From: Microbacterium sorbitolivorans
GTDB taxonomy: Bacteria; Actinomycetota; Actinomycetes; Actinomycetales; Microbacteriaceae
Direction of reading: 5' to 3'
Assembly: GCF_003327285.1 (NCBI RefSeq)
Contig: NZ_KZ848476.1
Location: 1 to 64,000, forward strand
Length of the DNA stretch: 64,000 nt
The position numbers and the translations under genes were made by a program. Positions 1 to 64,000 of this stretch are shown here, in pieces. Within the stretch, counting starts at the first letter, position 1, and each line of letters starts with the position of its first letter. The notes beneath the pieces are model-generated. The model searched no databases. It was not told the origin of the DNA and was given only the letters and a program-made list of their open reading frames with translations.

Positions 1-183
1 TCTGATTCGGGACTCGACATGCCCCAAACTCTACATGCCTTCAATGGTGAGCGGTCTGGACAGATGCTTCTTGAATCAGCACGGTGTCATTGCGCGCGGG
101 GGCAGAACAACGTCCCTGGACATCACACCTAGGTCGCTGTCGGCGCGACGGGGTCACACCGAAGGCGGGAATATGATGGCTAC

Positions 184-1062
184 ATGAGTTTTCCGCCGTC
201 ACAGGCGACTCCACAGTCCTACGCGCAAGATTTCGGCCGCTACATTGGCGCTCGTGCGCCGCTCAAGCTGCCGGATGCTGTCCTTGCCGAAGCAGTGTGG
301 AGGACAGTGAGCCAAGAGGTTCCCGCGGCAGCGCCCCGGATCGGGCCTCGTCCAGTTTTCTGGTATTGGTGGGTTGTCTTCAGCTTCGGAGTTATCGCCG
401 TGGGAGCCGGCACTGAGGCCGTATTCGGGGCTGGCCCGCTCGTTTCGCTTTTCATGACGACTATTGTCTTCGTCGGAGCAACGTGCCTCGGGGTCTTCCA
501 TGCGTGGAAACGATTCCCCTACGATCGAGAGCTCGGACTCGCTGTCGCCGCGGCTCGAGCGCTGACGGACGAGGTCCGTAGTCTGGCTTTCTCTTCCGCC
601 ATGGCTGAAGCTAGACGTCCAGGGCGTCTCCCACCGGCCTTCCCTCTTCTTGTCTCTTTCCCCGCGCCACAGCCCCGCCCCAATGGGGTCAGCCCGGAGG
701 AAGCCGAGTGGCTCGTCGCGGAGTGGATGCGTTTCCTCGGTGCTGCCGATGCTGAGGTGACGAGATACTCCGCGGACGGTGGCATAGACGTGGTCAGCAC
801 AACTCACATCGCCCAAGTTAAGAATCTTTCTGCGGGTTACAGAGTGCCAGTCGCCCAGATCCGCGAGCTCGCCGGCGTCGCGGCACACGACCGGCGACAG
901 GCTCTTTTTTTCACCTCAGGTTCTTACACTGCGAGCGGTCTGGAGTTCGCCGACCGGGCGGGAATCGCGCTCTTCACCTATGACGCCATGCGAGGGACGC
1001 TAGACGGAGTGAACGGCCATGGCCGATCGATTCGTGCCCAGGGGCTGACCGTATCGCGTTGA
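184..1062 (+). CDS. Membrane-anchored Mrr-like nuclease domain protein
   Basis: Predicted 292-residue protein. Two hydrophobic segments at about residues 58-80 and 85-105 (FWYWWVVFSF and PLVSLFMTTIVFVGA) should anchor it in the membrane. The C-terminal third, about residues 175-285, resembles the Mrr-type PD-(D/E)xK restriction endonuclease fold: DGGIDVV is followed about ten residues later by AQVKN, the D...QxK catalytic pattern, then a helix and FFTSGSYT, which fits the usual Mrr tail. Such proteins may cleave modified or foreign DNA, but this role is inferred. The ATG follows a GGCGGGAATATGATGGCTAC stretch without a strong ribosome site. It stands alone in the accessory region and no methyltransferase is next to it. 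Confidence 0.7.
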   Translation: MSFPPSQATPQSYAQDFGRYIGARAPLKLPDAVLAEAVWRTVSQEVPAAAPRIGPRPVFWYWWVVFSFGVIAVGAGTEAVFGAGPLVSLFMTTIVFVGATCLGVFHAWKRFPYDRELGLAVAAARALTDEVRSLAFSSAMAEARRPGRLPPAFPLLVSFPAPQPRPNGVSPEEAEWLVAEWMRFLGAADAEVTRYSADGGIDVVSTTHIAQVKNLSAGYRVPVAQIRELAGVAAHDRRQALFFTSGSYTASGLEFADRAGIALFTYDAMRGTLDGVNGHGRSIRAQGLTVSR

Positions 1063-1081
1063 GTCGCAAGAGCACCTGACA

Positions 1082-1513
1082 TCAGCGGTACTGCCGTGCC
1101 TGTGCGTCTGTGAGGGATGCCTGCAGCGCGGCCTCGAGTGGCACGTACATCACTTCGACGTTTGCGTCTCGGATCGCGGCTGTAAGCCACGCGCCGGGGC
1201 GCTGCAGGTAGGCCGCGGCTTCCTCGCCGGCAACCGCGATGATGAGGCGTTGGGATCCGAGTTTCTGCCCGGCCCATGCGAGCTTGAAGGCATCGGTCGC
1301 AAGCTTCTTCGGCTGACCGCCACGGAGAGCACCAATTCGCGCGTAGGCCTCCACGAGCACAGTGCGGTCATCGCTCGCGCCATCGATCTCTACTCGTGCA
1401 CCGGCGATCGGTATACGAGCGGGCGCAAGAGGAACGTCGATCGCGGCACTTACGGCCGCGATGATCGCGATCTCGGCAAGACGTTGCTCGGTAGAGTCGG
1501 AAGCGTGAGGCAC
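1082..1513 (-). CDS. Hypothetical protein, second gene of an SOS-box unit
   Basis: This 143-residue protein is not recognised with certainty. It has a mixed alpha/beta pattern with the segment TVLVEAYARIGALRG followed by QPKKLATDAFKL, which could be a PD-(D/E)xK-like core (E...K), but the motif is weak. The gene starts 9 bp after the preceding minus-strand gene ends, so the two are probably one transcript from the LexA-like promoter near 1850. No signal peptide or membrane segment is seen. A DNA-damage or nuclease role is speculation based only on context. Confidence 0.6.
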   Translation of the reverse strand: MPHASDSTEQRLAEIAIIAAVSAAIDVPLAPARIPIAGARVEIDGASDDRTVLVEAYARIGALRGGQPKKLATDAFKLAWAGQKLGSQRLIIAVAGEEAAAYLQRPGAWLTAAIRDANVEVMYVPLEAALQASLTDAQARQYR

Positions 1514-1522
1514 GGGTTCAGG

Positions 1523-1837
1523 CTATTCCTTGAATGTGACGGCGCCCTGCCATAGCCAGCAGCGCATGGGGCGGCCGTCGATTTCGAAGCTGACGCCGAC
1601 GGCACGGTCGGTCCATCGTTCGATGCGAACTTCGGCGTGTACGTCGATGGTGCCGAACCGGAGCCATGCGGTACCGGCGATGTGGGTCTTTTCGGGCGCG
1701 ATCGTGACGGGTGTACGGTCGAGGCCGAGCTGTATGGCCGTGAGGGTCTGTAGTTCGCCCTTTTGTGCGGCGGTGCGGAGGTCGCGGTGTTCCATCAGTT
1801 TCGCGCCGTGTTCGGGGTAGCGGCGGTTCGATCCCAT
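1523..1837 (-). CDS. Hypothetical protein, first gene of an SOS-box unit
   Basis: This 104-residue protein starts MGSNRRYPEHGAKLMEHRD and has a C-terminal half rich in beta strands (WLRFGTIDVHAEVRIERW, then VSFEIDGRPMRCWLWQ). No family is recognised. The ATG at 1837 was preferred over the upstream ATG at 1858 because a TATACT box ends 7 bp before it, as expected for a leaderless actinobacterial mRNA, and the upstream ATG lies inside the LexA-like box. It is followed at 9 bp by a second hypothetical gene on the same strand. Confidence 0.6.
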   Translation of the reverse strand: MGSNRRYPEHGAKLMEHRDLRTAAQKGELQTLTAIQLGLDRTPVTIAPEKTHIAGTAWLRFGTIDVHAEVRIERWTDRAVGVSFEIDGRPMRCWLWQGAVTFKE

Positions 1838-1844
1838 GCGCCCG

Positions 1845-1864
1845 AGTATAGAACACATGTTCGA
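1845..1864 (-). promoter_or_regulatory. LexA-like (SOS) box overlapping a TATACT -10 element
   Basis: Read on the minus strand the site is TCGAACATGTGTTCTA, one base away from the symmetric actinobacterial SOS box TCGAAC-N4-GTTCGA. Its right edge overlaps TATACT, a good -10 hexamer, and the ATG of the next gene lies 7 bp further on. A LexA dimer here would block the promoter. Binding is inferred from the motif alone. Confidence 0.55.
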
Positions 1865-2192
1865 AACTATTCGACGCTATCGACCGGTTCATTCGGAAGT
1901 AGCGGATCATCCCGACACGCCTCGAGCACCCCGATCAGCTCCGCGACGTCGACACAGCCCGTCATGTCGAGCAGATCACGCACCTCAGAGCAGACGGGAC
2001 GCGGGGAGGAGTGGTGCTCATACCGAGAGATTAGCGCGCGACGCGCCGAGGAATCGAGCCGAAAAGAATGGCTACACCTGTGGCTACACCTGGCGAGGCA
2101 CCTACGGCGGCGGGTTCGAGTCGGTCGAGCCCACCGCGCAATGTGTCATCAGCCAGACGATTGAGAAACCCCTGGTCAGATAAAGCAAAGCC

Positions 2193-3631
2193 GACTCATC
2201 GCATTTGAGGGTGTAGGACTGGTCTGAAGCCGCCGGCCTCGAGTAGCGATCGGGCGATGTAGTGGGTCAGGTTCCGGAAGCCCAGCGCGGTGCCGCGGAG
2301 GTGCTCAAGGCGACCGTTGATCGCCTCGGACGGCCCGTTGGACGTGCCGGGGTGGTCGAAGAACGCGAGGACGTCGGCGGCGCGGCGCGTGATCGTGCGG
2401 CCGAGGCTGATTAGCTCGGGCAGGTCCTTCGGAACACCGCTGGTGAGCCCAGCGATCACGGCCTCGAGGATCTTCTTCCCGCGCGCCGGATCCTTGTGTC
2501 GGTATGCGGCGACGGCGCGCTGATAGATATCCCAGGTCACCTCGACGGCGAGGTGGTCGGGGTGGTGCTCGAATACGTCCTCGAGCTTCGCGAGCTGATG
2601 CTGCGTCAACAGGCCGAGCCCCGTCCTGAGCAGGCGCCGGCAACCGTAGAGCGGATCACCCCTCCGGCCTCGATGCCCGAGGGTCTCCTGCTGAACACGC
2701 TGACGGGTCTTGTCGAGAGCGTCGCCGAACAGGGCGACGACATGGAATGGGTCCATTACCGCAACCGCGTCGGGAATCTCTTCGCCGGCGGCGGTCTTGT
2801 AGCCGGTGAACCCGTCCATCGCGACGATGTCGACCCCGTCCCGCCAGGCCTCGGGGCGTCAGGAGAGCCAGGTCTTGAAGGCGTGTTTCGACCGGCCCGG
2901 GATCATGTCGAGCAGCCGGGCGGGGCCGGTCTTCTCGCGGGTCGGGGTGAGGTCGATGATCACGGTCACGTACTTGTCGCCGAGGCGCGTGTGGCGCCAG
3001 ACGTGCTCGTCGACACCGATCGTGGTCACCCCGTCGAACCGGGCGGGATCGTCAATCAGGACGCGCCGCCCTTCGGCGAGGATCGCGTCGCCAGCGGCAT
3101 GCCAGGACACGTCGAGAGACTCCGCGACTCTGGTGACCGGTAGGTGCTGGCAGACGACCGCCTCGAGCGCCCACCGGACAGCGGCGCGCGTGAGCTTCCC
3201 GCGCGGCTCGGCAGCCGCCGTGGTGTCCTCGCGCCAGATCGTCCCGCACGAGGAGCAGGCGAAGCGGCAGACGCGGACCAGGAGCGTCGTCGGCCGCCAA
3301 CCCAGCGGGACATGCGCGAGACGGCGTGCCTGCGTTCCTCGGGCTACGCCCTCAGCACCGCAGCCGCGACAGAACGGGTCGCGGTCGGTGACACGGCACT
3401 CCAGCACCGCCTTGTCCGGCGAGATCTCCTGACCGGTGACGGTGAGGCCGTGGTCGTCGAGGAAGCAGAACGCAGAGAGATCGGGGGTGGTGAAGGTACC
3501 GTGGGACGCGTCGAGGTCTTTCGGATGGCGAGCGTAGGAACTTCCATCATCGGAAGGCCTCGACCTCGTCTCCGCGACCGCCACGCCGCCGGCCCGTCAG
3601 GCGGGCGCTACACCCTCAAACACGATAAGCC
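2193..3631 (-). mobile_element. ISL3-family insertion sequence, nearly complete
   Basis: The element is 1,439 bp and carries one transposase reading frame. Its ends are imperfect inverted repeats of 24 bp: GACTCATCGCATTTGAGGGT... at 2193 and, on the other strand, GGCTTATCGTGTTTGAGGGT... ending at 3631, with four mismatches. The GGCTC-like termini agree with the ISL3 family. The 8-bp sequences immediately outside (gcaaagcc and tgaaaaag) do not match, so no target duplication is visible; one flank may have been rearranged after insertion. Confidence 0.85.
2196..3584 (-). pseudogene. ISL3-family transposase interrupted by one in-frame TGA
   Basis: The reading frame of about 462 codons is continuous except for a TGA at 2859-2861, between residues 241 and 243. 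The N-terminal part has the ISL3 zinc-finger pattern (CRGCG...CSSCG) and a helix-turn-helix region. The DDE residues are visible: D in TIGVDEHVW, D in VAMDGFTGYK and E in SNGPSEAING. The stop lies between the first and second catalytic Asp, so neither fragment alone can be active. There is no frameshift: 13 sense codons link the stop to the downstream ATG in the same frame. Start chosen at 3584, about 25 bp inside the inverted repeat. Confidence 0.85.
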
Positions 3632-3664
3632 TGAAAAAGCTGTATTTTGTGTTATATTGAGCAT

Positions 3665-4087
3665 ATGAAAATGACTTTTCGCGTCAATGTGATTGTAGCT
3701 TCGGTCGGTCTTTTGCTATTTCTTCCGGGGTGTTCATCTTCGACGGATGAGCAAGGTTGTGCCGATATTATATCGCAAGCCACGAAGGTCGCTGAAACGT
3801 TTTCGGACCTGGTAAAGTCGAGTAGTAGCGCAGAAGCTCAAGTGTATGCGGGTGCCGTAACCAGGCACCTGGATAAAACGTCTAGAATAGAACTTGATTC
3901 CTCTGATCTGCGAATCGCGCGGGATGAATGGGTAAGGGCTGCATTTGCTTTCACGGAGACTGTCGAAAATGCTTTTGCTGGCTCGGGTGTTACGGGTAAG
4001 CTAGGCAGCTTTGAGGGGCCTTCGTGGGCCGAGTTTTCCGTAGCGACCGACAATTTGCTTTACGCGTGTGACGAAGAAAATGCTTAA
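3665..4087 (+). CDS. Small AT-rich lipoprotein of unknown function
   Basis: The 140-residue product begins MKMTFRVNVIVASVGLLLF and has a lipobox LPGC, so it should be exported and lipid-anchored through the Cys near residue 24. The rest is mostly helical with no recognised domain. The ATG at 3665 is preferred to an upstream in-frame ATG because it gives a normal signal peptide. A TTATAT -10-like box lies just upstream, next to the IS end. Codon use is clearly unlike its neighbours (many A/T-ending codons, GC well below the rest of the window), which indicates recent transfer. Confidence 0.65.
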   Translation: MKMTFRVNVIVASVGLLLFLPGCSSSTDEQGCADIISQATKVAETFSDLVKSSSSAEAQVYAGAVTRHLDKTSRIELDSSDLRIARDEWVRAAFAFTETVENAFAGSGVTGKLGSFEGPSWAEFSVATDNLLYACDEENA

Positions 4088-4349
4088 TCCGTCGATCTTA
4101 AGAGCGCTAATCATGTGGAGGGGCACAATATCCCGACATGCGCCCGCGCGGCTCACACGCCACTATGCGACTCTACCCCTGCGCCGGAAAGCACCCTTGA
4201 CCGGGCGGTAAGCCGTCAAGGCACGGGCGTATCGGGCGGAAGTGGATTGTGGTCTAGGGGTCGAACGATCGCACTACGTAGAATTGAGGTATCAGCTCGT
4301 AACGCTCCCGGGGAATAACCGGGTTGACGGCTGTGTTCGACTAGTGTGA
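4088..4349. other. Intergenic stretch with no supported gene
   Basis: No convincing reading frame is present. A CCCGG/CCGGG hairpin lies near 4306-4322 and a TTGACG hexamer at 4324-4329 could be a -35 box for the leader RNA that follows, though no good -10 is seen at the usual distance. Nothing else is recognised here. Confidence 0.4.
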
Positions 4350-4436
4350 GAGCCTCTTTCGATCTCCATAGATCGGGCTACCTTCGCGTGAAGGTACTCG
4401 GAGGCTCCAACTCATTAACTGATTGGAGCTTTTTTC
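4350..4436 (+). promoter_or_regulatory. Structured leader RNA: three-way junction competing with a terminator
   Basis: Four perfectly complementary arm pairs are visible. P1 is GAGCCTC (4350-4356) with GAGGCTC (4401-4407). Inside it, CGATCT/AGATCG (4360-4375, loop CCAT) and TACCTTC/GAAGGTA (4379-4396, loop GCGT) make a three-way junction. Downstream, GCTCCAA (4404-4410) pairs with TTGGAGC (4423-4429), followed by six T. The terminator shares bases 4404-4407 with the 3' arm of P1, so the two cannot form together. The terminator stem also covers GGAG, the likely ribosome site of the ATG at 4437. This is the layout of an attenuator or riboswitch; the signal it senses is unknown. Confidence 0.6.
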
Positions 4437-4691
4437 ATGCTTAAGTTCACTGAAACTGTGAGCCCTGGTGCCCCGGTAACTCTCAACCTCCGTTCCGAGG
4501 ATGTTCACGCACCCATCGCCGCAGAGGGTCGTGTTTTCTTCGCGGATGGTAACGGCATCGCGATTACACGAGCTTAGGGCCCTGATTTCGAGTATTACCC
4601 CTGGGCCTCGATCCAGTCGCTCACCGCCCGCGTGCCGGATAAGTACTTCGAGACCGTTCGTCGCTACACCCCGGCGGAGGTGACCCGATGA
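4437..4691 (+). pseudogene. Small mobile-element ORF with an in-frame amber codon
   Basis: Starting at the ATG behind the leader RNA, the frame reads 46 residues (MLKFTETVSPGAPVTLNLRS...), meets TAG at 4575-4577, and then continues in the same frame for 37 more codons (GPDFEYYPWASIQSLTARVP...) to a TGA that overlaps the next ATG. Both halves look protein-like, so this is probably one gene of about 84 codons inactivated by a point mutation; programmed read-through cannot be excluded. The family is not recognised. It is the first gene of a tightly packed three-gene run. Confidence 0.55.
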
Positions 4692-4936
4692 GCGTGGCAA
4701 TGTCAGATCGTCAGTGGCAAGCACTGGAGATCGGGGCGACTTACGCCCTGCTTCCTGTGCGCAAAACGTTCGCGGCGCGGACGGACGGCGCGGGTTCTGT
4801 GGTGCCTGAGTCCGAGGAGCTTATCGGCCGTCTCATCCACAAGTCCTCCGTAACTCTCACGCTCGCTGACGAGCAGACGTTTTCAGTTCAGGCTCACGAG
4901 GTGCGCACGGCTCACAAGATCCGAGGTGCACGATGA
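4688..4936 (+). CDS. Small hypothetical protein in a replication-type operon
   Basis: This 82-residue protein starts MSVAMSDRQWQALEIGATYA. Residues 15-75 look like a small beta-rich domain (ATYALLPVRKTF, SVTLTLADEQTFSVQAHEVR). No family is recognised. It overlaps the preceding ORF by 4 bp (ATGA) and the following primase-like gene by 4 bp, so the three are almost certainly translated together. Such short genes before a replication gene are common in actinobacterial integrative elements and phages. Confidence 0.6.
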   Translation: MSVAMSDRQWQALEIGATYALLPVRKTFAARTDGAGSVVPESEELIGRLIHKSSVTLTLADEQTFSVQAHEVRTAHKIRGAR

Positions 4937-5346
4937 CCCTCACGCTCTCCGCTCTCGAGAAGGCGCTCGGCCTGGCCGCGCTCGGCCTCCCCGTGCTCCG
5001 TACCCGCACCGTTGACGCAGAGGTAGACGGCCGCACTCTGCCCCCGAAATCACCCGTTGGAGGCGTGTACACGGCCACGACGGACTCCGACACGCTCCGC
5101 CGGTGGCTCCGCGAGGGGACGACGTACATACCCGGCGTGGCGACCGGCAACGGCCGGGAGCCCCGCGAAGAAGCACCTGCTGCGCCCGCTGAGGTCGAGG
5201 CGTATCTGGCCTCGCTTGGCGACCGTCCCATGTCGGACCGCGTTGCGGAGGTGCTTGCGGACGTGACTGCACGGGAGGGGGACCATTCGTCGCTGTGGGC
5301 GAAGGTACCGTGGGACACGTCGAGGTCTTTCGGATGGCGAGCGTAG
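4933..5346 (+). pseudogene. Truncated primase-polymerase-like replication gene
   Basis: The first about 120 residues (LSALEKALGLAALGLPVLRT..., AATTD-like YTATTDSDTLRRWLREG, then YIPGVATGNG) resemble the start of the bifunctional primase-polymerase domain found in replication proteins of actinobacterial integrative elements and phages. Full-length relatives are several hundred residues. Here the frame runs at 5301 into a remnant of an ISL3 element and stops after 137 residues, so the catalytic part is lost. The assignment rests on a weak N-terminal match only. Confidence 0.45.
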
Positions 5347-5440
5347 GAACTCCCATCATCGGAAGGCCTCGACCTCGTCTCCGCGACCGCCACGCCGCCG
5401 GCCCGTCAGGCGGGCGCTACGCCCTCCAACACGATGAGCC
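5301..5440 (-). mobile_element. 140-bp end remnant of a second ISL3-family copy
   Basis: Bases 5301-5440 match bases 3492-3631 of the nearly complete IS over exactly 140 bp with about five differences. The fragment keeps the terminal inverted repeat (GGCTCATCGTGTTGGAGGGC... on the minus strand, ending at 5440) and the first codons of the transposase. Everything else of this copy is gone. Its outer end directly abuts the 107-bp tRNA-Phe-derived repeat that begins at 5441. Confidence 0.9.
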
Positions 5441-5547
5441 GCAAAACCCCCGCGATGTAGAAGCTACGCGGGGGTTTCTGGAGTGATTGTAACGATCACC
5501 CTTGTGGCTCCGACCGGCGTCGATCCGGTGACCTTTCGATTTTCAGT
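5441..5547 (-). repeat. Attachment-site copy: 3' half of tRNA-Phe plus terminator
   Basis: This 107-bp sequence is identical to 9069-9175. It contains the tRNA-Phe 3' half from the anticodon loop onward and the downstream CCCCCGCG...CGCGGGGG terminator hairpin. The 5' half of the tRNA is absent, so it cannot make a functional tRNA. It is the hallmark of integration by a site-specific recombinase into the tRNA gene and marks one edge of the 3.5-kb island. Confidence 0.9.
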
Positions 5548-5677
5548 TGGCTGCGCCGGGGCAACGGGTGCTCGTTGGTCGCTGTTTGCCGCGTGATTCC
5601 GCGGAAGTTGTCATCGTTGGTTGCGGCTGGTTGAGGGTGGTTTCAGCGGAGCTACCGGCACGGAACCGGCACGCGGA

Positions 5678-7174
5678 TCAGGTTTCCATACCGGCTTCAG
5701 GTTGATCGTCTTCGGCACCATCCGTGAGCGTAGACCTACGCTTTGAGTACTTCTCCGTGAGGTTCAGTTCACGGGTGAGGGCAGGATGGACCTGAAGTTG
5801 TGTGTCGGCCGCATTGAGTTGGAGAAGTCGCTCCTGATAATGATAGATCGTCGTTCGGCCTCCGCCTGAGCCACCCGAGCGTAGCAGCCCGATGACTCCG
5901 GCCTCGAAGAGCATCTGCAGAATGTTGCCGGCTTCGTCAGCATGGATCCCAGAGTTCTTGGAGACTTCCAGCCACTTGTCGCGCGAAAAGGTTCGTTTTC
6001 TCAGTGCCTTCATCGCGTTCAGCACGTTGTTGAAATCATGAACATGCTCAGCGATTTCATCCTGAAGTTCGCGAATAACGTGGCGGCTATAGCGGCGCTC
6101 GGCTTCGTAGACGTCATCCTTGGCGATAACGTCGTGACTATTGTCGCGAGCGACATCAACGGCATGTTGCGTATAGGCGATTACGTCTCTGGGGCGCCCG
6201 AGGGTTCTCTTGAGGACGTAACTCTTTGCTGTGACACTCTGTCGCATTCGATCTGCGGTGAACAGGGTCTCCCATGCCTGGTCCGCGGGGAGGTCGGTGG
6301 ACGCTTCGACTCTCCTTGCAAATATGCTTGCAAGTTCATCATCATCCCAGTTGAGCTCGACCGTGTCTGGTGGGATCTTGTTCTTGTCGTTGAACGTGCA
6401 TTTGTCCCACAGATCTGAACGTAGGAACACCACTACTGGGGGCAGCGCCCTGCCCTTTTCTCGGAATTTGAGCGCAAGGTCACGGGCTGCTCGCACTGCA
6501 CCGGCGATGAGGCGGAGGGAGTCGGGCTCTCCGTCCCAGGCATCGTCGAGACGGTCGATAAGAGTCGTCGCCTGCATCGCTGTAATCTGCGGAGCGATTA
6601 GCTCGAGGAGTTCATCGACCAGTCTCGTCGTTGTTGCTTCGATCAAGGCCTCGCTCGGTGATTCAATCTGAATCTGGCCAAGGTCAAACACACCCGTGAC
6701 CGATGGCAACTTGATATTGCGAACTCGCGCTAGCCATTCAAGGATCGCGCCAAACGGCCCCGCGTTGGGCCCTGCACCGATCTTTCGGAGGATCTTGATT
6801 CCGCGGCGCCTCCGGAGCCAGCGAAGCTTTGGCGAGAGGGCGGCGAACATTGCGATTACGATCGCCGCTCGCCAGGACTCTGTGTACGCACTCGCTGGGG
6901 TCACACCTCCATCGATCAGTTTTCGATGTGCTTGAAACACGTATCGGTCGAGATCCATCTGCACGACTTCGCCGGGAAGTGTAGCCGCAAGATGGCGGAA
7001 GATCGCGGTCTTGCCCGATCCTTTTCTACCGACGACGAGGAACTTTCCTGCGCGCACTTCGTCAACTGAGCCCGTATCGAGGAAGTATTGCAGCAGGTTC
7101 TCGTCTTGCTCAGCGTCGAGGCGCCCCAGGCTGACTCGTGTGAGGAGTGCATTCTCGGCAGGTTCAATGGTCAT
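5678..7174 (-). CDS. P-loop ATPase resembling the Sll1717 family
   Basis: This protein of 498 residues has a Walker A motif GRKGSGKT at about residues 49-56 and a Walker B-like TLIDRLDDAWDG in the middle, followed by an arginine-containing sensor-like region (VVVFLRSDLWDK). The C-terminal part looks like winged-helix DNA- or protein-binding modules. It resembles the Sll1717-type P-loop ATPases that often sit in defence or mobile islands; function is unknown. The ATG at 7174 (MTIEPAENALLTR) is chosen over an upstream ATG at 7222 because the extra 16 residues are poor coding sequence. It lies 186 bp after the AbiE pair on the same strand, inside the tRNA-Phe island. Confidence 0.7.
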   Translation of the reverse strand: MTIEPAENALLTRVSLGRLDAEQDENLLQYFLDTGSVDEVRAGKFLVVGRKGSGKTAIFRHLAATLPGEVVQMDLDRYVFQAHRKLIDGGVTPASAYTESWRAAIVIAMFAALSPKLRWLRRRRGIKILRKIGAGPNAGPFGAILEWLARVRNIKLPSVTGVFDLGQIQIESPSEALIEATTTRLVDELLELIAPQITAMQATTLIDRLDDAWDGEPDSLRLIAGAVRAARDLALKFREKGRALPPVVVFLRSDLWDKCTFNDKNKIPPDTVELNWDDDELASIFARRVEASTDLPADQAWETLFTADRMRQSVTAKSYVLKRTLGRPRDVIAYTQHAVDVARDNSHDVIAKDDVYEAERRYSRHVIRELQDEIAEHVHDFNNVLNAMKALRKRTFSRDKWLEVSKNSGIHADEAGNILQMLFEAGVIGLLRSGGSGGGRTTIYHYQERLLQLNAADTQLQVHPALTRELNLTEKYSKRRSTLTDGAEDDQPEAGMET

Positions 7175-7360
7175 GTAGGAACAGTAGCGGAGTGAGTAAG
7201 TCGGCCTCGTCGCTCGGGCCACATACAGACCTCGATCTTCGAGCCGATCGGCGTGCTCGCCGACGAGGAGCGCCCGGACCGCAACGAAGCGAGGACCGGA
7301 CGCACCGCAGTTGGCTACGGCGCACGCCGGAGGCCGGCCTTGAACGAGTCTAGAAAGTTT

Positions 7361-8152
7361 TCACAGGTCAGCGATGATATTGCGTACGACGTCCGCTGCC
7401 TCGTCAGGTCCGACGTGCACTCGACCCTGGTGGCTGAGAGCGGTATGCCAGCGCTCCCTGTTTGGCACGTGATTAAACGAGATCCGCTTCGCGTCCGTGA
7501 AGGGTCCATGCGTTGCGAACAGCGCGACGGCATCCGCGTCCATGTCGCCGCGTGTGGCGAGAGCCCAGAGGTCGTATAGATCTCGGGGTGCACTTCGGTT
7601 CACCCACGCCGACAACTTCGCAGCCACCGCTGCAGGCCGAGTGAGCACACGCATTCGAGCGGACGGTGCATCGGCATATCTCTGATGGAGTTCAGCGACC
7701 TCAGTCGGCCACTGTGGGTACCCCTCTGACGCAAGCAGCTGGATCTGCACACGGACGTCGGCGAGGCGCATGACGGATGCTTGTGCGCCCCGCGTTTGCG
7801 TGAGAGGTGGCTCAAAAACTGGCGTACCGATCAGTGGTCGCAGCGTTATGGTCAACACGTCTTGAATTTCTTTTGCGATGTCGGTGCGCGGCACACGCGC
7901 AATGAGATCGATGTCTTCCGACAGGCGCAGATCAGGCAGGCGTGTTCGCGAGAGCGCTGTGCCGCCGAAGAAAGTCAAGCGGTCATCGTCGATGGTGGTG
8001 AGACCTGCCAGGCAGTGCGAGATGACGTGGTCGCGACGTACCTGCGCCTCGTCCACGCCGAACGCGTCTTGGACCGTGTGTAGGTCCTCTGTGGAGAGGA
8101 TTCCTGGGATGGGCCCCTGGCGACGAACTCGGCGGGGGCGTGCCTCGCTCAC
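7361..8152 (-). CDS. abiEii: AbiEii-type nucleotidyltransferase toxin
   Basis: The 263-residue protein carries the AbiEii/AbiGii nucleotidyltransferase signature FFGGTALSRTRL followed by RLSEDIDLIA: the GG(T/S) motif and the metal-binding D-x-D pair. Further on, PRDLYDLWALAT matches the conserved D.YDL helix of the family. Known AbiEii proteins are toxins of type IV toxin-antitoxin systems that block growth, for example by modifying RNA, and some give phage resistance by abortive infection. It overlaps its antitoxin gene by 4 bp (ATGA), the usual arrangement. Confidence 0.88.
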   Translation of the reverse strand: MSEARPRRVRRQGPIPGILSTEDLHTVQDAFGVDEAQVRRDHVISHCLAGLTTIDDDRLTFFGGTALSRTRLPDLRLSEDIDLIARVPRTDIAKEIQDVLTITLRPLIGTPVFEPPLTQTRGAQASVMRLADVRVQIQLLASEGYPQWPTEVAELHQRYADAPSARMRVLTRPAAVAAKLSAWVNRSAPRDLYDLWALATRGDMDADAVALFATHGPFTDAKRISFNHVPNRERWHTALSHQGRVHVGPDEAADVVRNIIADL

Positions 8153-8784
8153 AGCGCGCCGGTCCTGATGAACTCGCGAATCGTGGGGGCAACCCGCAGA
8201 TGCCGATCCGCGATCGCGGCGATCTCGTCCTGGGTCACGCGATGGGCGAGGTTCGTGATGCCTTCCCGCGTTGCTTCAGCATCATCGTTGTGTCGGCCAC
8301 GGGCCAATAGATCATAGAACGTCTGCGCGGGCGTCGTGATGAGTGCGTCGCCGAGCGCTGTTCGTTCCGCGACCGTGTCCAACCGGGTGAGGTCGCGCAC
8401 CACGAATGTCACCGCGGTTCCGTCGACGAGTCTCATCGGGCGCGTGGTTGCTCCGCTGATAGCGATCTGAGCCTCACCAAGTGCGCGGGGGATCGCCCCC
8501 CAGTGTCGCGCCGCGCTCGGACCCATCAGGACCGCTTGCCGCTCACCGAACCGAACCGTGGCGAGGGCGAGCGCGGCGGCTTCGAGCGGTGCCTTCCAGC
8601 GCCGTCCATCGGCCCCGTTGGGTGGAACGGTGTACACGCCGTTTGCGATTCTGGTCACGGCTCCCAGCTCCTCGAGTCGCTTCAGCTTGCGCGCCGCGTT
8701 GGCCTCGACGTCATCAACGTCTTGCCATCGTGTTGTTCGCAGCGGCATCCGCGCGATGTGTTGAACGAGCTCGGTATCACGCAT
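8149..8784 (-). CDS. abiEi: AbiEi-type antitoxin and transcription regulator
   Basis: The 211-residue protein has an N-terminal winged helix (RWQDVDDVEANAARKLKRLE, then GAVTRIANGVYTVPP) and a C-terminal domain like the AbiEi antitoxins. Family members neutralise AbiEii without binding it tightly and repress their own promoter by binding inverted repeats. A strong ribosome site AGGAGGA lies 5 bp before the ATG. It is the first gene of the operon, upstream of the toxin, and an inverted-repeat region lies directly in front of it. Confidence 0.88.
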   Translation of the reverse strand: MRDTELVQHIARMPLRTTRWQDVDDVEANAARKLKRLEELGAVTRIANGVYTVPPNGADGRRWKAPLEAAALALATVRFGERQAVLMGPSAARHWGAIPRALGEAQIAISGATTRPMRLVDGTAVTFVVRDLTRLDTVAERTALGDALITTPAQTFYDLLARGRHNDDAEATREGITNLAHRVTQDEIAAIADRHLRVAPTIREFIRTGAL

Positions 8785-8797
8785 GGCGTCCTCCTAA

Positions 8798-8840
8798 CAT
8801 TGCTGAAGCATACTTCAGAGGTATGGTATAGCAATGTCAA
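8798..8840 (-). promoter_or_regulatory. Likely AbiE promoter and operator
   Basis: CATTGCT (8798-8804) and AGCAATG (8830-8836) form an inverted repeat, and TGAAG/CTTCA (8804-8817) a second one inside it. On the minus strand a perfect TTGACA lies at 8840-8835, with a weak TGAAGT 17 bp downstream. AbiEi antitoxins are known to autorepress through inverted repeats, so these arms are good operator candidates. Confidence 0.55.
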
Positions 8841-9068
8841 GCGGCATCTCTGAGCTGATGACGCGCACGCGGCTTGGATGCTCGAGGCGAGCGAGAGCGG
8901 CGGGTTGAGGTGTTTCGTAGGTGAGCCGGCACAGAACCGGTACAAGCTCGACGGGAAGTCGGCGCAGAGCCCGCGAGTCGTCGCGGGCGTGATGCGCAGG
9001 AAGCCGAACGGCCCGCTCATCCCTCGCCCCCTGGGGGCCTCCATAACTCCGGTGTTTCCAGGGGCAAG

Positions 9069-9175
9069 GCAAAACCCCCGCGATGTAGAAGCTACGCGGG
9101 GGTTTCTGGAGTGATTGTAACGATCACCCTTGTGGCTCCGACCGGCGTCGATCCGGTGACCTTTCGATTTTCAGT
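9069..9175 (-). repeat. Attachment-site copy within intact tRNA-Phe
   Basis: This 107-bp copy is identical to 5441-5547. Here the repeat joins the native 5' half of tRNA-Phe, so the gene is complete. Identity stops in the anticodon loop on one side and just after the terminator hairpin on the other. It is the island edge at which the tRNA was kept or restored. Confidence 0.9.
9071..9105 (-). terminator. Rho-independent terminator of tRNA-Phe
   Basis: On the minus strand an 8-bp stem CCCCCGCG/CGCGGGGG with a 12-base loop is followed by TTTT. It ends the tRNA-Phe transcript and is duplicated with the attachment site at 5443-5477. Confidence 0.8.
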
Positions 9176-9205
9176 CGAACGCTCTACCAACTGAGCTACA
9201 GAGCC
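9133..9205 (-). tRNA. tRNA-Phe (anticodon GAA)
   Basis: The cloverleaf is clear: acceptor GGCTCTG/CGGAGCC, D arm GCTCAGTTGGTAGAGC, anticodon arm TTCGA-CTGAAAA-TCGAA and a T arm with GATCGAC. CCA is not encoded. It is the integration target of the neighbouring island, and is last in a Glu-Asp-Phe cluster on the minus strand. Confidence 0.95.
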
Positions 9206-9233
9206 ATGCGATACATGTGTCGCATCCTAACGC

Positions 9234-9261
9234 AAAAGGCCTTCTTCCTAGAAAGAAGGCC
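9234..9261 (-). terminator. Hairpin terminator between tRNA-Asp and tRNA-Phe
   Basis: GGCCTTCTT and AAGAAGGCC form a perfect 9-bp stem. Read on the minus strand it is followed by TTTT, so tRNA-Asp transcripts can end here and tRNA-Phe may need its own promoter. Confidence 0.65.
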
Positions 9262-9273
9262 CCTCACCTAGAG

Positions 9274-9347
9274 CGACCCTGACGGGACTTGAACCCGCGA
9301 CCTCCGCCGTGACAGGGCGGCACGCTAACCAACTGCGCTACAGGGCC
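9274..9347 (-). tRNA. tRNA-Asp (anticodon GTC)
   Basis: Acceptor GGCCCTG/CAGGGTC, anticodon arm CCGCC-CTGTCAC-GGCGG and T loop GGTTCAAGTCC are intact. The discriminator base is G, as expected for tRNA-Asp. CCA is not encoded. Confidence 0.95.
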
Positions 9348-9389
9348 ATAGTGTGCATGTGCACAATATTCGATTATAAGGTGTTTCAG

Positions 9390-9462
9390 TGACCCCAACG
9401 GGATTCGAACCCGTGCTACCGCCGTGAAAGGGCGGCGTCCTAGGCCACTAAACGATGGGGCC
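9390..9462 (-). tRNA. tRNA-Glu (anticodon TTC)
   Basis: Acceptor GGCCCCA/TGGGGTC, anticodon arm CCGCC-CTTTCAC-GGCGG and T loop GGTTCGAATCC are intact. It is first in the tRNA cluster read on the minus strand. Confidence 0.95.
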
Positions 9463-9666
9463 GTTAGTCTTGGTGTTCCTCGCGGCTCACCTGCCAACCC
9501 GTTTATCTTAGGCAGATGTCGATCCGGATCGCAAAACGGCGGCGCGTCTTCGGCACTTCGGGCGTGTCGCAGTGGGATGCTGAGTGGGCGTGTGTCTGGC
9601 GCGAAGGCCCGGTAGACGCCCAAAACCGAACACCCTCAGACCGAGTAAAAAGTAAGGCTTGTTAGT

Positions 9667-11208
9667 GTGACGGATGTGAACTCCCCCCAGCGCGCGCACG
9701 CGCACGAAGACATCGACGACGTCCCGTGCGACTGCGCACCGACCGCCGAAGAACGCCGTAGCCTCTGGTCGCCGCTGACCCGTCGCGGCGCCATCACGGT
9801 GGGAGCCCTCTCGATCGCGACCATCGGCGCCATTGCCGCGTTCCGCGGTGTGACCCCCGCGCAGGCGGCGATCACGTACAACCCCGACGACTACCCGACG
9901 TGGGACGACGTCGAGCGCGCGCGCAACGACGAGTCCGCGAAGGCGGGAGAGGTCACGCGGATCCAGGGGCTCATCACGCAGCTGCAGAATGCGGTCGCGG
10001 CCGCGCAGGCCGCCGCGACGCAGGCAGCCGACGACTACTACGCCGCGCAGCAGGAGTTCTTCGAGGCCGCTCGCCGGGCCGACGACCTCCAGGCGCAGGC
10101 CGACGAGCAGTCGACGAAGGCCAATGAGGCCGCCCAGGCGGCCGCGAAGGTCGCGGCGAAGCTCAGCCGCTCGGGCGGCGACAGCACCGCATACGACGTG
10201 CTCTTCGCCGGATCCGGTGAAGACGCCGACGAGATCCTCGCGCAGCTCGGCCAGCTCGACAAGCTCGCCGAGCGCAACCAGTCGATCTACGCCGACGCCG
10301 TCGCGGCGCGCGACTCGGCCCAGCACCTCACCGATCAGGCGGAGGAGGCGCGCAAGGAGCGCGACCGCCTGCAGAAGGTCGCGGAAGAGAAGATGGAGAT
10401 CGCGCGCCAGGCGCAGGCCGCGGCAGAGCAGGCCCTCGCCGATCAGCAGAGCTACCTCATCACGCTCGAGCAGCAGCTTGCCGCCCTCCAGGACAACTCG
10501 TCGAAGACGCTCCAGGAATACAAGGACGGCGTCGCGCAGCGCGAGGCCTACGAGGCCGAACAGCGCCGCCTCGAGGAGGAGCGTCGGCGCAAGGCCGCCG
10601 AAGAAGCGGCACGCCGCGCCGAGGAGGAGCGCCAGCGCCAGGAGGCCGCGCGCAAGGCCGCGGAGGAAGAGGCCGCCCGCCAGGCTGAGGCCGAGCGCCA
10701 GCGCCAGGCAGAACTCAACCAGGGCACCCCCGCATCGCCGGCGCAGCCCGCGGCCCCCGCGGCGCCGGATCCGGCCCCCGTGCAGCCGGCGACCGGCTGG
10801 GTGCGCCCGAACTCGGGTGTCCAGACGGCCGGCTACGGCTGGCGCTCGCAGATCTGCGGCTCCTCGTACTGCTCGAGCTCGTTCCACGAGGGCGTCGACC
10901 TCGCCGCCGGCTGCGGCGCGAGCATCGTCGCGGCATCGGCGGGCACGGTCGAGTACGCCGGATACAACGGCGGCTACGGAAACTACATCCGCATCAACCA
11001 CGGCGGCGGCGTCTCGACGGGCTACGCCCACATCGTTAACGGCGGCGTTCTCGTCGGCTACGGCCAGTACGTCGAGGCTGGCACGCTCATCGCCTACGAG
11101 GGCAACACCGGCAACTCGTTCGGTTGCCACCTGCACTTCGAGGTCTACATCAACGGCGCTACGACGAACCCGATCGACTTCATGGCCGGCAAGGGCATCT
11201 CGGTCTAA
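9667..11208 (+). CDS. Exported M23-family cell-wall peptidase with long coiled coil
   Basis: This 513-residue protein starts at a GTG. A twin-arginine-like TRRGAITVGALSIATIGAIA segment near residues 38-58 acts as export signal or anchor. Residues about 85-360 are heptad-like coiled coil rich in A, E, Q and R, followed by a Pro/Ala linker. The last about 125 residues are an M23 (LytM/lysostaphin) peptidase with zinc-ligand motifs HEGVD and HLHFE, so it probably cuts peptidoglycan cross-bridges or regulates another hydrolase, as in the NlpD/EnvC/RipC style. Two hairpin terminators follow. Confidence 0.9.
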   Translation: MTDVNSPQRAHAHEDIDDVPCDCAPTAEERRSLWSPLTRRGAITVGALSIATIGAIAAFRGVTPAQAAITYNPDDYPTWDDVERARNDESAKAGEVTRIQGLITQLQNAVAAAQAAATQAADDYYAAQQEFFEAARRADDLQAQADEQSTKANEAAQAAAKVAAKLSRSGGDSTAYDVLFAGSGEDADEILAQLGQLDKLAERNQSIYADAVAARDSAQHLTDQAEEARKERDRLQKVAEEKMEIARQAQAAAEQALADQQSYLITLEQQLAALQDNSSKTLQEYKDGVAQREAYEAEQRRLEEERRRKAAEEAARRAEEERQRQEAARKAAEEEAARQAEAERQRQAELNQGTPASPAQPAAPAAPDPAPVQPATGWVRPNSGVQTAGYGWRSQICGSSYCSSSFHEGVDLAAGCGASIVAASAGTVEYAGYNGGYGNYIRINHGGGVSTGYAHIVNGGVLVGYGQYVEAGTLIAYEGNTGNSFGCHLHFEVYINGATTNPIDFMAGKGISV

Positions 11209-11224
11209 GTCGGACCGGCAACGT

Positions 11225-11256
11225 AAAAAGGGCATCCCGCGAGGGATGCCCTTTTT
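11225..11256 (+). terminator. Terminator of the M23 peptidase gene
   Basis: AAAAAGGGCATCCC-GCGA-GGGATGCCCTTTTT is a perfect hairpin with a T tract, 16 bp after the stop codon. Confidence 0.9.
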
Positions 11257-11280
11257 GTGCGGTGTGAAACGGCACCTAGC

Positions 11281-11320
11281 AACTCAAAAAGGCTCCCCGT
11301 GAGGGGTGCTTTTTTGAGTT
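11281..11320 (-). terminator. Terminator of the pyrophosphatase gene (bidirectional)
   Basis: AACTCAAAAAGGCTCCCC and its near complement around a GTGA loop form a long hairpin with A and T tracts, just past the stop codon of the minus-strand ppa gene. Confidence 0.85.
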
Positions 11321-11331
11321 GGGACGACTTA

Positions 11332-11823
11332 TTAGTGCCCTTCGGCGGCGGCGCGCTCGAAGGCTTCCTTCACGAGGCGCTCGGCCTCTTCGGCACCGGC
11401 CCACTCGTCAACCTTGACCCACTTGTTGGGCTCGAGGTCCTTGTAGTGCTCGAAGAAGTGCTCGATCTCCTTGCGCTGGAACTCGCCGAGGTCCGAGACG
11501 TCCTGGATGTGCTCCCAGCGGGGGTCCTTCGCGAGAACCGCGACGACCTTGTCGTCGCCGCCGGCCTCGTCGCTCATCTTGAGCACGCCAACGGGGCGAA
11601 CCTTGGCGCCAACGCCGGGGTAGACCGAGTGGTCCATGATGACGAGCACGTCGAGCGGGTCACCGTCTTCGCCGAGGGTGTTCTCGAAGAATCCGTAGTC
11701 CGAGGGGTAGCCGAAGGTCGTGTACAGAACACGGTCGAGGAAGACGCGACCGGTCTCGTGGTCGACCTCGTACTTCACGCGGCTGCCGCGCGGGATCTCG
11801 ATTACTGCGTCATACGCACCCAT
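11332..11823 (-). CDS. ppa: Inorganic pyrophosphatase
   Basis: The 163-residue family I soluble pyrophosphatase hydrolyses PPi to two phosphates with magnesium in the cytosol, pulling biosynthetic reactions forward. The signature EDGDPLDVLV with its three metal-binding Asp is present, as are KYEVDHETG and DYGFFENT. The ATG at 11823 (MGAYDAVIEIPRGSR) gives the normal family length; longer in-frame extensions run into the divergent tilS. It ends at a strong hairpin. Confidence 0.96.
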   Translation of the reverse strand: MGAYDAVIEIPRGSRVKYEVDHETGRVFLDRVLYTTFGYPSDYGFFENTLGEDGDPLDVLVIMDHSVYPGVGAKVRPVGVLKMSDEAGGDDKVVAVLAKDPRWEHIQDVSDLGEFQRKEIEHFFEHYKDLEPNKWVKVDEWAGAEEAERLVKEAFERAAAEGH

Positions 11824-11883
11824 GTTGCTCCTTGAGTTCGGATGGGAGGGGTCAGCGCAACAATAGCCGCTACGTTGGTACGC

Positions 11884-12894
11884 ATGCTGGATCCCGCCGT
11901 CGCAGATGTTCGCCGCGCAGTGCGCGAAGCACTTGCCCCGTTCGCGGATTCGGGCGCCCGGATCCTCATCGCCCTCTCCGGGGGTGCCGATTCGCTCGCG
12001 CTCGCGTCGGCGGCCGCGCACGAGGCCCCGAAGGTCGGCCTCGAGCCGATAACCGTGACGATCGATCACGGGCTGCAAGACGGATCCGCCGAGATCGCCG
12101 AGCGCGCGGCCGACCTCGCCCGCGGGTTCGGGATCCGCACGGCGCGGATAGAGCGCGTCGAGGTCGGATCCGCGGGCGGGCCGGAAGCGGCGGCGCGCGA
12201 CGCGCGCTACGCCGCGCTACGCCGGGTCGCGTCGGAAGAGGACGCGGTCGCGGTGCTCGTCGGCCACACCCTCGACGACCAGGCCGAGACGGTGCTCTTG
12301 GGTCTCGCACGCGGATCCGGATCCGCGAGCCTGTCGGGGATGTCGCCGCACTCGCTCGACGGGCTGGGGCTTGCGTGGATCCGCCCGATGCTCGGGCTGC
12401 GCCGCGAGACGACGGCCGCGTTCTGCGCGGCGGAGGGCCTCGAGCCGTGGCAGGATCCGCACAATTCCGACGAGCGCTTCTCGCGCGTCCGTGTGCGCGA
12501 GCGCGTGCTCCCGGTGCTCGAATCGGAGCTCGGCCCCGGCATCGCGGAGGCGCTCTGGCGCACGGCCGAGCAGCTGCGCGAAGACGACGAGGCGTTCGCC
12601 GACATGATCGACGAGACGATCGAAGACATTGTCGAGCACGCCGAGGCGGGCATCGCGGTGTCGGTGCCGGCGCTCCACGCCAACCCCACGGCGCTGCGCC
12701 ACCGCATCATCCGCCACGTGGTCGAGTCGGAATTCGGCGTCAGTCTCACTCGCCTCCAGACCCTGGAAATCGCGCGCCTGGTCACCGACTGGAAGGGCCA
12801 GGGCCCGCTAGATCTGCCGGGCTTCCAGGCCTCACGCCGGGGTAACCTCGTGATCTTCACCGCGAGCGCACAAGAAATCACCCAAAGCACATGA
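11884..12894 (+). CDS. tilS: tRNA(Ile)-lysidine synthase
   Basis: The 336-residue enzyme converts C34 of tRNA-Ile(CAU) to lysidine with ATP and lysine, so that AUA is read as Ile. The N-terminal PP-loop motif LIALSGGADSLALA and the HTLDDQAETVLLGLARGSG segment are typical of TilS. The ATG at 11884 starts MLDPAVADVRRAVRE; an upstream in-frame ATG at 11842 would add poor sequence in the divergent promoter. It precedes hpt and ftsH, the usual actinobacterial order. Confidence 0.93.
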   Translation: MLDPAVADVRRAVREALAPFADSGARILIALSGGADSLALASAAAHEAPKVGLEPITVTIDHGLQDGSAEIAERAADLARGFGIRTARIERVEVGSAGGPEAAARDARYAALRRVASEEDAVAVLVGHTLDDQAETVLLGLARGSGSASLSGMSPHSLDGLGLAWIRPMLGLRRETTAAFCAAEGLEPWQDPHNSDERFSRVRVRERVLPVLESELGPGIAEALWRTAEQLREDDEAFADMIDETIEDIVEHAEAGIAVSVPALHANPTALRHRIIRHVVESEFGVSLTRLQTLEIARLVTDWKGQGPLDLPGFQASRRGNLVIFTASAQEITQST

Positions 12895-12957
12895 ATTAAC
12901 GTGTTCGTTCGCGGAAATCTTGTGCGTTCGTGAAGGTCTGCCGCATAGGCTTTCCCC

Positions 12958-13509
12958 ATGCGTGCGGCAGACATCGAAAAAGACCTTGACCGAGTCCTCG
13001 TCACCGAGGAGCAGATGCAGGCCCGCCTCGCGGAACTCGCGAAGCAGGTCGACGCAGACTACGCCGACAAGGACATCCTCCTGGTCGGCGTTCTGAAGGG
13101 CGCAGTCATGGTGATGGCTGACTTCGTGCGCCACCTGCAGATCGACGCCCCCATGGACTGGATGGCCGTCTCGAGCTACGGCGCCTCGACCAAATCGAGC
13201 GGCGTCGTGCAGATCCGCAAGGACCTCGACACCCCCCTCGAGGGCAAGCACGTCCTCGTCGTGGAAGACATCATCGACTCGGGCCTGACCCTCAACTGGC
13301 TTCTCGAGCACTTCGAGACGCGCGGCGCTGCCTCGATCGAGGTCCTCGCTGCCCTCCGCAAGCCCGACGCCATGAAGGTCGAGATCGACGCAAAGTACAT
13401 CGGCTTCGACATCCCGAGCGACTTCGTCATCGGCTACGGCCTCGACTACGCCGAGCGCTACCGCGGCCTCCGCGACGTAGCGGTCCTGGCCCCCCACGTC
13501 TACTCGTAA
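12958..13509 (+). CDS. hpt: Hypoxanthine phosphoribosyltransferase
   Basis: This 183-residue purine-salvage enzyme transfers ribose phosphate from PRPP to hypoxanthine or guanine in the cytosol. The PRPP-binding motif VLVVEDIIDSGLTL, the flexible-loop SSYGAST and the C-terminal GYGLDYAERYRGL are conserved. It lies 63 bp after tilS and is followed by a repeat-rich gap before ftsH. Confidence 0.95.
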   Translation: MRAADIEKDLDRVLVTEEQMQARLAELAKQVDADYADKDILLVGVLKGAVMVMADFVRHLQIDAPMDWMAVSSYGASTKSSGVVQIRKDLDTPLEGKHVLVVEDIIDSGLTLNWLLEHFETRGAASIEVLAALRKPDAMKVEIDAKYIGFDIPSDFVIGYGLDYAERYRGLRDVAVLAPHVYS

Positions 13510-13557
13510 GCAACAGGCCAGGTAAGCCGCAGCACCTCCGCCGACGAGCGAAGCGAA

Positions 13558-13843
13558 GGCGGGGTATGCCCGCCGCGGTGCTGGCTTCGGGTCTGGCGGG
13601 GCGGCGCGCAGCGCCGCCGGGACGCACCGCGGCAGGCATGCCCCGCCGTAGCGGACGACAAACAAGCCAAGCCGGGACGCACCGCGGCAGGCATGCCCCG
13701 CCGTAGCGGACGACAATCAAGCCAAGCCGGGACGCACCGCGGCAGGCACGCCCCGCCGTAGCGGACGACAAACAAGCCAAGCCGGGACGCACCGCGGCAG
13801 GCATGCCCCGCCGTAGCGGACGAAACAAGCCAAGCGGACGACG
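13558..13843. repeat. 55-bp tandem repeat array with an inverted partial copy
   Basis: A 55-bp unit beginning GGGACGCACCGCGGCAGGCA repeats at 13619, 13674, 13729 and 13784, almost without change; the last copy has a short deletion after GCGGACGA. An inverted, slightly diverged partial copy lies at about 13568-13592 (GGGGTATGCCCGCCGCGGTG). Together they can form a long stem, so the block may act as the hpt terminator. The rest of the hpt-ftsH gap (13844-13972) holds the ftsH leader with an AGGAGGAG ribosome site. Confidence 0.9.
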
Positions 13844-13972
13844 GCCCCAGTAGACGTTCCGCCGTGGGCGAATCTCGCGACGGTGCATAGGGTGCGCGGG
13901 TAACCTGAAACGACTTGCGATGGGCCCCGCCCCCGCGTTGAGATCCAGGAGGAGTCGGATTACCGACGCACT

Positions 13973-15973
13973 ATGAACGCGAAGAAGATCTTCCGCCATC
14001 CCGTTGTCTATGTGCTGCTGATCGCGGCGCTGTTGATTGCCGGTTTCTCGCTCTTCACGGCCTTCAGCGGGCCGAAGCATGTGACGGTCCAGGAGGGCCT
14101 GGAGCTGCTGAGCGAGGGCAAGGTCACCGAGGCGACGGTCACGGATGGTGATCAGCGGGTGGATCTGACTCTGTCGGAGGAGTTCGAGGGCGCGAAGAAC
14201 GTGCAGTTCTACTACGTGAGCGCCCGTGCGGCGGACGTGGTAGACGCGGTGGCGAAGGCCGATCCGAAGGATGGCTACGACGATGCTGTTCCGCAGGGTT
14301 CGTTCTTCGGCAGCCTGCTGTCGCTGCTGATCCCGATTGTGTTGCTGGGTCTGCTGTTCTGGTTCTTGCTGTCGAGCGCGCAGGGTGGCGGCAAGATGGC
14401 GCAGTTCGGTAAGTCGCGCGCGAAGAACGTCACGAAGGAGAACCCCGATGTGACGTTCGCGGATGTCGCGGGTTCCGACGAGGCGGTCGAGGAGCTGCAG
14501 GAGATCAAGGAGTTCCTGTCGGATCCGACGCGGTTCCAGGCCCTCGGCGCGAAGATCCCGAAGGGCGTGCTGCTGTATGGCCCTCCCGGTACGGGTAAGA
14601 CGCTGCTTGCCCGCGCGGTCGCGGGTGAGGCAGGCGTTCCGTTCTACCCGATTTCGGGATCCGATTTTGTCGAGATGTTCGTGGGTGTCGGTGCGAGCCG
14701 TGTGCGTGATCTGTTCACGCAGGCGAAGGAGAATTCGCCGGCGATCATCTTCATCGATGAGATCGACGCGGTCGGTCGCCACCGCGGTGCGGGCATGGGT
14801 GGCGGTCACGATGAGCGCGAGCAGACGCTGAACCAGATGCTCGTCGAGATGGATGGCTTCGACCCGAAGGCGAACGTCATCGTCATCGCGGCGACGAACC
14901 GTCCCGACATCCTTGACCCGGCGCTGCTGCGCCCGGGCCGTTTCGACCGCCAGATCGGTGTCGACGCCCCGGACATGAAGGGCCGCCTGCAGATTCTGCA
15001 GGTGCACGCGCTCGGCAAGCCGCTCGCGGATGGTGTGGATCTCGAGGACGTCGCGCGCAAGACGCCGGGCTTCTCGGGTGCGGATCTCGCGAATGTGCTG
15101 AACGAGGCGGCGCTTCTCACAGCGCGCTCGAACGCGCAGCTGATCGATGACCGTGCGCTCGACGAGGCGATCGACCGCGTGATCGCGGGTCCGCAGCGCC
15201 GCACGCGCGTCATGAAGGACAAGGAAAAGCTCATCACGGCGTACCACGAGGGTGGTCACGCGCTCGCCGCGGCGGCGATGAACTATTCGGATCCGGTGAA
15301 CAAGATCACGATCCTGCCGCGCGGTAAGGCGCTGGGTTACACGATGGTGCTGCCGGTGGACGACAAGTTCTCGGTGACGCGCAACGAGCTGCAGGATCAG
15401 CTGACCTACGCCATGGGCGGCCGCGTCGCGGAGGAGATAGTCTTCCACGACCCGACCACGGGCGCGTCGAACGACATCGAGAAGGCCACGGGCATCGCCC
15501 GCAAGATGGTCACCGAGTACGGCATGACCCGTGACGTGGGCCCCGTGCTGCTGTCGGGTTCGTCGGGCGAGATGTTCATGGGCCGCGACATGGGTCACGG
15601 CCGCGACTACTCGGATTCGATGGCCGAGCGCGTCGACCGCGAGGTGCGCGCGCTCATCGAGCAGGCGCACGACGAGGCCTACCAGGTGCTCAACGCCAAC
15701 CGCGATATCCTCGACAAGCTCGCGCACGAGCTGCTCGAGAAGGAGACGCTCGACTACAAGCAGATCGCCGAGATCTTCCGCGACGTGAAGAAGATCGACG
15801 AGCGCCCGCAGTGGCTGTCGTCGAGCGAGCGTCCGGTGTCGGCGATGCCCCCGATTCAGGTGCCGCGCGCGGCGTCGACGGAAGCACCGCAGCAGGCGGC
15901 GGCCGAACAGTTCCCGGCCGCGCCGCACACGGCACCCGAGCCCGGCGGATCCACCCGCCCGGCGACGGCGTAA
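13973..15973 (+). CDS. ftsH: ATP-dependent zinc metalloprotease FtsH
   Basis: This 666-residue membrane AAA+ protease has TM segments at about residues 10-30 and 108-130, Walker A GPPGTGKT, Walker [10 protein letters not shown], the second-region-of-homology arginines in RPGRFDRQ and the zinc-binding HEGGH (usual HEAGH) with the downstream third ligand region. It degrades membrane and short-lived proteins. The C-terminal about 50 residues are a Pro/Ala-rich tail typical of actinobacteria. An AGGAGG site lies upstream of the ATG. folE starts 14 bp later. Confidence 0.97.
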
Positions 15974-15987
15974 CCGAAGGGGGCGAG

Positions 15988-16614
15988 ATGGCGGTCGACA
16001 CGACGCGCATCGCCGAGCTGACGCGCGAGCTGCTCGTCGCGATCGGGGAGGACCCCGATCGCGCCGGGCTTCGCGAGACGCCGGAGCGCGTCGCGGGCGC
16101 GATGGCCGAGCTGTTCGCCGGCATCGGGCAGGATCCGGAGGAGCCGCTGCGCCGCACGATCGATGTGTCGCGCGGGCCGGCCCCCGAGACGGTCCCGACG
16201 GGCGCCGTGCTGGTGCGCGACATCACCTTCCGCTCGGTGTGCGAGCACCACCTCCTCCCGTTCCAGGGCCGCGCGCACATCGCGTACCTGCCGGCCGACG
16301 CGGTCGTGGGGCTGGGATCCCTCGCCCGCGTGCTCGACATCTGCTCGGCCCGCCCGCAGGTGCAGGAGCGCCTGGGGGAGCAGGTCGCCGACGCGATCGA
16401 GCACGCGCTCGACGCCCGCGGCGTCTTCGTCATGCTCGACGCGGAGCACCAGTGTCTGCGCACCCGCGGCGAGAAGCGCCCCGATGCCTCGACCGTGACG
16501 GTCGCCGCCCGCGGCGACCTCGCGACGCAGGCGGCGCGCGCCGAGATGGCCGCGTACATCATCATCGGTGAGCAGAACAAGGCCACGACCGGGGTGAAGG
16601 GGCGCGACGCGTGA
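15988..16614 (+). CDS. folE: GTP cyclohydrolase I
   Basis: The 208-residue enzyme makes dihydroneopterin triphosphate from GTP, the first step of folate synthesis. The motif SVCEHHLLPF gives the zinc-binding Cys and catalytic His, and EHQCLRTRGEKRP holds the second Cys ligand. The ATG at 15988 (MAVDTTRIAELTRELL) follows GGGGGCGAG; longer in-frame extension overlaps ftsH. Its end overlaps the GTG of folP, so the fol genes form an operon with ftsH upstream. Confidence 0.96.
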   Translation: MAVDTTRIAELTRELLVAIGEDPDRAGLRETPERVAGAMAELFAGIGQDPEEPLRRTIDVSRGPAPETVPTGAVLVRDITFRSVCEHHLLPFQGRAHIAYLPADAVVGLGSLARVLDICSARPQVQERLGEQVADAIEHALDARGVFVMLDAEHQCLRTRGEKRPDASTVTVAARGDLATQAARAEMAAYIIIGEQNKATTGVKGRDA

Positions 16615-17408
16615 TCGAGATCATGGGCGTCGTCAACGTCACACCCGATTCGTTTAGCGATGGTGGCGAGTTTTTCACGCGCGACACCGCGATCGAGCAC
16701 GGTCGCGACCTCATGGCGCTCGGCGCCACGATCCTCGACGTCGGCGGTGAGTCGACGCGCCCCGGATCCCAGCCGGTCGGTGCCGAGGAGGAGCTGCGCC
16801 GGGCGCTGCCCGCGATCACGCAGCTCGCCGCCGACGGGTACCGGATCAGCGTCGACACGTATCGCGCGGCCGTCGCCGCGCGTGCGATCGACGAGGGCGC
16901 GACGATCATCAACGACGTCTCGGGCGGGCTCGCGGATCCGGAGATCCTCCGCGTCACGGCCGCCTCCGACGCCGAGTTTTTGATCGGCCACTGGCGCGGC
17001 CCGTCCGCCGACATGTACGCGAAGGCGACGTACGAGCACATCGGCACCGAGGTCGCCGCCGAGCTCTCTCGCCGCGTTGACCAAGCGCTCGCCGCGGGTA
17101 TCGACGCGTCGCGCATCATTCTGGATCCGGGAATCGGCTTCGCGAAGTCTGGCGAGCAGAACTGGGCGATGCTGCGCGAGATCGAGGCCGTCACGGCGCT
17201 GGGTTTCCGCGTGCTGATCGGCACCTCGCGCAAGCGCTTCCTCGAGCAGGCGCTTGGATCCGACGCGTCGCGCGATCGCCGCGACCTCGCCACCGCGGTC
17301 ACGAGCGTGCTCGCCCAGCGCGCCGGCGCCTGGGGCGTGCGCGTGCACGACGTGACGGCCACCCGCGACGCGCTCGCGGTTCTCGACGCCTGGGACGGAG
17401 ACCGATGA
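16611..17408 (+). CDS. folP: Dihydropteroate synthase
   Basis: The 265-residue TIM-barrel enzyme joins para-aminobenzoate to dihydropterin pyrophosphate and is the sulfonamide target. Signatures are GVVNVTPDSFSDGG near the start, LDVGGESTRPG, and IGTSRKRFLE near the C-terminus. It starts with GTG overlapping the folE stop and overlaps folB by 4 bp. Confidence 0.96.
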   Translation: MIEIMGVVNVTPDSFSDGGEFFTRDTAIEHGRDLMALGATILDVGGESTRPGSQPVGAEEELRRALPAITQLAADGYRISVDTYRAAVAARAIDEGATIINDVSGGLADPEILRVTAASDAEFLIGHWRGPSADMYAKATYEHIGTEVAAELSRRVDQALAAGIDASRIILDPGIGFAKSGEQNWAMLREIEAVTALGFRVLIGTSRKRFLEQALGSDASRDRRDLATAVTSVLAQRAGAWGVRVHDVTATRDALAVLDAWDGDR

Positions 17409-17773
17409 ACGACACCATCACCCTGACGGGCCTCGTGGCCTTTGGCTACCACGGCGTCTTCGAGCACGAGAAGCGCGACGGCCAGGAGTTCACGATCGAC
17501 GTCTCGCTCGACGTCGACACGGCCCGCGCGGCCGCGACCGACGATATCGCCGACACGGTGCACTACGGCGAGCTCGCCGACAAGGTCGTCGCGATCGTCA
17601 CGGGCGAGCGGTACGACCTCATCGAGACGCTCGCCGACCGGCTCGCGGTGGCAGTGCTCGAGGATCCGCGGGTCATCGAAACCGCCGTCACGGTACACAA
17701 GCCGCACGCCCCGATCACGCACGCGTTCACCGACGTGTCGGTGACGGCACGCCGCCGACGGGCGTCGGCGTGA
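17405..17773 (+). CDS. folB: Dihydroneopterin aldolase
   Basis: This 122-residue enzyme cleaves dihydroneopterin to hydroxymethyl-dihydropterin and glycolaldehyde. The family pattern GLVAFGYHGVFEHEKRDGQEF (shown by GYHGVFEHEK), the conserved Tyr in VHYGEL and the Lys in VTVHKPHAP are present. Overlaps folP and folK by 4 bp each. Confidence 0.95.
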   Translation: MNDTITLTGLVAFGYHGVFEHEKRDGQEFTIDVSLDVDTARAAATDDIADTVHYGELADKVVAIVTGERYDLIETLADRLAVAVLEDPRVIETAVTVHKPHAPITHAFTDVSVTARRRRASA

Positions 17774-18237
17774 GCATCGCCGTCGTCGCCCTGGGCTCGA
17801 ACCTCGGCGATAGCTCCGCGACGCTCGACGAGGCCCTCGCCGATATCCGCGCGCTGCCCCTCGTGCGCGGCGTCACGGCGTCGAGCGTCATCTCGTCGAT
17901 CGCGATCACCCTCGACGGTCCGGATCCGGACAAGCCCCGCTACGCCAACGCGGTCGCGCTCGTCGACACCGATCTCGCCCCGACCGTGCTCCTCGCCGCG
18001 CTCAACGACATCGAGGCGCGCCACGGCCGCGTGCGCGACGTACGCTGGGGCGACCGCACCCTCGACCTCGACGTCGTCGCCTACGGCGGCGTGACGTCGC
18101 AGGATCCGCACCTCACCCTGCCGCACCCGCGCGCGCACGAGCGCGATTTCGTGCTGGATCCGTGGCTCGAGATCGATCCCGACGCGACACTCCCGGGCCT
18201 CGGCCCGATCGCGGAACTTCGCCGGGCGCTGCCGTGA
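17770..18237 (+). CDS. folK: Hydroxymethyldihydropterin pyrophosphokinase
   Basis: The 155-residue HPPK transfers pyrophosphate from ATP to hydroxymethyl-dihydropterin, making the FolP substrate. ALGSNLGD at the N-terminus, RWGDRTLDLDVVAYG and LPHPRAHERDFVLDPW are the family signatures. Starts with GTG overlapping folB and overlaps the next gene by 4 bp. Confidence 0.95.
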   Translation: MSIAVVALGSNLGDSSATLDEALADIRALPLVRGVTASSVISSIAITLDGPDPDKPRYANAVALVDTDLAPTVLLAALNDIEARHGRVRDVRWGDRTLDLDVVAYGGVTSQDPHLTLPHPRAHERDFVLDPWLEIDPDATLPGLGPIAELRRALP

Positions 18238-18722
18238 AGCGCACCTCGGCCGTCACCCTCATCGTCTGCGCCGTCATCGGCGCGGCCGTCGGCGTCGTCC
18301 TCGACGTCGCCCTGACGGCGGCGTCGCGCGCGACGTTCACGCCGCCCTACATGCTGCCGATCCTGCTCGTGCTGCTGGGCCTGTTCTGCCTCGCGTTCGC
18401 GTGGCCGATCCGCCGCGCGGTGCGGGATCCGAAGGCGCCTCGGCCGGATCCGTTCCGCGCCGTGCGGGTCGCCGCGCTCGCGAAGGCGTCGAGCATGCTG
18501 GGCGCCGCCACGGGCGGCTTCGCCCTCGGGCTTATCGGATACGTTCTCACGCGCCCCGTCGCCGTCGGGCTAGGCTCATTGACAGCGGAGATCGTCACGA
18601 CCATCGCAGGGGGAGTCCTCATGGTGTTGGCGCTCATCGCCGAACACATGTGCACCCTTCCGAAGGATCCCGATGAGCGAGAATCCGACGCCGACTCCGC
18701 CGGAGCAGAACCCCAGTTCTGA
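18234..18722 (+). CDS. DUF3180 membrane protein
   Basis: This 162-residue protein begins with GTG inside the folK stop region (VKRTSAVTLIVCAVIGAA). Four hydrophobic segments are seen, at about residues 5-27, 38-58, 80-105 and 112-135. It matches the actinobacterial DUF3180 family, which regularly follows folK; its function is not known. The 3' end overlaps the next gene by 50 bp in another frame. Confidence 0.85.
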   Translation: MKRTSAVTLIVCAVIGAAVGVVLDVALTAASRATFTPPYMLPILLVLLGLFCLAFAWPIRRAVRDPKAPRPDPFRAVRVAALAKASSMLGAATGGFALGLIGYVLTRPVAVGLGSLTAEIVTTIAGGVLMVLALIAEHMCTLPKDPDERESDADSAGAEPQF

Positions 18723-19611
18723 GCCGATTGCCCCGACGAGCCGCCGCGAGCTGAGGGCGGAGGGAGCGGCCGCCGCCGCGCAGCCCGCGCCCGGCTCGCC
18801 CGCGCCGGTTCCCCCGGCGCCCGACGCGGCCGCGCAGCCCGAGGCCACCACGCCGGTCCCGCCGGCGCCCGTGCCGCCCGCGGCCTACGCGCCGGAGCAG
18901 AAGTACGCGTTCCCCGCGGATCCGTCGGCGAACCCGCAGGCGGCGCAGCCCGCCGCGTACCCGGGTGCTCAGCAGCCCGTCACGTACCCCGGCGCACCGC
19001 AGCCCGGCATCGTGCCGCCGCCCGCCGCGCAGTCCGCGCCGGCGGAGCCCGACTTCGGCCCGGCCAACCCGCCGCTCGCGACGCCGCCGGTGCTTGACGA
19101 GGGCACGTTCGACCGAATCCGCGAGCCGCACCGCCAGGGCCTCGCCCTCGACGGCACGTGGCACCAGATCTCGAAAAAGTATGTGATCTCGCAGGTCGTG
19201 CAGTACGTGTTCTGGATCGCCGTCGTGCTCATCGGCGCGGCCGTCGTGACGACGGCGTTGGGCGAGCCGTGGGCGTGGATCCCCGCGGGCGTCATCTCGC
19301 TTGCAAACCTCGTGAGCCTCATCTTCATCCCGCGCCAGGCGAAGGCGCTCGGCTACATGCTGCGCGGCGACGACATCGTGTTCCGCAAGGGCATCGTCTG
19401 GCAGCGCATGGTCGCCGTTCCCTACGGTCGCATGCAGCTCATCGACATCACGCACGGCCCGCTCGACCGCGTCTTCGGCGTCTCGAAGCTGAAGATGGTC
19501 ACCGCCGCGGCGTCGACCGGCATCGAGATCCCCGGCCTGACGACCGCGGGCGCCGAGGCGCTCCGCGACACCCTCATCGAGGTTGCCGAGACCCGGAGGA
19601 CCGGGCTGTGA
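18673..19611 (+). CDS. PH-domain membrane protein with Pro/Ala-rich N-terminus
   Basis: Of 312 residues, the first about 140 are a low-complexity Pro/Ala-rich segment, followed by two TM helices (about 175-225) and a bacterial PH (bPH2, YdbS-like) domain containing YMLRGDDIVFRKGIVWQR and VPYGRMQLIDI. The pair of bPH2 proteins here resembles the YdbS-YdbT pair. Role unknown, possibly membrane stress or secreted-protein resistance. The ATG at 18673 overlaps the preceding gene. Confidence 0.85.
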   Translation: MSENPTPTPPEQNPSSEPIAPTSRRELRAEGAAAAAQPAPGSPAPVPPAPDAAAQPEATTPVPPAPVPPAAYAPEQKYAFPADPSANPQAAQPAAYPGAQQPVTYPGAPQPGIVPPPAAQSAPAEPDFGPANPPLATPPVLDEGTFDRIREPHRQGLALDGTWHQISKKYVISQVVQYVFWIAVVLIGAAVVTTALGEPWAWIPAGVISLANLVSLIFIPRQAKALGYMLRGDDIVFRKGIVWQRMVAVPYGRMQLIDITHGPLDRVFGVSKLKMVTAAASTGIEIPGLTTAGAEALRDTLIEVAETRRTGL

Positions 19612-21296
19612 CGCACCTCCCTCCCGGCCCGCCCGCGGATCCGGATCACCGTTCGGGGCCCGCGGCCGCGCGCGTTCGCGCGCTGATCCTCGACGGCGGA
19701 TCCAGCGACCTCGCTGACGGCGAGTGGCACCGCATGCACCCGCTGACGCCGCTGTTCAAGGGCGGCCTCGTGTTCATCGTGGTGCTCGGCATCATCCTCG
19801 CAAACATGCGCGACCGGCTCATCTACCTCGTCGTGGGCCTGTTCGCGCCGGACGAGATGTCGTCGGAGATCCGCATCGACTCCGACGACCCGATCTCGTT
19901 CGCGATCGACTACGTCGTCGTCAACAACTACATCGTGCTCGCCCTGCTGGCGCTGTTCGTCATCGTCGCGCTCGTGATCCTGAGCTACTGGCTCGTGTGG
20001 CGGTTCCACCAGTTCCGCATCACGGCCGAGAACGTCGAGGTGAAGAAGGGCATCGTGTTCCGCTCGCAGCGGCGCGCGCCGCTCGACCGCGTGCAGGGCG
20101 TGAACCTCACGCGCCCCTTCCCGGCGCGACTGATCGGGATGGCGAAGCTCACCCTCGAGGGCGCGGGTAGCGGATCCGATGTCGCGCTCGAGTACCTCAA
20201 CACGACCAAGGCCGAGCAGGTGCGGGCCGACATCCTGCGCCTCGCCTCCGGCATCCGCCAGGCGAAGGCCGAGCAGAACGCGCCGGTCGCGCCCGCGACC
20301 GTCAGCGGCACGTTCAACCAGAGCGTGTCGAACCTCGTCGACGGAGTCGATAACGCCGACGTCGTCCCCGAGACGGTCGTGCGGATCCCGATCGCGCGCC
20401 TCATCGGCTCGCAGGCGATCTCGGCGGTGCTGTGGGCACTGTTCTTCGTCCTGATCATCGGCGGTGTCATCATCGTGCCGTTCCTCTTCATGGAGAACAG
20501 CACGGGCAAGTGGATCGGGCTCGGCATTGCCCTGCTCAGCACCGGAATCCCCATCACCATCGCGCTTATTGCGGTGGTGTGGGGCGCGCTGCAGAAGGGC
20601 TTCCGGTATTCGATCGCGCCGACGCCCGACGGCGTGCGCATCTCGAGCGGCCTGCTCACGACGGTGTCGCGCACCCTGCCCCCGGGGCGCATCCACGCCG
20701 TCGAGATCACCCAGAACCTGCTCTGGCGCCCGTTTGGCTGGTGGAGCGTGCGCATCAACCGCATGGGCGGTCAGAGCGAGGCGTCGAAGAATAACGGCCA
20801 GAACGCCGCTGCCGCCGCGGTCGTCCTGCCCGTCGGCACGCGCGCCGACGTCGAGCGCGTCGTCGCGCTGCTGCTGCCCGACGCGCCCGCGAACGACGCC
20901 GTCTTCGTGTGGGAGCAGGGCGTGCTCGGGCCGAAGAAGCCCGACTCGTTCACGACGATCCCGCGCCGCGGATACTTCTGGCACTGGCTGCAGCGCCGCC
21001 GGCTCGGCGTGCGCGTGACGAACTACGCGCTGCTGATCCGCCGCGGACGCCTCGGGCGCCGCCTCGCGATCTTCCCCCTCGCTCGCATTCAGGGCGTCGG
21101 CGTGACGCAGGGCTTCCTCGCCCGCGGCCAGAAGCTCGCGCACCTGCGCGTGCACACGGTTCCGGGCCCGGTCGCCGGCGAGGTCTCGGCGCTCGACGCC
21201 TCCGACGCGCAGGCGCTGGCAGAGCTCACCCGCCGCGGCGCGGTGGCGGCCGCCGAGCGCGACCACACCCACCGGTGGGCGTCGGCCTCGGCATAG
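19608..21296 (+). CDS. bPH2-domain membrane protein, YdbT-like
   Basis: This 562-residue protein starts at a GTG overlapping the previous stop. It has paired TM helices at about residues 45-70 and 108-135, a bPH2 domain (FRITAENVEVKKGIVFRSQR, PLDRVQGVNL), a second TM pair at about 265-320, and two further bPH2 modules (FRYSIAPTPDGVRISSGL and VRVTNYALLIRRGRLGRR). This is the layout of YdbT-type proteins. It is the likely partner of the smaller bPH2 protein before it. Confidence 0.85.
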   Translation: MTHLPPGPPADPDHRSGPAAARVRALILDGGSSDLADGEWHRMHPLTPLFKGGLVFIVVLGIILANMRDRLIYLVVGLFAPDEMSSEIRIDSDDPISFAIDYVVVNNYIVLALLALFVIVALVILSYWLVWRFHQFRITAENVEVKKGIVFRSQRRAPLDRVQGVNLTRPFPARLIGMAKLTLEGAGSGSDVALEYLNTTKAEQVRADILRLASGIRQAKAEQNAPVAPATVSGTFNQSVSNLVDGVDNADVVPETVVRIPIARLIGSQAISAVLWALFFVLIIGGVIIVPFLFMENSTGKWIGLGIALLSTGIPITIALIAVVWGALQKGFRYSIAPTPDGVRISSGLLTTVSRTLPPGRIHAVEITQNLLWRPFGWWSVRINRMGGQSEASKNNGQNAAAAAVVLPVGTRADVERVVALLLPDAPANDAVFVWEQGVLGPKKPDSFTTIPRRGYFWHWLQRRRLGVRVTNYALLIRRGRLGRRLAIFPLARIQGVGVTQGFLARGQKLAHLRVHTVPGPVAGEVSALDASDAQALAELTRRGAVAAAERDHTHRWASASA

Positions 21297-21306
21297 GCTG
21301 GAACGT

Positions 21307-22002
21307 ATGCAGCGGGATGGACGGCTCGGCGTCGGAATCATTGGCGCGGGCCGCGTGGGCCCCGTGCTCGGGGCGGCGCTCGCGGGCGCGGGGCACCAGA
21401 TCACGGGGATCACGAACGGATCCGACGACGAGCGCGTCGCCGCCGTGCTCCCCGGCGCGCCCGTGCTCGAGGCGCCCGAGGTGCTGCGTCGCAGCGAGCT
21501 CGTGATCCTCGCCGTGCCGCACGGCGAGCTCGCGCCGACGGCCGCGGGCTTCGCGGAGGCGGGGCTGATCCAGATGGGGCAGCTGTTGCTGCATACGGAT
21601 CCGGCCTTCGGGTACGAGGTGCTGCGCCCCGCGGCCGAACGCGGCGCGATCCCGCTCGCGGTGCACCCGGCGATGACGTTCACGGGCACGTCGATGGACC
21701 TGCGCCAGCTCGCCGCGACGTACGCCGGGGTCTCGGCCCCGGCTGCCGTGCTGCCGATCGCGCAGGCGCTCGCGGTCGAGCTCGGCTGCGAGCCCATCGT
21801 CATCGCCGAGGGCGACCGCGAGGCCTACGCCGACGCTATCGCGACCGTTACGCAGTTCTCGCGCCAGATCGTGCAGCAGGCCACGGGAAACCTGCGCGAG
21901 ATCGGCGTCGAGAACCCCGGAGGGTTCCTCTCGTCGCTCGTGCGCTCGACGGTCGACCAGGCGCTCGCCGAGGCCACCCCGGCCATCCCCGACACCCTCT
22001 AG
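21307..22002 (+). CDS. DUF2520 Rossmann-fold protein
   Basis: The 231-residue protein starts with a dinucleotide-binding GIIGAGRVGPVLGAAL and has the DUF2520-type C-terminal helical domain (AYADAIATVTQFSRQIVQQA). Family members are predicted NAD(P)-dependent oxidoreductases and often lie near pantothenate genes; none is present here. Substrate unknown. The gene starts 10 bp after the PH-domain gene. Confidence 0.85.
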   Translation: MQRDGRLGVGIIGAGRVGPVLGAALAGAGHQITGITNGSDDERVAAVLPGAPVLEAPEVLRRSELVILAVPHGELAPTAAGFAEAGLIQMGQLLLHTDPAFGYEVLRPAAERGAIPLAVHPAMTFTGTSMDLRQLAATYAGVSAPAAVLPIAQALAVELGCEPIVIAEGDREAYADAIATVTQFSRQIVQQATGNLREIGVENPGGFLSSLVRSTVDQALAEATPAIPDTL

Positions 22003-22195
22003 GGTCGCCAATAATCGTCGCATCAAGGCACGTCGAGGCGACAATTTGTGGCGACCCACACACATCATTTGGGTCGCCAATAATCGTCGCCTCAAGGCAC
22101 GTCGAGGCGACAATATGTGGCGACCCACACCCATCATTTGGGTCGCCACAAAGTGTCGCCTCGGGGTACGTTGAGGCGACAATTTGTGGCGACCC
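22002..22195. repeat. 69-bp palindromic tandem repeat, about 2.8 copies
   Basis: Units start at 22002, 22071 and 22140. Each unit is itself an interrupted palindrome: outer arms GGGTCGCCA/TGGCGACCC and inner arms GTCGCCTC/GAGGCGAC. In the third unit the outer arms extend to 13 bp (GGGTCGCCACAAA). The array fills the gap before lysS and begins on the last base of the DUF2520 stop codon, so it may serve as transcription terminator or as a REP-like element. Confidence 0.92.
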
Positions 22196-22263
22196 TTGTT
22201 CTCAGCGGGTGGGCAATAGGATGGTGCGCGTAGATTCCGCCCCGACACTCGAGGAACACGCGC

Positions 22264-23767
<1,504 letters not shown>

Positions 23768-23775
<8 letters not shown>

Positions 23776-24901
23776 CCCTTTCCGTTCTCACAGAAGCATC
23801 CCTTCCGGCCGGGTCGAACGCCCAGCCGGGAAGGATGCCTCTGTCGGTCATGGTGCGGATAAGCGTCGCGAACGAACTGCGCGGGTCGATCTCGAGCGCC
23901 CGGTCGGCGTATTCAGCGGCGTGCGTCGAGTTGCCGAGCGCCCAGGAGAGCCAGCCGCACACCGCGAGGCACGCGGCGAGGTGCGTGCGGGGCGCGCGGG
24001 CGGCGAGCCCGCGGCAGAAGTCGAGCGCGGCGCGCAGCCGGTGGGCCGAGGGGCGCGCGCCCTCGCCCGCCAGCCGGATCGGAAACTCCGGCGTCTCCTG
24101 CGACCCCGCCATCCACTCCTGCTGCCATTCGCAGGCCCGGCGGCCCTCGTCGACGCCGCCCGCCCACGCCGTGAGCATCACGTCGCGCAGCGCGGGGCAC
24201 CGGAAGATCCACATCCACATCGCCGCCCGCGCCGGCGCGGCGTCGGTCGAGATCAGCGCGGGCGTCACCCCCGCGAACGGATCCGCGTCGAAGATCCGCA
24301 GCTCGTCGTCGGCCTCCGCGACGGCCGCGGGCGGCCGCGGCCCCTCCCAGATCCGGCGGAACGGATCCGTCGGCAGCTCCTCGAGGGCGACGAGCTGCCG
24401 CGCGACCTCCTCGCGGTCGGCGGCGTCGGCGCGGGGGAGCGCCGCGCCCGCCCGCGGGTGCCGCGCGCGGGCCGCGTGCGGATCCGGATCCGCCTCGGCG
24501 AGCTCGGCGAGCGAGCGCAGCTCGGGACGGGCGTAGGAGGTCCAGCCGTCGTCGCCGACGCAGTACTCGCCGGTGACGCGGAGGCCCGCCGCCTCGGCGC
24601 GCTCCGCGATCGCGATCGCGAGGGCCTCGTGCGCGACGCCATCGCCGTCGAGGGCGGGGCTGTCGGTCCAGATCGTCGTGATGACGTCTTCGGCGTTCGG
24701 GATGCGGCAGAGGTAGCCGATGGCGAGGTCGGCCACGGCGTCGGCGCCCGCGTCGAGGGGGAGGTCGAGCCGCAGGGCCCCGAGCGTCTCGCGCCCGGAT
24801 ATCGGGATGAGAACGAGGCTGCCGCGCGGCTCGCGCTCGAGTTGGCGGGGGATGCTCGCGAGGAGTTTGACGGCGGAAGAATGGCGAAGAATGGTGTCCA
24901 T
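23768..24901 (-). CDS. DUF4192 domain protein
   Basis: The 377-residue protein has the DUF4192 N-terminal pattern ([30 protein letters not shown]) and a helical C-terminal half with a tetratricopeptide-like end ([20 protein letters not shown]). This actinobacterial family has no known function. The ATG at 24901 ([15 protein letters not shown]) is chosen because it fits the family start; upstream in-frame sequence belongs to the divergent promoter. Confidence 0.8.
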
Positions 24902-25018
24902 GAAGCGATCTTTCGCCACATCGACGCCCGAAAACGGCTGTCCACAGGCGAAAGGGGCCGGAAAGGGGCTGTGTATAGTTTCAGCCGCCGCCGAGGCCGC
25001 CCCGAGTAGACTGAAACC

Positions 25019-25192
25019 ATGGATCAGTACTGGGTGACGGCGCTTATCACCATCGCGCCCACGGTCATCATCGCGGCCATTTTCTTCTGGATCCTGCGCA
25101 ACGTGCTGAAGTTCGACCGCACCGAGCGACGCGTCTACTCGAAGATCGAGGCCGAGGAGCGCGCGAAGCGCGGGATGGCGCCGCGCGACTAA
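25019..25192 (+). CDS. Small single-pass membrane protein
   Basis: This 57-residue protein, MDQYWVTALITIAPTVIIAA..., has one TM helix at about residues 7-28, followed by a charged cytoplasmic tail (FDRTERRVYSKIEAEERAKR). It has strong coding character and lies 38 bp before cardiolipin synthase on the same strand, suggesting co-transcription. Function not known. Confidence 0.75.
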   Translation: MDQYWVTALITIAPTVIIAAIFFWILRNVLKFDRTERRVYSKIEAEERAKRGMAPRD

Positions 25193-25230
25193 GCTGATCT
25201 GAGCCGGCACGCCGCCGGCAAGGAGGATCA

Positions 25231-26691
25231 GTGGACTGGTTTTCGTGGTCGGCCGTGTGGGCCGCCTTCGTCTTCACGCTGGACATGGTGATTCGCATCA
25301 CAGCGGTGATGTTCGTGCCGCCTGGGCGGCGTCCCACCTCGGCGATGGCCTGGCTGTTGCTGATCTTCTTCCTGCCGGTTCCTGGCGTGCTGTTCTTCAT
25401 GCTCATCGGCAACCCGCGCCTGCCGAAGAAGCGGCGCGACATTCAGTCCGAGGTCAACGAGGTGCTGCGCCAGTCGAACGAGCACCTCGAGCTCGGCTCG
25501 CTCCTGCCGAACCCGCCGCCGTGGTTCGACCAGATCGTGCGCATGAACCGGCAGCTCGGCGCGCTCCCGCTCTCGGGCGATAACAGCGCGCGGATCATCT
25601 CCGACTACGACGAGTCGCTCGCGGCGATGACCGCGGCGATCCGCGAGGCGAAGACCTACGTGCAGATCGAGTTCTACATCCTCAAGTCCGACGCGGCGAC
25701 CGACGACTTCTTCCGCGCGATGGAGGAGGCGACGGCCCGCGGCGTGCACGTGCGCGTGCTCATGGATCACTGGGCGAACCTGTCGAAGCCGCTGCACAAG
25801 GAGACGAAGGAACGTCTCGACCGCATGAACGCCGATTGGCACTTCCTGCTCCCGCTGCAGCCGCTCAAGGGCAAGTTCCAGCGCCCGGATCTGCGCAACC
25901 ACCGGAAGCTCCTCGTCGTCGACGGCGAGGTCGCGTTCATCGGATCCCAGAACCTCACCCACGCGTCGTATAACGTGCGCTCGAACATCCGGCGCGGCCT
26001 CACGTGGGTCGACCTCATGGTGCGCGTCGATGGCCCCGTCGTGCGCAGCATCGAGGCCGTTTTCCTCACCGACTATTACAGCGAGGTCGGCACGATCCCC
26101 GAGGGCATCGACCTCGCGGATCCGAAACCGGGGAGCGACGACTTCGACTGCCAGGTGGTGCCGAGCGGGCCGGGGTTCGAGAGCGAGAACAACCTGCAGC
26201 TCTTCCTGAGCCTGCTCTACGCGGCGCAGGATCGTGCGATCCTCGTCAGCCCCTACTTTGTGCCGGACGAGGCGCTCCTGCGCGCCGTCTCGGCTGCCTG
26301 CAGCCGCGGTGTGCAGGTCGAGCTCTTCGTCAGCGAGACGAGCGACCAGGCGATGGTCTATCACGCCCAGCGCAGCTACTACGAAGACCTGCTACGCATG
26401 GGGGTCAAGATCTGGCTCTACAAGTCGCCCTACATCCTGCACACGAAGTCGCTGTCGATCGACGAGGAGACCGCCGTCATCGGATCCAGCAACATGGACA
26501 TGCGCTCGTTCGGCCTCAACTTCGAGATCTCGCTGCTCGTGCGCGGCACGGCGTTCGTCGACCAGCTGCGCGCGGTTGAGGAGAACTATCGCGAGAACAG
26601 CCGCGAGCTGACGCTCGAGGAGTGGCTTAAGCAGCCGATCCGCTCGCGCGTGCTCGACAACGTCGCGCGGCTTACGAGCGCGCTGCAGTGA
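25231..26691 (+). CDS. cls: Cardiolipin synthase
   Basis: The 486-residue phospholipase-D-type enzyme condenses phosphatidylglycerol to cardiolipin at the membrane. Two N-terminal TM helices (PLDNc-type; about residues 5-55) precede two HKD motifs, HRKLLVVDGEVAFIGSQN and HTKSLSIDEETAVIGSSN. It starts at a GTG behind AGGAGG. The 3' end overlaps the convergent lipid-kinase gene by 20 bp. Confidence 0.93.
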   Translation: MDWFSWSAVWAAFVFTLDMVIRITAVMFVPPGRRPTSAMAWLLLIFFLPVPGVLFFMLIGNPRLPKKRRDIQSEVNEVLRQSNEHLELGSLLPNPPPWFDQIVRMNRQLGALPLSGDNSARIISDYDESLAAMTAAIREAKTYVQIEFYILKSDAATDDFFRAMEEATARGVHVRVLMDHWANLSKPLHKETKERLDRMNADWHFLLPLQPLKGKFQRPDLRNHRKLLVVDGEVAFIGSQNLTHASYNVRSNIRRGLTWVDLMVRVDGPVVRSIEAVFLTDYYSEVGTIPEGIDLADPKPGSDDFDCQVVPSGPGFESENNLQLFLSLLYAAQDRAILVSPYFVPDEALLRAVSAACSRGVQVELFVSETSDQAMVYHAQRSYYEDLLRMGVKIWLYKSPYILHTKSLSIDEETAVIGSSNMDMRSFGLNFEISLLVRGTAFVDQLRAVEENYRENSRELTLEEWLKQPIRSRVLDNVARLTSALQ

Positions 26692-27661
26692 TCTTGTGTC
26701 CGGCGGGGGCCGCGATGAGCAGGCCTCCCCGGTCGACCCTGCACCGGATCCGCGCCGCCTCGCCGAACTCGTCGCCGTCGAGCTCGACGGGCTGCGGGTG
26801 GGGCGATGCCGCCTCGGCATCGGTGCCGACGAGGTAGCGGATCGACTGGTTGTTCGCCCGCGCGACGACCTTGCGGCCCACGCGCGACTTCGCGAGCACC
26901 GAGTTGTGCCACCAGAGCTGGCGCCACACGGCGAGCCATCCAAAGGGGCCACGGGCCTGGATGAGCGCGACGTCGAGCAGGCCGTCGTCGACGAGCCCGT
27001 CGGGTATGAGGTCGATGCCTGCTGGCAGGGCGCCGCAATTGGCGAAGAGCACGCTGTTGACCTTCGCCATGTGCAGGCTCAGGCCGTCCATCTGGTACGC
27101 GAGGCGGAACGGCTTCGCGCTCGGCAGCGACCGCGCGGCCCCGTCGACGTAGGCGACCCAGCCGAGATGCTTCTTCATGCGCGGGTTCGTGTTCGCGATC
27201 ATGGCGGCGTCGACGCCCATGCCCGCCATCACGACGAAGGCGTGCTGCTCCTGCTCGCCCGATTCGCGGGTGAGCTCCGCGATCCCGATGTCGATCGGCA
27301 AAACGGATCCGTCGAAGGCCGCGTCGATCATCGCGTCGTGGCCCGAGAGCGGCAGGTTGAGGTTGCGCGCCAGCAGGTTGCCGGTTCCGCTCGGCACGAT
27401 CGCGAGCGGCACCCCGGATCCGCGCATCGCCTCCGAGACCGCGCGCACGGTGCCGTCGCCTCCGGCGACGAGCACGACGGTCGCGCCCTGCTCGAGCGCT
27501 TCGCGCGTGATGCCCTGCCCCGGATCCTCGACCGAGGTTTCGAGGATCAGCGGATCCGCCCAGCCCGCGCGCGCCGAACGATTCGTCACGGCGGCGATCA
27601 ACTCGGGACCGCTCTTGACCTTGACGGGGTTATAGAGGAGAGCCGCACGCCCAGCATTCAT
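26672..27661 (-). CDS. Diacylglycerol kinase family lipid kinase
   Basis: The 329-residue protein has the DAGK catalytic signature VVLVAGGDGTVRAVSEAM and the GTGNLLARNL motif, then the C-terminal beta-rich domain of the YegS/DgkB/LCB5 family. It probably phosphorylates diacylglycerol or a related lipid. Position next to cardiolipin synthase supports a phospholipid role. It is divergent from serS. Confidence 0.9.
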   Translation of the reverse strand: MNAGRAALLYNPVKVKSGPELIAAVTNRSARAGWADPLILETSVEDPGQGITREALEQGATVVLVAGGDGTVRAVSEAMRGSGVPLAIVPSGTGNLLARNLNLPLSGHDAMIDAAFDGSVLPIDIGIAELTRESGEQEQHAFVVMAGMGVDAAMIANTNPRMKKHLGWVAYVDGAARSLPSAKPFRLAYQMDGLSLHMAKVNSVLFANCGALPAGIDLIPDGLVDDGLLDVALIQARGPFGWLAVWRQLWWHNSVLAKSRVGRKVVARANNQSIRYLVGTDAEAASPHPQPVELDGDEFGEAARIRCRVDRGGLLIAAPAGHKITAARS

Positions 27662-27683
27662 ACCGTCACTCTAGACTGTGGGT

Positions 27684-28955
27684 GTGATCGATCCCGTTCT
27701 TCTTCGCGAAAACCCCGAGGCCGTCAAGCGTTCGCAGATTGCGCGCGGGAACTCGCCCGACACCGTCGACGAAGCGCTCGCCGCAGACTCGTCGCGTCGC
27801 GAGGCCCTGACCGCGTTCGAGTCGCTGCGCGCCGAGCAGAACTCCTTCAACAAGGTCGTCTCGAAGGCTCCGAAGGACGAAAAGCCCGCCCTGATAGCGC
27901 AGGTGAAGGATCTCGCGCAGAAGGTGAAGGACGCCGACGTCGCCGCGAAGGAGGCCGAGGCGGCCTTCCGTCTCGCGCTCGACAAGATCGAGAACGTCGT
28001 CATCGACGGCGTGCCCGAGGGTGGCGAGGACGACTTCGTCACGCTACGCGAGGTCGGCGAGATCCCGACCTTCGACTTCGAGCCGCGCGATCACCTCGAG
28101 CTGGGCGAGATGCTCGGCGCGATCGACATGGAGCGCGGGGCCAAGGTCTCCGGCGCCCGCTTCTACTTCCTGAAGGGCGTCGGTGCGCGCCTCGAGCTCG
28201 CGCTCATGAACTACGCGCTCAATACCGCGCTCGAAGAGGGCTTCACGCCCATGATTACGCCGACGCTCGTGCGCCCCGAGATCATGGCGGGCACGGGCTT
28301 CCTCGGCAAGCACTCCGACGAGATCTACCACCTCGAGGAAGACGACATGTACCTCGTCGGTACGAGCGAGGTCGCGCTCGCCGGCTACCACAAGGACGAG
28401 ATCGTCGACCTCGGAGCCGACGGCGCCCTGAAGTATGCCGGCTGGTCGACCTGCTACCGCCGCGAGGCGGGCTCGTACGGCAAGGACACCCGCGGCATCA
28501 TCCGCGTGCACCAGTTCAACAAGCTTGAGATGTTCGTCTACTGCGACCCGGCCGACGCCGAGGCGCAGCATGACAAGCTCATCGCGCTCGAAGAGAAGAT
28601 GCTCTCGTCGCTCGGCCTCGCGTACCGCGTGATCGACGTCGCGACCGGCGATCTCGGATCCAGCGCCGCGCGCAAGTTCGACACGGAGGCCTGGGTTCCG
28701 ACGCAGGACGCGTACCGCGAGCTCACGTCGACCTCGAACTGCACGACCTACCAGGCGCGCCGCCTCAACGTGCGTCACCGCCCCGAGGCAGGCGGCAAGA
28801 CGCAGGCCGTCGCGACGCTCAACGGCACCCTCGCGACGACGCGCTGGATCGTCGCGATCCTCGAGACGCACCAGCAGGCCGACGGATCGGTCGTCGTGCC
28901 CGAGGTGCTGCGCCCGTACCTCGGCGGACTCGAGGTGCTGGAGCCCATCGCGTGA
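27684..28955 (+). CDS. serS: Seryl-tRNA synthetase
   Basis: The 423-residue class II enzyme has an N-terminal coiled-coil arm that grips the tRNA-Ser variable arm (about residues 30-105) and a catalytic core with motif 2 ([20 protein letters not shown]) and motif 3 ([13 protein letters not shown]). Start taken at GTG 27684 ([12 protein letters not shown]), the usual family start; GTG 27678 is an alternative. Overlaps the next gene by 4 bp. Confidence 0.96.
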
Positions 28956-29812
28956 CGGACTCCCTGCTCGAAGTCGTCGAGACCGGCTCGAACGACGCCC
29001 GCTTCCTGATCGCGCTCGACATCGACGGCACCGTGCTGCTCGAGGACGAGTCGCTGAGCCCGGGCGCGGCGGACGCCGTCTCGGCGGCAGTCGAGGCGGG
29101 GCACATCGTCACGATCGCGACGGGCCGAAGCTGGCTCAGCACCCGCAAGGTCGTCGAGTGGCTGGGCATCTCGCCCGAGCTGATCGTCACGGCCAACGGC
29201 GCGACGATCATGGCGCGCGACGAATCGGCGCCCGAGGGATACGTGCGCGACGTCGTCGAGACCTTCGACGCAACCGAGGTGCTGACGCAGCTCGAGAAAC
29301 ACCTGCCTGAGGCCAACTTCCTGGTCGAGCTCGGCGACGGCACGCGCCTCTACAACAACTTCGTCGATGACTGGGATCTGTCGGCGCCGAACGCGCACCA
29401 CGTCGACGTCGACGAGATGAAGGGCCGCGAGGTCACCCGCGTCGTCGTCGTCTCCGACGAGCACGCGGGCGACGACTTCGCCGTCTTCGTCGAGAGCATG
29501 GGCCTGCAGCAGGTGTCGTACGCCGTCGGCTGGTCGGCCTGGCTCGACATCGCGCCGCAGGGCATCGATAAGTCGACGGCGCTCGAGCAGGTGCGCGAGC
29601 GCCTCGGCATGGATCCACGGCGCGTGATCGTGATCGGCGATGGCCGCAACGACATCCAGATGCTCGACTGGGCGCGCGCCGGCGGTGGCGAGGGCGTCGT
29701 GATGGGGCAGGCGATCGACGAGGTGCGGGTACACGGCACGCGGGTGACGAGCACGGTTCACGAGGGCGGCGTCGCTGCGGCCCTCGAGGCGCTCGGTGTC
29801 ACCGCACGCTAA
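28952..29812 (+). CDS. HAD-superfamily (Cof type) phosphatase
   Basis: Of 286 residues; motif [13 protein letters not shown], motif II IATGRSW, conserved Lys in [11 protein letters not shown] and motif [16 protein letters not shown] identify a Cof-type HAD hydrolase. Such enzymes dephosphorylate sugar phosphates or cofactors; substrate unknown. GTG start overlaps serS. Confidence 0.9.
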
Positions 29813-29900
29813 GCGATCCTGAACCTCTCCCACAGCTGGGCCGTGCAGAATCGGCGACAGCTTCGTCCGCTAAGCTTGCTGGGTCCGCTTTACGCGAACT

Positions 29901-29988
29901 GGGGAGTTGTCCGAGCGGCCGAAGGACCTGGTCTTGAAAACCAGTAAGCAGAAATGCTTCGTGGGTTCGAATCCCACACTCTCCGCCA
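29901..29988 (+). tRNA. tRNA-Ser (anticodon TGA)
   Basis: Acceptor GGGGAGT/ACTCTCC, anticodon arm CTGGT-CTTGAAA-ACCAG, long variable arm (GTAAGCAGAAATGCTTC) and encoded GCCA end. Its 3' end lies only 19 bp before the GTG of an LCP gene, so they may share a transcript. Confidence 0.96.
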
Positions 29989-30007
29989 CATCATCGAAGG
30001 ATCCTGT

Positions 30008-31258
30008 GTGAGTTACTCCTCGAAGAACGTCTACCGGGAGCCGTTCGCGCGCCACTCCACGCTGCGCGGCAAGAGCCCCGTCGCAGGATTCTTCAAGGGC
30101 CTCGCCTTCATCGTCTCGGCCGTGCTCGTCGCCGCGGCCGGCGTCGGCGCGTACGCATACCAGGAGTACTTCGGCACGCTGCAGAGCAACTCGGTGACGC
30201 TCGCGGGCCAGGAGGTCGGCGCCGCCGACATCGAGGTGCTGCCGGACGAGGAGATCAACATCCTCGTCGCCGGTATCGACAAGTGCGAGGCCGAGTGGAT
30301 CGGCCAGTTCGAGGGCCGATGCACCGAGGAGATGGCCGCGGAGCAGGAGAACTCGTACAGCGGCCAGCTCAACGACGTGAACATGCTCATTCACATCTCG
30401 CCCGAGCCCCGTCGCGTCACCGTCATCAGCATCCCGCGCGACCTCGTCACGGCGCGCCCCGAGTGCCAGGACATCGACGGCAACACGACGGCCGCCGCCA
30501 GCGCGATGCCGTTCAACGAGTCGTACGGTACGGGTGGCCTGGCCTGCGTGGCGCTGACGGCCGAGGAGCTCACGGGCTACCACATCGACCACGCCGCGCT
30601 CATGACGTGGGGCGGAGTCATCGACGTCACCAACGCTATCGGCGGCGTCGAGGTCTGCATCGCGCAGCCGATCCAGGATCCGATCCACACGCACCTCGAC
30701 CTCGCCGCCGGCGAGCACACCCTCGTGGGCGTCGAGGCGCTGCAGTTCCTGCGCGTGCGCCACGGCGTCGGTGACGGATCCGACCTCTCGCGCATCAGCA
30801 ACCAGCAGGTCTACATGGGCGCGCTCGTGCGCAAGCTCGTGAGCGACGAGACCCTCGGTGACTTCGGTGCGCTCCTGCGCCTCGCCAACGCGGTTGTGCA
30901 CAACACGACGCTCGACGACGCCCTCGCGAAGCCCTCGACCATGGTGTCGATCGCGAGCGCGCTGAAGGACGTGCCGACGAGCGAGTACGAGTTCATCCAG
31001 TTCCCGTACGTCGAGTACGCGCCGAACCCCAACAAGGTCGCGCCCGACACGTACACGTGGGAGCAGATCAAGGCCGCGCTCGACGCCGGCCAGTCGGTCA
31101 TCGCCGACGACACGGCGACGGAAGAGCCCACCGACGAGCCGACCGAGACTCCGACGGTCGAGCCGACCACGGATCCGAACCAGATCGTGCTGCCCAGCAA
31201 CATCCGCGGATCCAGCGCCGACGAGGCAACCTGCTCGAACAGCGGCACCATCTTCTGA
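30008..31258 (+). CDS. LytR-CpsA-Psr (LCP) family cell-wall ligase, first of two
   Basis: This 416-residue protein has a cytoplasmic N-terminus, one TM helix (about residues 26-50) and the extracytoplasmic LCP domain with GQLNDVNMLIHI, VISIPRDLVTARPEC and the Arg-containing FLRVRHGVGDGSDLSR. LCP enzymes move glycopolymers from lipid carriers to peptidoglycan. The C-terminal tail is Thr/Pro/Glu-rich. GTG 30008 with AAGGA upstream is used; an earlier in-frame ATG lies inside the tRNA gene. The next gene is a paralogue. Confidence 0.92.
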   Translation: MSYSSKNVYREPFARHSTLRGKSPVAGFFKGLAFIVSAVLVAAAGVGAYAYQEYFGTLQSNSVTLAGQEVGAADIEVLPDEEINILVAGIDKCEAEWIGQFEGRCTEEMAAEQENSYSGQLNDVNMLIHISPEPRRVTVISIPRDLVTARPECQDIDGNTTAAASAMPFNESYGTGGLACVALTAEELTGYHIDHAALMTWGGVIDVTNAIGGVEVCIAQPIQDPIHTHLDLAAGEHTLVGVEALQFLRVRHGVGDGSDLSRISNQQVYMGALVRKLVSDETLGDFGALLRLANAVVHNTTLDDALAKPSTMVSIASALKDVPTSEYEFIQFPYVEYAPNPNKVAPDTYTWEQIKAALDAGQSVIADDTATEEPTDEPTETPTVEPTTDPNQIVLPSNIRGSSADEATCSNSGTIF

Positions 31259-31261
31259 TTT

Positions 31262-31287
31262 GATAGGGGCACACACGTGCCCCTATC
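31262..31287 (+). promoter_or_regulatory. Perfect 11-bp hairpin between the two LCP genes
   Basis: GATAGGGGCAC-acac-GTGCCCCTATC forms a perfect stem 3 bp after the first LCP gene and directly before the AGGAG ribosome site of the second. There is no T tract, so it is more likely an RNA-stability or partial-attenuation element than a full terminator. Confidence 0.6.
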
Positions 31288-31299
31288 CAGGAGACCCGC

Positions 31300-32541
31300 A
31301 TGAGCCAGGTGCCCTTCGCGCGACACACGAAGCTTCGTCGCCCGAATCCCTTTGTCGGGTTTCTGAAGGGCGTCGCCTTCGCGCTCTCGGCGGTCCTCGT
31401 CGCCGCGATCGGCGTCGGCGCCTATGCGTACCAGGACTACTTCGGCACGCTGCAGCAGAACTCCATCGTGCTCTCGGGGCAGGACACGGATCCGCCCGCC
31501 GTCGAGGTGCTCGCGAACGAAGACCTGAACATCCTCGTGACGGGCGTCGACAAGTGCGAGGAGGGCTCGTACGAGCAGTTTGGCGATCGCTGCCCGCAGT
31601 CGCTCATCGACGAGCAGAAGACGTCGTACGGCGGCCAGCTCAACGACGTGACGATGATCATCCACATCTCGCCCGAGCCGCGCCACGTCACCGTCATCAG
31701 CCTGCCGCGCGACCTCATGACGGCGCGGCCCGATTGCTATGACGACCACCGCGGCGTCGACACCCCCGGATCCTCGCTCGCGCAGTTCAACTCGGCGTAC
31801 TCGAACGGCGGTCTCGACTGCGTCGCGCGCTCGGCGTCGCTGCTCACGGGCCTCGAGATCGACCACGCGGCGCTCATGACCTGGAACGGCGTCATCGAGA
31901 TCACGAACGCGATCGGCGGCGTCGAGGTGTGCCTCGAGCAGGATATTCCGTATGACAAGGAGACCGAGCTCGAGCTCAAGGCGGGCACGCACACGCTCGT
32001 CGGCTATCAGGCGCTCCAGTTCCTGCGCACGCGCAAGACGCTGGCCACCGGATCCGACCTCGATCGCATCGGCAATCAGCAGCTCTACATGGGCGCACTG
32101 GTGCGCCAGATGACGAGCGAGGACACCTTCGGCGACGTCGGAAAGCTCCTGCGCCTCGCGAAGGCCGTGACGTCGAACGCGCAGGTGTCGTCGGGCATCA
32201 CAAACCCGATGGCGCTCGTCTCGATCGCCGGAGCACTGCAGGGCATCCCGACCGAGGACTACACGTTTATCCAGTTCCCGGCGATGGACGACCCGGCCGA
32301 CAGCAACCGGATCCTGCCCGTGATGGACACCTGGAACCTCATCGCCGACGCGCTCGAGAAGAACCAGGTGATCGAGCTGGGGGAGGACGAGCCGACGGCG
32401 ACGCCTACGCCTTCACCCTCGGAGACGCCCACGGTCTCGCCCTCGCCGGACGACGAACGCGTGACGATCCCGGGCTATCTGCGCGGATCCAACGCCTCGA
32501 ACAACGCCGGAAACTGCGGCACGCCCGAGGGTCTTTTCTGA
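31300..32541 (+). CDS. LytR-CpsA-Psr (LCP) family cell-wall ligase, second of two
   Basis: The 413-residue paralogue of the preceding gene is collinear with it from FARHTKLRRPNPFVGFLKG to the C-terminal GTP-EGLF-like end. TM helix at about residues 26-48; LCP motifs GQLNDVTMIIHI, VISLPRDLMTARPDC and FLRTRKTLATGSDLDR are intact. The tail is Thr/Pro/Ser-rich. Tandem duplication is evident; both copies look functional and may attach different polymers. Confidence 0.92.
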   Translation: MSQVPFARHTKLRRPNPFVGFLKGVAFALSAVLVAAIGVGAYAYQDYFGTLQQNSIVLSGQDTDPPAVEVLANEDLNILVTGVDKCEEGSYEQFGDRCPQSLIDEQKTSYGGQLNDVTMIIHISPEPRHVTVISLPRDLMTARPDCYDDHRGVDTPGSSLAQFNSAYSNGGLDCVARSASLLTGLEIDHAALMTWNGVIEITNAIGGVEVCLEQDIPYDKETELELKAGTHTLVGYQALQFLRTRKTLATGSDLDRIGNQQLYMGALVRQMTSEDTFGDVGKLLRLAKAVTSNAQVSSGITNPMALVSIAGALQGIPTEDYTFIQFPAMDDPADSNRILPVMDTWNLIADALEKNQVIELGEDEPTATPTPSPSETPTVSPSPDDERVTIPGYLRGSNASNNAGNCGTPEGLF

Positions 32542-32610
32542 CCGCTCGATTTCGTGCGGGGCGGGTCGGGCCTGTAGGATAAGAGGACATGCGCGCCTTG
32601 GCGATCATGA

Positions 32611-32702
32611 GGAGACGTGCCGGAGCGGCCGAACGGACTTCACTGCTAATGAAGGGTTGGGGTTAAACCTAACCGGGGGTTCAAATCCCCCCGTCTCCGC
32701 CA
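32611..32702 (+). tRNA. tRNA-Ser (anticodon GCT)
   Basis: Acceptor GGAGACG/CGTCTCC, anticodon arm CTTCA-CTGCTAA-TGAAG, long variable arm and encoded GCCA end are present. A hairpin terminator follows immediately. Confidence 0.96.
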
Positions 32703-32703
32703 A

Positions 32704-32732
32704 AATACCCCCTGCTGAGCAGGGGGTATTTC
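32704..32732 (+). terminator. Terminator of tRNA-Ser (GCT)
   Basis: AAATACCCCCTGC and GCAGGGGGTATTT pair around a short loop right after the tRNA 3' end. Confidence 0.85.
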
Positions 32733-32755
32733 CGTTTCCGGGCCCTTCCCCGGTG

Positions 32756-32853
32756 CCCCATGTACACAACGACGCAAGTTTTTGGCCCAGGTGGCCCGTA
32801 GACCGGTTTCCGACGCCATCCACCCTAAAATTTGCGTCGTTGTGTACATGGGG
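32756..32853. repeat. MITE/REPIN-like palindromic element, copy 1
   Basis: Perfect 22-bp inverted arms CCCCATGTACACAACGACGC(AA) at 32756-32777 and 32832-32853 enclose about 54 bp containing ACCGGTTT. A related copy lies at 33810-33899, on the other side of the endonuclease-like gene. No coding capacity. Confidence 0.88.
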
Positions 32854-32956
32854 TAGCTTGTCCACAGGTCCGGAAATTGGGCCAGTTGTCCACAGGGCCG
32901 CGGAATCATGCGGAAGTTAATCTCGGCGGATTTCTCAATTCGGGCAGTGTCGGCTC

Positions 32957-33868
32957 ATGACTCCCGACAAGTCCCATCTCAGATCCCTCTCCTACGCCGA
33001 TCTTCGGGCCGACGGAACGACACGGCGCGGCATTCGCGACAACATCGATTCCGGCACGTTGTTCCACGCCCGTCGCGACTATTACGTGGATGGAACGGCG
33101 AGCGACGCCATCAAATCCGCAGTCAGGGTCGGGGGACACCTCGACTGTGTCTCCCTCATGCGCGAGCTCGGCGTCTTCGTCCTGCTCCCACCGACGGCCA
33201 TCCACGTGCATATCCAGCAGGGGCGCCACTGGCTGCGCGCGCCGCGCTCGCGATCGATCCGCCTCGCCGAGACGAACGCCAAGATCGTGACGCACTGGCG
33301 CCCGGATCCGGTGGATGAGCACTCGACGATCGCCTACCTGCCACGGGCCGTCGCCCAGGCCGTGCTCTGTCAATCACCCAGGGCCGCGATCGCCACGCTC
33401 GACAGTGCCCTGCACCTGGGCGTGATTGGGCAGGCAGATCTCTGCGAGGTGTTCGGCTACCTTCCCGAGCGCCTGCAGAAGCTGCGCAAGTTGATTGACG
33501 GCCGGGCCGAGTCAGGGCCGGAAACGCTGGCGCGGCTGCTCCTGCGCACGCTCGACTGCTCGATCGAACTGCAGGTCGAGATTAGCGGGGTCGGCAGGGT
33601 GGACCTGCTCGTCGACGGCTGGATCATCGTCGAGTGCGATAGCCGGGCCTTCCACGGCGGGTGGGATCAGCAGTCGAAGGACCGGATGCGCGACCTCGCC
33701 GCCGCGGCACAGGGCTACGCCACCCTCCGCCCGACGGCGAATCAGCTGGTTAACTCCCCGCATCGCCTGACGGATGCCGTCCGCGGCCTCCGTGCCGTCG
33801 GCCCCTCCTCCGTACACAACGACGCAAATTCTCGGGCTGGGCGTACGAGAAACCGGTTCTCAGCCTGA
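32957..33868 (+). CDS. AbiEi-like N-domain plus DUF559-type endonuclease domain
   Basis: This 303-residue protein has an N-terminal antitoxin-type winged helix (YADLRADGTTRRGIRDNIDS, then LFHARRDYYVDG) and a C-terminal Vsr/DUF559-like PD-(D/E)xK domain (SGPETLARLLLR, VGRVDLLVDGWIIVECDS). Such fusions are common in actinobacteria; function unproven. The last about 18 residues (VHNDANSRAGRTRNRFSA) are encoded by a palindromic repeat that also provides the stop codon, so the original C-terminus was probably replaced. Confidence 0.75.
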   Translation: MTPDKSHLRSLSYADLRADGTTRRGIRDNIDSGTLFHARRDYYVDGTASDAIKSAVRVGGHLDCVSLMRELGVFVLLPPTAIHVHIQQGRHWLRAPRSRSIRLAETNAKIVTHWRPDPVDEHSTIAYLPRAVAQAVLCQSPRAAIATLDSALHLGVIGQADLCEVFGYLPERLQKLRKLIDGRAESGPETLARLLLRTLDCSIELQVEISGVGRVDLLVDGWIIVECDSRAFHGGWDQQSKDRMRDLAAAAQGYATLRPTANQLVNSPHRLTDAVRGLRAVGPSSVHNDANSRAGRTRNRFSA

Positions 33869-33899
33869 GCCAGCCAAAAATTTGCGTCGTTGTGTACGG
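33810..33899. repeat. MITE/REPIN-like palindromic element, copy 2
   Basis: Perfect 21-bp inverted arms CCGTACACAACGACGCAAAT(T) at 33810-33830 and 33879-33899 enclose an imperfect palindrome centred on ACCGGTT. It overlaps the 3' end of the endonuclease-like gene and separates it from the convergent acetyltransferase gene, so it may also stop transcription. Confidence 0.88.
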
Positions 33900-33917
33900 G
33901 GAAACGAGACCGTGGGG

Positions 33918-35490
<1,573 letters not shown>

Positions 35491-36426
35491 CTACTTCGGT
35501 GGGCGGCGCTCATCCAACGGCGAGTGGGTTTCGATCGCGACGATCTGACCTCCTCGGCGCACGTGCGCGACCGTGAAGGATCCGGTGGAGAGCGACGATG
35601 CCTCCCGCAGCTCGCGCGAGGATCCCGTGCCGGTCTCGGCCGCGAGGGCCTCCATGAGCGCCGGGATCACGGGGCCGTGCGAGCAGAGCACGACCGGCTT
35701 GGCCTTCTGCACGCGGCTCGCGATGATCGTGGTCGGGTCGTCCTCGCCGCGCTCCCACGCCGCCTGGCTGATCGCCTCCTCGGCGTGCACCTCCTGCCCG
35801 ATCGCCTGGGCGATGGGCTCGGCGGTCTGCTGGCAGCGCAGCGCCGTCGACGCGAAGACGCGGCGCACGCCGAAGGCGCGCAGCGGCCCGACGGCCGCGC
35901 GCGCCTGCTCCTGGCCCGTCTCGGTGAGGGGGCGCTGGGAATCGGTCGGGGCGGCTCCGGCCTTCGCGTGCCGCAGGAACACGACGGGGTACGTGTCGAG
36001 GCCTTCGGCCGCGACGAGCTGCTCGAAGCGGTTCAGGATATCGACGTCGGCGGGGTAGCTGAGGCCCTCGCGGGCCTCGTCGAGCGTCAGCCAGGCGATC
36101 TCGGAGATCTCGTGGTTAGGCGAGAACTTCGACGCCGCGATGGCGGCCTTCGTGGCCTTCACGGCCCAGTAGGCGACGTGCTTCTTACGCCCGGACGGCA
36201 GGCGGTACTTCACCGCGCCGAGCGGGGCCCCGAGGACACCGGCGATGCCGGTCTCCTCGAGGATCTCCCGCACGGCCGCCTCCGCGAAGGTCTCGCCCGG
36301 GTCGAGCTTGCCCTTCGCGAACGACAGGTCGCGGTACTTCTTGCGGCACACGGCGAGCACGCGGATGCCTTCGTCGGTCTGGCGCCACACGACGCCGCCG
36401 GCGGCGAGCACTGTTTGGCTCGGCAC
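35491..36426 (-). CDS. Nudix hydrolase fused to a histidine phosphatase (MutT1-like)
   Basis: Of 311 residues, the N-terminal half has the Nudix box GKLDPGETFAEAAVREILEETG (GX5EX7REUXEEXGU), and the C-terminal half a histidine phosphatase domain starting VVFLRHAKAG with a second His in LCSHGPVIPAL. The same fusion in mycobacterial MutT1 cleans 8-oxo-dGTP and diadenosine polyphosphates, a likely role here. GTG 36426 lies 5 bp after the ppk stop, so the two are co-transcribed, linking polyphosphate and nucleotide metabolism. Confidence 0.9.
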   Translation of the reverse strand: MPSQTVLAAGGVVWRQTDEGIRVLAVCRKKYRDLSFAKGKLDPGETFAEAAVREILEETGIAGVLGAPLGAVKYRLPSGRKKHVAYWAVKATKAAIAASKFSPNHEISEIAWLTLDEAREGLSYPADVDILNRFEQLVAAEGLDTYPVVFLRHAKAGAAPTDSQRPLTETGQEQARAAVGPLRAFGVRRVFASTALRCQQTAEPIAQAIGQEVHAEEAISQAAWERGEDDPTTIIASRVQKAKPVVLCSHGPVIPALMEALAAETGTGSSRELREASSLSTGSFTVAHVRRGGQIVAIETHSPLDERRPPK

Positions 36427-36431
36427 TCGCG

Positions 36432-38618
36432 TTACCTCCGGGCGACGCGGGCGCGGCGTCGGCGCTGGATCTTCGACATCGTCGTGTCCTGCACGTCGAT
36501 GAGCGGCGTGCCATCCTCGGCGAGGTGGTGGCGCTCCCACGTGCCCTCGGCACCGAGGTGCCAGGTCGCGGATCCTTCGTCCATCGCGAGGTCGAAGAAG
36601 CGGCTGAGCTCGGTGACGTGCGACGGGCGCGTGATCTGCACGAGGGCCTCGACGCGGCGGTCGAGGTTGCGGTGCATCATGTCGGCGCTGCCGATGTACA
36701 TCTCGGTCTTGCCGTTGTTGCCGAACGAGAAGATGCGCGAGTGCTCGAGGTAGCGGCCGAGGACGCTGCGCACGCGGATGTTGTCGCTGACGCCCGGCAG
36801 GTCGACGCGGAGGCTGCAGATACCGCGCACCCACACATCGACCGGAACGCCGGCCTGCGAGGCGCGGTAGAGGGCGTCGATGATCTCCTCGTCGACCATC
36901 GAGTTGACCTTGATGCGCACGTGCGCGGGCTTGCCCGCGAGGGCGTTCTGGCGCTCGCGCTCGATGAGCTTGAGCAGGCCCTTGCGCAGGTGCCTCGGCG
37001 CCGTCAGCAGGCGCTTGAACTTCTTCTCGAGCGCGTAGCCGGAGAGCTCGTTGAACAGGCGCGTGACGTCCTGGCCGACGACCGGGTCGCACGTGAAGAG
37101 GCCGAAGTCTTCGTACAGGCGGCTCGTCTTCGGGTTGTAGTTACCCGTGCCGACGTGCGTGTAGTGGCGCAGCTGGCCGTTCTCCTCGCGGAGCACCGAG
37201 ACGATCTTGCAGTGCGTCTTGAGACCGACGATGCCGTACACGACGTGCACGCCGGCCTTCTCGAGCACGCGCGCCCACTCGATGTTGTTGGCCTCGTCGA
37301 AGCGGGCCTTGACCTCGACGAGCGCGAGAACCTGCTTGCCGTTCTCGGCGGCGTCGATGAGCGCCTTCACGATGGGGCTGTCGCCCGAGGTGCGGTACAG
37401 CGTCTGCTTGATCGCGAGCACCTGCGGGTCGCGGGCGGCCTGCTCGAGGAAGGCCTGAACGCTCGTCGCGAACGACTCGTAGGGGTGGTGCACAAGCACG
37501 TCGCCCTGGCGGATCGCGCCGAAGATGTCGGCCTTCGGGTGCTTCGAGTCGCTGTCGACGGGCTGCAGGTCGAGCGCCGTGACGGGCACGTGCTTGTTGA
37601 AGCGCAGCTCGGGGCGGTCGACGCGGCCGAGCTCGAAGAACGCGCGCATGTCGAGGGGAGCGGGGAGGCGGTAGACCTCCTGCTCCGAGATGCCGAGCTC
37701 GCCGAGCAGCAGGTCGAGCGTCACGTCGTCCATGTCCTCGGTGATCTCGAGGCGGATCGGCGGGCCGAAGCGGCGGCGCAGGAGCTCCTCTTCGAGGGCC
37801 TGGATGAGGTTCTCGGTCTCGTCTTCCTCGATCACCATGTCTTCGTTGCGCGTGAGGCGGAACGTGTGGTGCTCGATGATCTCCATGCCGGGGAAGAGCT
37901 CGTCGAGGTGCTCGGCGATCAGGCTCTCGAGCGGGATGAGGCGCACGGCGTCGCCGTCGCCGTCGACGGTCGGCACCTGGATCGCGCGGGGCAGCATCGC
38001 GGGCACCTTGAGGCGCGCGAACTCCTCGCGCTCGTTGCGGGGGTGGCGGATCCGCACCGCGAGGTTCAGCGACAGTCCCGAAATGTAGGGGAACGGGTGC
38101 GCGGGGTCGACGGCGAGGGGCATGAGCACGGGGAAGACGTGCTCCTGGAAGTAGGAGTAGAGGCCCTCGCGCTCGGCCTCGTCGAGGTCTGACCACTCGA
38201 CGAACTCGATCTTCTCGGCGGCGAGGGCGGGGCGCAGGTCGTCCTGCCAGACGCGGGCGTGGCGCTCCTGCAGCTCGTGTGCCTTCTCGCTGATGGCCTC
38301 GAGGACCTTCTGCGGGGGCGTGCCGACGTTGGTCGGCACCGCGAGACCGGTCATGATGCGGCGCTTCAGGCCCGCGACGCGCACCATGAAGAACTCGTCG
38401 AGGTTGCTCGCGAAGATCGCGAGGAAGTTCGTGCGCTCGAGGAGCGGCACGTTCGGATCCTCGGCGAGCTCGAGAATGCGCTGGTTGAAGGCGAGCCAGC
38501 TCAGCTCGCGGTCAACGTAGCGGTGCTCGGGAAGGTCAGGGGCGTCGACCTCGAAGAGTTCATCGAAGTCGTCGTCTTCGCCGCTCAGGCCAGCATCGAC
38601 GATTGCAGTGTCGGTCAT
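36432..38618 (-). CDS. ppk: Polyphosphate kinase 1
   Basis: The 728-residue enzyme polymerises the gamma-phosphate of ATP into polyphosphate reversibly. N-terminal [20 protein letters not shown], the PLD-like core with catalytic His in [13 protein letters not shown] and the second His region [12 protein letters not shown], plus [16 protein letters not shown] and [19 protein letters not shown], are all PPK1 signatures. Start ATG 38618 chosen for its AAGGA site over ATG 38627. Located downstream of glnR. Confidence 0.96.
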
Positions 38619-38664
38619 GGGATCCATCCTTACACCCGGCAGGGGAAGCGCCGGTGAACAAAAA

Positions 38665-39330
38665 TCAATCAGAGTCGTCGGCGGTGAAGCGATAGCCGAC
38701 GTTGCGCACGGTGCCGATCAGGTGGTCGAGGTCGCCGAGCTTTGCGCGGAGGCGTCGCACGTGAACGTCGACCGTGCGGGTGCCACCGAAGTAGTCGTAG
38801 CCCCACACCTCGCTCAGCAGCTGCTCGCGCGTGAACACCCGCGAGGGATGCGTCGCCAGGAAGTGGAGGAGCTGGAACTCCTTGAAGGTGAGGTCGAGCG
38901 GCCGGCCGCGCACCTTCGCCGAGTACGAGGCCTCGTCGATCGTGATGCCCGACGTGCTGACGCGCGTCGTCTCCTGCTCGGTGACGGTGCGGGCCGTGAG
39001 CAGGCGGATCCGCGCGTCGATTTCGGCGGGTCCGGCGCCCGGGAGGACGAGGTCGTCGATGCCCCAATCGGGCGAGATCGCGGCCAGGCCGCCCTCGGTT
39101 GCGACGAGCAGAACGGGGGCCACATGCCCTGCCGTTCGCAGGATCTTGCACAGCGACTTGGCCTGTGCGAGGTCGCGCCGGGCGTCGACGATGATGACGT
39201 CGGCCGCGGGGGCCGAGACGAGCATCGCGGGTGTCGCCGCCAGCGCGGTGACCTGATGACTCAGGAGCTCGAGCGCCGGAAGGGGCGCGTCTGACTCGGG
39301 AGCTGAGCTCAGGCTGAGTAGATGTGCCAC
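38665..39330 (-). CDS. glnR: GlnR-type nitrogen response regulator
   Basis: This 221-residue orphan OmpR-family regulator has a receiver domain that includes [20 protein letters not shown] and [20 protein letters not shown], and a winged helix with [20 protein letters not shown] and [20 protein letters not shown]. These match actinobacterial GlnR closely, which activates ammonium and nitrate assimilation genes without a partner kinase. No sensor kinase is adjacent, consistent with that. Confidence 0.85.
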
Positions 39331-39435
39331 GCGGATTTCCTCTCGTGAGGTTCCATCTTATGCGTGTCCACGGCGCGGATCCGGCACAATGGACGACAGG
39401 CCCACTCGAGAGGCCGCGTGTAAGGGGAGGACCTG

Positions 39436-39792
39436 ATGGTGCAGAGCGCGGGAAAAGCGCCGCAGCAGCGTCGCAGTGTCGTGGGGCGTGTCGCCCGTAG
39501 CCAGGGGCTCATCGTCCCGTGGTGCGTCGCACTGGTTCTCGCGATCACGGTCGAGATTTTCGCCCCTGTGTCGCACCGGTGGGACTGGTTCGCCGCGGCG
39601 GCCGGCGTCGCCGTCATCGTCACCTTCCTCGTGCAGATCACCATCGCGCGCCCCGACGGGTTCATCCTCCGCACCTCTACCTCCGCGCTCGGCAGCGTGC
39701 TGATCGTCGGCATCGTGTCGTTCGTGGGCGCGCTCTTCTCGGCATCCGGCGCGGGCCTGTCGCTGTTCCCCGCCGATTTCGGCGCGAGCTGA
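39436..39792 (+). CDS. Small multi-pass membrane protein, unknown
   Basis: The 118-residue protein has three hydrophobic segments (about residues 24-42, 49-68, 82-106: VPWCVALVLAITVEIFAPVS, WFAAAAGVAVIVTFLVQITI, LGSVLIVGIVSFVGALFSAS). No family recognised. A GGGGAGGACCTG site precedes the ATG. It is divergent from glnR. Confidence 0.75.
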   Translation: MVQSAGKAPQQRRSVVGRVARSQGLIVPWCVALVLAITVEIFAPVSHRWDWFAAAAGVAVIVTFLVQITIARPDGFILRTSTSALGSVLIVGIVSFVGALFSASGAGLSLFPADFGAS

Positions 39793-39812
39793 CGGCGGCG
39801 TAGGATAGGACC

Positions 39813-39947
39813 ATGCTCGAATTTCTTCGCGGTATCGACGTCTTTGCCCTCGAAATGTTCTTCGTTGGCCTCCTCGGCCTTGCGGGCGTTGCGATTGCAT
39901 TCTGCTCGGTGTCGGTTCTCGTGAACCTCTTCCGGGGTCAGAAGTAA
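39813..39947 (+). CDS. Tiny single-pass membrane protein
   Basis: The 44-residue ORF MLEFLRGIDVFALEMFFVGL... contains one long hydrophobic helix (about residues 14-36) and ends NLFRGQK. TAGGATAGGA upstream supplies a ribosome site, and it lies 20 bp after the previous membrane gene. Function unknown. Confidence 0.65.
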   Translation: MLEFLRGIDVFALEMFFVGLLGLAGVAIAFCSVSVLVNLFRGQK

Positions 39948-40024
39948 CGACGCCACCTCTCGGGCCGGTCCGCTCAGCGGGATCCGGCCCTTTTGCTGTG
40001 CCCGGCAGATACGCTGGAAGCACC

Positions 40025-40630
40025 ATGATTGAGATCCCCACCGATACCCCCGCCGACCTCGTTCCGCTCTCGTGGCTGATCGGCGTGTGGGAAGGCACCG
40101 GCGTCATCAACTACACCGCCGGCGACACGCATTTCGAGGGCGAGTTCCGCCACCGCGTGAGCTTCAGCCACGACGGCGGGCCGTTCCTCAACTATTCCGC
40201 GACGGCCACGCTCATCGCGACCGACGAGCGCCCCGAGCAGCTCCTCACCTCCGAGAGCGGCTTCTGGCGCCTCGCGCGTCCCGCGCATGACGCGGCGCCC
40301 GGCCCTGGCCTGTTGCCGGCGCTCGCCGCGGAGGAGAAGCGCTCGGCCGACGATGTCGAGAAGCTCCGTAACGCCGAGGGCGCGTTCCCGATCGAGGTCG
40401 CCCTCAGCCACTCCGACGGCGTGCAGGAGCTGTACGTCGGCGAAATCAACGGCCCGCGGATCCAGATCGGCACCGACGCCGTCGTGCGCTCCGCGAGCGC
40501 GAAGCACTACGGCGCCGCGACCCGCATGTACGGCCTCGTCGGCGGCCGCCTGTTCTGGGTGTGGGACATCGCGGCGCTCGGCGCCGAGATGGCGTCGCAC
40601 GCGTCCGCCGAGCTCGACAAGGTCGCCTAA
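40025..40630 (+). CDS. Nitrobindin-like heme-binding beta-barrel protein
   Basis: The 201-residue protein has the GVWEGTG signature (GxWxGxG) and the ten-stranded lipocalin-like pattern of nitrobindins/THAP4-like FABP proteins, ending MYGLVGGRLFWVWDIAALG. Homologues bind ferric heme and react with NO or peroxynitrite. It overlaps the next gene (TAATG), a common pairing with YgfZ. Confidence 0.85.
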   Translation: MIEIPTDTPADLVPLSWLIGVWEGTGVINYTAGDTHFEGEFRHRVSFSHDGGPFLNYSATATLIATDERPEQLLTSESGFWRLARPAHDAAPGPGLLPALAAEEKRSADDVEKLRNAEGAFPIEVALSHSDGVQELYVGEINGPRIQIGTDAVVRSASAKHYGAATRMYGLVGGRLFWVWDIAALGAEMASHASAELDKVA

Positions 40631-41730
40631 TGGATCCGTTCCTCTCCCGCGAGGGCGTCGTCTCCGACGACGCGGGCGTGATCTCGCACGCCGGTAACCC
40701 CGTCCGCGAGCAGCGGCAGCTCGAATTCGGATCCGCGATCGCGCCCCGCGCGGATCGCACGGCGATCCGGCTCACGGGCGCCGAGCGCAAGAGCTGGCTC
40801 GACTCGATCACGTCGCAGGCGCTCACCTCGCTCGCCCCGGGTGACAGCACTGAGCTTCTGGTTCTGGATCCGCAGGGCCGCGTCGAGCATGCGGCCGCCG
40901 TCGTCGACGCGGGTGACGAGCTGTGGCTCATCGCCGACGCCGGCGACGCGGCCCCGCTCGTGAAGTGGCTCACGATGATGCGCTTCCGCGCCGACGTGCA
41001 GATCGAGATCCCCGAAAACGTCACGGTCATCGGCGCGATGCGCGGGGGAGCGGCGGCAGACGCGCTCGTCGCGGCCGCCGTGCGCGCGGGCGATGCCCCC
41101 GTGGTGTGGTCGGATCCGTGGCCGTCGGTCACGGCGGGCGGCTGGCAGTACGCCGAGGTCGCTGAGCACCCCGGCGCGCAGTTCCACTGGGTCGAGGCTG
41201 TCGTGGCCGACCCCGCGCCGCTCGCGGAGCTGCCGATCGCCGGATCCCTCGCGGTCGACGCGCTGCGCGTCGCGGCCTGGCGTCCGCGCTGGGCGGCGGA
41301 GGTCGACGAGCGCACGATCCCGCACGAGGCCGATTGGCTGCGCACCGCCGTGCACCTCAACAAGGGGTGCTACCGCGGGCAGGAGACCGTCGCGAAGGTG
41401 CACAACCTCGGCCACCCGCCGCGCCGCCTGGCGATGCTGCACCTCGATGGATCCGACTCGGTGCTCCCCGAAAAGGGCGACGTTGTCTTCGACGGCGAGA
41501 ACGAGGCCGGCCACATCACCTCGGCGGCCCGCCACCACGAGCTCGGCCCGATCGCGCTCGCGGTGCTCTCGCGCCGCACGCCCGGCGACCACGAGCTGCA
41601 GGTCGAGACCGACGGATCCCGCATCGCGGCGGCGCAGGAGATCATCGTGCCGGCCGACGCGGGCCGCACGGCCGACATCCCGAAGCTGACGCGCCTGTCG
41701 CGCCGCAAGCAGGTTGATCCGCCCGCGTGA
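40630..41730 (+). CDS. ygfZ: YgfZ/GcvT-type folate-binding protein
   Basis: This 366-residue aminomethyltransferase-like protein carries the YgfZ signature HLNKGCYRGQETVAKVHNLG (KGCYxGQE) and the C-terminal barrel. YgfZ uses tetrahydrofolate in assembly or repair of certain iron-sulfur clusters. ATG overlaps the nitrobindin stop, so the two are translationally coupled. Confidence 0.92.
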   Translation: MDPFLSREGVVSDDAGVISHAGNPVREQRQLEFGSAIAPRADRTAIRLTGAERKSWLDSITSQALTSLAPGDSTELLVLDPQGRVEHAAAVVDAGDELWLIADAGDAAPLVKWLTMMRFRADVQIEIPENVTVIGAMRGGAAADALVAAAVRAGDAPVVWSDPWPSVTAGGWQYAEVAEHPGAQFHWVEAVVADPAPLAELPIAGSLAVDALRVAAWRPRWAAEVDERTIPHEADWLRTAVHLNKGCYRGQETVAKVHNLGHPPRRLAMLHLDGSDSVLPEKGDVVFDGENEAGHITSAARHHELGPIALAVLSRRTPGDHELQVETDGSRIAAAQEIIVPADAGRTADIPKLTRLSRRKQVDPPA

Positions 41731-41736
41731 TTCTCG

Positions 41737-42558
41737 CTAGGCGGCGGCGACGATAACCTCGACGCCCGCCGCCGCGAGGGCCTCGCGTAGTTCGCCCTCG
41801 GGCTCGCGATCTGTCACGAAGTAGTCGGCGAGCTCGAGCCCGCCGATGCGGGCGAAGAGGCGGTGCCCGAACTTCGAACTATCGGCCAGCACCGCGATCT
41901 TGTTCGCGTGCTGCATCATCTCGAACATCATCGCCGAGTCGCCCAGGTTGCTGGTGCTGTATCCGGCCGATGAGACCGCGCCGACGGCGATGATCGCGAG
42001 GTCGGCCTGAACCTCCATGGCGGGGCCATTGGCGGTGGGGCGGAAGCTCACCGGTCCCGTCGTCGCCTGCGTGACGGTGCGCACGGATCCGCCGAAAAGG
42101 AAGAGTTCGCGGACCGACGACGGGGAGACCTCGCCGGGAAGAACAACGCTGTTCGTCGCGATCGTCAGGTCGTGGTGGTCGCGCAGGTGGCGGGCGAACG
42201 CCATAGTGGTCGTGCCGGCGTTGACGAAGACGACCGAGCCATCGGCGACGAGTCGCGCCGCGGCGGCACCGATCGCGTCTTTTTCGCTAGCTCTGATGTG
42301 CAGGCGCACGCCGAGGCCTTGGTCGGGTGGTGCGCCGACATCGTTGCTGACGGCGCCGCCGTGGGTGCGGATGAGTCGCCCCTCGGCGTTGAGCCGGTCG
42401 AGGTCGCGGCGCACGGTGTCGATTGAGACCGAGAACTCCTCGGCGAGCTCGGCGACCGTCACCTGGCCGCGCGAGGTCACGTAGGCCGCGAGGTCCGCCT
42501 TCCTTCCTGCGGGAAGTTGCCGATCTTTGCGTTTTCCATCGGCTTGGCTGCTCGTCAT
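41737..42558 (-). CDS. DeoR-family transcription regulator of the sugar operon
   Basis: The 273-residue protein has the DeoR helix-turn-helix (VTVAELAEEFSVSIDTVRRD, then LNAEGRLIRTHGGAV) and a sugar-phosphate-sensing C-terminal domain (VFVNAGTTTMAFARHL, VLADSSKFGHRLFARI). It is divergent from the ABC-aldolase-kinase operon and probably represses it until a phosphorylated sugar binds. GGAGGAG precedes its ATG. An inverted repeat lies in the shared promoter region. Confidence 0.92.
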   Translation of the reverse strand: MTSSQADGKRKDRQLPAGRKADLAAYVTSRGQVTVAELAEEFSVSIDTVRRDLDRLNAEGRLIRTHGGAVSNDVGAPPDQGLGVRLHIRASEKDAIGAAAARLVADGSVVFVNAGTTTMAFARHLRDHHDLTIATNSVVLPGEVSPSSVRELFLFGGSVRTVTQATTGPVSFRPTANGPAMEVQADLAIIAVGAVSSAGYSTSNLGDSAMMFEMMQHANKIAVLADSSKFGHRLFARIGGLELADYFVTDREPEGELREALAAAGVEVIVAAA

Positions 42559-42594
42559 GTGTCCCGTCTCCTCCGTAATCCGCGGTCTCGACGC

Positions 42595-42657
42595 TGAGAT
42601 TACCGCGCTTTCGTAATCTCAGAGTACTTGACAGCTCCCAGATTCTCGTGTTTCATG
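42595..42657 (+). promoter_or_regulatory. Inverted-repeat operator and promoter of the sugar operon
   Basis: TGAGATTAC (42595-42603) and GTAATCTCA (42613-42621) are perfect 9-bp arms with a 9-bp spacer. A perfect TTGACA (-35) follows at 42629-42634 and TTTCAT 17 bp later. A third half-site GTAATC lies at 42575. The position between divergent genes is ideal for the DeoR regulator. Confidence 0.65.
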
Positions 42658-42725
42658 CATTCAGCGGCGTAAAACAGCAAGAATCAGCAAAGGGCCGCAG
42701 TTTATGGATGGGCAAGGGAGCTCAC

Positions 42726-43997
42726 ATGACTCAGAAGCGCAAGATCCTTTTCAGCGTCTCGGCCGTTGCCGTGGCGTCTCTCGCTCTGGCAGGCTGTAGC
42801 GGCGGAAGTGGCGGCGTCGATGCCGATGGCAACGTCACGATCGAGCTCGCCCAGTGGTGGGAACCCGAGCTGCCGGATGGCGAGCTGCGCGCACTCATCG
42901 ACCAGTTCGAAGACGCAAACCCCGGCATCAAGGTCGACCTGCTCAGCGGACCCTACGCCTCGACGCGCGAGCAGCTCGTGGCGGGTGCTGCCTCGGGCAC
43001 GATGCCCGACGTCGTGGGCCTCGACGGCGCCTGGGTCAACGACTTCGCCAAACAGGGTGCGATCGCCGACCTCTCCGCACTCATCGACGAGAACGGGTAC
43101 GACGACAGCCAGCTCGCCTCGCAGGTTCAGGTGAACGGCGCGACCTACATGGTCCCGGCGGTCAACTTCGTGTACCCCCTCTACACGAACGACGCCCTCC
43201 TCGCCGAGGCCGGCGTCGATGCGCCGCCGAGCGACCGGAGCGAGTTCGCAGACGCCGCGCGGGCCATCACCGAGAGCACCGACGCCGCGGGAACCGCGAT
43301 GCCGCTCTCGCTCGAGACCCCGAGCGGCGTGCAGAACCAGGTCATGTCGTGGCTCTGGGCCTCTGGCGGCTCGATGCTAAAGGACGGCGAGCCGGACCTG
43401 ACGAACCAGGGCGTGGTTGACACCATTACCTACTTCGACGACCTGTACCAGGAGGGCGTCTTCGCGCCGGGCGCCTTCACGATGAAGGAGCAGGACATGG
43501 TCGAGGAGTTCACGAACGGCCGCGTCGGCATGATGGTCGACTCGCTCGCGCACCTCAACCTGATTCGCGAGTCGAACCCCGACCTCGAGTTCAGCATCAG
43601 CGCGCTGCCCGCCGAGGACGGATACGACGGCAAGCGCGGCATCCCCTACGCCTCGTGGGGCCTCGGCATCTCGTCGAGCACCGAGCACCCGGAGGAAGCC
43701 TGGAAGCTCTTCGAATTCCTCATGAGCGAGGACGCCAACTCGCAGCTCTCGTCGATGGCAAAGGCCTTCCCCGGCAACGTCGACTCGGTCCCCGACTTCG
43801 TCGAGGACGACGACCTCATGGCGAAGGCCTTCGAGATCTACCAGGACGGCTACCCCGCCAACGAGTTCACGGGCCTTCCCGTCGCCGAGGAACTCATGCG
43901 GCAGATGAACACGCAGTTCCAATCGCTCCTGCAGGGCGACATCTCGGTCGACGAGATGCTCAAGAACACGCAGGAATCCTGGTCGGCGGAGTTCTGA
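42726..43997 (+). CDS. ABC sugar transporter substrate-binding lipoprotein
   Basis: The 423-residue family 1 extracellular solute-binding protein begins MTQKRKILFSVSAVAVASLA and has lipobox LALAGC, so it is anchored outside. VTIELAQWWEPELPDGELRA and the later GKRGIPYASWGLGIS region fit carbohydrate binders. ATG 42726 with AAGGGAG is used rather than an upstream in-frame ATG. First gene of a seven-gene run with little or no spacing. Confidence 0.92.
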   Translation: MTQKRKILFSVSAVAVASLALAGCSGGSGGVDADGNVTIELAQWWEPELPDGELRALIDQFEDANPGIKVDLLSGPYASTREQLVAGAASGTMPDVVGLDGAWVNDFAKQGAIADLSALIDENGYDDSQLASQVQVNGATYMVPAVNFVYPLYTNDALLAEAGVDAPPSDRSEFADAARAITESTDAAGTAMPLSLETPSGVQNQVMSWLWASGGSMLKDGEPDLTNQGVVDTITYFDDLYQEGVFAPGAFTMKEQDMVEEFTNGRVGMMVDSLAHLNLIRESNPDLEFSISALPAEDGYDGKRGIPYASWGLGISSSTEHPEEAWKLFEFLMSEDANSQLSSMAKAFPGNVDSVPDFVEDDDLMAKAFEIYQDGYPANEFTGLPVAEELMRQMNTQFQSLLQGDISVDEMLKNTQESWSAEF

Positions 43998-44001
43998 TCG
44001 T

Positions 44002-44946
44002 ATGACTCTCCTGTCCGAACGCCGGGGCGCGGCGACGCCCGCCCCCGGCGGTGCCCAGGGCAGACGCCGGAGCGGAGCGCCGGGCGTCTCGCGCACCGCA
44101 CCGTTCCTCTACGTTGGCCCCACGGTCATCCTCATCGGGATCCTGCTCGTCGTTCCCGTCGTGACCGTCATCGGGTATTCGCTCTTCGACAACGTCATCA
44201 CGAACCCGAACCCGAAATTCGTCGGGCTCGCTCACTACACCGAGCTACTCACCGACACGGGGTTCTACAAGTCGATCGGCAACACCCTGATCTTCACGGT
44301 CGTCAGTGTCGTCGCACACTTCACGATCGGCCTTGCCTTCGCCCTGCTGCTAAATTCGCCCCTCGTCGGGCGCATGACGACGGCGATCTTCCGGGCGATC
44401 TACGTTCTCCCGTGGCTCTTCACGATTGCGATCGTTGCGGTGCTGTGGCGCATGCTGCTGAACCCTAACGGCATCGTGAACTATCTGCTCGGCTTCCTCG
44501 GCATGGGGCAGACCGAGTGGCTCAGCAACCCGGCGCTCGCGCTTGGCACGGTTACCTTCATCAACATCTGGTGCGGTTACCCGTTCTTCATGGTGAGCAT
44601 GCTGGCTGGCCTGCAGGGCATCTCGGCCGACCTCTACGAGGCGGCGCGAGTCGACGGCGCCGGCGCGTGGCAGCGATTCCGAGCCGTGACCCTGCCGAGC
44701 CTGAAGCCGATCATCATCAGCATGGGGCTGCTCGACCTCATCTGGACGTCGCAGCAGTTCGCGCTCATCTGGATGACGACGGGCGGCGGCCCCGTCGATG
44801 CGACGGAGCTCGTCAGCACCTTTACCTACAAGCTCGCGTTTACGCGCTACGAGTTCGGAGCGGCATCGACCGCCGCCGTTATCGTGCTCGCGCTCTCGAT
44901 GATCCTCGCCGTCGCCTACGTGCGGCACCAGAGAGACAAGGACTAG
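44002..44946 (+). CDS. ABC sugar transporter permease, MalF-like
   Basis: This 314-residue protein has six predicted TM helices and the EAA loop YEAARVDGAGAWQRFRAVTL that docks the ATPase. N-terminal 30 residues are cytoplasmic and basic. It starts 4 bp after the binding-protein stop. Sugar specificity unknown. Confidence 0.93.
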   Translation: MTLLSERRGAATPAPGGAQGRRRSGAPGVSRTAPFLYVGPTVILIGILLVVPVVTVIGYSLFDNVITNPNPKFVGLAHYTELLTDTGFYKSIGNTLIFTVVSVVAHFTIGLAFALLLNSPLVGRMTTAIFRAIYVLPWLFTIAIVAVLWRMLLNPNGIVNYLLGFLGMGQTEWLSNPALALGTVTFINIWCGYPFFMVSMLAGLQGISADLYEAARVDGAGAWQRFRAVTLPSLKPIIISMGLLDLIWTSQQFALIWMTTGGGPVDATELVSTFTYKLAFTRYEFGAASTAAVIVLALSMILAVAYVRHQRDKD

Positions 44947-44950
44947 AGCC

Positions 44951-45859
44951 ATGGTCTTCACGGAAGCACCCGCGACGACGCAGACACTCGTCACCAAGCG
45001 GCACGTGCCGCGCCGCGCGGTCACCGCCCGGTCGAGGCGCCGCACGGCGAAGACGCTCACGGTCGTCGGGCTGATCCTCGGGGCCCTGTTCGCCGGTCTC
45101 CCCGTGCTCTGGATGCTCTCGAGCTCGTTCAAGTCGAACACGCAGATCTTCGAGAACCCTCCGCGGCTCATCACCGAGACGTTCAGCCTCGACGCATACG
45201 TCACGATCTTCACCGACCCCGAGAAAGTGCGATTCTTCGTCAACAGCTACGTCGTCGCGCTCTCGGTCGTCGCCTGCACGCTCGTCGTCGCGATCCTCGC
45301 GGCGTACGCGTTCAGCAGGTTCGAGTTCCGCGGCAAGAAGATCCTAAACGTCGTCATCATCAGCGTCCAGGCCGTGCCGCCGATCACGCTGCTGATTCCG
45401 TACTTCGGACTCATCGTCCTGCTCGGCCTGTACGACTCATACCCAGGCCTGATCCTCACCTACATGGTGTTCACGCTTCCCTACGCCGTGATCATGATGA
45501 CGAGCTACTTCAACTCGCTCCCGCGAGAGCTCGACGAGGCGGTGCGCGTCGACGGCGGCGGATCCTGGACCGCGCTCTGGCGGATCCTGGTTCCCGTCGC
45601 GACGCCCGGAATCGTGTCGGCCGGCATGTACACCTTCGTTCTCGCGTGGAACGAATACCTCTTCGCGCTGACCCTGACCCGGACCGTCGAAATGCGCACG
45701 GTGCCTATCGGAATTCAGCTGCTCATGGGACAGCACTCGTACGAGTGGAACGAGATGATGGCGATGAGCATCGTCGGCTCGATTCCCGTTCTCGTGCTGT
45801 TCCTCTTCTTCCAGCGGTACTTCATCGGTGGGCTCACCGCTGGATCCGTCAAGAGTTAA
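44951..45859 (+). CDS. ABC sugar transporter permease, MalG-like
   Basis: The 302-residue protein has six TM helices and the EAA loop LDEAVRVDGGGSWTALWRIL. It pairs with the preceding permease. No ATP-binding subunit follows in this operon; the MsiK/UgpC-type ATPase at 57.6-58.7 kb is the obvious candidate to energise it. Confidence 0.93.
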   Translation: MVFTEAPATTQTLVTKRHVPRRAVTARSRRRTAKTLTVVGLILGALFAGLPVLWMLSSSFKSNTQIFENPPRLITETFSLDAYVTIFTDPEKVRFFVNSYVVALSVVACTLVVAILAAYAFSRFEFRGKKILNVVIISVQAVPPITLLIPYFGLIVLLGLYDSYPGLILTYMVFTLPYAVIMMTSYFNSLPRELDEAVRVDGGGSWTALWRILVPVATPGIVSAGMYTFVLAWNEYLFALTLTRTVEMRTVPIGIQLLMGQHSYEWNEMMAMSIVGSIPVLVLFLFFQRYFIGGLTAGSVKS

Positions 45860-45884
45860 CAACCCCATTCAAAGGAGAACCCGA

Positions 45885-46790
45885 ATGCTCATTTCCGGAC
45901 ACGACCTGCTCGACGTCGCCCACAAGAACAACTTCGCGATTCCGGCGTTCAATGTCGCCGATTACCACATGTTCAACGGCCTCATTGAGATCAGCGAGGA
46001 GAAGAACTCGCCGGTCATCATCGCGATCCACCCCAATGAGATCAACCTGCTGGGCTTCGACGTGCTGCGCGCGATCCGCGAGCGCCTGCACCGCTCGCCC
46101 GTCCCCGCGACGATCCACTGGGACCACGGAGCGACGACCGAACAGATGATCGCAGCCGTGCAGGGCGGCTTCACTTCCGTGATGTTGGACGCCTCGGCGG
46201 AGCCGTTCGCGGAGAACGTCGCCCAGACGAAGCGCGCCGTCGACATCGCCCACGTGGTGGGCGTCTCGGTTGAGGGGGAGCTCGGTACCATCGGCAAGAT
46301 GGAGTCGGCAGACGGTGGCATCATCTACACGGATCCGGCGGACGCCGTCGAGTTCGTCAAGCAGACGGGCGTCGACTCGCTCGCAGTCGCGATCGGCACC
46401 CGCCACGGCATCTATCCGGCTGACATCAAGCCCGAGCTGAAGCTCGACCTCCTCCGCGAGATCAAGGCAGCCGTCGGAATCCCGCTTGTGCTGCACGGCG
46501 GATCCAACAACCCCGATGACGAGATCGGTGAGGCCGCTCGAAGCGGCGTCAACAAGATCAACATTTCGAGCGACGTGAAGGTCGCCTTCTTTGAGAAGCT
46601 GCGCGAAGTGCTCGAAGACCGCGGGCTCCGCGAGCCCGACGCAATCATGCCCCCGGCTCTCGAGGCGATGAAGGCCGTCGCGGCGCAGAAGATCGACCTC
46701 TTCGGCGCGGCGGGGAAGGCCTCGCTATACACCTCGCCCGCGGCATACAAAGTGAACCTCTTCGGATCCGGACAGGGCGAGACGTACTGA
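45885..46790 (+). CDS. Class II ketose-bisphosphate aldolase
   Basis: The 301-residue zinc aldolase of the FbaA/GatY/KbaY family has catalytic and metal motifs TIHWDHGATTEQM, VEGELGTIG, GTRHGIYP and LVLHGGSNNPDDEI. It would cleave a ketose 1,6-bisphosphate (fructose or tagatose type) or a related sugar phosphate into triose phosphates. AAAGGAG precedes ATG 45885. Operon context with a sugar kinase suggests a dedicated catabolic step, not central glycolysis. Confidence 0.9.
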   Translation: MLISGHDLLDVAHKNNFAIPAFNVADYHMFNGLIEISEEKNSPVIIAIHPNEINLLGFDVLRAIRERLHRSPVPATIHWDHGATTEQMIAAVQGGFTSVMLDASAEPFAENVAQTKRAVDIAHVVGVSVEGELGTIGKMESADGGIIYTDPADAVEFVKQTGVDSLAVAIGTRHGIYPADIKPELKLDLLREIKAAVGIPLVLHGGSNNPDDEIGEAARSGVNKINISSDVKVAFFEKLREVLEDRGLREPDAIMPPALEAMKAVAAQKIDLFGAAGKASLYTSPAAYKVNLFGSGQGETY

Positions 46791-48052
46791 TGACCCCGCA
46801 CGACCTCACCGGGAGCGGCGACCGCACCGTCGCTCCCGGCGAGATCGTCCTCGGGCTTCAGGGGACGGTCGACTATGAGATCGCCTGGGACCGCGAGGCG
46901 ATCGATACGCTCATCGCCGAGTACGGCATCGAACAGGGCGAGATTGATGCGGGCATCGCAGTCGTCGACGAGCGCACCCTGCTGGTCTCGGTGCTCGGCT
47001 TTCTCGCGACGGGGGTCGGCGGCGAACGCCACGCCGCCTCGTCCGAGATCGTGGAGCGCTTCGCGGCGCGATTCCCGCGGGAGATTACGCTCGGCGGCAC
47101 CGGCGTGCGCGCGGCGCTGGTGCTCCGCAAGCTCGGGATCCCGTCGCTCTTGCATCTCGTGAGCACCGACGCGAACGTGCGCCGGCTCCTCCCCGATGAC
47201 ATCGACTACATCACCAGCGCGACGCACGACACGCTCGACCCGCACCTCATCATTCAGTTCCGGCCGGGCGATGGCGCCCGCGTCGGCGACCGCGAATACG
47301 CGGTGCGAGAGGCGAACCGCCTGATCATCGCCAACGATCCGCCCGCTGCCAACCTGGTGCTGAGCGACGAGCTCGGCGACCGCGTTGGTGCATCGCGCGT
47401 CTTCCTCATCTCCGGTTTCAACGCGATCGCGGACGAAGCGATCCTGCACCGTCGTCTCGATGAAATCCGCACGGTCGCGGCGCGGCTGCCGGAGGACGGC
47501 ATCAGCGTCTACGAGGACGCCGGCTTCCACAACGCCGGCTTCCAGCCGGCGGTCGCCGATGCGATCGGTCCCGCGGTCGACGTCTTCAGCATGAATGAGG
47601 ACGAGCTACAGGCGCGGCTCGGTCGGGCCCTCGATCTCCGCGATGCCGCGCAGATCGAGGACGCGCTCCGCGAGTTGCGCTCCCGGATCCCGGATCCGGT
47701 CCTCGTCGTCCATACGCGATACTGGACCGCCGTATGGGCGTCCGAGAGCCGCGAACGGATCCTCGATCGCGTCGCGACCGCCGCGGACGCGGGCGATGCG
47801 ACGGCGGCCGGCCGCTACGCCCACGGCGACGACGTCACGGCCGCGGACATCGACGCGATCGCCGCCGGGCCGCGGCAGGCGGAGAGCATCGCCTTCGCGA
47901 GCGATCTCGAGGCGAGGCTCGGGGCGCGAAGCCGCGTCTTGCCGGGCTTCCACATCGACCCACCGAGCCCGACGACGATCGGCCTCGGCGATACCTTTAT
48001 TGGCGGCCTCATTGGCTCCCTCGCGCGCGCATCGGAGAGGATCTTGTCATGA
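46790..48052 (+). CDS. ADP-dependent glucokinase/phosphofructokinase family kinase
   Basis: This 420-residue protein resembles the ADP-specific PFK/glucokinase branch of the ribokinase superfamily: LGGTGVRAALVLRKLGI, SGFNAIADEAILHRRLDEI, YEDAGFHN and the catalytic PTTIGLGDTFIGG near the C-terminus. Such enzymes phosphorylate a hexose or hexose phosphate using ADP. It probably makes the bisphosphate for the preceding aldolase, whose stop it overlaps (TGATG). Substrate not predictable. Confidence 0.82.
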   Translation: MTPHDLTGSGDRTVAPGEIVLGLQGTVDYEIAWDREAIDTLIAEYGIEQGEIDAGIAVVDERTLLVSVLGFLATGVGGERHAASSEIVERFAARFPREITLGGTGVRAALVLRKLGIPSLLHLVSTDANVRRLLPDDIDYITSATHDTLDPHLIIQFRPGDGARVGDREYAVREANRLIIANDPPAANLVLSDELGDRVGASRVFLISGFNAIADEAILHRRLDEIRTVAARLPEDGISVYEDAGFHNAGFQPAVADAIGPAVDVFSMNEDELQARLGRALDLRDAAQIEDALRELRSRIPDPVLVVHTRYWTAVWASESRERILDRVATAADAGDATAAGRYAHGDDVTAADIDAIAAGPRQAESIAFASDLEARLGARSRVLPGFHIDPPSPTTIGLGDTFIGGLIGSLARASERILS

Positions 48053-49059
48053 GCGCACCGGTGATTCTCGGCCCGAACCAGCCGCCCGCGCGGCCGTATC
48101 GCGGGGGAGCGGGCATCCGGGAGCTACGCGGCACGGGCTCGGAAGACGTGTACGCCCCGGAAGACTTCGTCGCGTCGACGACCTGCACCTTCGGATCTGA
48201 CACCGTGGGGCTCAGCAGGCTCCCGGATGGCACACTCCTCCGCGACGCGATCGCGGCCGACCCCGCAGCCTGGCTTGGCGCCGAGCACGTCGCGGTATTC
48301 GGCGGCGAGACCGCGCTTCTCGTGAAGCTCCTGCACACGGGTGAGCGATTGTTCAACCACGCACACCCGGACGCGGTCTTCGCGGAAGCACACCTCGGGA
48401 TCGGCCGCGGCAAGACCGAGGCCTGGATCATTACGGACACGGGCGGACGCGAGAGCGCTGACGTATGGCTCGGGTGGAACCGCGAGGTCACCGAGGGCGA
48501 GATCGCGGAGTGGTTCGCGCGGCAAGACTCGGATGGGATGCTGGCCGCGCTCAACCACGTGACGGTGCGTGCGGGCGAGTGGATCCACGTCCCCGCGGGG
48601 ACACCGCACTCGATCGGCGAGGGCATCACCCTCGTCGAATTACAAGAACCCGTCGATCTCTCGATCATCCTCGAGTACGCGCCCTTCCCCGCGCTCGACC
48701 GCGAGGCGGCGCTTCTCGGGCTACCGGTCGAGACGGCGCTCGCCGCGGTGTCGCGCGACCGCACGGATCCGTCGGCGCTTCACGGCGCCGTCGTCGACGG
48801 CTCGTTCCTGCCACTGGCGGCGGATCCGTTCTACCGCGCCGAGCAGGTGCGCGGCGGCGACATCCTCGACGCCGGCTTCAGCGTCGTCGTCGTGCTCGAG
48901 GGCGCCGGATCCCTCAGGGAGGTTCCCGTCGCGCGCGGCGCCACCGTCGTCATCCCGCACTCGGCGGGGCCGTTGCAGCTGGTGGGCGACCTGCGTGCGA
49001 TCAGGTGCCGCCCGCCGCACCCGAATGAGGTCCACGCCCCAGGTAGGCTAGAACCATGA
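48049..49059 (+). CDS. Class I mannose-6-phosphate isomerase-like protein
   Basis: The 336-residue cupin enzyme shows [27 protein letters not shown] and [13 protein letters not shown], the zinc-binding segments of ManA-type isomerases, with QVHPD changed to HAHPD. It likely interconverts an aldose and ketose phosphate in the same pathway. ATG overlaps the kinase stop; its own stop overlaps gpmA. Confidence 0.83.
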
Positions 49060-49796
49060 CGCACACCCTCATCCTGCTCCGCCACGGGCAGAGCGAATGG
49101 AACGAAAAGAACCTGTTCACCGGTTGGGTGGACGTCCGACTCACCGAGCAGGGCCGCGGCGAGGCCAAGCGCGGCGGCGAGCTGCTCGCCGAAGAGGGCG
49201 TCCTGCCCGACGTGCTCTACACGTCGCTGCTCAGCCGCGCCATCCAGACCGCGAACATCGCGCTCGACTCGGCCGACCGCCTCTGGATCCCCGTGAAGCG
49301 CTCGTGGCGCCTCAACGAGCGCCACTACGGTGCGCTGCAGGGTAAGGACAAGGCCCAGACCCTCGCCGAGTTCGGCGAGGAGAAGTTCATGGAGTGGCGC
49401 CGCTCGTTCGACGTTCCGCCGCCCGCGATCGACGCCGACGACGAGTTCGCGCAGACGCACGACCCGCGCTACGCCGACATCGACGGCGAGCTGCCCGCGA
49501 CCGAGTCGCTCGCGCTCGTGATCGACCGCCTTCTGCCCTACTGGGAGAGCGACATCGCCGCCGACCTGAAGTCGGGCAAGACCGTCATGGTCGCCGCCCA
49601 CGGCAACTCGCTGCGCGCGCTCGTGAAGCACCTCGAGGGCATCAGCGACGACGACATCGCCGCGCTCAACATCCCCACGGGCATCCCGCTCGTGTACGAG
49701 CTCGACGACAACCTGCAGCCCACGGGCCCCGGCCGCTACCTCGACCCCGAGGCCGCCGCTGCCGGAGCCGCCGCGGTCGCCAACCAGGGCAAGTAA
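49056..49796 (+). CDS. gpmA: 2,3-bisphosphoglycerate-dependent phosphoglycerate mutase
   Basis: This 246-residue glycolytic enzyme has [20 protein letters not shown] with the catalytic His, [25 protein letters not shown] and the second His in [17 protein letters not shown]. It is coupled by overlap to the sugar operon and, in synteny, lies next to the phoU/senX3/regX3 genes as in many actinobacteria. Confidence 0.96.
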
Positions 49797-49806
49797 GCCC
49801 CGACGC

Positions 49807-49845
49807 AAAAAGGATGGGATCCCCAAGGGGGATCCCATCCTTTTT
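49807..49845 (+). terminator. Terminator between gpmA and regX3
   Basis: AAAAAGGATGGGATCCCC and GGGGATCCCATCCTTTTT make a long hairpin with A and T tracts, serving both convergent genes. The stem contains GGATCC twice. Confidence 0.92.
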
Positions 49846-49853
49846 CGCGTTCC

Positions 49854-50537
49854 TCAGCCCTCGAAGCGGTATCCGAGGCCGCGCACGGTGACGAGCATCG
49901 TCGGCTTCGAGGGGGTCTCCTCGATGCGCGAGCGGATGCGCTTGATGTGCACGTCGAGCGTCTTCGTGTCACCGAAGTAGTCGGATCCCCACACGCGGTC
50001 GATGAGCTGGCCTCGCGTGAGCACGCGGCCCGTGTTGCGCATGAGCAGCTCGAGAAGCTCGAACTCCTTCAGCGGCATGTTGATCTGCTCGCCCTCGACG
50101 GCGACGGTGTGGCGGTCGATGTCGAGCGTGACGCGCCCGCCCTCGAGCACGTGCTCCTCGTAGTCTTCCTCGGGCTGGGCCGAGCGGCGAAGCACGGCGC
50201 GCATGCGCGCCAGCAGCTCTCGAGACGAGTAGGGCTTCGTGACGTAGTCGTCGGCGCCGAGCTCGAGCCCCACGACGATGTCCACCTCAGAGTCCTTCGC
50301 GGTGAGCATGACGATCGGCACCTGGCTGGTCGTGCGGATCTGGCGACATACCTCGGTGCCCGGGATACCGGGCAGCATGAGGTCGAGTAGGATCACGTCG
50401 GCGCCCTGCTCCTGGAACAGCCGCAGCGCCTTTTCACCGTCGTCTGCAATCTCGACCTCGAAGCCCTCGCGTCCGAGCAGGTACGCGAGCGGATCCGCGA
50501 GATCGGGTTCGTCTTCTACAAGCAGCACGCGGGTCAT
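49854..50537 (-). CDS. regX3: Phosphate response regulator RegX3
   Basis: The 227-residue OmpR-type regulator has receiver motifs VLLVEDEPDL, phospho-Asp in ILLDLMLPG and Lys in DDYVTKPYS, then a winged helix (MPLKEFELLELLMRNTGRVL, DTKTLDVHIKRIRSRIEE). It is the partner of SenX3 and controls phosphate-starvation genes. Overlaps senX3 by 4 bp. Confidence 0.93.
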   Translation of the reverse strand: MTRVLLVEDEPDLADPLAYLLGREGFEVEIADDGEKALRLFQEQGADVILLDLMLPGIPGTEVCRQIRTTSQVPIVMLTAKDSEVDIVVGLELGADDYVTKPYSSRELLARMRAVLRRSAQPEEDYEEHVLEGGRVTLDIDRHTVAVEGEQINMPLKEFELLELLMRNTGRVLTRGQLIDRVWGSDYFGDTKTLDVHIKRIRSRIEETPSKPTMLVTVRGLGYRFEG

Positions 50538-51754
50538 GCAGAGCTTTCCTTTCGCTTCGCCGCCCGTTCGGCGGCGCGCTTTTTCTTCTCTCGTTGCTTC
50601 TTCGACTTCTTATCGAGCTTAAGCGGCACGGCGCCCGTGAGCGGCCCACCGAGCGGCAGGCGGATCGTGAACGTGGATCCCTGCCCCTCGCGGGACCACA
50701 GGCGCACCTCGCCGCCGTGCCGCTGAATGGCGTGCTTCACGATCGACAGGCCGAGGCCCGTACCACCCGTGTGCCGCGAGCGCGCCTGGTCGGCGCGATA
50801 GAAGCGCTCGAAGATGCGCTTCTGGTCGGCCTCCGAGATGCCGAGACCCTGGTCGGTGACGGCGATCTCGACGATGTCTTCGTCTTGCTTCACGCCGATG
50901 CCGACGTGCGAGCCCTCGGGCGAATAGGCGATCGCGTTCGAGACGAGGTTGCTGAGCGCCTCGACGAGCACGCGGGCGTCGCCGTGCACACGGATCCCGG
51001 TCTCGCCGCCCGTGACGAGTTCGACGTCTGCGGCGCGCGCCGTCGTCTGATGGGCGTCGACGGTGCGGGCGACGATCTCGTCGACCGACACGTCGCTGAC
51101 ATCGAGTAGCTCGTCGGCGGCCTGCAGGCGCGACAGGTTCATGATGCGCGCCGTGAGCTGGCCGAGGCGGTCGGCCTCGGCCGACACGCGCTCCGAGAAG
51201 TGACGCACCTGGTCGGGGTCGTCGGCGGCCACGACGAGCGCCTCCGCCAGCAGCCCGATGGCGCCGACGGGGGTCTTCAGCTCGTGGCTCGTGTTCTGGA
51301 TGAAGTCCTGTCGCATCTGTTGCACGCGCTCCTGCTCGGAGATGTCGCGCACGAAGATGGCGATGAACTCGTCCGAGATGGCGGCGGCGCGGCCGATCAC
51401 GAGGCGGGTGTCGCTCGAGACGCGGCTCACGCGGATCCGCATGGTCTGGGCGGGGGAGCGGCCGTTCTGGCGGGCGAGCTTCATGAGCCCGCGCAGCTCC
51501 TCCTGGGCGAGGCGGCGGCCGGCGACGACCCCGAGCCATCGAGAGGAGGGGGAGGCCGCGAGGACGATGCCGGAGGCGTCGGTCACGACCGCGGCATCTT
51601 CGAGAACATCGAGCATCGATGTGACGGCAGCGGGCACCTGAGGGTTCGCCGATCGCATGGCGCGATCGCGGAGCTGGAACGCTCCGACGATGACAAGGGT
51701 GACGAGCGTGCCGATCGCGATCCCAACGAACATCGCAAGCAGGGATCCGGGCAT
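50534..51754 (-). CDS. senX3: Sensor histidine kinase SenX3
   Basis: The 406-residue membrane kinase starts MPGSLLAMFVGIAIGTLVTL with one TM helix, then a PAS-like region (about residues 50-155), HisKA with FIQNTSHELKTPVGAIGLLA and HATPase_c with LVSNAIAYSPEG and GGTGLGLSIVKHA. The C-terminus is strongly basic (KKSKKQREKKKRAAERAAKR). ATG 51754 gives the SenX3-like start. Phosphate sensing through PhoU is the known role. Confidence 0.92.
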   Translation of the reverse strand: MPGSLLAMFVGIAIGTLVTLVIVGAFQLRDRAMRSANPQVPAAVTSMLDVLEDAAVVTDASGIVLAASPSSRWLGVVAGRRLAQEELRGLMKLARQNGRSPAQTMRIRVSRVSSDTRLVIGRAAAISDEFIAIFVRDISEQERVQQMRQDFIQNTSHELKTPVGAIGLLAEALVVAADDPDQVRHFSERVSAEADRLGQLTARIMNLSRLQAADELLDVSDVSVDEIVARTVDAHQTTARAADVELVTGGETGIRVHGDARVLVEALSNLVSNAIAYSPEGSHVGIGVKQDEDIVEIAVTDQGLGISEADQKRIFERFYRADQARSRHTGGTGLGLSIVKHAIQRHGGEVRLWSREGQGSTFTIRLPLGGPLTGAVPLKLDKKSKKQREKKKRAAERAAKRKESSA

Positions 51755-51935
51755 AATTCCAGGGTACGTGGACGTGAGCTGACACGCTGATGAACTAACG
51801 GATATCGCGGACCCGCGCGGCGTGTATTCACAATCACTCCATCGTCCGTTAACCTTCGGAGGCGAGAATCGGGCTCGCCACGTGGGGCGTTCGAAGCGTC
51901 GCGCGATCCACGGACACACGAAAGGGCGCCCAAAA

Positions 51936-52640
51936 ATGCGTGAAGTGTTCCACGACACTCTCGAAGACATCCAGAACCGACTCGTCGAGATCTCTGAGCT
52001 CGTCGCAGAGGCGATTGAAAAGGCCACGCGTGCCTTCGCGACCCGCGATGTCGCCCTCGCAGAAGAGGTCATCGCGAACGACGACTACATCGACCATCTC
52101 GTTCTTACGACCGACGAGATCGCGATCGAGACCCTCGCGATGCAGCAGCCCGTCGCGCACGACCTGCGCGTCATCGTCTCGGCCCTCCGCGCGAGCGCGT
52201 CGCTCGAGCGTATGGGCGACCTCGCCGACCACATCGCTCAGCTCGTGCGCTCGCGCTACCCCGAGCGCGCGATCCCGCAGGGCCTCATGCCGGTGTTCGA
52301 GCGCATGGGTCGCCTCGACGTGCAGGTGGCGCGCACGCTGACCACGCTGCTGCGCACGCAGGACCTGCAGTACGCAACGCAGATCCGCGACACCGACGAC
52401 GAGATCGACGAGCTGCACGCCAGCGTGTACGAGCGCGTCCTCGGCGATTCGTTCGGCGGCGAGATCCCTCACGCCATCGACGCGACCCTCGCGAGCCGCT
52501 ACCACGAGCGCTTCGCCGACCACGCCGTGTCGGTCGCGAAGAAGGTCGTGTACCTCGCGACGGGTGACTGGTCGGGCGCCGACGACGACTTCGACGAGAT
52601 CGAGGCGCCGGCCGAGGCCCCGGAGAACACCGAGGCGTAA
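51936..52640 (+). CDS. phoU: Phosphate system regulator PhoU
   Basis: The 234-residue all-helical protein has two PhoU repeats (MREVFHDTLEDIQNRLVEIS..., RMGRLDVQVARTLTTLL...) with ASASLERMGDLADHIAQLVR and RYHERFADHAVSVAKKVVYL, the metal-binding E/DxxxD motifs. It restrains SenX3-RegX3 when phosphate is plentiful. Divergent from senX3; direct repeats resembling PHO boxes may lie in between but are not clear. Confidence 0.94.
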   Translation: MREVFHDTLEDIQNRLVEISELVAEAIEKATRAFATRDVALAEEVIANDDYIDHLVLTTDEIAIETLAMQQPVAHDLRVIVSALRASASLERMGDLADHIAQLVRSRYPERAIPQGLMPVFERMGRLDVQVARTLTTLLRTQDLQYATQIRDTDDEIDELHASVYERVLGDSFGGEIPHAIDATLASRYHERFADHAVSVAKKVVYLATGDWSGADDDFDEIEAPAEAPENTEA

Positions 52641-52667
52641 ACGCAGCGGCACGAAAAACAACGGCAC

Positions 52668-52702
52668 AAAAAATGGGATCCCCTCGGGGGATCCCATTTT
52701 TT
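52668..52702 (+). terminator. Terminator between phoU and the lipoprotein gene
   Basis: AAAAAATGGGATCCCC and GGGGATCCCATTTTTT form a strong bidirectional hairpin between convergent genes, again built around GGATCC. Confidence 0.92.
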
Positions 52703-52715
52703 GCGTTCCGGAGTC

Positions 52716-53243
52716 TTACTCTTCGCCGTGCTCGGTGACCATCGAGACGGGCGTGCACGCCTCGGCGTCGTAGACGTCGTTCGGCGCGAGGTCGCTGTAC
52801 TCGGTGAGGCAGTTGTTCAGCACGGGCAGGTTGATCTCGACGCCGTCGGAGTCGCCGGGCTGCGCGTAGACCTCGAGGGTCGAGCCGGGGATCGTGTCGA
52901 TGTTGTCGAGCAGCTCGGGCGCATCCTTCGCGCCGAGGCTCAGGGTCTCGCCCGCGGCGACGTCGATCGAGACGCTTCCGCCGTCCCAGTCGAGGCCGAA
53001 GGTCTGGTTCGCGTCGGTGTTGTTCACGAGAACCGCGACGAGGTTGCCCTGGCGGCCGTCCTCGTCGGCGACCACGAAGGCGTTGCGAACGTCGAGACCA
53101 GGCGTGTCAGAGTGCGGCAGGTTGACACCGTCAGAAGCGGTGTACTCGATGGTCGTTGCCTGCTGTGCGACCATTCCGCAACCCGTGGCGGATAGAAGCA
53201 CGGCGCCGGCAGCGGCGAGGGACGCGATGATGCGCGATTTCAC
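52716..53243 (-). CDS. Actinobacterial lipoprotein, unknown function
   Basis: The 175-residue protein has signal MKSRIIASLAAAGAVLLSAT with lipobox ATGC, then a beta-rich domain (NAFVVADEDGRQGNLVAVLV, SVSIDVAAGETLSLG) and two C-terminal Cys (NNCL, EACT) that may form a disulfide. Similar genes lie beside carD in related genomes. Function unknown. Confidence 0.8.
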   Translation of the reverse strand: MKSRIIASLAAAGAVLLSATGCGMVAQQATTIEYTASDGVNLPHSDTPGLDVRNAFVVADEDGRQGNLVAVLVNNTDANQTFGLDWDGGSVSIDVAAGETLSLGAKDAPELLDNIDTIPGSTLEVYAQPGDSDGVEINLPVLNNCLTEYSDLAPNDVYDAEACTPVSMVTEHGEE

Positions 53244-53405
53244 GGATCCTCCAGGTGGTGCGATTCCCGCACGGGAGGCGGGCCGTCGCCATCTTATCGG
53301 GTGCGACTGAATGCTCCTACCCGCGGCGCCAGGGCAGTGGGCGCGTAATCCTAGTACACATCGCGCTGTGATAAACTAGCGGTCGCTGGGAAGGACGTAA
53401 TCCAT

Positions 53406-53903
53406 ATGCTTTTTGAGGTCGGCGAAACTGTCGTCTACCCCCACCACGGGGCTGCAACCATCACCGAGGTAAAGACTCGAGTCATCAAGGGCGAGGAGAA
53501 GACGTACCTCAAGCTCAACGTGACGCAGGGCGACCTCGTGATCGAGGTCCCCGCCGAGAACGTCGACCTTGTCGGCGTTCGTGACGTTATCGACGAGGGC
53601 GGGCTCAACGCCGTGTTCGAGGTGCTGCAGGCACCCTTCACGGAAGAGCCCACGAACTGGTCGCGCCGCTACAAGGCGAACCTTGAGAAGCTCGCCTCGG
53701 GCGACGTGATCAAGGTCAGCGAGGTCGTCCGCGACCTGTGGCGCCGCGATCAGGACCGCGGGCTGTCGGCCGGCGAGAAGCGCATGCTCGCGAAGGCCCG
53801 CCAGGTGCTCGAGTCGGAGGTCGCGCTCGCGAAGAAGGTGTCCGAGGAAGATGCCGCGAAGATTCTCGACGAGACCCTCGCGCAGGACGTCGCGGCGGCC
53901 TGA
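53406..53903 (+). CDS. carD: CarD-type RNA polymerase-binding regulator
   Basis: The 165-residue protein has an N-terminal RNAP-interaction domain ([20 protein letters not shown]) and a helical DNA-binding C-terminal domain with the wedge Trp in [16 protein letters not shown]. CarD stabilises open promoter complexes, especially at rRNA promoters, and is essential in mycobacteria. TAAACT about 35 bp and GGGAAGG about 10 bp upstream look like -10 and ribosome site. Confidence 0.96.
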
Positions 53904-53915
53904 CCGTCTTTTCAC

Positions 53916-53952
53916 GAACCGCCCCGCACCGTGTCTCGGTGCGGGGCGGTTC
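53916..53952 (+). terminator. Terminator after carD
   Basis: GAACCGCCCCGCACCG and CGGTGCGGGGCGGTTC form a perfect 16-bp stem with a 5-base loop. The tail TCTGTCTG is only weakly T-rich. Confidence 0.75.
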
Positions 53953-53981
53953 TGTCTGCGGCTATTTTCGTAAGGGTGAGC

Positions 53982-55187
53982 ATGACCGATATCGACACCG
54001 CCATCGTCGTCGTCGCCGCGGGCAGCGGAACGCGCCTCGGCGCGGCGGCCCCCAAGGCCTTCGTCGAGGTTGACGACGCGTCGATCCTCGCGCACTGCCT
54101 CCGCGGCGTGTTCCGCGCGCGTCCCGCGCAGGTCATCGTCGTCGCGCCCGAGTCGCACCTCGACGAGGCGCGGCGGGTCGCGCTCGCCGAGGCCGGATCC
54201 GCCGCCGGCCGCGTCACGATCGTCGCGGGCGGATCCACCCGCCAGCGGTCGGTCGCCGCGGGCCTCGCGGCGCTGGATCCGGAGGTCGCGACGGTGCTGG
54301 TGCACGACGCCGCGCGCGCCCTCACGCCGCCCGAGGTGATCGACCGCGTCGCCGACACCGTGCGGGCGACGGGCCACGGCGTGCTGCCGGTGCTCGACGT
54401 CGTCGACACGATCAAGCGCACCGAGGGAGACTTCATCGCCGCGAGCGTCGACCGGTCGGAGCTCGCCGCGGCGCAGACGCCGCAGGGCTTCCCGCGGCGC
54501 GCGCTCCTCGACGCCTACGAGAACGCGACGACAGACTTCACCGACGACACCGCGGTGGTCGCCGAGGCGGGCCTGCCGGTGCGCCGGGTCGCCGGATCCG
54601 AGGACAGCTTCAAGATCACGACCCCCGCCGATCTCGCCCGCGCGCGCGACCTCGTTCGCCGCGCCCCGCGGATCCGCGAAGAAGGTCACGAGGAGGGCAC
54701 CATGGCCGACGACAAGCGATACCCGCGCGTGGGCGTGGGGACCGACGTTCACGCCTTCGGGGGAGAGGGCAACCTCTGGCTCGCGGGGCTCGAGTGGCCG
54801 GGGGAGCCCGCCCTCTCGGGCCACTCCGACGGCGACGCCGTCGGGCACGCGATCGTCGATGCCGTGTTGAACGCCGCGGGCCTCGGCGACATCGGCACCC
54901 ACTTCGGCGTCGACCGCCCGGAGTTCGCGGGCGCGCACGCCGAGGCATTCCTCGCCGAGACCGCCCGCATCGCGCGAGACGCCGGGTGGGTCATCGGCAA
55001 CGTCTCGGTTCAGATGCAGGCGCAGCGCCCGCGCTTCTCGCACCGCCGCGCGGAGGCAGAAGCAGCGCTCTCGGCGGCCCTCGGCGCACCAGTCTCGGTG
55101 TCGGCGACGACGACCGACGGCCTCGGCTTCACGGGGCGCGCGGAAGGCGTGCAGGTGTTCGCCGTGGCGATGGTCGTGCCCGCGTAG
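53982..55187 (+). CDS. ispDF: Fused IspD-IspF isoprenoid (MEP pathway) enzyme
   Basis: Of 401 residues, about 1-235 are IspD (VVVAAGSGTRLGAAAPKAFV, VLVHDAARALT, ASVDRSELAAAQTPQGF) and about 245-401 are IspF (RVGVGTDVHAFGGE, LSGHSDGDAVGHAIVDAVLN, TTTDGLGFTGR). Together they make CDP-ME from MEP and the cyclic diphosphate MEcPP. There is no stop between them. An internal in-frame ATG at 54702 follows GAGGAGGG, so separate IspF may also be made. ATG 53982 follows AAGGG. Confidence 0.94.
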   Translation: MTDIDTAIVVVAAGSGTRLGAAAPKAFVEVDDASILAHCLRGVFRARPAQVIVVAPESHLDEARRVALAEAGSAAGRVTIVAGGSTRQRSVAAGLAALDPEVATVLVHDAARALTPPEVIDRVADTVRATGHGVLPVLDVVDTIKRTEGDFIAASVDRSELAAAQTPQGFPRRALLDAYENATTDFTDDTAVVAEAGLPVRRVAGSEDSFKITTPADLARARDLVRRAPRIREEGHEEGTMADDKRYPRVGVGTDVHAFGGEGNLWLAGLEWPGEPALSGHSDGDAVGHAIVDAVLNAAGLGDIGTHFGVDRPEFAGAHAEAFLAETARIARDAGWVIGNVSVQMQAQRPRFSHRRAEAEAALSAALGAPVSVSATTTDGLGFTGRAEGVQVFAVAMVVPA

Positions 55188-55196
55188 TCTTGGTAC

Positions 55197-56582
55197 GTGA
55201 CTCTTAGGCTGTACGACACCCGCGCCCAGGCGCTTCGCGATTTCTCCCCGCTCGACGAGAAGAACGTCACGATGTACGTCTGTGGACCGACCGTGCAGTC
55301 GGGCCCCCACGTGGGGCACCTGCGCGCCTCGCTGGCCTTCGACCTGCTGCGCCGCTGGCTCGAACACCGCTACGGCCGCGTGACGTTCGTGCGCAACGTC
55401 ACCGACATCGACGACAAGACCCTCGCGAACGCGACCGAGGCCGAGCCATGGTGGGCGCTCGCGTACCGCGTCGAGCGCGAGTTCACGGCCGTGAACGACG
55501 CGATCGGGATCCTGCCGCCGACCTACGAGCCGCGGGCGACCGGATCCATCGACCAGATGCAGGAGCTCATCGCGAGCCTCATCGAGCGCGGGCACGCCTA
55601 CGCGTCGGAGGGCGACGTCTACTTCGACGTGCGCTCGTGGCCGGAGTACGGCGCGCTCACGCGCCAGCGGCCCGACGAGATGGATCCGGACGTCGACGCC
55701 GATCTGCGCGGCAAGCGCGACGCCCACGACTTCGCGCTGTGGAAGGCGACGAAGGCGGGGGAGCCCGAGACGGCGTCGTGGCCCTCGCCGTGGGGCCCCG
55801 GGCGCCCCGGCTGGCACATCGAGTGCTCCGCGATGTCGCGCCGCTACCTCGGTGACGAGTTCGACATCCACGGCGGCGGCCTCGACCTGCGCTTCCCGCA
55901 CCACGAGAACGAGCTCGCGCAGTCGACGGCGGCGGGCCACGGCTTCGCGCGCTACTGGGTGCACAACGGCCTCGTGACGGTGAACGGCCAGAAGATGTCG
56001 AAGTCGCTCGGCAACTTCGTACTCGCGGCCGACCTCCTCGCGGAGAACCCCGCTCGCGTGGTCCGTTACGCCCTCTCGGCGGCGCACTACCGCTCGAGCC
56101 TTGACGTGTCGGAGCAGGCGCTCGCCGAGGCGTCGAGCGCGCTCGACCGCATCGAGGGCTTCGCCCAGCGCGGCCTGCGCGAGATCGGCCCGTTCGAACC
56201 GTCGCAGCTCCCCGAGGCCTTCGTCCGCGTGATGGACGACGATCTCGGCGTTCCGCAGGCGCTCGCCGTCGTGCACGAGACCGTGCGCGCGGGCAACACG
56301 GCGCTCGATGCGGGCGATCGTGAGGCCGCCGCGGGCGCTCTCTCAGCTGTTTTCGGCATGATGGACGTGCTGGGGCTGCCTCTTTATTCGAGTGCTGTGG
56401 CATCCTCGGGATCCGCCGACCAGGCGCTGGGCGCACTGGTCGACCACCTCCTCACGCAGCGACAGACCGCGCGCGCCGAGAAGGACTGGGCGACGGCCGA
56501 CCGCCTGCGCGACACGTTCGTGGCGGCCGGCATCACCCTTGAAGACACCCCATCCGGAACACATTGGAGCATCGATGGCTAA
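55197..56582 (+). CDS. cysS: Cysteinyl-tRNA synthetase
   Basis: The 461-residue class I enzyme has the zinc Cys in [19 protein letters not shown] with the HIGH motif, [31 protein letters not shown] and KMSKS in [14 protein letters not shown] start 10 bp after ispDF. The stop overlaps the start of rlmB by 8 bp. Confidence 0.96.
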
Positions 56583-57543
56583 GCCAGGACGGCCCGGCGC
56601 CGCTAAGGGCAAGAAGGGCGCGCCCAAGGGCACGGGCGGCAAGAACAAGCGCGGCCTCGCGGGCCGCGGACCGACGCCGAAGGCCGAGGACCGCACCTAC
56701 CACAAGGCCTACAAGCAGAAGCAGCTCGCCGAGCGCGCCGCGGCGAAGCGGCCGCAGCGCGCCGCCGCGCCGCGCCGCCGCCCGAACGACGACAACGAGT
56801 ACGTGACGGGCCGCAACAGCGTGCTCGAGGCGCTGCGCACGAAGATCCCGGCGACGGCGTTCTACATCGCGCACCGCGTCGAGATGGACGACCGCGTCAA
56901 GGAGATGATCGCGCTCGCGAAGAACGGCGATGTGCCGATCCTCGAGGTCACCCGCCCCGAGCTCGACCGCATGGCCGGCTTCGACGGCGTGCACCAGGGC
57001 GTTGCGCTGAAGGTGCCGCCCTACGAGTACCCGCACCCGCAGGACGTTCTCGAGCAGGTCGTGAACCGCGGCGAGACGCCGCTGTTCGTCGCGCTCGACG
57101 GCGTGACGGATCCGCGCAACCTCGGTGCGATCATCCGCTCGACGGCGGCGTTCGGTGGCCAGGGCGTCATCATCCCGCAGCGTCGCTCGGCGGGCCTCAA
57201 CTCGGCCGCCTGGAAGACGAGCGCGGGCGCCGCGGCCCGGATCCCGGTCGCGATGGCCCCGAACCTCACGAGCATCATCAAGGAGTTCAAGAAGCAGGGC
57301 GTGTTCGTGCTCGGCCTTGACGGTGGCGGCGACGTGCAGATGCCGGACATCGAGCTGGCCGACCGCCCGCTGCTGATCGTCATCGGCAGCGAGGGCGAGG
57401 GCCTCTCGCGCCTCGTCACCGAGAACTGCGACCAGATCGTCTCGATCCCGATCTCGTCGGCGACCGAGTCGCTCAACGCCGGTATCGCCGCGTCGGTGGC
57501 GCTCTACCAGGTCTCGACGATGCGCCAGGCGCAGGGCGAGTAA
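56575..57543 (+). CDS. rlmB: 23S rRNA 2'-O-ribose methyltransferase RlmB (SpoU family)
   Basis: The 322-residue protein has a basic, Lys/Arg/Ala-rich N-terminal extension (about residues 1-70), an RNA-binding substrate domain (VTGRNSVLEALRT) and the SPOUT trefoil knot (ALDGVTDPRNLGAIIRSTAA, VIGSEGEGLSRLV, ISSATESLNAGIAASVALY). It methylates a guanosine of 23S rRNA with SAM. ispDF-cysS-rlmB is a conserved actinobacterial order. Confidence 0.93.
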   Translation: MAKPGRPGAAKGKKGAPKGTGGKNKRGLAGRGPTPKAEDRTYHKAYKQKQLAERAAAKRPQRAAAPRRRPNDDNEYVTGRNSVLEALRTKIPATAFYIAHRVEMDDRVKEMIALAKNGDVPILEVTRPELDRMAGFDGVHQGVALKVPPYEYPHPQDVLEQVVNRGETPLFVALDGVTDPRNLGAIIRSTAAFGGQGVIIPQRRSAGLNSAAWKTSAGAAARIPVAMAPNLTSIIKEFKKQGVFVLGLDGGGDVQMPDIELADRPLLIVIGSEGEGLSRLVTENCDQIVSIPISSATESLNAGIAASVALYQVSTMRQAQGE

Positions 57544-57555
57544 CGCCGCACACGC

Positions 57556-57595
57556 AAGAAGGGCCTTCCCACTCTCGAGTGGGAAGGCCCTTCTT
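57556..57595 (+). terminator. Bidirectional terminator between rlmB and the ABC ATPase
   Basis: AAGAAGGGCCTTCCCACT and its complement around a short loop form a very stable hairpin ending CTTCTT, shared by convergent genes. Confidence 0.92.
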
Positions 57596-57604
57596 GGTTT
57601 CCGC

Positions 57605-58690
57605 TTACTTCAGCGGGAGACGCTCGCCGGTCGATGCGTCGAACGCGTGCACGCGGGCAGCGTTCGGGGTGATCGTGACGACGTCACCGGCCGAGGGGTG
57701 GTTGCGGCCGTCAACGCGGACCACAATCTCCGTCTCGTTGCCGTCGATGACGGCGTTGCCGTAGAGGTAACCGTCCGAGCCGAGCTCCTCGACCAGGTTC
57801 ACCGTGACCTGAAGACCACCCTCGGCGGCCGAAACCACCGTGAAGTCCTCGGGGCGCACGCCGACCGTGACCGTGTTGCCCGTAGCCGCCTGAACGTTCT
57901 GCGCAACCGGCACAACGCTCGTGCCGATCTGGACAGCATCGCCCGAGACCGCGGCGGGGAACAGGTTCATAGCCGGCGAACCGATGAAGCCTGCGACGAA
58001 GTCGTTCTGCGGCGTCTCGTAGAGGTCACGCGGCGAACCGACCTGCTGAAGGATGCCATCCTTCAGAACCGCAATGCGGTCACCCATGGTGAGGGCCTCG
58101 GTCTGGTCGTGCGTGACGTACACGGTGGTGACACCGAGACGACGCTGCAGCGACGCGATCTGCGTACGGGTCTGCACGCGGAGCTTCGCGTCGAGGTTCG
58201 ACAGCGGCTCGTCCATGAGGAACACCTGGGGCTCACGGACGATAGCGCGACCCATCGCGACACGCTGACGCTGACCACCCGAGAGGGCCTTCGGCTTGCG
58301 GTCGAGGTAGGGCTCGAGGTCGAGGAGCTTCGCAGCCTCTTCCACGCGCTTGTTGCGCTCTTCCTTGCTGACGCCCGCGATCTTGAGCGCGAAGCCCATG
58401 TTGTCGCGAACCGTCATGTGGGGGTAGAGCGCGTAGTTCTGGAACACCATCGCGATGTCGCGGTCCTTCGGCGGAACGTCGGTGACATCGCGGTCACCGA
58501 TGCGAATCGCGCCGTCGTTGACCTCTTCGAGGCCTGCGAGCATACGTAGCGTCGTCGACTTACCGCAACCCGAGGGGCCGACCAGGACCAGGAACTCGCC
58601 ATCGGCGATCTCGAGGTTGATCTTGTCGACAGCCGGACGGGTACCGCCCGGGTAGACACGGGTTGCGTTGTCAAACGTCACAGTTGCCAT
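57605..58690 (-). CDS. MsiK/UgpC-type sugar ABC transporter ATPase
   Basis: The 361-residue ATPase has Walker A GPSGCGKST, Q-loop VFQNYALYPHM, signature LSGGQRQRVAMGRAI, Walker B VFLMDEPLSNLDAKL, and the TOBE/MalK-type C-terminal domain (VTVGVRPEDFTVV). It is not next to any permease. In actinobacteria such a stand-alone ATPase (MsiK) serves many sugar importers; it is a good partner for the ATPase-less importer at 42.7-45.9 kb. ATG 58690 has GAAGGAGAAG upstream. Confidence 0.92.
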   Translation of the reverse strand: MATVTFDNATRVYPGGTRPAVDKINLEIADGEFLVLVGPSGCGKSTTLRMLAGLEEVNDGAIRIGDRDVTDVPPKDRDIAMVFQNYALYPHMTVRDNMGFALKIAGVSKEERNKRVEEAAKLLDLEPYLDRKPKALSGGQRQRVAMGRAIVREPQVFLMDEPLSNLDAKLRVQTRTQIASLQRRLGVTTVYVTHDQTEALTMGDRIAVLKDGILQQVGSPRDLYETPQNDFVAGFIGSPAMNLFPAAVSGDAVQIGTSVVPVAQNVQAATGNTVTVGVRPEDFTVVSAAEGGLQVTVNLVEELGSDGYLYGNAVIDGNETEIVVRVDGRNHPSAGDVVTITPNAARVHAFDASTGERLPLK

Positions 58691-58867
58691 AACTGCTTCT
58701 CCTTCACCGGCAGGTACGTGCCGGACGATCCTTTGTGAATGAGCGAGGCGCCGAAGCGCTCCGCGCACCCGTCTTTGGGTGCCCGATCAGTATTGCATAC
58801 GTTTCAACCGAGGGCGATTCACAGCGGGTCTCACTATGATCTGCGGGGTACCACGAGGGGGCTATCG

Positions 58868-59698
58868 ATGAGCAACGATGTGAGCAACGAGCGACGCGAT
58901 GCCGTGCGAGCACAGGCCAAAAAGGTCGGCGCGCGGATCCGGCGCCGCAAGGTCGCGCGCCGAACGCTGATCACGGTTGTCGTGATCGCGGCCGTCGGCG
59001 CGGCCGGCTGGTGGGTGTGGAAGACCGTCACCCCCGAGCTCGATCGTCCCGTCGTCGAGCCCAAGAACCTCACGGGCGACGGCGTCGACATGCTGTCGCT
59101 CATCCCGGAAGACGAGCGCCCTGCGATGGCCGACGAGCCGATCGCGATCGACGTCTACTTCGACTACATGTCGCCCGACGCCGGCGTGATCGAACAGAAC
59201 CTCGCGCCGCAGATCTACGAGCTGATGGACGAGGGCGTGGTGACCCTCACCTACCACCCGCTCTCGCTGATCCCCAACGAGTCGAACGGCTCGCAGTACT
59301 CGACGCGCGCGGCCGCCGCCGCGATGTGCGTCGTGTCGGAGGCGCCCGAGGCGTTCCGCACCTTCAACACCGCGCTCCTCACGGCGCAGCCCGAGATCGG
59401 CACCGAGGGCCCGACCGACGAGGAGCTCGCGAAGATCGCGAGCGACGCCGGCGCCCCGGGCCTCGACGACTGCATCTCGGACCACACCTACGCACCGTGG
59501 ATCGGCGAGGCGACCACCCGCGCGACCTCGAGCGACCTGCCGGACACCGACGGCATCCGCGTCACGACGCCGATCGTGCTCGCCGACCACAAGCTGTACG
59601 ACGGCGGCCTCGACGACCCCGCCGACTTCAGCCAGTTCCTGCTGACGCTGCAGAGCGAGCAGTACTACGGTGACACCAGTCAGGGAGACTCCGAGTAG
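58868..59698 (+). CDS. DsbA-fold exported protein lacking CXXC
   Basis: The 276-residue protein has one N-terminal TM helix (about residues 34-54, TLITVVVIAAVGAAGWWVWK) and a thioredoxin/DsbA-like domain: IAIDVYFDYMSPDAGVIEQN aligns with the family YxDYxCPYC site but has MSPDAG, so both active-site Cys are missing. The only mature cysteines are in AMCVV and DDCIS. It could be a non-catalytic chaperone-like relative. cis-Pro loop VTTPIVL is kept. Confidence 0.8.
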   Translation: MSNDVSNERRDAVRAQAKKVGARIRRRKVARRTLITVVVIAAVGAAGWWVWKTVTPELDRPVVEPKNLTGDGVDMLSLIPEDERPAMADEPIAIDVYFDYMSPDAGVIEQNLAPQIYELMDEGVVTLTYHPLSLIPNESNGSQYSTRAAAAAMCVVSEAPEAFRTFNTALLTAQPEIGTEGPTDEELAKIASDAGAPGLDDCISDHTYAPWIGEATTRATSSDLPDTDGIRVTTPIVLADHKLYDGGLDDPADFSQFLLTLQSEQYYGDTSQGDSE

Positions 59699-59726
59699 GA
59701 TATCTCCTGGCCCGTTCGCGGGCCTG

Positions 59727-59799
59727 GCCGGCTTAGCTCAGTTGGTAGAGCACCGCTCTTGTAAAGCGGGGGTCGTGGGTTCGAGCCCCTCAGCCGGCA
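59727..59799 (+). tRNA. tRNA-Thr (anticodon TGT)
   Basis: Acceptor GCCGGCT/AGCCGGC, D arm GCTCAGTTGGTAGAGC, anticodon arm CCGCT-CTTGTAA-AGCGG, T arm with GGTTCGAGCCC. CCA not encoded. The next coding start is only 4 bp away. Confidence 0.96.
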
Positions 59800-59803
59800 C
59801 CTT

Positions 59804-60337
59804 ATGTACGTCTTTGGATATGGCTCCCTCGTCTCGCCGGCAAGCGCCGGCCGTACGCTTCTCCGCGACGTCGAGGCCCTCCCCGCGGCCCGCCTCGCGG
59901 GCCACCGCCGCGATTGGCGGATCGGCGCGCCGATCGTCTTCGAAGACGGCACCCGCGCGACCGGCGGCTTCCTCGACGTGCAGCCGCATCCCGGATCCGC
60001 GGTGCTCGGCGCGCTGCTCGCGGTCTCGCCCGCGGAGCTGCGCATGCTCGAGGGCCGCGAGGCGCAGTACGACACCGTCGAGGTTACCGACTCGATTACG
60101 GCCGAGATCGAGCTCTCGGGGCCGGTGTTCGCGTTCATGGGGCGCGCGGAGCATCGCGCGTACCCGGACATGGTCCTGCCGACGCGCTATCTCGAGCTCG
60201 TGACCGGCGCCGTCGCGACGCGCGGCGAGGCGTTCGCCGACGAGTTCTGGGCGACGACGGCGCCCGCCGATCTGCCGACGCACGACGGCGCATACCGCTT
60301 CGCGGATCCGGCGCAGGAGCGCGCGGCCCGGCCGTAG
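59804..60337 (+). CDS. Gamma-glutamylcyclotransferase-like protein
   Basis: The 177-residue protein starts MYVFGYGSLVSPASAGRTLL with the YGSL substrate-binding loop of GGCT/AIG2-like folds and has a Glu in RMLEGREAQYDTVEV that may be catalytic. Substrate unknown. There is almost no leader: the ATG lies 4 bp after tRNA-Thr, so translation must start on a leaderless or tRNA-processed mRNA. Confidence 0.82.
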   Translation: MYVFGYGSLVSPASAGRTLLRDVEALPAARLAGHRRDWRIGAPIVFEDGTRATGGFLDVQPHPGSAVLGALLAVSPAELRMLEGREAQYDTVEVTDSITAEIELSGPVFAFMGRAEHRAYPDMVLPTRYLELVTGAVATRGEAFADEFWATTAPADLPTHDGAYRFADPAQERAARP

Positions 60338-60378
60338 CGGCCCGCGGGGGAGAGGGTTTCTCTCTTGTAACTTTGCGT

Positions 60379-60505
60379 GTGGAGCGTTCCACATGCGTTC
60401 ACCAATGCGTCACGAGCGCGCCGCCTGTCATTCGTGACCGATTCCTACCGTTGACACGTTGTCAATCGAAGGGATCGAGATGTTCGTCGAGGTGGAACGC
60501 TCCAC
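60379..60505 (+). promoter_or_regulatory. Candidate operators upstream of the iron-type importer
   Basis: GTGGAGCGTTCCAC (60379-60392) and its exact reverse complement GTGGAACGCTCCAC (60492-60505) bracket the start region, 113 bp apart. Between them TTGACACGTTGTCAA (60451-60465) is an almost perfect 15-bp palindrome whose left arm is also a -35-like TTGACA. None matches the classic DtxR/IdeR box, so the regulator is unknown. Confidence 0.45.
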
Positions 60506-62330
60506 AACGCGTCCGGAGGAACGGCGCGCGAACGAGCCGCGCCGCACCATGCCGTGGCGCCACCGCGCGCGCCTCGCGCTCGCCCACCCTGCGACGCTCC
60601 TCGGCCTGATCCTCATCGCCGTCTTCGGCTACCTCATCGTCGCGCCCGTCATCTCGATGCTGCTGGGCGCGATCCAGGTCGGCTTCGGCGACGACGTGCG
60701 CACGGGTTCGCCTGCGGGCAGCTTCACGAGCTACTACCTCGAGCGCGTCTTCGCCTCGCCCGTCGCGGACATCATCTTCTACGAGCCGCTGCGCAACACC
60801 CTGCTGCTCGCCCTCGGCGCGATCGTCACGGCCCTCGCGATCGGCGTTCCGGTCGCGTGGCTCCTCGCCCGCACCGATCTGCCGGCCCGCCGCTGGTTCT
60901 CGACGGCGCTCATCGTGCCGTACATGCTGCCGGCGTGGACCTTCGCGCTCGCGTGGACCACGATCTTCAAGAACCGCCGCATCGGCGGCGCCCCGGGCTG
61001 GTTCGAGGCCGCCGGCCTCACGCCGCCTGACTGGCTGGCGTACGGCCCCGTGCCGATCCTCATCATCTTCACGATGCACTTCGTGCCGTTCGTCATCCTG
61101 CTGACGACGAACGCCATCAAGAACGTGCCCGACGACCTCTCCGAGGCCGCGCAGGTGCTGGGTGCCTCCTCGGCGCTTCGCACCCGCAAGATCATCCTGC
61201 CGCTGCTGACCCCCGCGGTGCTGTCGGCCGCGACCCTCATCTTCGCGAAGGCGCTCGGCGAGTTCGGTGTCGCCTACGTGCTCGGAACGCCCGCGGGCTT
61301 CTCGGTGCTGTCGACCACGCTCTACCAGGCGATCGGCACGCAGCAGCCCGGCGTCGCCGCGGTCGTCGCCGCCGTGATGGTCGTGCTGGGAGCCGCCTCG
61401 GTCTACGTCGACGTGCGCTTCCTCAAGGAGATGAAGCGGTTCGCGACCGTGTCGGGCCGCGGCATGCGCGGCGTGCCGCAGCGCCTCGGCTGGCGCCGGA
61501 TCCCGGCCCTCGCCGCCGTGAGCGCGCTCTTCACCGCGTCGGTCCTCGTGCCGCTCGGCGTGCTCGCGCTCTCGACCGTCATGCGGGTGCCCGGCCGCTT
61601 CGAGTGGTCGAACGTGACGCTCGACTACTGGATCGGGCACGACCTGCCGACCGTGGGCTTCGCCGACGGCATCCTCGTCAACCCCAAGACGTGGGAGTCG
61701 GCGTGGAACACGATCTGGATGGTCGGCATCGCCGCCATCGCGGCAGGCGTGCTCGGCATGCTCGTCGGTTACGTGGTGTCGCGGGCGCCGGCGCGCTGGC
61801 TCGGCACGACGCTCCGCGCCGTCACCTTCATGCCCTACCTCGTGCCCGGCATCGCCTTCGCCGTCGCGATCCTGTCGCTCTTCGCGGTGCAGCGCGGCCC
61901 CATCCCCGCGCTCTACGGCACGTCGCTGCTGCTGATCATCGTCATGATCGCCGACGAGATGCCCTTCGCCTCGCGCGCCGGATCCAGTGCCATGATGCAG
62001 CTCGGCCGCGAGCCGGAGGAGGCCGCGCAGACGCTCGGCGCCGGCTGGCTCACCCGCATGCGCCGCATCGTCCTGCCGATCCAGCGAAACGCCCTCGCGA
62101 GCGCGATCCTGCTGCCCTTCGTCTCGGGCGTGCAGGGCCTCAGCCTCGTCATCATCCTGGCGACGCCGGGCACCCAGTTGCTCACGACCCTGTCGATGAA
62201 CCTCGTCGACAACGGCTACACGCACGCCGCGAACGGCGTCGTGATCATCATCTGCGCCGTGGCCCTCGCCGGCACGTGGGCGGCGAAGAAGCTATTCCGC
62301 GCCGACCTGTCGTCCGGCCTCGGATCCTGA
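60480..62330 (+). CDS. FbpB-type iron(III) ABC transporter permease, two fused domains
   Basis: The 616-residue protein has about twelve TM helices in two BPD_transp_1 halves. Each has an EAA-type loop: LSEAAQVLGASSALRTRKII and PEEAAQTLGAGWLTRMRRIV. This fused form is typical of Fbp/Afu iron importers. ATG 60480 with AAGGG is preferred to a TTG 21 bp upstream. It is followed by the binding protein and ATPase genes. Confidence 0.88.
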   Translation: MFVEVERSTTRPEERRANEPRRTMPWRHRARLALAHPATLLGLILIAVFGYLIVAPVISMLLGAIQVGFGDDVRTGSPAGSFTSYYLERVFASPVADIIFYEPLRNTLLLALGAIVTALAIGVPVAWLLARTDLPARRWFSTALIVPYMLPAWTFALAWTTIFKNRRIGGAPGWFEAAGLTPPDWLAYGPVPILIIFTMHFVPFVILLTTNAIKNVPDDLSEAAQVLGASSALRTRKIILPLLTPAVLSAATLIFAKALGEFGVAYVLGTPAGFSVLSTTLYQAIGTQQPGVAAVVAAVMVVLGAASVYVDVRFLKEMKRFATVSGRGMRGVPQRLGWRRIPALAAVSALFTASVLVPLGVLALSTVMRVPGRFEWSNVTLDYWIGHDLPTVGFADGILVNPKTWESAWNTIWMVGIAAIAAGVLGMLVGYVVSRAPARWLGTTLRAVTFMPYLVPGIAFAVAILSLFAVQRGPIPALYGTSLLLIIVMIADEMPFASRAGSSAMMQLGREPEEAAQTLGAGWLTRMRRIVLPIQRNALASAILLPFVSGVQGLSLVIILATPGTQLLTTLSMNLVDNGYTHAANGVVIIICAVALAGTWAAKKLFRADLSSGLGS

Positions 62331-62380
62331 CCTTTCCCTTCCGCTCCTTTCCACCGCATTTCACCCCATCTGGAGTTCAC

Positions 62381-63550
62381 ATGAACCGCACTGCCCGCCG
62401 CCTCACCGGCGTCACCGGCGCTCTGCTCGGCGTCGCGCTCGCCGCGACCGCTTGCGCTGGCCAGCCCACCAGCACCGCCGCCGAGACCGACACCGAGACC
62501 GAAAACGTCTTCGACACCGACATGACGCTCGACGAGCTCATCGCGGCGGCGAAGGAAGAAGGCCCGATCACGATCTACGACGGCACGTCGAAGATCGAGG
62601 AGATGGCCGCCGCCTTCACCGAGGAATACGGCATCGAGGCGACCGGCGTGAAGGCCGACGCCGCCGAGGTCATCGAGAAGACCACGCGCGAGGCGCAGTC
62701 GGGCAACATCGTCGGCGACGTCGTCGCGCTGAGCGACCTGCCGGCCCTCAAGAGCCAGCTGCTGCCGAACGATTTCGTCACCACCTACGTGCCCGCCGAC
62801 CTCGAGGAGAACATCCCCGAGAACATGCGCGAGCCGCTCGTCATGATCACCGACCCGGCGTTCTTCACGTACAACACCGAGGTCTACGACGCCTGCCCCA
62901 TCAGCAACGTGTGGCAGCTGACCGACGCCGACTGGGCCGGCAAGTTCGCGATCGATGACCCGGTGGGCTCGAACGCGACCCTCGACTGGTTTAGCCAGAT
63001 GTCGCAGTTCGACGACGACGCGCTCGCCCAGGCCTACGAAGACCTGTACGGCGAGCCGCTCGAGACCGAGCAGGACTCGGCGACGGCCGAGTGGGTCGCG
63101 CGCCTCGCGGGCAACTCGCCGATCGTCACGAAGTCCGGCGAGGAGGCCTCGGAGGCCGTCGGCGCCCTCGGCCAGACGGATCCGCCCATGGGCCTGATGT
63201 CGAGCGCCAAGTACCGCAACATCGACGAGAAGGGCTACGCGCTCTCGGTCTGCGAGGGCCTCGAGCCGTTCACGGGCCGCGCCGCCCCCAAGGGCATCGC
63301 GATCGCGACGGGCACGAAGAGCCCCCACGCCGCCATGCTGTTCGTGCACTACGCGCTGACCCAGGAGGGCATCGAGCCCCAGATCGCCGACGGCAAGATC
63401 TCGTCGAACTCGACCGTCGTGCAGCCCGAGGACCCGGCCCACACCGCCGACCACCTCGACTCGCTCTACTTCTTCGACAACGCGGGCCTCGACACCGACT
63501 GGGCGAACCGCGAGTCGTGGCAGGACCTCTGGCGCGTCTCCGCACGCTAA
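62381..63550 (+). CDS. FbpA-type ABC transporter substrate-binding lipoprotein
   Basis: The 389-residue protein has a signal and lipobox (MNRTARRLTGVTGALLGVAL, then TACAG) and a periplasmic-binding fold: DELIAAAKEEGPITIYDGTS, NIVGDVVALSDLPALKSQLL, FFTYNTEVYDACPISNVWQL, FAIDDPVGSN. Relatives bind ferric iron or similar anions; Tyr residues typical of FbpA are not all obvious, so the ligand is uncertain. Confidence 0.85.
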   Translation: MNRTARRLTGVTGALLGVALAATACAGQPTSTAAETDTETENVFDTDMTLDELIAAAKEEGPITIYDGTSKIEEMAAAFTEEYGIEATGVKADAAEVIEKTTREAQSGNIVGDVVALSDLPALKSQLLPNDFVTTYVPADLEENIPENMREPLVMITDPAFFTYNTEVYDACPISNVWQLTDADWAGKFAIDDPVGSNATLDWFSQMSQFDDDALAQAYEDLYGEPLETEQDSATAEWVARLAGNSPIVTKSGEEASEAVGALGQTDPPMGLMSSAKYRNIDEKGYALSVCEGLEPFTGRAAPKGIAIATGTKSPHAAMLFVHYALTQEGIEPQIADGKISSNSTVVQPEDPAHTADHLDSLYFFDNAGLDTDWANRESWQDLWRVSAR

Positions 63551-63576
63551 TTCACGCCTGACGAAGGGAACGCGCG

Positions 63577-64000
63577 ATGAGCGCCATCACGATCGAACGA
63601 GTCGCGAAGACGTACGCCGGAAGCGCAGCGCCGAGCGTCGATGACCTCAGCCTCACGGTCGAGCAGGGAGACTTCCTCTGCCTGCTCGGCCCGTCGGGCT
63701 GCGGCAAATCGACGACGCTGCGGATGATCGCCGGTCTGGAAATGCCGACCGAGGGCCGGATCACGATCGGCGACGCCGTCGTCGACGATGCGGCCCGTGG
63801 GATCCACACGGCGGCCGAGCGACGGGGCCTCGGATTCGTCTTCCAGAGCTACGCGCTCTGGCCGCACCTGACGGTGCGCCAGAACGTCGAGTTCGGGCTC
63901 ACGATCCAGAAGGTGTCGGCACGCGAACGGCGCGAACGCGTCGACCACGCGCTCGAGACGCTCGCCATCGCGCCCTACGCCGACCGCTTCCCGGCGGCGC
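63577..64000 (+). CDS. FbpC-type ABC transporter ATPase (partial, runs off the window)
   Basis: The first 141 residues are visible: MSAITIERVAKTYAG..., Walker A GPSGCGKSTT and Q-loop VFQSYALWPHL. The signature, Walker B and C-terminal domain lie outside the window. An AAGGGAA site lies 8 bp upstream. It is the third gene of the iron-type importer operon. Confidence 0.9.
   Translation, partial: MSAITIERVAKTYAGSAAPSVDDLSLTVEQGDFLCLLGPSGCGKSTTLRMIAGLEMPTEGRITIGDAVVDDAARGIHTAAERRGLGFVFQSYALWPHLTVRQNVEFGLTIQKVSARERRERVDHALETLAIAPYADRFPAA

Follow-up and report, generated by a model that had tools for sequence, protein, structure and literature searches.

Organization of the Locus

We analyzed a stretch of 64,000 nucleotides from Microbacterium sorbitolivorans (contig NZ_KZ848476.1, positions 1 to 64,000), which is called the window here. 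At 4350–4436 a group of inverted repeats stands directly before three overlapping frames, and sequences of an ISL3-type insertion sequence (IS) lie on both sides. The features that concern us, in window positions, are as follows.

2195–3629, minus strand: ISL3-type IS with its transposase split in two frames (transposase domains, inverted repeats)
4279–4284, plus strand: TAGAAT, the best −10-like hexamer upstream of the leader (score 7, not above background)
4350–4356, plus strand: 5′ arm of stem P1, GAGCCTC, the pre-emptor strand
4360–4375, plus strand: hairpin P2, 6 bp (4360–4365 with 4370–4375) and a 4-nt loop, CCAT
4379–4396, plus strand: hairpin P3, 7 bp (4379–4385 with 4390–4396) and a 4-nt loop, GCGT
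4401–4407, plus strand: 3′ arm of stem P1, GAGGCTC
4404–4435, plus strand: intrinsic-terminator-like hairpin with six T (sequence, folding)
4425–4428, plus strand: GGAG, the ribosome site of ORF1, within the 3′ arm of the terminator
4437–4691, plus strand: ORF1, with an in-frame TAG at 4575–4577 and otherwise open to the TGA at 4689–4691
4688–4936, plus strand: ORF2, 82 aa, with an ATGA overlap at each end (frame list)
4933–5346, plus strand: probable N-terminal remnant of a Prim-Pol gene, ISL3-derived from about 5298 (weak domain and PHROG matches, a relative in the genus)
5298–5446, no strand assigned: fragment of the end of an ISL3-type IS, a 149-base direct repeat 95% identical to 3489–3637

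Structure and Folding of the Leader

The pairs of the leader were checked by script, and all those listed are standard pairs. P1 is a helix of 7 bp (4350–4356 with 4401–4407) that encloses P2 and P3 as a three-way junction with the strands TTT, GGC and CTCG; each inner hairpin is a perfect dyad with a 4-base spacer and lacks G-U pairs. The terminator has an outer stem of 7 Watson–Crick bp (4404–4410 with 4423–4429) and, after a 1-nt bulge, an inner stem of 3 bp (4412–4414 with 4420–4422), and the six T at 4430–4435 follow directly 3′ of the stem. Bases 4404–4407 are common to the 3′ arm of P1 and the 5′ arm of the terminator, and the GGAG in the other terminator arm is 8 bases upstream of the ORF1 ATG at 4437. 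The first-pass annotation had reported three stems of 7, 6 and 7 bp, a terminator with six T, four shared bases and a buried GGAG, and we recovered all of these where it had placed them.

We then considered the folding of growing transcripts. For transcripts ending at 4407 or 4420 the probability of P1 was 0.985–0.997, and at 4435 the terminator was favoured by 1.6–3.8 kcal/mol (P = 0.78–0.985), according to which of three starts was assumed. These predictions support a bistable fold, in which P1 and the terminator are mutually exclusive and near-isoenergetic. Because P1 is complete before the 3′ arm of the terminator exists, read-through should be the kinetic default. The attenuator-like geometry proposed earlier thus agrees with the exclusive, near-isoenergetic predicted folds, with the ribosome site inside the terminator, and with the three frames overlapping by ATGA when ORF1 is read past its stop.

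The same region could also be a small RNA gene whose structured product of about 100 nt, for example a regulator that serves the element in trans, ends at the six T; the ATG at 4437 would then be coincidental. The unit is compact and structured and has a terminator of its own, and the first gene behind it is broken. However, a ribosome site is well placed before the ATG of a set of three overlapping frames, and the overlap of P1 with the terminator would have no evident purpose in a simple small RNA. We therefore regard a small RNA gene as unlikely.

A frame of 32 codons starting with GTG runs across the whole leader (4346–4444) and ends across the start of ORF1; it may be due to chance. Leader-peptide attenuation through this frame was rejected because the frame lacks both a clear ribosome site and a run of a single amino acid.

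Chance Expectation

The criteria of our shuffling analysis were set after the structure was seen, so its figures describe the arrangement and are not a blind test: when the terminator was fixed and 4290–4403 was shuffled 20,000 times with dinucleotides preserved, a P1 of at least 7 bp arose in 371 shuffles, was joined by one or more inner hairpins in 26, and by two in none; when the GGAG was also kept, the corresponding numbers were 506, 24 and 0 of 20,000; and 150 shuffled windows, taken on both strands, gave a total of six strict terminators, one with a P1-like overlap and none with two inner hairpins, against seven, two and one in the real window.

The folding energy of the region was also compared with shuffles, giving z = −3.57 for 4341–4440 and z = −2.73 for 4345–4436 (60 shuffles). 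A z as low as −2.73 was found in 111 of 2,778 window tiles (92-base grid, 20 shuffles each), and the opposite strand folds no less well (z = −4.28). By folding energy alone the leader is unremarkable; its special feature is the arrangement. A terminator scan with loops limited to 8 did not list the leader terminator.

Another explanation places the function in the DNA, with P2 and P3 as palindromes of 16–18 bp bound by a repressor, a simple terminator behind them, and P1 fortuitous. The perfect form of both dyads, with short spacers and without G-U pairs, is in its favour, as is the frequency of P1 alone in the shuffles (371/20,000). However, the half-sites of P2 and P3 differ, and no good second copy of either occurs in the window: P3 is matched at one other place, with three mismatches (two matches were reached in 7 of 100 shuffles), and P2 has 25 matches at three or fewer mismatches where 54 were expected. 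P2 and P3 also sit exactly within P1. Repressor-bound dyads are accordingly an improbable account of the region.

Promoters

No consensus promoter was found on either strand in 3900–5350. The score of 7 reached by TAGAAT was exceeded by the top score in 48 of 200 random 290-base stretches. On the minus strand, the best relaxed candidates in 4230–4520 scored 8 and 7.5, which is ordinary for random stretches of the window; the sole candidate scoring at least 7 that is placed to read the leader, with a start near 4472, has the score of 7.5 and is equally ordinary. No promoter stands above background on either strand, and the absence of a consensus does not exclude one. This agrees with the first-pass annotation, in which no antisense promoter was obvious; a sense promoter is likewise not evident.

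The Downstream Operon and Its Decay

Three frames behind the leader overlap by ATGA, at 4688–4691 (with ORF1 read through its stop) and at 4933–4936; at the first junction the TGA of ORF1 (4689–4691) overlaps the start of ORF2. ORF2 has no family above cut-off, its best match being DarA_N (E 0.068, 13.4 of 27 bits). The third frame scored 16.0 bits against PF09250, for which the cut-off is 22.8, and was equally weak against the excisionase-like PF07825 (15.9 of 23 bits); it matched a primase PHROG at E 0.01, and at E 1.1e-5 an 861-aa frame that itself scores Prim-Pol at 94 bits. After GVATG, the remnant frame has no VDVD-like stretch or DxD motif (compare locus L039), which we take to be the acidic motif of intact Prim-Pol. 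In the stretch from 3638 to 5297 we recognised neither an integrase gene nor a tra gene.

The transposase frames of the upstream IS lie at 2859–3584 and 2196–2819, and its imperfect inverted repeats (2195–2227 and 3597–3629) are 76% complementary. Because the repeat of 3489–3637 at 5298–5446 covers the end of this element, the operon fragment is read as a relic between IS copies. The operon is decayed, with an in-frame TAG in ORF1 and a Prim-Pol gene truncated between ISL3 copies. Of the replication-type operon that had been annotated, the three overlapping frames and the likeness to Prim-Pol remain, but a working operon is not supported. Since the operon is broken, present selection on the leader is doubtful.

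The leader may therefore be a non-functional relic in a decayed element, no longer transcribed, whatever its former role. The stop in ORF1, the truncated Prim-Pol, the flanking ISL3 copies and the lack of a promoter above background are all consistent with this. However, the stems are still perfect, which suggests recent decay or continued selection, and we consider a mere relic to be quite unlikely.

Other features were observed in the window. An identical direct repeat of 107 bases is present at 5441–5547 and 9069–9175, the second copy overlapping a tRNA-Phe gene (9132–9205), and we read the two copies as likely att sites that flank an integrated island some 3.6 kb long. This island carries AbiEii toxin-like and AbiEi antitoxin-like genes and encodes an AAA-like ATPase of 514 aa (AAA_16 at E 1.6e-5, under its cut-off). 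At 58694–58751 on the minus strand there is an msiK leader RNA (RF01747, 56.7 bits).

Search for Relatives of the Leader

Covariance models of Rfam 15 were run on 4090–4700; none of 4,227 families matched at E ≤ 10, and no match at gathering scores was found in the leader region. As far as Rfam goes, the opinion that the structure belongs to no known riboswitch class is borne out.

The leader DNA occurs once in its own genome. Among 98 genomes searched by DNA, ten matched including its own, and none of the other nine matches covers the leader; they cover only query positions 460–484 or 651–691 (window 4759–4783 or 4950–4990). All nine were rejected as relatives because their three-frame translations look like unrelated coding DNA, and we take the frames at these loci to include ABC transporter and PurH-like ones. 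DNA matches in phages (two records) and plasmids (ten records) lie only at 5304–5350, at the IS end.

An RNA model, R1, was made of the single leader sequence given twice. Against 299 genomes of the family, including its own, and with stricter filters, it gave one other match (E 0.079, or E 0.014 when scored among 39 sources), which was judged to be chance because its P1 is mostly missing. Against 76 viral stretches it gave five matches, the best at E 0.066. In viral contigs a long leader pattern had no match, and a loose pattern marked 76 stretches. A possible 7-pair partner for P1 exists at 12 of these 76 places, each with at least one G-T pair; two inner hairpins exist at none. None of these searches, which took in Rfam, phages, plasmids, viral contigs and whole genomes of the genus and family, turned up a relative of the leader.

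In the pbuE adenine riboswitch, P1 of a three-way junction competes with the terminator. A ligand-binding ON riboswitch of this kind, with a three-way-junction aptamer, would share the wiring of the leader, in which the 3′ strand of P1 is common to the terminator and P1 encloses two hairpins, but it is very unlikely here, given that no Rfam family matched, that aptamers are normally conserved whereas no relatives were found, that the leader has 4-nt loops and short junctions, and that P1 is predicted to be stable already without ligand.

Leaders of Other Prim-Pol Loci

As a control, we took 32 Prim-Pol-domain loci of the genus on the correct strand with 1.5 kb upstream; first genes further upstream fall outside this range. 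Thirty of them came from a domain search that listed more than 100 places, spread over 74 of 198 genomes; the other two were obtained separately. The leader layout was found within 1.5 kb upstream of Prim-Pol at none of the 32 loci. Any terminator-like hairpin within this distance was found at four, all weaker than that of the window, and one of these four has a weak competing pair. At a further locus outside the 32 (L016, taken from the genus search with the Prim-Pol remnant), a strong terminator-like hairpin at 1420–1463 ends 35 bases before the Prim-Pol start and has no competing upstream pre-emptor. Thus, the layout is not a general feature of Prim-Pol operons, and the leader recurring ahead of primase operons that the first-pass annotation envisaged is not supported over the 1.5 kb covered at these 32 loci.

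Relatives of the Downstream Genes

ORF1, read with X at its in-frame stop, was searched in 366 genomes of the genus. At E ≤ 0.01 three matched: the window itself and the loci L014 and L013. L014 was rejected because its match falls inside another long gene. The L013 gene, in genome G051 of the same genus, matched at E 0.006, which is not significant alone; its pairwise score with ORF1 was 69 against a maximum of 46 in 5,000 shuffles, which make no correction for the choice of the best genome. Based on the pairwise score and the fitting context, the L013 gene is a probable relative of ORF1. A two-row ORF1 profile matched 5 of 295 genomes, of which three were new (E 0.13–0.18) and were dropped, and none was confirmed in viral or genome contigs. 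ORF1 had no match in phages or plasmids, and the L013 gene none in phages, plasmids or viral contigs.

At L013 the stem of a terminator-like hairpin ends 22 bases upstream of the ATG position of the ORF1-like gene. This gene overlaps a second small frame by GTGA, an AAA_25 ATPase gene follows, and close by, on the opposite strand, is a gene for a serine recombinase. The leader there has a promoter-like site (score 11) with a long 19-base spacer. The terminator loop is complementary, without a mismatch over ten bases (1352–1361 with 1387–1396), to the region of the ORF1-like gene that holds its ribosome site and start. This suggests a switch in which the loop pairs with the ribosome site; in the nested folding model the pairing carries no weight. 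No strong pre-emptor was predicted by folding, and the alignment of the L013 leader with that of the window is no better than shuffles (198 of 300 score as high). A link between terminator and ribosome site, of different geometry in each case, is present at both ORF1-type genes, which is suggestive for a sample of two.

A small integrated-element-like region with a serine recombinase, an AAA_25 ATPase and small genes was observed in G051 (L052, 5400–10600), and the ATPase there is similar, at 38% identity, to the ATPases of two plasmids, one from Streptomyces and one from Kineococcus. A search with the ATPase of the L013 element gave two plasmid and 14 phage records; in one of three stretches examined from such records, a terminator-like hairpin lies between a small gene and the ATPase gene.

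The ORF2 search matched 3 of 366 genomes of the genus, and the two others, at E 0.006–0.007 and inside longer frames, were judged to be chance; no relative was found in viral contigs, phages or plasmids. The Prim-Pol remnant matched 2 of 366 genomes including its own, with none confirmed in genome or viral contigs and none in plasmids or phages at E ≤ 0.01.

Proposed Mechanism

We propose that the region is the leader of a mobile-element operon and that it works, or worked before the decay, as a pre-emptor/terminator attenuator of the pT181 kind, a reading to which we give about an even chance. During transcription P1, P2 and P3 would fold first, and the 3′ arm of P1 (4401–4407) would hold the 5′ arm of the terminator, so that read-through would result. 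Occupying or melting the 5′ arm of P1 would free 4404–4410 to pair with 4423–4429. The terminator, once formed, would stop transcription at the six T and hide the ribosome site of ORF1, whose translation would formerly have been coupled to that of ORF2 and the primase through the ATGA overlaps. We infer transcription of the region, termination within it, and a switch that is set off in trans, for which an antisense RNA or an element-encoded protein is a likelier trigger than a metabolite.

A bolder version of the proposal would make the leader an undescribed three-way-junction riboregulator that responds to an element protein or small molecule and governs how replication operons carried by small mobile elements of actinobacteria are transcribed and translated; we think this very improbable. 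In this version the riboregulator would evolve so fast that all we can see of it so far is the fragment in the window and, by way of the ORF1-like gene, the element in G051.

If an integrated element of an actinobacterium had an attenuator like that of pT181, the mechanism would reach beyond the staphylococcal and streptococcal/enterococcal plasmids of the reviews, and RNA control of the replication of such elements would become testable. With a single copy, a decayed locus and no relatives found, the leader is a lead rather than a system.

Comparison with Known Systems

Among the titles and abstract openings of the literature searched, no attenuator before a Prim-Pol operon was found. According to PMC2965389, the sensing systems of many attenuators change too quickly in evolution to be studied by their conservation, and an orphan leader is compatible with this. 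According to the consulted part of PMC3218068, Prim-Pol is among the replication genes of integrative and conjugative elements of actinomycetes, where it occurs in small operons. In contrast, the window has only an N-terminal Prim-Pol remnant, and neither an integrase nor a tra gene was recognised with it in 3638–5297.

In pIP501, as outlined in portions of PMC4981023 and PMC5703833, RNAIII induces attenuation in the repR leader. The shared feature is a replication gene whose leader ends transcription early, and in the window this is predicted. The antisense RNAIII and the CopR repressor belong to pIP501, and neither is seen in the window.

The closest parallel in anatomy is with the repC leader of pT181, which is described in sections of PMC5703833 as having the antisense RNAI, a pre-emptor and the stem-loop IV attenuator. 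As in pT181, a terminator-like hairpin containing the ribosome site stands directly before a start codon, and an upstream complementary pre-emptor stretch holds the 5′ arm of the terminator (PMC5703833). The genes served are in both cases those of mobile-element replication, which in the window is probable from the Prim-Pol remnant. However, the window has no consensus antisense promoter, its pre-emptor helix encloses two hairpins, its first gene is a small ORF and not the initiator, its operon is decayed, and its host is an actinobacterium. A functional replication initiator of the pT181 or pIP501 type is thus missing, as ORF1 carries the TAG and the Prim-Pol remnant is below the Pfam cut-off, and the antisense RNA would be hypothetical. 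The terminator and the mutually exclusive upstream pre-emptor of the pT181/pIP501 type are both present, as sequence and predicted folds only, and by this anatomy the leader resembles the two plasmid systems. It is a genuine and well-formed attenuator-like leader, most likely of the pre-emptor kind, in a decayed element.
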